Below, piece after piece: positions 1 to 20,531 of a stretch of DNA of 20,531 nucleotides. This stretch comes from a virus. The notes under the pieces were generated by a model that did no database searches, was not told the origin of the DNA, and saw only the letters and a list, made by a program, of their open reading frames with translations. Numbering within the stretch: position 1 is the stretch's first letter; each line of letters opens with the position of its first letter. The stretch lies in the IMG/VR virus record IMGVR_UViG_3300025093_000153, positions 1-20,531 of that record; one strand, given 5' to 3'. The translations under genes were made by a program, and so were the position numbers.

Positions 1-68
1 GCCGCTTTGCGTGAGCTAAATATACCGTAGACGTTAGAGGCTACATTGAAAGCAGTACCGAAGCTCAT
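1..68 (-). CDS. Partial CDS, N-terminus of an unknown protein
   Basis: An ATG at 66-68 opens a frame that stays open to the window edge and encodes 22 complete residues beginning MSFGTAFNVASNVYGIFSS. It starts one base after the TAA of the 668-aa gene (TAA-C-ATG). An AGGGGG ribosome binding site lies about 6 bases upstream, inside the end of that gene. The strong RBS and tight spacing match the other gene junctions here, so I take it as real although only the start is visible. Its position after a candidate internal virion gene suggests another virion or internal protein. No function can be assigned from 22 residues. Confidence 0.6.
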   Translation of the reverse strand, partial: MSFGTAFNVASNVYGIFSSRKA

Positions 69-69
69 G

Positions 70-2076
70 TTAGACCCCCTGCGCTAACAGGTTGCGAGCA
101 AACGAACTAGCGTTGTAGTTCATGTTTTCTAAGTCATCCTCGTCGTCTAGGTTAGCCAGGTAAGCCTGTAACGCTTCTTCAGTCAGAATGTCCTGCTGGC
201 CGTCTGCTACAGTCGGGAACAACAAGTTGCCGTAAGCGTCCAGCAACGGCTCAACTGCGTCCGCCCCAGCTTGCTCACGAGCCGCTACCGCATCAACATC
301 TGCCTGTAAGCGCCCTCTTTCGTCGCCCAGAAGTTCTTTGATAAGGTCAAGCTCATCTTGGGCTTGTGTAGCTTTGTACGTCTCAGCACTGCTAAGTATG
401 GTGTTGAGTATTTCTTCTGCCGCTGAAACATCATCTAGCGTATTAAAGTCTTGGTCTCGATAGCCTTGCAAAGCCTCAAGCGCTTCTTGCTCAATGGTTC
501 CACGTTTTTGGAACAGAGTATCCAGCAGGTCATCAATACTATCTAATCCACCCTCGATGGATTCTTGATTGCCGCTAATGCCACCTGTGTACTTACCTAA
601 GTCGCCTAGCTCATCTATAAGATTATTTTTGAGCATATTCATGGTGTTTTCGTCGTAGTCTGCAACCCCACTGATTTGCTCTAGTATGGCGTCAACATCA
701 GCCTGTTCTTTGGCGAGTTTACCTTCTCTATCGGCAAGCAACTGTGTCAATACAGCTTGCGGGGCATCTGCCCCTGCAATCAAATCAGAGAAGTCAAAGT
801 CTAGCTCTGACTCAAAACCAGTCAGGTCTTTTATGAAATTGTCTAAATCTGTCTGCGCGTCTTCAATGGCATACAAATCATACAAGTCCATACGGTTAAC
901 GCCCTTAGTGCCAGACTGAAGAAGGGCATCGTATTTATCATAGAAGGCTTCAATTCTTGCTTCTTCAGCCGCACGCTTGTCTTGCAGGGCAGAGAGCGCG
1001 TCCTCCAACTCAAACGCTGTGCTTGTGTCGCCAGAAAAATCAAAGTCCAACTCGGAATCAAAGTCTTTGATTTCATCACGCAAAGCCTCTAGCTGGTCAG
1101 TATAGGACGTAACATCTTCAACGTCGGCTATACCAAGCGCATCAATTGTATCCTGCAAAGCATCCAGTCTCTCATCCAGGCTTGTACCAAACCCTTCTAT
1201 TCGAGCTTCTTCAGCGGCTTTTTCTTCCTGACGGCCGCTGATAATACCCATCAACTCATCAAGTTCTGTTTGGGCTTCAGCTAGGTTTCCACTAAAATCT
1301 AGCTTACTTTCAAATCCGCCCAGTTCATTTTGGGCTTTTTCCACCAAAGCCATGTACTTATCGAAGTCTGTGCTAAGGGGGTCATAAGCGACATCAATAT
1401 CGTAATTGTTAAAGTCGTCTACGTAGCCGCCAAAGTATTCATTAATACGGTCTAGCTCAGACTGCCTGCCTGATTCTAGTGAACCAATTTGCGCTTCTAG
1501 TTCTGCAAGTTCTTGCAGAAATTTATTGGCCTGCGCAAAGTTTAGACTCGCCAAAGTGGGTGTGGCCAAGGAAACCTGCTGTCCGTAAGACATTCCTGTG
1601 GGGCTAAAGTTCGGGTTTGTTGGCAAACCAAAAGAATCATAAACCAAGTCAGGATAATTCATCTTCTGTTGTTCGGCTAATTTTTTATATTTATCACTTT
1701 CCAAAAACGCCAAAGCAGGGTCATTAGAGTCAAACTGGCTTTTCGCTTCGGGTACTGTAGGAGGTGTGTAGGCATTGAGGCCAGAAACATCGCCTGTTAA
1801 AAAATCACCGAGCAAAGATTGAATATCGTCTATTGTATCGCCATACCCCGATAAAGTGTCCACATCATAATCAATGTCGAGGCCACCAAGTAAGTCTCCA
1901 AGTTCATTAATTTGTCCGCCGTAACCTGACAACTGCTCGTTAAAGAAGTTAATAGCCTCGTTATATTTAGCGGCCTGCTCTTCCCGATACTTATTCTGAG
2001 CCTGAACGTACTGGTCACGTTGCGGTGAGTAATCGGGGGGTGGCGGCGGAGCCTTTGGTCCTGATTTTTTGCCCAT
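70..2076 (-). CDS. Large acidic coiled-coil repeat protein, candidate internal/ejected virion protein
   Basis: This 668-aa protein begins MGKKSGPKAPPPPPDYSPQR, a short basic stretch followed by a proline run. That opening resembles ones I associate with podovirus internal virion proteins (from memory). The remainder is very acidic and rich in Asp, Glu, Leu and Ala, with long predicted helices. An imperfect repeat of about 82-84 residues is visible: the signature F-[ED]-S-[EK]-L-D-F starts near residues 255, 339 and 421. In the first two units an Ala-Glu-Glu-Ala-Arg-Ile-Glu helix follows, near 288 and 370. There is no signal peptide, transmembrane segment or enzymatic motif. It is the second-to-last gene visible, after the GNAT gene (3-base gap), where P22- and T7-like phages keep internal or ejection proteins. 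That role is an inference from size, coiled-coil content and position. A tail-assembly or tape-measure-like role is the main alternative. Confidence 0.75.
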   Translation of the reverse strand: MGKKSGPKAPPPPPDYSPQRDQYVQAQNKYREEQAAKYNEAINFFNEQLSGYGGQINELGDLLGGLDIDYDVDTLSGYGDTIDDIQSLLGDFLTGDVSGLNAYTPPTVPEAKSQFDSNDPALAFLESDKYKKLAEQQKMNYPDLVYDSFGLPTNPNFSPTGMSYGQQVSLATPTLASLNFAQANKFLQELAELEAQIGSLESGRQSELDRINEYFGGYVDDFNNYDIDVAYDPLSTDFDKYMALVEKAQNELGGFESKLDFSGNLAEAQTELDELMGIISGRQEEKAAEEARIEGFGTSLDERLDALQDTIDALGIADVEDVTSYTDQLEALRDEIKDFDSELDFDFSGDTSTAFELEDALSALQDKRAAEEARIEAFYDKYDALLQSGTKGVNRMDLYDLYAIEDAQTDLDNFIKDLTGFESELDFDFSDLIAGADAPQAVLTQLLADREGKLAKEQADVDAILEQISGVADYDENTMNMLKNNLIDELGDLGKYTGGISGNQESIEGGLDSIDDLLDTLFQKRGTIEQEALEALQGYRDQDFNTLDDVSAAEEILNTILSSAETYKATQAQDELDLIKELLGDERGRLQADVDAVAAREQAGADAVEPLLDAYGNLLFPTVADGQQDILTEEALQAYLANLDDEDDLENMNYNASSFARNLLAQGV
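1050..1860 (-). repeat. Imperfect protein repeats (about 83 residues) in the coiled-coil gene
   Basis: Within the 668-aa protein the motif F-[ED]-S-[EK]-L-D-F recurs near residues 255, 339 and 421, spaced 84 and 82 residues apart. In the first two units it is followed by an [K/R]-A-A-E-E-A-R-I-E helix. A more diverged copy may precede them (S-G-R-Q-S-E-L-D near residue 202). Boundaries are approximate. The DNA copies are too diverged to be simple sequence repeats, so this is an old protein-level duplication. Confidence 0.5.
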
Positions 2077-2079
2077 AAC

Positions 2080-2493
2080 TTATATCCACTTACACTCTTC
2101 TTTTAACATAGCGAAAACTATTCCATCTACGTCGTTTGGAAAATACTTTCTATACCGTCCTTCTTGAACAAATCCCATTTGCTCCATCATCTTCAAACTG
2201 GCCTTGTTTTTTTCAGATACTATCCCACAAAGCCTAACCACACCGCACACCTCAAAAGGATAAGCAAACATGGCATGGAGATTCTTCCTGCTCCAGACAG
2301 ACTTATCGTCTACCCATATAGCCGCCCAAATCTCTCGTCCCGTAAAACATGAGTAAGTGACGCCACCTACCAAGTTTCCATCCTTTACGAAGCCTACAGA
2401 GGTATTAGGCTCTGGGATGGGAGGACATTTGCACCTTACAGCGCAGACCTTAGCTATCACATCCTGCTTGTGGCTAGTTGGCAGTGCTACCAT
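2080..2493 (-). CDS. GNAT-family N-acetyltransferase-like protein
   Basis: This 137-aa protein fits the small phage branch of the GNAT superfamily. That branch typically has a [S/G]-R-[R/K]-x-L-x-x-[I/M]-F-x-Y-P-F segment, then a G-x-[V/I]-[S/E]-x-x-N-x-x-[S/A] loop, a helix ending M-G-F-x-x-E-G-R, and a C-terminus close to M-L-[K/R]-x-E-C-[K/R]-W. All are visible: SRKNLHAMFAYPF near residue 68, IVSEKNKAS near 91, MGFVQEGRYR near 105 and MLKEECKWI at the end. The canonical R/Q-x-x-G-x-G/A acetyl-CoA loop is degenerate, so catalysis is not assured. The ATG overlaps the upstream stop as TAATG. Phages often carry such a gene beside internal virion genes. The substrate is unknown; peptidoglycan or a virion protein are guesses. 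Confidence 0.82.
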   Translation of the reverse strand: MVALPTSHKQDVIAKVCAVRCKCPPIPEPNTSVGFVKDGNLVGGVTYSCFTGREIWAAIWVDDKSVWSRKNLHAMFAYPFEVCGVVRLCGIVSEKNKASLKMMEQMGFVQEGRYRKYFPNDVDGIVFAMLKEECKWI

Positions 2494-4040
2494 TAGCTAC
2501 TCAAGATACTGAAGGCAAAAGTCACCTCTAAATCGTTCAAGCTCGCCGCATTGGTTATGTTAAAACCAATCTTCTTATTTGCAGAAGTGGCGTCTATTTC
2601 TTGTGGCGTGGACAGCGTCACGCTGTTGTCCGAAGACGACACGTTAACTGTTTGTCCCACATTCACACCATTCACTTGTATTTGCACTGTGCCTGTACCA
2701 GACGAGCAAACCACATGAATTGCATCAATTTGTATACGTTGTTTAAATATCCGCTGGATAACCTGCGCACTATTCGATACCGAACCAGAAACAATTTTGT
2801 AAAAACTGCCTGACGAAATGGATGTTGGTAGTTGTGCAGAGGGCAATCGGCCAGATGAATCGAGCGACGCTACGCCGTTAGCGGCTCCGCGTTGTGTAGT
2901 GGCAATCCGAGATGATAGGTCTACGGCCGCGTATTGCAGGGCTGTGCCAGTACCATTGACTTGGACAACCTGGCCAGCGTTAGACGTAGAAAAAGTTGGC
3001 AACCCACTTTCTGGCGACGTCTGAAGGAACTGAGCGCCATCATAGAACTTCAAGACGTTAGGAGACTGAGACGTATCAAGCCACAAATCGCCTGTTGCTG
3101 GTGCTGACGGAGTTGAACCGCTAGTCGTAAGTTTCGCGGCAGACGCAATATGAGAGACAAGACCAACGACCTTTGCTTGCGCAATATCACCATCTGCAAT
3201 CTGTAGCTTGCTTGTTGGAATTTTGCCCGTAGCTGTGTCTGTAAAATTTGTTTCTGTCATCAGACCAGTAATTGTGTTGGCTGATGTGTTTTCTACGGTA
3301 ATGATTGTGACCGTGTTTCCGCTTGGAACAGAACTTGTCATCGTGACTGTGTCTGACGCCGCGTTGGTTACGTAGTCGTTCGAGCCACCTTCTCTTTGTA
3401 GGATGCCGTTTTTGTACACCTGCAAAACCGTGTCTTCATCATGCACAAACGGGAACACTGTCTGAGACGCAGTGGTAACTGTGTCAGAGCGTGTGAACCC
3501 AGTAATCGCAGTTGCTCTAATTTTATAGATGGTGACGACGTGACCAGCAGTCAGGCCAGAGTTGAATGTTACTGTGTTAGCCGTAGCGTTGCTTACGTAA
3601 TCGTTTGACCCACCAGAACGCTTGAGTAGGCCATTTACGTAAACCAGTAGCTCGTCTGTGGATTCGTGCGCGTAGTTAACAACTGTTTGTGCAGATGTGG
3701 CTACTGTATCTTGGCGTGTGTGAATGATTGGCGCACCGACTGTCCCAAGGTCTGAACCGCTTGCGCCGCGCAGACTGTCAAGCGTAGCCAGGGTTGTCCA
3801 ACCTGTAGTGGTGTCGGTGTAAGAACCAACGCGGTATTGGATGCCAGCAGAGCTATCATTACGGAACTCGATTGGACCCTGCCAAACGCCGTCTTCAGTA
3901 AACAGAACCTTGAGAAGCTCTCCAAGAGTTTTTTCTCCAAGCTCCGCACTGTTGAGATACCTGATAACATTCTCAAATTCGGCATTGATGTTGCCGCTTG
4001 CCACATAGTTTTGTGGGTTTTGTTGTCTTAACCTTGCCAT
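2493..4040 (-). CDS. Tail fibre-like / structural protein with tandem beta-domain repeats
   Basis: I place the start at the ATG at 4040, giving 515 aa. It overlaps the upstream stop as TAATG and has an AGGAAGAG ribosome binding site. A longer in-frame reading to 4082 would need a TTG. Residues 18-60 resemble the N-terminal module of the 675-aa fibre (A-E-[L/I]-G, then L-x-x-L-L-x-x-[L/I]-F-x-x-D-G). Residues 111-174 and 186-249 are a tandem duplication, each D-T-V-x-T ... V-Y-x-N-G-[L/I]-L ... G-G-S-N-D-Y-V ... T-V-T. A G-D-L-W-x-D-T module with a following F-Y-D-G also matches the other fibre. The last roughly 100 residues look like a beta-sandwich (Ser, Val, Thr and Asn rich, no catalytic motif). 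Position after the gp10-like gene suggests a distal tail or fibre component. The exact role is not determined. Confidence 0.75.
   Translation of the reverse strand: MARLRQQNPQNYVASGNINAEFENVIRYLNSAELGEKTLGELLKVLFTEDGVWQGPIEFRNDSSAGIQYRVGSYTDTTTGWTTLATLDSLRGASGSDLGTVGAPIIHTRQDTVATSAQTVVNYAHESTDELLVYVNGLLKRSGGSNDYVSNATANTVTFNSGLTAGHVVTIYKIRATAITGFTRSDTVTTASQTVFPFVHDEDTVLQVYKNGILQREGGSNDYVTNAASDTVTMTSSVPSGNTVTIITVENTSANTITGLMTETNFTDTATGKIPTSKLQIADGDIAQAKVVGLVSHIASAAKLTTSGSTPSAPATGDLWLDTSQSPNVLKFYDGAQFLQTSPESGLPTFSTSNAGQVVQVNGTGTALQYAAVDLSSRIATTQRGAANGVASLDSSGRLPSAQLPTSISSGSFYKIVSGSVSNSAQVIQRIFKQRIQIDAIHVVCSSGTGTVQIQVNGVNVGQTVNVSSSDNSVTLSTPQEIDATSANKKIGFNITNAASLNDLEVTFAFSILSS
3294..3710 (-). repeat. 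Tandem duplicated beta domain (two units, 75-residue period)
   Basis: Two about 64-residue units of the 515-aa tail protein (111-174 and 186-249) align without gaps over most of their length. They share the tracts G-G-S-N-D-Y-V, V-Y-x-N-G and T-V-T-x-x-S/N. A short linker (R-A-T-A-I-T-G-F-T-R-S) separates them. The pattern is an intragenic domain duplication, typical of modular fibre shafts or heads. Confidence 0.75.
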
Positions 4041-5536
4041 TAGCTCTTCCTCAGAATCACGCCAAACCCAATAATTCGGCAAATGCCTTTCCCGCTTACC
4101 GTTAGTTTGTACTGCGCTCCTCTGTAGCGACCCGCAAACTTACGTTCATATTGCCTAGATAATGGAACATCAGGGTAGTTATTGTCGTCCCCACTATCGC
4201 TAATCTCGAATGTATCTGAATGGATTACTTGCTCCATGTCGTCAGTAACCTCCAGTACGGCTGTTCCATTTCCTGTAGCTTGGATAAGGATAGCGTGTAC
4301 TGACTTAGTGTCAGTGAACGAGCCGTGCCATAAGACTGGGGTTTTGACCACCATGTCAGGGTGTACCTCGGCCTCTTCTTCAATTTTTTTGATGTCATAA
4401 ATGCCGCCGCTTGAGCCAAAAACCACCCGACCCCCAAGAGCCGCGCCGCATCGAGCGTTCAAAAAAGTTCCTGTTGACCACTTGGGGTCCATACCTGGGA
4501 ACAAGGTCATGGTTAGGCGTTTAGTTAAAAACCCGCCGCGCTGTGGGAAAAAGATGTGGTACTGACCCATATCTTGGTCATATACAGCAGATATGTCTGC
4601 TGGGTTTTCTACTGAGGAAACCAGACTTCTGTATAGTGTGTCTATCTTAGAAGACAAAGACTCACCCTCAATAGTCAGACCGTTTTCTGCGGAGCGTCTT
4701 AGGCTATGCACCCCAGAGCGAGAACAAAAAAGCAAATCACTGCCAGCGCTTTTTACAGTAGAGTGACTTACGCAACCAACATTAATTGACGCCTTATCAT
4801 CAAGCGCCCATAAACCTATGTCTGTATCAATTAGGAATATAAGAGTGCGGTCAGTTGTAAAAACAGCCAACCTGCTTTGCTCAAACTTAGCTAGGCCAGT
4901 AATAGATTCAGACGTTCCAATTTGATTTGCGATGTCAATGTTGCCAGCGCGCAACACAGAAACACTATCAATGGGTTCATCGTCGGGAAATATTTCGTCA
5001 TTATCTACTCGTGAAATAGCAATCGTGGTTTCCTTACCATTGATTCCAGCTACACACAATCTTCTTGATACTGAAGCAGAGAACGAGGGGCGCAACTTGT
5101 CTAACGCAGGACTGGCGTTGAACTTATAGTTAGTGCCGTCATAGTAAATGGACGGCTCGTCTTGCGAAAAGAAATGAATACGCCTGTTAAATACTGATGT
5201 CGTGATAACGCTATTTCTGGGAAAAGCTCCCGTTTTGATATGGTCGTCTTCGCTTACAAGGTTAATTCCAGCGCCATCTTGTTCTGCATACACCACCTTG
5301 TCTTTAGAATAGAAGTTTACAACATTGACGGGGCTACTGCCTTTTAAGTAATTGCAACCAGGGTCGCGCGTAATTTGCCCACGCCAATCGCAGAACGCAT
5401 CTTGGCACACAGACAAGTGCTGATTCTTCCCTGTGTCCAGAGAAGTCCTGTCACGTGACACATCAAGCCCTTGAAAGTTTTCGTAAGCAACACTTTGACT
5501 GGGTATGCCTGACGGTGACTTAAATGTACTTGTCAT
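4040..5536 (-). CDS. P22 gp10-like tail hub / packaged-DNA stabilisation protein (predicted beta-propeller)
   Basis: This 498-aa beta-rich protein has the look of the P22 gp10 type that plugs the portal/adaptor after DNA packaging. It opens with an N-L-F-like strand (E-N-F-Q-G-L-D-V) and a D-P-G-C 'gritty' segment near residue 56. Regularly spaced short strands follow, and there is the family-like stretch D-T-D-I-G-L-W-A-L-D-D then G-C-V-S-H-S-T-V and D-L-L-F-C-S-R-S-G-V-H-S-L near residues 235-277. No catalytic motif or membrane segment is seen. ATG and the upstream TGA overlap as ATGA, with little Shine-Dalgarno of its own, so translation is probably coupled to the adaptor gene. The order capsid, small protein, adaptor, this gene matches a connector assembly pathway. 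The gp10 assignment is from fold-level resemblance, not alignment. Confidence 0.65.
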   Translation of the reverse strand: MTSTFKSPSGIPSQSVAYENFQGLDVSRDRTSLDTGKNQHLSVCQDAFCDWRGQITRDPGCNYLKGSSPVNVVNFYSKDKVVYAEQDGAGINLVSEDDHIKTGAFPRNSVITTSVFNRRIHFFSQDEPSIYYDGTNYKFNASPALDKLRPSFSASVSRRLCVAGINGKETTIAISRVDNDEIFPDDEPIDSVSVLRAGNIDIANQIGTSESITGLAKFEQSRLAVFTTDRTLIFLIDTDIGLWALDDKASINVGCVSHSTVKSAGSDLLFCSRSGVHSLRRSAENGLTIEGESLSSKIDTLYRSLVSSVENPADISAVYDQDMGQYHIFFPQRGGFLTKRLTMTLFPGMDPKWSTGTFLNARCGAALGGRVVFGSSGGIYDIKKIEEEAEVHPDMVVKTPVLWHGSFTDTKSVHAILIQATGNGTAVLEVTDDMEQVIHSDTFEISDSGDDNNYPDVPLSRQYERKFAGRYRGAQYKLTVSGKGICRIIGFGVILRKS

Positions 5537-6111
5537 CTTGTAGTGCCGTTATATTTGCTGGTTTGGCCTTGATGGTTACGCTTGTTACTACCCTCATCTG
5601 TAACACGCATTTGGATTGCCGTGTTACCATTGAGACGTCTCCACAACTGCTGGCTTATTGTGCGAATAAAGTTGGCCGCAAACTGCTGGCTTTTTTCAGA
5701 ACCTTGTTGTGTAGCGTAGTGATAAAGCAACCCGCCTATAACGATTACGTCTGGAACTTTTCTTACGTCTGACAAGTGCTGGTAGTAATCTAACTCCGTG
5801 CCATCCCAGTATGGGTGCATCCTTACTTCGTCTATCACCATGTTTGCAAATTCAATAAACATAAGTGCGGCATCGCCAGACAAAGTGCCAGGGTTAAAAT
5901 CACCAAACCTTCGCACAGCCTGTAAAACCATAGTCTCCAATGGCGAAAACTCATCTGTAATATGTGGGTTAGTCGTACTGTCCTCTTTAGGATTTGTGAC
6001 AAAAACCTGCACACTACCGCTATCATGGGAAGCGCCAGTCATAATTCGGCCGTCTGCCATGGTGTGAACATCACCCCCGTACACAGTACCGTCTGAATTG
6101 TAGTAAGCCAT
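5533..6111 (-). CDS. Head-tail adaptor protein (P22 gp4-like)
   Basis: This is a 192-aa protein. Residues about 56-165 look largely helical and carry features of podovirus head-tail adaptors: a helix with A-x-L-M-F-I-E-F-A-N-M-V-I-D-E-V, then H-P-Y-W-D-G-T-E-L, a strand pair P-D-V-I-V-I-G-G-L, and a long helix ending I-S-Q-Q-L-W-R-R-L. The first 50 residues are Gly/Ser/Asp rich and probably flexible, and the C-terminal 25 residues are basic and polar. The ATG follows the upstream TAA by one base and has an AGGTG ribosome binding site. It lies between the capsid group and the gp10-like protein, so it most likely extends the portal for tail attachment. The family assignment rests on size, helix pattern and position. 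Confidence 0.62.
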   Translation of the reverse strand: MAYYNSDGTVYGGDVHTMADGRIMTGASHDSGSVQVFVTNPKEDSTTNPHITDEFSPLETMVLQAVRRFGDFNPGTLSGDAALMFIEFANMVIDEVRMHPYWDGTELDYYQHLSDVRKVPDVIVIGGLLYHYATQQGSEKSQQFAANFIRTISQQLWRRLNGNTAIQMRVTDEGSNKRNHQGQTSKYNGTTR

Positions 6112-6112
6112 C

Positions 6113-6355
6113 TTACACCTCTACGACACGGCCGCTTTCAACGTGAGCATGACGCCGAACAAACTCAGCGTCTTCTGCGCTGAACTCCCACTCAACGCGA
6201 CCATCTTGGCAACGAGATGCCATTATTCCGCGTATAAGAAATTGAGTTGGCTCCATCTCTGCGCTTCTAAATATAACAACCTTTGGGGTCGCTGGAGCTT
6301 TAGGCTCTGCGGCTTTCTTGGTGGCTTTTTTCGGGGTTTTCTTTTCTTCTGACAT
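6113..6355 (-). CDS. Small Lys/Ala-rich head-region protein, unknown function
   Basis: The start is set at the ATG at 6355 (80 aa, MSEEKKTPKKATKKAAEPKA). An AGGAG ribosome binding site lies 8 bases upstream. The alternative in-frame start at 6373 is TTG and lies in the T-tract of a terminator. Residues 4-25 are a Lys/Ala/Pro tail like histone H1 or HU-type tails. Residues 26-80 form a small domain with strands (K-V-V-I-F-R, G-R-V-E-W-E-F) and an acidic helix. The gene follows the major capsid gene and precedes the adaptor by one base. A capsid-associated or DNA-contacting minor head protein is possible. I do not recognise the family. Confidence 0.65.
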   Translation of the reverse strand: MSEEKKTPKKATKKAAEPKAPATPKVVIFRSAEMEPTQFLIRGIMASRCQDGRVEWEFSAEDAEFVRRHAHVESGRVVEV

Positions 6356-6371
6356 AAACTCTGCTCCTAAC

Positions 6372-6401
6372 AAAAAGGGAGTGCCGCTACCGACACTCCC
6401 T
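6372..6401 (-). terminator. Rho-independent terminator after the major capsid gene
   Basis: On the minus strand the transcript contains AGGGAGTG, a 10-base loop, CACTCCCT, then TTTTG. The arms lie at 6376-6383 and 6394-6401, a perfect 8-bp stem. The T-run occurs only in the minus-strand direction. It sits 36 bases past the capsid stop and ends just before the ribosome binding site of the 80-aa gene. It therefore probably terminates or attenuates transcription after the capsid gene. The T-tract is short (5 including the last stem T), so read-through is likely. Confidence 0.75.
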
Positions 6402-6436
6402 CAAAGTTACCCTCAATCAAGGATATGGTCGTCCGC

Positions 6437-7609
6437 TTACGCGTTTGAAGACCAGTTCTTGATGTAGGCGTGAGTTTTGTCCTGAAGGAGTTCCAGACCA
6501 CACTCGGTCAGGTACTCATGGATAACTCCGTCCACACCGTTACCTTGACGATTCTCGAAGAGGGACGTGTCCCGACCTTCGAGGTGTCGATACTTCAGGT
6601 AAGGGAAGTCAACAATCACCATGGCATTGTCCATACCTGGAACCTGACGGAACTGCGGGTGCAGATGTACCATCAAGTCGCCTGCAAAGGTGCTGTAACG
6701 TGTGAGGTTCACACCATACGTACCTTGCACGGACTCTGGACGCCAACGGTTCTTGCCGAACTCTTGCAAGTGAGAAGCCACTTTGTAGCCCACAAATGCA
6801 ATTTTTTCGGTTGAACCAAACTTAAAGATGGTTTGAATGAGTTGCTCATCAAACTGCGCCTCGTTCATTGTACCGTCACCATCAATGTCACTGTTACAAT
6901 CAATGACAGTTGTAAGTGAAGTAGTCAGACCGCCTGTGTAGCGGCGAGGTGTGGCAGATGAACCACTTTCTTCGGCTTTCTTGCCAAAGAACATGGCGCG
7001 CTCAATGTCGCTCATGTGCAACTTGAGAGCCTTGGTCATTGCTTCATCTTCTTTGTCACCAGTCCGCAGATAGGTTGACTTCAATGTATTTGACACACCG
7101 AAGGCTGTACGGAAAATCTGAGTGAAGTTGGAAGCTACCGTTGCGTCGAACGTGATGGCGGTTCCGACATCAGCGTTTTCAGCCGCGGCAAATCCAGCAA
7201 CAAACAATTTTGCGTTGTCTGCGATTTGGTGAGATGTGCCACCGATGTTACGAACAACAGTCAGCGTTGTGCCTGTTGTATCAGCGGAAGCACGCATAAC
7301 TTCACCAGTTTCGCTGTTGACAATTACAGCGCCGTTTACGGCAAACTTGTTATTGTCGCTGGCGTCGATGGTGATGCTTGTTGTTGAAGTGCTGGCTACA
7401 GCGCCGTTCACTTGCAACGTCCGCTCTGGAAGTTCATCGCGGAAGTTTTTGTATTCTGGGTCGTCCGTAGCTTCGGATGAACCAAAAGACAACAGAGCAT
7501 TGAGCGGTGCGTTACCGTTCGGCTCTAGGAGAGTAAATAACTCTCGGTAGTTTTTAGGGCGGAAATCAGATGTAAACTCACCCGTTCCGCGCACACCTTG
7601 AATAGCCAT
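6437..7609 (-). CDS. Major capsid protein, SU10-like (DUF5309 type)
   Basis: This 390-aa protein has a size and composition typical of HK97-fold major capsid proteins. The N-terminus (MAIQGVRGTGEFTSDF, then L-F-T-L-L-E-P-N-G-N-A-P-L-N-A-L-L) and the segment E-D-E-A-M-T-K-A-L-K-L-H-M-S-D-I-E-R-A-M-F-F-G near residues 180-205 fit the SU10/DUF5309 capsid family. A D-L-M-V-H-L-H-P-Q-F and M-V-I-V-D-F-P-Y-L-K-Y-R-H-L region near 310-345 is also typical. Residues 65-120 form a beta-rich stretch that may be the E-loop or insertion domain. A GAGGA ribosome binding site lies 8 bases before the ATG. The gene stands alone between a strong upstream terminator and a downstream terminator, with its own 138-base leader, suggesting expression as a separate unit. 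The virion-protein role is secure; the subfamily is from memory. Confidence 0.88.
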   Translation of the reverse strand: MAIQGVRGTGEFTSDFRPKNYRELFTLLEPNGNAPLNALLSFGSSEATDDPEYKNFRDELPERTLQVNGAVASTSTTSITIDASDNNKFAVNGAVIVNSETGEVMRASADTTGTTLTVVRNIGGTSHQIADNAKLFVAGFAAAENADVGTAITFDATVASNFTQIFRTAFGVSNTLKSTYLRTGDKEDEAMTKALKLHMSDIERAMFFGKKAEESGSSATPRRYTGGLTTSLTTVIDCNSDIDGDGTMNEAQFDEQLIQTIFKFGSTEKIAFVGYKVASHLQEFGKNRWRPESVQGTYGVNLTRYSTFAGDLMVHLHPQFRQVPGMDNAMVIVDFPYLKYRHLEGRDTSLFENRQGNGVDGVIHEYLTECGLELLQDKTHAYIKNWSSNA

Positions 7610-7747
7610 GATAGTATCCTCACTTTCGGCATAAGGTAGTTACAGATTTAGGTTGAGCCTCACACCCACCGAGGAATTTACCATCTCTTAGGGTCTTAAC
7701 TCTTTTTAGTAAACAGGGGCCGTAGCGCCATAAAAGTAATTTAACAA
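7610..7747 (-). promoter_or_regulatory. Non-coding leader upstream of the major capsid gene
   Basis: These 138 bases contain no plausible gene; two ATG-led frames of 11 and 13 codons on the minus strand look accidental. They follow a strong terminator and precede the capsid ATG, so a promoter or processed 5' end is expected here. The best sigma70-like pair I find is TTTACT, 17 bases, TAAGAG, which is weak. No T7-like or tandem operator motif is recognised. The last bases hold the capsid ribosome binding site (GAGGA). It is the longest gene-free interval in the window. Confidence 0.4.
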
Positions 7748-7777
7748 AAAAAGCGGGACGTTTTCGTCCCGCTTTTT
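7748..7777 (-). terminator. Strong rho-independent terminator between the 36-aa ORF and the capsid leader (symmetrical)
   Basis: The arms AAAAAGCGGGACG (7748-7760) and CGTCCCGCTTTTT (7765-7777) form a perfect 13-bp stem with a TTTT loop. The A/T flanks give a T-run on both strands, so it can work in either direction. For the minus-strand operon it lies 6 bases after the stop of the 36-aa basic ORF and ends the scaffold transcript before the capsid leader. It is the clearest terminator in the window. Confidence 0.9.
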
Positions 7778-7783
7778 AATTTT

Positions 7784-7894
7784 TTATGCTTTTCTTTTTT
7801 TTCTCTTTTTTAGCCCTGCGAAGTCTGCACCAGTAATTTTATTCTTAGGTTTAGCAACACGAGCAATTTTCTTTTGTTTTTTTGTCAAACCCAT
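7784..7894 (-). CDS. Tiny basic protein (36 aa), unknown function
   Basis: The ATG at 7892-7894 overlaps the scaffold stop as TAATG, and an AGGAAGG ribosome binding site precedes it. It encodes 36 residues, MGLTKKQKKIARVAKPKNKI then TGADFAGLKKRKKRKA, and stops 6 bases before the strong terminator. Fifteen of the 36 residues are Lys or Arg. Comparable tiny K-L-T-K-K-Q-K-K-I-A-x-x-A ... I-x-x-A-D-F-x-x-L-R/K proteins occur near capsid genes in other phages (from memory). The tight coupling, RBS, terminator placement and regular codons support a real gene although it is very short. Roles in capsid assembly or DNA binding are only guesses from charge and place. Confidence 0.75.
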   Translation of the reverse strand: MGLTKKQKKIARVAKPKNKITGADFAGLKKRKKRKA

Positions 7895-8910
7895 TATGCC
7901 ATCCTTCCTCGTTGAGCAAGCCTATCAAGAGTAGAGTTGCCTTCAGACTCTACGCCAGTTTCAGAAGCTATTTCTGATTGTGGCGTGTTTCCAACTGTGC
8001 CTGTGAACGCTTGGCGTCGTTTGGCAATATCTCTTAGACGCTCCATGTCGCCAGACTGGACACTGTTTTTGTAATCAGTACCGACCTTCATGGCCAACTG
8101 GGGGTCGAGAAAATCCTCAGAAGTGTAACCGCGCTCAAAAGCAAAGATTCTAAAATCCTCTGCTTGGTCTTCGCTTAGTCCAGTCTTCTGCGCCATACGG
8201 TCAAGGTTGTTAGCAATCCGCGTGGCCATTGCAGAGCTTTTGTCAGCTATACCGCTTGCGGCCAACTCTGCCCCTTGCTTTGCAGAGCCTTGAGCGTTTT
8301 GTAACATTGCCTGTACTGCCTGCATCAACTGTTGGTTTTGTTGCGTGATTTGAGGCAATGCCGCCATCATTTCACGATAACCAGGAGGAAGAGAGATTGC
8401 GTTGTCTTCCTCGTACTGAGCAAACATATCGCCAGCTTGCTCTTTCAACGTCACATTTGTCGTACCGTCTGTGTCGCCCAGTTCCGTGTTTTTGTCACCA
8501 GCTTTCAAAAGATTAACAAGCTGGCGCGCCGCGTCCATAGGGTCTTTGGCAAAGCCATTTTTAATAGCCGCCTCGATAACCATGTTGACTGGTTTCATTT
8601 CGGCGTTCTTGTGGTTCAAGGCCGCGTATCTTTTTAATGTCGCAGAGATTTGCTCTGGAGATAAGTCACGATACTCGTCATTGCCGTCTGCATCCTTGCC
8701 CATAAGAATTTTATAAAGGACTGGATTTTCGTCCATAGCATCTGACTCAACTTTCGGTGAGCCTTCTTCTACAGCCTTTTCAGTTTCGGTGGGTTTTTCG
8801 TCAGCCTCTTTTTCAGGGGCTTTAGCTTGCTTAGGGTCTACGCCCATTTGATTTGAAGCCACTCTATCAATGATAGCGGCGGCTACGTCTTGAGGCACTT
8901 CTTCAGCCAT
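7894..8910 (-). CDS. Capsid scaffolding protein (probable)
   Basis: This 338-aa protein is acidic at the N-terminus and mostly helical. Residues 28-60 are Glu/Lys/Pro/Ala rich and disordered-looking. The middle (about 185-225) is Gln/Met/Ala rich (Q-Q-N-Q-Q-L-M-Q-A-V-Q-A-M-L-Q), typical of a coiled coil. The C-terminus is short and basic (Q-R-G-R-M-A), as in scaffolds that contact capsid subunits. It has no Cys and no enzymatic motif. It lies immediately before the capsid gene. The ATG has a GGAGTAG ribosome binding site and overlaps the upstream gene by 8 bases. The scaffold assignment follows from composition and position. Confidence 0.72.
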   Translation of the reverse strand: MAEEVPQDVAAAIIDRVASNQMGVDPKQAKAPEKEADEKPTETEKAVEEGSPKVESDAMDENPVLYKILMGKDADGNDEYRDLSPEQISATLKRYAALNHKNAEMKPVNMVIEAAIKNGFAKDPMDAARQLVNLLKAGDKNTELGDTDGTTNVTLKEQAGDMFAQYEEDNAISLPPGYREMMAALPQITQQNQQLMQAVQAMLQNAQGSAKQGAELAASGIADKSSAMATRIANNLDRMAQKTGLSEDQAEDFRIFAFERGYTSEDFLDPQLAMKVGTDYKNSVQSGDMERLRDIAKRRQAFTGTVGNTPQSEIASETGVESEGNSTLDRLAQRGRMA

Positions 8911-9226
8911 TTTCTACTCCTTCTCCCAGCCGTGGCGGGGAATTAAAAATATCAGGTGAGGCCGTAGCGTCACCCAGGTCAGTTGCCTCAAGAGCTATCT
9001 CAGACTCCAAATGTGCTTGAAGTTTTTGAGGTAGCTCTAAAAGCTGTTTTGCGGTCCATATAGAACCGCGTCGGAAGTGCATCTCTTCTACTGACATGGC
9101 AGGATTGTTTGCCATAGTCATAGCCGCACCAACGATTTCTTTTTCCATCACCTCGATGATGTATGCCCATCCGCGAGACGACGCCAACTGTGTTACAGCC
9201 TTTAGGGTTGCTTTTGGTTGACCCAT
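8903..9226 (-). CDS. Small helical protein before scaffold, unknown function
   Basis: The start is the ATG at 9226, which overlaps the upstream TGA as TGATG (107 aa); the preceding in-frame TTG is unlikely. The protein is mostly helical with segments S-R-G-W-A-Y-I-I-E-V-M-E-K-E-I and E-E-M-H-F-R-R-G-S-I-W-T-A-K-Q-L-L-E-L-P. The last 25 residues are Gly/Pro/Asp rich. Similar short proteins with an F-R-R-G-x-I-W-x-A-[K/R]-x-L-L motif sit next to phage head genes (from memory), with no assigned function. There is no transmembrane segment. The 8-base overlap with the scaffold gene suggests co-expression for head assembly. Confidence 0.65.
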   Translation of the reverse strand: MGQPKATLKAVTQLASSRGWAYIIEVMEKEIVGAAMTMANNPAMSVEEMHFRRGSIWTAKQLLELPQKLQAHLESEIALEATDLGDATASPDIFNSPPRLGEGVENG

Positions 9227-9615
9227 CAAGACCGCCTATAAACAATGGTGTTGGCAGTTGCGCCGCGAGCGGCGTCTTCTACAGCGCGTCTAGCATCTGC
9301 CCTTGTTTTACCAAGGCGCGCGTCTAGGGCGTTTTTAAATACCATACCTTTGTTCATCACAGGGTCGGTAGAACCACTTGATTGATTTTCAGTAAACATT
9401 GTACTGACATCATCATTCAACCTTGCTGACGCAGGCACTACCTTTTTTCTCTCCCCAACGGTTGGCATATCTACCTTCTGGGAAAAGGCCAGCATATCTA
9501 AAGCCCCCGCAATAGGAAGGTTTACCATGCCACCAAAACCAGTTGGTAGATTTTTGCGCACCCTTGTAGGGACGCCCACTTTAAAACTACCCATCAAGTT
9601 TTTTCCAAAAGCCAT
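9226..9615 (-). CDS. Hypothetical protein (129 aa)
   Basis: The ATG overlaps the upstream stop as TAATG and has a GGAG ribosome binding site 6 bases before it. The first 35 residues are basic and glycine rich (MAFGKNLMGSFKVGVPTRVR). A short hydrophobic patch follows near 32-45 (V-N-L-P-I-A-G-A-L-D-M-L-A-F), too short and polar for a confident membrane span. The C-terminal half carries a charged Ala/Arg/Asp helix (A-D-A-R-R-A-V-E-D-A-A-R). It is part of the compact run between the 218-aa protein and the scaffold. I do not recognise the family. Confidence 0.6.
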   Translation of the reverse strand: MAFGKNLMGSFKVGVPTRVRKNLPTGFGGMVNLPIAGALDMLAFSQKVDMPTVGERKKVVPASARLNDDVSTMFTENQSSGSTDPVMNKGMVFKNALDARLGKTRADARRAVEDAARGATANTIVYRRS

Positions 9616-10271
9616 TATTTTCTCCGTCCGCGACGGCTTTTTGCCTTACCTGGCATTACTTTTTTGAAAGCCTTGTCCTTAGTTCCAGTGCCGCGCTTCT
9701 TTTTCATAGCGCCTTTTCTACCCATAGCCATAATCAAATCCTCACTTGCTTTACGTCTAACTTCTAACTCCGCCAAGTCCTCCGCAGGGAGGTTGCCGTA
9801 GTATCCTTTTCGTTCGAGAACCTTACTTGCATCATTCAATTCCGTTAGGTTTTGAACAAAGACTAGAGCGTACTCATCGTCAATAAGCTCCTCGAAGTCT
9901 TCATCATCTTCCATATTTTCATTCGGGTCGTCCTCTGGATGAAATGAAATTAACCACAAATCCTTTTTACAAACCTCCCGATTGTGGAGCTTTGTCCATT
10001 CTTTTAATTCTTTTGCTGAGAACTTGGGGTCTATTTGTGCATGTATGACCATCGACATTTCTTTTGGATAGTTAGCGATAGTCTGCATAACGTCACTCAT
10101 GTACGGGCCGAAGCCATACTTCACGTGAGCAAAGCCCTGTTCTAGCGCAGACAGCGCAAAAGGGCAGGGTGGATTGTCGTTGTAGTATTCTGTTTTTACA
10201 GAAAGGACGTGGGTAGCCCAGTTAATTAATTCTTGTTTTATCAGGGCTTGGAGTTTGAGTGAGTCTACCAT
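9615..10271 (-). CDS. Hypothetical protein (218 aa) with CPFAxxAL motif and basic tail
   Basis: An N-terminal helical segment (L-I-K-Q-E-L-I-N-W-A-T) leads to N-P-P-C-P-F-A-L-S-A-L-E-Q-G at residues 33-46. This motif resembles short marine-phage proteins with a conserved C-P-F-A signature and unknown function (from memory). Residues 111-135 are strongly acidic (E-D-D-P-N-E-N-M-E-D-D-E-D-F-E-E-L). A strand region Y-A-L-V-F-V-Q-N and G-Y-Y-G-N-L-P follow. Residues 185-218 form a very basic Lys/Arg/Gly tail (K-K-K-R-G-T-G ... S-R-R-G-R-R-K). The ATG directly abuts the upstream TAG with little visible Shine-Dalgarno. The basic tail could bind nucleic acid or balance the acidic segment. No function is assigned. 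Confidence 0.6.
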   Translation of the reverse strand: MVDSLKLQALIKQELINWATHVLSVKTEYYNDNPPCPFALSALEQGFAHVKYGFGPYMSDVMQTIANYPKEMSMVIHAQIDPKFSAKELKEWTKLHNREVCKKDLWLISFHPEDDPNENMEDDEDFEELIDDEYALVFVQNLTELNDASKVLERKGYYGNLPAEDLAELEVRRKASEDLIMAMGRKGAMKKKRGTGTKDKAFKKVMPGKAKSRRGRRK

Positions 10272-10523
10272 CTAGTCAGTTGGCCAATTTGTCATTCCTA
10301 TCCAGGCGGCGATAGCACCTAAAATAGCAACCGTAAAAAATCTAATTATAGTTTGTCCTACTGTTGCTTTTACTGACCTCCAGCTATCTAGTAAATCCCG
10401 TAGCTCGTGCATGTCGTGTATGGCGTCTTCATCTGCAAGCCCCACATCTTTTAACGCACGTCTAGCGCCGCGCTCTGCGGCGCGTTCGAGCATTTCTTCT
10501 ATTTCTTCAGGGCCGTATTTCAT
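10272..10523 (-). CDS. Small single-span membrane protein, DUF6127-like
   Basis: The ATG at 10523 is preceded by AGGTGG 5 bases upstream, giving 83 aa; a GTG at 10532 would add three residues (V-A-R). The N-terminal helix I-E-E-M-L-E-R-A-A-E-R-G-A-R-R-A-L-K-D-V-G-L, then D-E-D-A, then E-L-R-D-L-L-D-S-W-R matches the pattern I remember for DUF6127 phage/prophage proteins. One transmembrane helix lies near residues 58-77 (I-I-R-F-F-T-V-A-I-L-G-A-I-A-A-W-I-G-M). The length, single C-terminal span and charged N-terminus would allow a holin, spanin-like or membrane-anchor role. No lysis enzyme is visible nearby, so the function is open. Confidence 0.68.
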   Translation of the reverse strand: MKYGPEEIEEMLERAAERGARRALKDVGLADEDAIHDMHELRDLLDSWRSVKATVGQTIIRFFTVAILGAIAAWIGMTNWPTD

Positions 10524-10556
10524 CCTAGCCACCTGTCTCTATCCATAACTCAATAT

Positions 10557-10576
10557 CAGTTTTGTTTCCAAAACTG
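10557..10576 (-). other. GNRA-tetraloop RNA hairpin in the gap after the oxygenase gene
   Basis: The minus-strand transcript reads CAGUUUUG, GAAA, CAAAACUG: a perfect 8-bp stem closed by a GAAA tetraloop. It lies between the stop of the oxygenase gene (10584) and the start of the small membrane protein, the largest gap in an otherwise overlapping run. No U-tract follows, so a terminator is unlikely. RNA processing, stability or translational control are possible. Confidence 0.55.
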
Positions 10577-10583
10577 TCGTCCT

Positions 10584-11126
10584 CTATTTTATTTGCGGCC
10601 CTATAAACCAACTTACAATGCTGTGTCTTTTGCCGCCTGTTACTGGTTTGACTTGATGATATAAAAAACTAGGAAACACAATAACGGAACCGCGATTAGA
10701 AAAATTATCTGGTTCATACCCTTTATCCCCATCCATAAATTGAAACTCTCCGCCTTCGTAGTCTTCTCTGGAATTAAGTTGCATAACAACACTTATTTTG
10801 CGCATGTCGTCACACAATTTGTGTGTGTCCATGTGGGCTTCATAAAACTCGTCTATGCCATATTCAGTGAACTGGCAACCGTCTGTACCATCAATATCGA
10901 ACTTCCAAGCCTGTCTGTTAGCCAGTGTCGCATAGTGATGGCATAGGCCAGCTATCCAATCATTGTGGTCAAACCAAGCAATATGAGACTTACGTTTGGC
11001 TAAATTTACACCTCCTCCAGCTTGACCTTGTTCTTTTTTCATCTCTTTCCCGCGCTCGATAATTAAGTCGCACAAGCTGTCGCTCAACACACTGTCGAAC
11101 ATCCAAAAGTGGGGTTCTAAAATCAT
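10584..11126 (-). CDS. 2OG-Fe(II) dioxygenase, prolyl 4-hydroxylase / PKHD type
   Basis: This 180-aa protein carries the complete 2-oxoglutarate/iron facial triad and co-substrate Arg of the P4H-like superfamily. H98-x-D100 is in Y-E-A-H-M-D, the distal His157 is in F-L-Y-H-Q-V, and Arg167 is in G-G-K-R-H-S-I-V-S-W-F. The companion motif D-Y-E-G-G-E-F (122-128) and the V-I-V-F-P-S strand before the second His match PiuC/PKHD-type and phage P4H-like proteins. All key residues are present, so activity is likely. Such enzymes hydroxylate proline or other residues using O2 and 2-oxoglutarate; the substrate here is unknown. ATGA overlaps the upstream stop. It lies four genes downstream of the collagen-like protein, which makes that protein a candidate substrate. 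Confidence 0.92.
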   Translation of the reverse strand: MILEPHFWMFDSVLSDSLCDLIIERGKEMKKEQGQAGGGVNLAKRKSHIAWFDHNDWIAGLCHHYATLANRQAWKFDIDGTDGCQFTEYGIDEFYEAHMDTHKLCDDMRKISVVMQLNSREDYEGGEFQFMDGDKGYEPDNFSNRGSVIVFPSFLYHQVKPVTGGKRHSIVSWFIGPQIK

Positions 11127-11812
11127 CTATAGACTTTCAGGAGTATAGTGTCCTCTGGTGATGTCACTGTAATGCTAGGGGAGGACAGAGTTACAATTGT
11201 GTTTTTAGAAAGTGTCTTTGGGCCAACAAGGAGGTCGCTCTCTAGTGATATGAAATAACATTCACTTCCAGACTTTGGTATGTCTGTAGATTCTCCAGCG
11301 CGTAGCGGCAGAGCAAGTCTCCGCCAGTCTACGTCTAAACCTTTGGCTACAGTGCATGCACACTTTACGCCTGTGACCAGAACCTCTTGCTCAAGACGCA
11401 ACCAAAGCGGGAAGTAGGGTGGAGACACAACAGCCCAATCTTTTTGCTTCCACCATACGGATGCGTCTAATGTTAGCTCAAACACTGAGGTCTCAGAGTT
11501 TAATCCGCAATCAACAATATCAATACTTGGAATAAAATGTTCTGCCACCTCGTTGGCGCTTACGCCGTTCTGCATTATCGGGTAGCTGAACCGAAGGTGT
11601 GGTCCTTCAGCAAAATCAGGAGTTGGTGTGTAAATAAACCAAGGAGAAGCGTCTCGTATCAAACTATTCGTAGAGGGGTGATACTCAGCAGTTTTTGTAT
11701 TTACGTGGTGCGAATCCCGCGGCCAAACAAACTTATCTGTAGTGTCGTAAGTTACGTCTGTGTAAATAAACCCGTCTGCGTCGGGTGATGGTGTTTCTCC
11801 GTTGTGTCTCAT
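11123..11812 (-). CDS. Hypothetical protein (229 aa) in the oxygenase/collagen block
   Basis: The ATG overlaps the upstream TGA as ATGA, with a strong GAGGTGG ribosome binding site. The protein is beta-rich with many aromatic residues: an opening G-F-I-Y-T-D-V-T-Y, a central P-W-F-I-Y-T-P-T-P and L-R-F-S-Y-P-I segment, W-W-K-Q-K-D-W-A-V-V and P-Y-F-P-L-W-L-R near 123-144, and a Ser/Thr/Val C-terminus (T-L-S-S-P-S-I-T-V). There is no signal peptide or transmembrane span and no familiar catalytic motif. Its aromatic strands (W-P-R-D, Y-P-I) recall the neighbouring DUF6065-like protein, but homology is not shown. It is co-expressed with that gene and the oxygenase. Confidence 0.62.
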   Translation of the reverse strand: MRHNGETPSPDADGFIYTDVTYDTTDKFVWPRDSHHVNTKTAEYHPSTNSLIRDASPWFIYTPTPDFAEGPHLRFSYPIMQNGVSANEVAEHFIPSIDIVDCGLNSETSVFELTLDASVWWKQKDWAVVSPPYFPLWLRLEQEVLVTGVKCACTVAKGLDVDWRRLALPLRAGESTDIPKSGSECYFISLESDLLVGPKTLSKNTIVTLSSPSITVTSPEDTILLKVYR

Positions 11813-12063
11813 ACCACCTCAGTAGAAATGTCTACCGCCCCACTTGTACCAATCATTTCTACAGCACCACTTGGCGGTGGTATAACACCTTTAACTGTCA
11901 AGTGACTTTTAATTGCTGTCTCGATAGCTTTTTTTGTGTCTTGTTCAATTATCTTGCCGTCCACTATTACAGCGGGAACGCATATCTTTTCTTTTTGCAC
12001 ACTAATCAAAAATTCATTAAGCAAATCGTCAAAAGCTAAAATTGTGTAATCTACTTTACTCAT
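11809..12063 (-). CDS. Small hypothetical protein (84 aa)
   Basis: The ATG at 12063 overlaps the upstream TGA as ATGA, with GGGA 8 bases upstream; a longer GTG start at 12075 is less likely. The N-terminal part (S-K-V-D-Y-T-I-L-A-F-D-D-L-L-N-E-F-L-I-S) is helix-like. It is followed by a strand pair (V-P-A-V-I-V-D-G-K-I-I) and a helix A-I-E-T-A-I-K-S. The last 25 residues are Gly/Pro/Val rich. I do not recognise the family. Its place between the DUF6065-like and 229-aa genes suggests it works with them, possibly as a chaperone-like accessory factor (inference). Confidence 0.62.
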   Translation of the reverse strand: MSKVDYTILAFDDLLNEFLISVQKEKICVPAVIVDGKIIEQDTKKAIETAIKSHLTVKGVIPPPSGAVEMIGTSGAVDISTEVV

Positions 12064-12764
12064 TTTCTTTCCCACATTGTTTCTCGATATATGCTTGGAT
12101 GACTTTTACGTTGTCTACGCAATAAGTCCAGCGCATCAGATTCTTTGGGCGTCATAGCCCTTATATCGGCCTTTCTATTAAAACCTCTTTTAAAAGGTAT
12201 GGCTTGGATGACAGGATAGCCTCGCGGAATGATAAATGTCGTCCCTGTCTGCTTCAGGAAGCTGGGGAAGTTAACGAACTCTAAATACTTATCTGTTTCC
12301 ACCACACCAGACATAGCTTCAAAATACTTGTTTTCTCTGTTCAATGGAGAAACAAATAAAGTAGACCAGCCTGGTGGCGTTTTCATGTGCCAGTAATTTA
12401 AAATTTTTAGTGGCAAGCGAGGTAGGGAGGGGTGTCCTTTTATTTGTCCGACGTCATGGTCCTCAATAACATTGTAATTTAAATCGGTGCGCCACTCGAC
12501 GCCGCTTCCATCCTCATTTACAACAATGCTCATTTCAGCAGGAGTGGTTAGTATCCAACCGCTTACCATTGCGTCCAATACTGGAGGGCATCTTTTTATA
12601 CTTCTGCTGGGCCAAGCAGTTGGGTCATCAAGCTCCTCATGCCCAAACCCCTTTAGCTTCTTAAACCAGTCAGGCAACATGGAGCGCGCGGGTATTGGCT
12701 CAGGGATTACACCGTATAAGTCTGGGTAAGTTGTAAATGTAACTTTAGGGCTTCCGAAAATCAT
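12060..12764 (-). CDS. DUF6065-like phage protein
   Basis: This 234-aa protein has features I associate with DUF6065. The opening is P-E-P-I-P-A-R-S-M-L-P-D-W-F-K-K. Then come I-K-R-C-P-P-V-L-D-A-M-V-S-G-W-I-L near 57-73, N-Y-W-H-M-K-T-P-P-G-W-S-T-L-F-V-S-P-L-N-R near 122-142, and P-V-I-Q-A-I-P-F-K-R near 189-198. Function is not known for that family. The domain looks like a mixed alpha/beta fold without a membrane span. It overlaps both neighbours by ATGA and directly follows the collagen-like fibre gene. Marine phages often keep this family close to fibre or oxygenase genes (from memory), which may indicate a fibre-related task. The family name should be checked by HMM search. Confidence 0.68.
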   Translation of the reverse strand: MIFGSPKVTFTTYPDLYGVIPEPIPARSMLPDWFKKLKGFGHEELDDPTAWPSRSIKRCPPVLDAMVSGWILTTPAEMSIVVNEDGSGVEWRTDLNYNVIEDHDVGQIKGHPSLPRLPLKILNYWHMKTPPGWSTLFVSPLNRENKYFEAMSGVVETDKYLEFVNFPSFLKQTGTTFIIPRGYPVIQAIPFKRGFNRKADIRAMTPKESDALDLLRRQRKSHPSIYRETMWERK

Positions 12765-14569
12765 TGTCTCTCGAAGGTAATTGTCATTTCTGTGCCAGAA
12801 GCAACTGTCAGCGCAATGGCTTGCTGGGCTTGTGTAATTCTTATGACTTGGTCTGCGTAGGCAGTCGTAGCTCCTGGCGCACCTGCTGAACCTGGAGAGC
12901 CTGCTTTACCAACCCAAGTAGACGGAGCCGCGCCCCCAGCACCACCGCTTGTAGCACCTGTTCCGTCGTTTCCAGCGCCGCCTGGGTTTCCAGGATTGCC
13001 TGGGTTTCCTGCTGTAGCGCCTGTGCCGTTTGCCCCTTGGTTTCCGTTAGAACCAGCATTACCAGGCGCTCCAGCGCTACCATTGTTATGACCGCTTCCA
13101 TTACTGCCTTGAGAGCCAGGGTTCCCGTTTGAACCTGGGTTACCAGAACTACCGCTAGCCCCATAGTTTCCGCGACCACCTCGTCCTCCGCGGCCACCAT
13201 CACCAGCGTTAGCCGCGCCATTTATTTTAAAAACCCCTTGTCCGCCGTTACCGTAGTTTCCATACCCAGGGGCGTTCCCATCGGGACTGCCTGTGTTACC
13301 GACAGCGCCATTTGCCGCATTGCTACTCGGTATACCGCCTCCATTGCCGCCGCCTCCGCGATTGCCCCGCGCGCCTCCAGCGCCTCCGTTTCCAGAAGTT
13401 CCAGGATTCCCAGAGCTTCCTGCGCCCCCTGGATTGCCAGCGTTCCCGCCAGCACCACCAGCACCGCCTGTACCAGAAGTGCCAGGATTTCCTGTGCCGC
13501 CAGGATTACCAGCCGAGCCGCCAGTTCCCCCATTTCCAACTACCCCTGGATTTCCTGCGCCTCCTGGATTTCCAGCAAGACCAGCATTTCCGCCAACCCC
13601 ACCTGGACCGCCGACTCCTCCTGGTCCACCTGCTCCACCAGCACCGCCCGCTCCCCCAGCGAAGGTATGATAACTACCAAAAGAAGAGCTAGCACCAGCC
13701 GCCCCATCCGCACCTGCGGCTCCAGTAGCGCCAGCCGCACCCTGAGCGCCCGTGTTGCCCGCCGTGCCGTCTGAGCCATCATTACCTGGGCTACCTGCAC
13801 CGCCACCAGTTCCAGGGTTTCCATCAGTGCCATTCGACCCTGGATTTCCAGGAGACCCTGCGGTATGACCGCTTCCTGGGTTGCCAGACGCTCCTTGGTT
13901 GCCGTTGCTTCCAGCGTTTCCATTGCCCCCAGCACCGCCGTTATTATGGCCACTGCCGCTTGCGCCCGTGTTTCCTGGGTTTCCATGATTGCCTACGCCA
14001 CCCGCACCGCCAGCCTGTTGGGGGGAGGAGTTTCCTCCTTGACCGCCGCCGCCACCGCTTGGCGCGGCTCCCCCTGGATTTCCAGCATTGCCAGGAGAAG
14101 TCTTGTAGGGCATGCCGCCCGCACCACCACCGCCACCACCGCCACGTCCTCGGTTGCCAGCGTTACCAGTAGCGCCAGAGTTTCCTGCATTACCTCGTGC
14201 GCCAGCGTTCCCTCCAGTACCAGACGTTCCTGGGTTGCCAGTAGCTCCTTGGTTTCCTGGGTTTCCCGCGCTTCCTCCTGCGCCGCCCACGCCATTTGTG
14301 CCGTCGTTACCTTGATTGCCAGGATTTCCAGGCGTCCCGCCTGCCCCACCTAAACCATTGCTTCCTGGGTTTCCTGAGTTACCTGGCGCGCCCTGACTGC
14401 CTTCAGCCCCAATGCTACCTGGACTGCCAGCACTTCCGTCTAAGCCTTTACCCCGAACAGTGACAACAGAAATACCTGGCGGCACATTGAATGTACCACT
14501 CGATGTAAATGTTTGCTGACCCCCAGGAAACAGGGGGTCTGCTCGCAGTGAGACCCCAAGTAACGGCAT
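12761..14569 (-). CDS. Collagen-like / glycine-rich Gly-X-Y repeat protein, probable adhesin
   Basis: This 602-aa protein has an N-terminal beta module at residues 17-40 (Q-Q-T-F-T-S-S-G-T-F-N-V-P-P-G, then S-V-V-T-V-R-G), common in glycine-rich phage fibre proteins. Gly-X-Y tracts follow. Residues 45-149 are an unbroken run of 35 triplets; further tracts lie at about 187-293, 305-412 and 465-570. They are separated by Gly-rich or aromatic interruptions (S-S-F-G-S-Y-H-T-F near 295). A C-terminal beta tail (570-602, Y-A-D-Q-V-I-R-I ... M-T-I-T-F-E-R-Q) closes the protein. Proline sits almost only in the Y position (about 30 G-X-P triplets, mostly G-N-P). The fold may be a collagen triple helix or a polyglycine-II bundle as in phage tip adhesins. 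Host recognition is inferred. The start overlaps the upstream stop as TAATG. Confidence 0.88.
   Translation of the reverse strand: MPLLGVSLRADPLFPGGQQTFTSSGTFNVPPGISVVTVRGKGLDGSAGSPGSIGAEGSQGAPGNSGNPGSNGLGGAGGTPGNPGNQGNDGTNGVGGAGGSAGNPGNQGATGNPGTSGTGGNAGARGNAGNSGATGNAGNRGRGGGGGGGAGGMPYKTSPGNAGNPGGAAPSGGGGGQGGNSSPQQAGGAGGVGNHGNPGNTGASGSGHNNGGAGGNGNAGSNGNQGASGNPGSGHTAGSPGNPGSNGTDGNPGTGGGAGSPGNDGSDGTAGNTGAQGAAGATGAAGADGAAGASSSFGSYHTFAGGAGGAGGAGGPGGVGGPGGVGGNAGLAGNPGGAGNPGVVGNGGTGGSAGNPGGTGNPGTSGTGGAGGAGGNAGNPGGAGSSGNPGTSGNGGAGGARGNRGGGGNGGGIPSSNAANGAVGNTGSPDGNAPGYGNYGNGGQGVFKINGAANAGDGGRGGRGGRGNYGASGSSGNPGSNGNPGSQGSNGSGHNNGSAGAPGNAGSNGNQGANGTGATAGNPGNPGNPGGAGNDGTGATSGGAGGAAPSTWVGKAGSPGSAGAPGATTAYADQVIRITQAQQAIALTVASGTEMTITFERQ
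12865..14437 (-). repeat. Gly-X-Y triplet repeat tracts of the collagen-like protein
   Basis: Four tracts of Gly-X-Y triplets make up most of the protein (residues about 45-568). A longer duplicated unit is also visible. G-S-G-H-N-N-G followed by G-N-A-G-S-N-G-N-Q-G-A occurs at about 205-227 and again at 491-513, near nucleotides 13889-13957 and 13031-13099. This points to internal duplication or recombination within the gene. Confidence 0.75.
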
Positions 14570-14895
14570 TACGACACCTTCAGAGCTAGTGTTACAAAAT
14601 CATCTGGTAAATCATTAACGTCTGTCACGTACTGACGGTGATAGTATCTGTCGGATTTATCGTCTGCTTCCCAGAGCAACCTGTCATAAACAAGAACAGG
14701 AGTGTCAGTAAAAATAATATCGTTGCCTTCTTCATCTTGAAACCATGTTGATAGTGCGGCCAACGTATCAGTTGGGTCTTGATAGTCTAGGTTCGTATAT
14801 GCAATCCCATTGCTATCAAGCCACTGCCTTATTGTCGCGCAAGCGGCTTGACCTATTTTCGCATATAGATGTACTTCGTCATAGCGAATAGTCAT
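14569..14895 (-). CDS. Small glutaredoxin-like fold protein, unknown function
   Basis: The ATG at 14895 lies one base after the fibre stop (TAA-C-ATG), giving 108 aa; the longer frame upstream is inside the fibre gene. The sequence follows a thioredoxin/glutaredoxin layout: a beta strand V-H-L-Y-A-K, a helix Q-A-A-C-A-T-I-R-Q-W-L-D-S-N-G-I, a strand Y-T-N-L-D-Y, a helix, then T-D-T-P-V-L-V-Y-D with a likely cis-Pro at residue 66. The usual C-P-Y-C is replaced by Q-A-A-C, so only the second cysteine (C19) remains and disulfide reductase activity is doubtful. A fibre-folding or assembly accessory is a plausible alternative, given its place between two fibre genes. The fold assignment is by pattern only. 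Confidence 0.62.
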   Translation of the reverse strand: MTIRYDEVHLYAKIGQAACATIRQWLDSNGIAYTNLDYQDPTDTLAALSTWFQDEEGNDIIFTDTPVLVYDRLLWEADDKSDRYYHRQYVTDVNDLPDDFVTLALKVS

Positions 14896-14896
14896 G

Positions 14897-16924
14897 TTAA
14901 GCCTCATAAAAAGATAGTGATACGTATATCGTAGTTGAGCCTTTAACCAAGAGTGCCGTATATATGGTCTCTTTGTTGGCGGCAGTTTGCACCGCAGGCT
15001 GTGTACTTGAACTGTTGTATTTGATACTGAAGCCCGTTGGGGCGGCAAAGGTAAATGTCCTGCCGCCTGTAGCATCCTGCTTTACAAAAATTGTCACCGT
15101 GCGCGCCGTGCCTGCTGGCAGTTCATCTGTATCAGGTAGCGTGACAGTGGTGTCGCCCGTCAGCGTGTAGCTGACATTGTTGGTTGCATCTGGAATAGTG
15201 ACAGAACCAGAGACGTTTGTGTTAGACGCCATAACTTCTTGGAAGTTTTCTAGCGTTACATCTGTTGCCTTATTGTTGTCAAAGTCTACGTCTCCAGACA
15301 TCGTGCCGCCAGCCAAAGGCAACTTAGCGGCAATGGCGTTGTTTGTCGTGCTGGCGAAGTTGCTGTCGTCATTAAGCGCGGCCGCTAACTCATTAAGAGT
15401 ATCGAGCGACGCAGGCGCGCTATCCACAAGGTTGGCAACCTCTGTGTCCACGTAACCTTTGGTAGCGGCATGACCTGTAGCTGTCGGTGTGGCGACTGTA
15501 ATATTGTTTGTTGTTGTCGCGCCCACGTCAGTCAGGGCTTGCAGTGTGAAGTTTGTTGGCGTGTATGAGGAGCCGACAAACATAGGAACCTGGTTTGCTG
15601 ACGGTGCAGTCGCCGCTACGTTTGCCAAGTCCTGTAGGTTGATGCTGGAAAAAGCCGCAGATGTCACCCAAGCGCTTCCGTTGTATACCTTGAGTTGGTC
15701 GTTTGTTGTGTCATACCAGAGGTCGCCCTCCCCAATATTAGCACCCGTGGGGGCAGATGCGCTGATGAAGTAAGTGTCAGCAAAATTGTTTACGTCTTGG
15801 AGGTTGGTATTGACGTTATTGATTGCAGTTAGCGCGCCATTCACATTGTTAATAGCTGTCACTGCACCAGCTACAGCAGTAACATTGGTGTCAATAGCGG
15901 CAACAGAGGTGACGTCTGAGTCTACAGCCGCAACTTTGTTGACGTTCGTAGCATTTGAATTGACCGCGTTAATTGCAGGGAGCGCACCAGCTACACTGTT
16001 TACATTTGCTATGTCGGTTGCGACTGCGCCAATCGTGTCTGAACCCGCCAAGTCTGTAGCGACAGTGCCTATGTCTGTAGCATCTCCAGCAACAGCAGTA
16101 ACACTGGATGAAATATTTGCGACTGCGTTTATGTTAGGAATAGCTCCTGCAACCGCACCGATGTTGTTTGAACCAGTGATGTCGGTGTTAATGTTTGTAA
16201 TTTCAGTAAGTTTGGCCTCGACGTTACTAACCTTAGTTATGTCAGTGGCTACGTTATTAACATCAGTAATCGAACCAGCAACAAGATTGACGTTTGCTAT
16301 AGCAGTAGCCACTGTCGTAACAGGGGCGTTGGTCGCGTAGTATTTGGCGGAATACTGACCTGAGTTACCTACAGTCCCAGACGTCTTGGTAGCCCAGTCT
16401 TTTGCTGAACCATCAGTAGTGTCCACGCCCGTACCGCCAATAGCCCAAGCCTTAGCAGAATACTCACTGCCTGTAACCGCACCATCCACTTTGTTAGCGT
16501 AGTCAGCAACCAAAGAGCCATTGATAATCTTTTGGAATTTTGACAGGTCTGGTGTCGCATTGCTCGATGTGTGCGCCACAGTACAGACAAAGGTGTCCTG
16601 GTTCTGGGTTACAATATCCAGAACCTTGTAAGCTGTGGATGTGGCGTATGCGCCACGTCCATTGAATATCTCTACGCCTGTTTCCACAAAAGCATTGCCT
16701 GTGCCAACACGGACTTCAAGTTTATTGTTGTCTGCGGCATCTACTTGGAATGTAAAAATAGTTGGGTCAAATAGACCGTCACTGCTTTTGAAGATATCTC
16801 CTAGCAATGCGCTGAGTTGGCGTCCACCAATCTCTGCGTTCTCCATATATGTATCGAGTACATGCTCTCCAGTATTAACTGAGACGAACCTAAGCTGTTC
16901 ACCTGTAGGACGTGTAATAGCCAT
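14897..16924 (-). CDS. Tail fibre protein with decapeptide-repeat shaft
   Basis: This 675-aa protein starts at an ATG with a strong GGGAGG ribosome binding site and TAATG overlap. Residues about 18-60 form an anchor-like module shared with the 515-aa tail protein (M-E-N-A-E-I-G-G, L-S-A-L-L-G-D-I-F, S-D-G-L-F). Residues about 141-198 carry Y-S-A-K-x-[W/Y]-A repeats common in marine phage fibres. Residues 202-377 are 17 ten-residue repeats. After them come a G-D-L-W-Y-D-T-T-N-D-Q-L-K-V-Y-N-G module (near 403), an A-T-K-G-Y-V-D-T-E-V-A-N-L segment with L-P-L-A-G-G-T-M-S-G-D-V-D-F, and a beta-rich C-terminal domain. No chaperone, lyase or esterase motif is seen. A receptor-binding fibre is the likely role. 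It lies between the portal group and the collagen-like gene. Confidence 0.85.
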   Translation of the reverse strand: MAITRPTGEQLRFVSVNTGEHVLDTYMENAEIGGRQLSALLGDIFKSSDGLFDPTIFTFQVDAADNNKLEVRVGTGNAFVETGVEIFNGRGAYATSTAYKVLDIVTQNQDTFVCTVAHTSSNATPDLSKFQKIINGSLVADYANKVDGAVTGSEYSAKAWAIGGTGVDTTDGSAKDWATKTSGTVGNSGQYSAKYYATNAPVTTVATAIANVNLVAGSITDVNNVATDITKVSNVEAKLTEITNINTDITGSNNIGAVAGAIPNINAVANISSSVTAVAGDATDIGTVATDLAGSDTIGAVATDIANVNSVAGALPAINAVNSNATNVNKVAAVDSDVTSVAAIDTNVTAVAGAVTAINNVNGALTAINNVNTNLQDVNNFADTYFISASAPTGANIGEGDLWYDTTNDQLKVYNGSAWVTSAAFSSINLQDLANVAATAPSANQVPMFVGSSYTPTNFTLQALTDVGATTTNNITVATPTATGHAATKGYVDTEVANLVDSAPASLDTLNELAAALNDDSNFASTTNNAIAAKLPLAGGTMSGDVDFDNNKATDVTLENFQEVMASNTNVSGSVTIPDATNNVSYTLTGDTTVTLPDTDELPAGTARTVTIFVKQDATGGRTFTFAAPTGFSIKYNSSSTQPAVQTAANKETIYTALLVKGSTTIYVSLSFYEA
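15779..16321 (-). repeat. Decapeptide repeat array in the tail fibre (17 units)
   Basis: From residue 202 to about 382 the fibre shows a regular ten-residue register, [V/I]-x-x-[V/I/A]-x-x-x-[hydrophobic]-x-x. Units start at 202, 212, 222, 232, 242, 255, 265, 275, 285, 298, 308, 318, 328, 338, 348, 358 and 368. Two units are stretched to 13 residues by G-S-N-N or G-S-D-T type insertions. The array looks like a fibre shaft. Similar V-T-T-V-A-G-I-type repeats occur in marine phage fibres (from memory). Confidence 0.8.
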
Positions 16925-17127
16925 TATAGCCTCCCTTTAAGATTGGTGACTTCTATCTCTAGCTCACGAACCCTTGCCTGTAGTTGCGCTATGATTTGGG
17001 CGTTGGTCGAACCCCACTCATGCTGGTTGTAGTTTGTTTGTTCAAAAACAGCCTTTACGTACTCCGCAGTTTTTACGGGTACATCGACTTCCAGTGCCTT
17101 GGCTTTATCGTTGAGAATGTCGGTCAT
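16924..17127 (-). CDS. Small coiled-coil protein (67 aa), unknown function
   Basis: The ATG lies one base after the portal TAA and has an AGGA ribosome binding site 5 bases upstream. The N-terminal half is charged (M-T-D-I-L-N-D-K-A-K-A-L). The C-terminal 30 residues form a heptad-like helix (I-I-A-Q-L-Q-A-R-V-R-E-L-E-I-E-V-T-N-L). There is no transmembrane segment. Its stop overlaps the fibre start. Short coiled-coil proteins near portal and fibre genes may act in fibre trimerisation or attachment, but this is not shown. Confidence 0.65.
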   Translation of the reverse strand: MTDILNDKAKALEVDVPVKTAEYVKAVFEQTNYNQHEWGSTNAQIIAQLQARVRELEIEVTNLKGRL

Positions 17128-17128
17128 C

Positions 17129-19048
17129 TTATCCTGCCTCTCTCATGGGAACCAAGTTCCCCTTAGAAACTTCGTTTTGAATTTGCTCGTTAGGCTGAAC
17201 AGATGCACCACGCATTTTCTCCATCATAGCCAACTGTTGGCTAGGGGTTGCGCCCTGCTGACGCTCCTCCTCAGAAATGCGGAACTGGTCTAGGTCTGAA
17301 ATGCCTAAAGCACGTATGGCTTCTTCTGCAATCTTGCCCATCTTGTATTCCATATTCAGCCCAGTCTGGGACATGATTTGCAACATATTCATCCACGTCT
17401 CAGCATTACGGGTTGGCTCCACGGGGAGCGTGCCGTCGATTACTAGGTAATCCACCTTGCCTTGCAGGTCGTTCTGGTTGAAGTCGATGTACCCATCGTT
17501 GACCATATCCGCCAACTGGCTTGGCATTTTATCTGGGTCAATCTTGATTGAGCCATCAATCTCTACTGCGTCTTGGATGTTGGATACCATCATCCGCACC
17601 ATGGGACGTATTGTTGTTGCAGAAATGACACGGCTAAGAACTCCTAGACGTTGTGAACCAAGTTGCGTGAGACGTTGAATCTCTGTTGCGGTCCTTACGT
17701 CTGGGGTCGGCATACCTTGTTGCGCGTCTGACGCGCTCGATACACGCTGTTTCAACTCAGACATAGCCGTAATGTCATTCCAGTGTCCGCGGGTTACGTC
17801 TGGGACTTGAGCAATATAGACACCATCTCCTGGCTTGGAACCAGGCATTGTTCTGACAACACCCCATGGGTTGCGGTCAATAAGGTCTGGAACCATAACT
17901 TGCGTCGGGTCTACAAAGATTAGATTGTTGAGCGCGGCCTGCACGTTGTCGATACGGCTACGGAGCAACCAAGTCGCAATGTCGTGCATTGGAAGCATCA
18001 GGTCATATAAAGACTGACCCCAAGTCTTATGGCTGTCATTGTAAAGACCGCCGACCACTACTGGGAACTGACGACCATACGGGTTAAGTTGCATGCGTAT
18101 ACATACATTCTCATCGAGAATAGTCATAACCATCCACACTTGGTCGATACTTGGTATTCCAATCTCGTGGCCAGAGAACCTTACCCAACACTCGTCGGTC
18201 ACACGCGCATCACCTAGAGTGAAGTAGGCATGGTCCATACGCTCACGTTGATTAGGGGCCGCTGGGTCAATGTTTAGACCTCGGCCTTCTTCTCTGTGCC
18301 AACGGTGCGCTTGCCAAGCATTACGAGGCGGCGCAATTCTGTGCCGAAGGGATGGGTGCTTGTCCAGCTTTGGATACAGCTTACTGCTGGTCAAGGTGTT
18401 GTATGACACATAGTCAGTAAACACTACATATTGCCAGTTCTCCCAATCACCCCACTGTACACGAGGGTCAGGAAACACACGTCTGGGGTCAAAGTTTACA
18501 ATACGGTTTTGGTTTTGCGCGGAGTCCCAAACAATCTTGGTTGGCGCAAACCCATAGCGTATCGAGTCCAGAAGCATTTGTGCAACCTTGGCTTCGCCCG
18601 CTGTCCTACGCATCTGACTGTGCAAGACGCGCTCTAATATACTGGATACTTTTCGACTTGAACGGTTGAGACCTTCAAGTTGGAACATCGGGTTACGGCC
18701 ACCAAGAGCCGCCATAAGATAGGTAAGCACTGTGTCCGCTACAGCACGAGTGTCAGCGATTACCGCTTTCTCACGAAACTGGGTTGCGTCTGGCGGCACG
18801 TATACATCGTGCGCTCTGTCTGCTTCCATCCAGTGGTCGTATCTTTTTTTGATTTTGTTATACGACATGTCTGAGCAAGACTTGACGTAATCCACAATAC
18901 GACGCTCCTCATCGTCTGTAAGGTCGTCGGATATATCCTCATAAGATGTCAGCTTCTCGGCAAGACGGGACAAATCAACGATTTGTCCGTCTGTCGGTGA
19001 GAAAGCGTAATCAGCACTATATAATTTTTCATCAGCCATGTTGAACAC
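17129..19048 (-). CDS. Portal protein
   Basis: This 639-aa protein matches the size and layout of podovirus portals. An N-terminal helical part carries D-E-E-R-R-I-V-D-Y-V-K-S-C. A long stem/wing region follows (R-A-V-A-D-T-V-L-T-Y-L-M-A-A-L-G-G and I-V-N-F-D-P-R-R-V-F-P-D-P), with clip/crown segments (L-N-P-Y-G-R-Q-F-P-V-V-V-G-G-L-Y-N-D and A-T-E-I-Q-R-L-T-Q-L-G-S-Q-R-L-G-V-L-S-R-V). The C-terminus is Gln/Glu rich. Two starts are possible: a GTG at 19048 with GAGG 4 bases upstream, or an ATG at 19039 with the same GAGG 13 bases away; I prefer the GTG. It lies 35 bases after terL, in the usual packaging order. The fibre and accessory block, not the scaffold, follows it. Confidence 0.85.
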   Translation of the reverse strand: MFNMADEKLYSADYAFSPTDGQIVDLSRLAEKLTSYEDISDDLTDDEERRIVDYVKSCSDMSYNKIKKRYDHWMEADRAHDVYVPPDATQFREKAVIADTRAVADTVLTYLMAALGGRNPMFQLEGLNRSSRKVSSILERVLHSQMRRTAGEAKVAQMLLDSIRYGFAPTKIVWDSAQNQNRIVNFDPRRVFPDPRVQWGDWENWQYVVFTDYVSYNTLTSSKLYPKLDKHPSLRHRIAPPRNAWQAHRWHREEGRGLNIDPAAPNQRERMDHAYFTLGDARVTDECWVRFSGHEIGIPSIDQVWMVMTILDENVCIRMQLNPYGRQFPVVVGGLYNDSHKTWGQSLYDLMLPMHDIATWLLRSRIDNVQAALNNLIFVDPTQVMVPDLIDRNPWGVVRTMPGSKPGDGVYIAQVPDVTRGHWNDITAMSELKQRVSSASDAQQGMPTPDVRTATEIQRLTQLGSQRLGVLSRVISATTIRPMVRMMVSNIQDAVEIDGSIKIDPDKMPSQLADMVNDGYIDFNQNDLQGKVDYLVIDGTLPVEPTRNAETWMNMLQIMSQTGLNMEYKMGKIAEEAIRALGISDLDQFRISEEERQQGATPSQQLAMMEKMRGASVQPNEQIQNEVSKGNLVPMREAG

Positions 19049-19083
19049 TTTGCCTCAAAAGTTAGATTTGGTCGTCCCGACGT
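19049..19083. other. Short terL-portal gap carrying a GGTCGTCCCG copy
   Basis: The 35 bases between terL and the portal gene contain GGTCGTCCCG at 19070-19079, the same ten bases as one arm of the terminase hairpin, followed by ACG. On the minus strand they also hold the portal ribosome binding site (GAGG, 19053-19056). Only a 4-bp stem (GTCG/CGAC) can form here and no T-run follows, so it is not a terminator. Confidence 0.4.
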
Positions 19084-20531
19084 TTACAATTCACCCCATC
19101 CTTTAAAGATAGAGTTACCTAGTTTGGATGACAGGCTGTCTTTCGCCCTAGTCACATCCTGAAGTAAGGAGTTGCCCATACTAAGGGAGCCAAAAACTGT
19201 TTCAGGGGTGACAGCCTGCCTACTTAGAATATCTACTGCCATGGACAATGCGTCCACCTGGTCATCGTGTCGGCCGCTTGGGAAAGAAACGCACTCGTCT
19301 ACAAACGTATCAAGCCAACTAGCCTTTTGCGGCAGGAACACTCTACCGCCCTGTATCATCGGAGTGATGCTGTTTACACGGGACACCTTGTCGGACTGAA
19401 CCTTGTACGGAACTACTGCCATACCAGACTCGCGGCGCAAGTCTTGGATAATAGACTGCCCACTCGCTTTGTCCTCAATGTATATCGCGCGCAACCCACT
19501 ACCTCGCCACACTGCATTGATAGATATGAGCCGCTGTCTGAGTTCAGGGAAGTCCCATCTGCCACGTTGGACATCCACTATATAAATATCGCCGTCCTGA
19601 GATAAACCTGCCACTACCGCGACACTGTAGTCTGCTGTTTCAGTTTTCTTGAACGCAGTATCGGCCGCAATAATTAGTGTCTGGAACTGACGGGGGTTTA
19701 AATCTTCTGGATAATAACGCCACCACTCTGACTTTAGAATATTACCACCTTCGATGTAGGGCTTTTGTTGATACAAGGAGGCGAAGTCTCTGGGGTTCAA
19801 GCGCTCACGTCTACGCAACTCTTCCAGCGGAAATCTTTCTGGCCACAACGCCACTTCTTTTTCTTCTGAGATGTATCTTTTAGCCTTAGCTATATTCGGT
19901 AGCTCCCCAGCCTCCACATACATTGGGTGGTCTTTGGGTAAGCTACGTCTACTAACCTTTTTGCCGCCCACCTTTTTAATCGCTGGATAATCAAGGTGCA
20001 TCCACATGCCTTCTTTCCAATCCTGTGTCTGCATGAGACGTCCAGCCAGGTCGTCTGGATGCCACCGCGTAAGAATGACAATCTGACTTGGTAGCCGCCC
20101 TTGTTTATCTGGCTGAAGTCGGGTTGATAGCGCCGCAGTATAGAAGTCCCATATCTTATTGCGCTGGGTTGCGGACTCAGCGTCCTCGCGGGACTTAACT
20201 GGGTCATCGACTATAAGAAGATTAGCGGGACGACCTGTGGTCGTCCCGCCTATACCCACACCAAAGTAAGCACCACCCATTTCTGTACGCCAAACGTCTG
20301 CGGCTCGACTGTCACTGGCCATGGTGAAGTCAGGGAACGCTTGTTGAACTTCTACGCCGCTTGATGTGTCCCGAACCTGCCTACCAAAGTCACTGGCCAG
20401 CATCGCGTTGTAGGAGCATGACAGGATATATCGCTCTGGATTCCTCGCCATAAAGTAAGCAGGGAATAATACGGTGGAGAATGTAGATTTAGCGTGTCGA
20501 GGAGGCATAGTTACAAGAAGATTCCTAGCCT
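19084..20531 (-). CDS. Large terminase subunit (partial, 5' end outside window)
   Basis: This is the packaging ATPase and nuclease. The reading frame is open to the window edge (A-R-N-L-L-V-T before the first in-frame Met), so the N-terminus is missing. Counting from that Met, the Walker A-like M-P-P-R-H-A-K-S-T is at 1-9, Walker B L-L-I-V-D-D-P at 97-103, and the coupling motif V-I-L-T-R-W-H-P-D-D-L-A-G near 144-156. The C-terminal RNase H-fold nuclease shows A-A-D-T-A-F (D283), Y-I-E-D-K-A-S-G (E345/D346) and R-H-D-D-Q-V-D-A-L-S-M-A (413-424). These are typical of Terminase_6-type large terminases. The enzyme cuts concatemers and drives DNA into the prohead through the portal. A perfect inverted repeat lies in the codons just before Walker B. 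Confidence 0.95.
   Translation of the reverse strand, partial: ARNLLVTMPPRHAKSTFSTVLFPAYFMARNPERYILSCSYNAMLASDFGRQVRDTSSGVEVQQAFPDFTMASDSRAADVWRTEMGGAYFGVGIGGTTTGRPANLLIVDDPVKSREDAESATQRNKIWDFYTAALSTRLQPDKQGRLPSQIVILTRWHPDDLAGRLMQTQDWKEGMWMHLDYPAIKKVGGKKVSRRSLPKDHPMYVEAGELPNIAKAKRYISEEKEVALWPERFPLEELRRRERLNPRDFASLYQQKPYIEGGNILKSEWWRYYPEDLNPRQFQTLIIAADTAFKKTETADYSVAVVAGLSQDGDIYIVDVQRGRWDFPELRQRLISINAVWRGSGLRAIYIEDKASGQSIIQDLRRESGMAVVPYKVQSDKVSRVNSITPMIQGGRVFLPQKASWLDTFVDECVSFPSGRHDDQVDALSMAVDILSRQAVTPETVFGSLSMGNSLLQDVTRAKDSLSSKLGNSIFKGWGEL
20225..20249. repeat. Perfect inverted repeat inside the terminase gene
   Basis: GCGGGACGACC at 20225-20235 and GGTCGTCCCGC at 20239-20249 form a perfect 11-bp stem with a TGT loop on the plus strand. 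It falls in codons for G-G-T-T-T-G-R-P-A just before Walker B. The GGTCGTCCCG part recurs at 19070-19079 in the terL-portal gap. A close relative, GCGGGACG with CGTCCCGC, is the core of the terminator at 7748-7777. It could form an mRNA hairpin, but a role is not evident. Confidence 0.6.

Follow-up and report, generated by a model that had tools for sequence, protein, structure and literature searches.

A 2OG-Fe(II) oxygenase gene beside a proline-containing Gly-X-Y adhesin gene in tailed phages, and its possible role as an adhesin prolyl hydroxylase

Does a phage-encoded prolyl hydroxylase act on the phage's own adhesin? The question is raised by a gene run in the window, that is, the whole 20.5-kb viral contig analysed here, in which a 2OG-Fe(II) oxygenase is encoded close to a glycine-rich Gly-X-Y protein. 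Hydroxylation of collagen by viruses, giant viruses included, provides a precedent (PMC8968730, PMC9301287). PBCV-1, with its vCPH (PDB 5c5t), and mimivirus likewise possess a virus-encoded 2OG-Fe(II) prolyl hydroxylase of the P4H fold and Gly-X-Y proteins of the virus. However, their hosts are eukaryotic and their substrates are of collagen type, whereas here the virus is a tailed phage, its adhesin is glycine-rich, and the two genes are physically coupled, with DUF6065 as a partner. In the literature searches made here, no phage prolyl hydroxylase came up that acts on a tail fibre or is paired with a tail adhesin.

A coupled gene run on a tailed-phage contig

The contig carries late genes of a tailed phage, and the capsid protein encoded on it shares 75% identity with its counterpart in Roseobacter phage CRP-810, on which a marine phage family has been founded (PMC11288001). 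The genes of interest lie on the minus strand and are listed in the order of the run.

14569..14895, minus strand: ~108-aa protein, start codon inferred; directly upstream of the adhesin, recurs beside Y-Pro adhesins in unrelated phages
12761..14569, minus strand: glycine-rich Gly-X-Y adhesin, 602 aa; 30 Gly-X-Pro-Gly versus 2 Gly-Pro-X windows, predicted beta segments, two long Gly-rich lobes
12060..12764, minus strand: DUF6065-like protein; conserved partner in adhesin cassettes of many phages and haloarchaeal tailed viruses
11809..12075, minus strand: 88-aa protein within the coupled run; near clade only
11123..11812, minus strand: 229-aa protein, no family match; its stop codon and the start of the oxygenase gene overlap; seen in the near clade alone
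10584..11126, minus strand: 2OG-Fe(II) oxygenase (PF13640), 180 aa; H98-x-D100...H157...R167, with Y95, R45-x-S47 and W173 at P4H substrate-site positions
10272..10532, minus strand: DUF6127 protein, the next gene after the oxygenase; also in relatives without the oxygenase

An earlier note on this DNA had placed the oxygenase four genes downstream of the adhesin in a tight run. Indeed, three genes separate the two, which makes it the fourth after the adhesin, and all junctions of the run (14569, 12761/12764, 12060/12075, 11809/11812 and 11123/11126) are ATGA-like or overlapping, as in translationally coupled genes. Promoter-like or terminator-like sites were sought, and none rose above chance. 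Sequence searches with the DUF6065 and ~108-aa proteins against solved structures gave no match.

Adhesin and oxygenase

Gly makes up 36.5% of the adhesin. Among its 164 G-X-Y-G windows, 30 have Pro at Y and 2 have Pro at X, which agrees with the earlier hand count of about 30 Gly-X-Pro with Pro nearly absent from X. GNP accounts for 20 of the 30 Gly-X-Pro-Gly windows, and there are 33 G-X-P in total. Most of the 43 prolines stand directly before Gly, and 'GP' occurs only twice. The commonest residue at X is Asn (49/164). Gly itself occupies X in 37 and Y in 38 of the windows (~23% each), and the repeat has many interruptions. Such frequent Gly at X and Y is unusual for collagen, a feature on which the earlier note had not remarked.

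The description of the protein as collagen-like is therefore doubtful. It matches the Collagen profile PF01391 above the cut-off (37.6 bits versus a gathering threshold of 27.2, E 2e-9), but it departs from the unbroken Gly-X-Y repeat of collagens, in which X and Y are seldom Gly, and its AF2 model has confident beta strands at residues 17-40, 295-303 and 572-599. The choice between collagen and polyglycine-II was made on composition, since the Gly lobes (pLDDT ~26) gave no usable AF2 model. Because Gly reaches ~23% at both X and Y and confident beta strands stand at both ends, the adhesin probably forms a bundle of the polyglycine-II type and not a collagen trimer. The modelled layout fits a base domain bearing glycine-rich bundles, with collagen as another possible form. 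In eight relatives of the adhesin, the Gly register and many Asn are exactly kept; the Pro sites shift between triplets and remain at Y.

Glycine-rich tip adhesins are also found in phage S16 (gp38, likened here by description) and in the haloarchaeal Hafunaviridae, and in haloarchaeal viruses the host range is determined by related adhesins (PMC8651126). The haloviruses carry a DUF6065 homologue near the adhesin, as here; in the halovirus region that was checked, the adhesin is proline-poor and there is no oxygenase. The collagen-like proteins Scl and EPclA share PF01391-matching Gly-X-Y repeats with the adhesin, and collagen-like phage and bacterial proteins of this kind favour Pro at X (PMC8968730, PMC3368898).

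The enzyme belongs to PF13640 (2OG-FeII_Oxy_3; 60.2 bits versus gathering 27, E 4e-16), and the residues H98, D100, H157 and R167 named in the earlier note are all present and invariant in 48 diverse relatives. Its AF2 model is confident (pLDDT 93), and the best 18 PDB matches to the model are all prolyl hydroxylases (E 7e-12 to 3e-9). The closest solved folds are Pseudomonas putida PPHD (PDB 4iw3/4j25), algal P4H with (Ser-Pro)5, PBCV-1 collagen prolyl hydroxylase and PHD2, the top match being PPHD in complex with EF-Tu. PPHD and the HIF hydroxylase PHD2 share the single-domain fold and are the closest structurally. However, they target EF-Tu and HIF, respectively, have no linkage to an adhesin gene, and are only ~16-26% identical to the oxygenase over the aligned model; for PBCV-1 vCPH the value is 20%.

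Residues of the predicted substrate site point in the same direction. Y95, at -3 of H98 and at least 90% conserved in relatives, is likened to the substrate-contact Tyr140 of algal P4H because both stand three residues before the first metal His; the PHD2 counterpart is Tyr310 (PMC9676403). In the alignment with Bacillus P4H, R45-x-S47 corresponds to the R-T-S stretch, and W173 follows H157 by 16 residues, just as Trp243 follows His227 in algal P4H (numbered as in PMC5684110). A difference lies at the 2OG-binding position, where the oxygenase has R167 at +10 of H157, an invariant Arg in its subfamily. In collagen P4Hs, a Lys ten residues after the second metal His binds the 2OG C5 carboxylate, while PHD2 has Arg at the C5 site. 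The oxygenase is also a 180-aa single domain without the peptide-substrate-binding and dimerisation domains or the PDI partner of C-P4H. The PKHD-type enzymes PiuC and YbiX (PDB 3dkq, 9ghl) are the best profile match to its C-terminal half, but the score against the NCBIfam PKHD equivalog, 53.7 bits, is far below the cut-off of 143. Thus, of the P4H/PKHD assignment proposed earlier, the prolyl hydroxylase fold is retained and membership of either subfamily is not: judged from the model, the enzyme looks prolyl-hydroxylase-like in fold and site, and lies outside the collagen-P4H and PKHD subfamilies. Its relatives form two subfamilies, type 1 (HxD...H...R, which includes the enzyme at 10584-11126) and type 2 (HxE...H...K).

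Recurrence of the pairing and the prolines of the partner

Among 80 capsid-anchored loci, the closest ones, whose capsid identity is at least 82%, keep the cassette as one block. In 43 records searched for PF13640, the oxygenase lies inside the cassette in the records with Y-Pro adhesins (G001-G008) and in L072, and elsewhere in the genome in G013 and CRP-810. As for relatives without the enzyme, the glycine-rich proteins of L023 and L075 have no Y-Pro, and that of L055 is a short true collagen. L072 is an exception, in which the enzyme stands beside a glycine-rich protein with no Y-Pro window. Since block inheritance alone cannot prove a functional link, wider sampling was undertaken.

From 2.9 million viral contigs, set A was sampled by a DNA pattern for GNPGxxGNPG and set B by one for (GPX)4. 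A further set C, drawn by GGAGGAGGA, consists of glycine-rich proteins chosen regardless of Pro. Set A proteins mostly have Gly at X and Y, and Pro nearly only at Y. Those of set B resemble collagen: they have Pro at X and, unlike the adhesin, almost never Gly at X or Y. A PF13640 oxygenase is present in 38 of 50 set A records versus 7-8 of 50 set B records. After removal of near-copies, an oxygenase lies within 2.5 kb of 43/57 set A proteins (Y-Pro of at least 5), 3/23 X-Pro proteins of set B (Fisher 4e-7 against set A) and 1/32 set C proteins with Y-Pro below 5. In the pooled glycine-rich set, it is nearby in 43/55 with Y-Pro of at least 5 versus 3/37 of the others (P 2e-11). Within set A, the two genes are on the same strand in 66 of 67 cases, ~40% lie within 50 bases, and many overlap or are 4 bases apart. 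In set A contigs longer than 30 kb, 11 of 15 pairs are adjacent versus 3.3 expected at random (P 5e-6); such adjacency is not explained by phage habitat or the number of oxygenases alone. Because set A was itself chosen for prolines, set C and the tests anchored on the enzyme and on DUF6065 matter.

For the enzyme-anchored test, the 48 diverse enzymes (A1) were too divergent for the collection scan, and the closer set A4 was used. Around type-2 enzymes, Y-Pro Gly-X-Y ORFs reach 0.194/kb within 1 kb versus ~0.007/kb further out, while the density of proline-poor Gly-rich ORFs changes much less with distance. Around type-1 enzymes, Y-Pro and X-Pro Gly-X-Y ORFs are both enriched within 2.5 kb. 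The enzyme trees require at least 12 (type 1) and at least 7 (type 2) changes in the state 'Y-Pro partner'. Both types, though their active-site residues differ, are paired with Y-Pro proteins, and the order of the genes is not the same in the two. The idea that the Y position is specific to the PF13640-type family was dropped, as the same family adjoins X-Pro (GPX) collagens. Among cultured phages, HTVC033P (gp62/gp64), S-RSM4, S-SM1 and S-CAM8 have the enzyme close to a glycine-rich protein.

DUF6065, which recurs between adhesin and oxygenase in many phages, served as a third-gene anchor blind to both Pro and 2OG. With a partner of Y-Pro of at least 4, the threshold already used in the enzyme-anchored sampling, the oxygenase is present in 20/20 loci versus 0/13 with a proline-poor partner (Fisher 1.7e-9); at DUF6065 loci without a recognised Gly-X-Y partner it is present in 9/25. 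However, the independence of these cases is limited because they are related, and Pro content and oxygenase presence are both strongly clustered on the DUF6065 tree. Only four well-supported independent contrasts are available, of which 1.5 on average agree and 0 disagree, which is not significant, so that the 20/20 versus 0/13 table is a strong description and weak independent evidence. One proline-poor member inside a proline-rich clade (L636) was considered as a clean joint loss of proline and oxygenase, and this was dropped since a PF13759 oxygenase occupies the slot.

Sequence comparison thus shows the gene pairing, its recurrence across phages and its dependence on partner prolines. The earlier note had named lack of co-occurrence in relatives as a refutation; the oxygenase instead adjoins proline-containing Gly-X-Y proteins far more than X-proline or proline-poor ones. 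As to the residue, 69 glycine-rich proteins chosen regardless of Pro were compared, of which 23 have an oxygenase nearby; Pro at Y is the best single separator (AUC 0.94), closely followed by Asn at X (0.92).

What the enzyme may act on, and what this would mean

Because the oxygenase adjoins the adhesin mainly when the adhesin contains prolines, the phage probably hydroxylates its own adhesin. In late infection of an aerobic host, probably a roseobacter, adhesin and enzyme would be made from one coupled message. With Fe(II), O2 and 2-oxoglutarate, the oxygenase would hydroxylate prolines of G-N/S/A-P-G triplets before or during folding of the chain. The hydroxyprolines may stiffen polyproline-II-like strands and may provide the receptor-contacting face of the tip with further polar groups, with DUF6065 and the ~108-aa upstream protein as presumed assembly partners of the adhesin. 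The X-Pro collagens, the 9/25 DUF6065 loci, the trait clustering on the DUF6065 tree, L072, L636, the AUC of Asn and R167 all weaken this reading. Action at the Y position, as proposed earlier, agrees with the AUC of Y-Pro, but Y specificity is not a property of the family, which adjoins X-Pro collagens as well.

Three other explanations have to be weighed. Y-proline may be purely structural in a polyglycine-II or polyproline-II bundle, and the oxygenase a passenger of the cassette with another target, e.g., a host translation factor. Polyproline-II-type folds may favour Y-Pro even without hydroxylation, the top structural match, PPHD, acts on EF-Tu, and both block inheritance in the near clade and trait clustering on the DUF6065 tree would be expected of a passenger. 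We regard it as unlikely, since DUF6065 cassettes with a proline-poor adhesin are without the oxygenase (0/13), and two subfamilies with different active sites pair with Y-Pro proteins in different gene orders. Somewhat more doubtful is modification of the adhesin on another residue, most plausibly beta-hydroxylation of Asn at X of G-N-P. The 2OG superfamily includes enzymes that hydroxylate Asn in proteins, Asn at X ranks second among the separators, and 20 of the 30 Gly-X-Pro are GNP; but in the X-Pro collagens that adjoin this enzyme family, Asn fills only ~4% of X positions, so that Pro is the feature common to the partners, and the closest solved folds act on proline.

There is also a small chance that the enzyme is an ordinary auxiliary 2OG oxygenase, with a small-molecule, nitrogen/2OG or DNA-repair role, which lies near tail genes by chance of layout. 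Such genes are abundant in marine phages, and their roles have been assigned without tests (PMC3037559, PMC9602691). Against this, the position within contigs is far from random (11/15 versus 3.3 expected), the link depends on partner prolines, and the strand is shared in 66/67.

Hydroxylation of the phage's own adhesin would give these common genes a job. Few unexplained genes are as common in marine phages as those for 2OG-Fe(II) oxygenases, of which S-SCSM1 alone has 24; control of 2OG and nitrogen or DNA repair has been proposed, and their use has been called uninvestigated or, for viral P4H, 'cryptic' (PMC9602691, PMC3037559, PMC9301287). The proline-dependent pairing gives a concrete candidate substrate, the adhesin of the phage itself, and contradicts the statement that phage collagen-like proteins lack both a Y-proline preference and prolyl hydroxylases (PMC3368898). 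It also points to bacterial viruses as a compact source of hydroxylated Gly-X-Y materials. On a broader view, to which we give an even chance, such a system is widespread among phages: prolines of glycine-rich receptor-binding adhesins would be hydroxylated by a 2OG-Fe(II) oxygenase dedicated to this task, or by the two subfamilies in tandem. Protein hydroxylation would then be part of host recognition, and a large part of the 2OG oxygenases classed as 'auxiliary metabolic' in marine phages would be explained by it.

Further genes of the tail region

Tail-region genes of the window
2080-2493, GNAT-like acetyltransferase within the tail gene block
12060-12764 (-), DUF6065-like protein, directly after the adhesin gene
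14569-14895, protein of about 108 aa, upstream of the adhesin
14897-16924, tail fibre of 675 aa with a near-threshold CBM_5_12 match

The tail fibre scored 25.7 bits against the carbohydrate-binding module CBM_5_12, just under the threshold of 26.2 bits. The GNAT-like acetyltransferase is retained by most relatives and is possibly a further modifier of virion proteins. The protein of about 108 aa was found again beside adhesins of unrelated phages with proline at the Y position of Gly-X-Y; its weak resemblance to an ArsC-family protein was not significant (E 0.15).

The DUF6065-like protein and a PF13759 oxygenase

Genes on other viral contigs
L602, 5902-6735, DUF6065-like protein
L636, 6687-7298, PF13759 oxygenase in the slot of the PF13640 enzyme

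The DUF6065-like proteins of the window and L602 share 37-39% identity with haloarchaeal Hafunaviridae proteins, whose genes have a glycine-rich adhesin gene (HRTV-5 gp33) close by, without an oxygenase. The DUF6065-like protein may accompany glycine-rich adhesins generally, as their partner. The PF13759 oxygenase adjoins a proline-poor glycine-rich adhesin and DUF6065, and its target may be another residue.

Tandem oxygenases and X-proline collagens

Type-2 then type-1 oxygenase genes after a glycine-rich protein gene, T4-like cyanophages
L443, 2156-5612, S-RSM4
L444, 2732-5618, S-SM1

In many contigs (L116, L138, L123, L146, L446-L473), oxygenases of the HxD...R (type 1, as in the window) and HxE...K (type 2) subfamilies stand in tandem, directly adjoining one glycine-rich protein, and they may carry out two different hydroxylations. 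The glycine-rich protein of S-RSM4 and S-SM1, annotated solely as hypothetical, has six Pro-Gly motifs. Type-1 oxygenases also abut or overlap collagen-like genes with proline at X (GPX; L527, L532, L243, L225, L582, L594). This would amount to another positional specificity.
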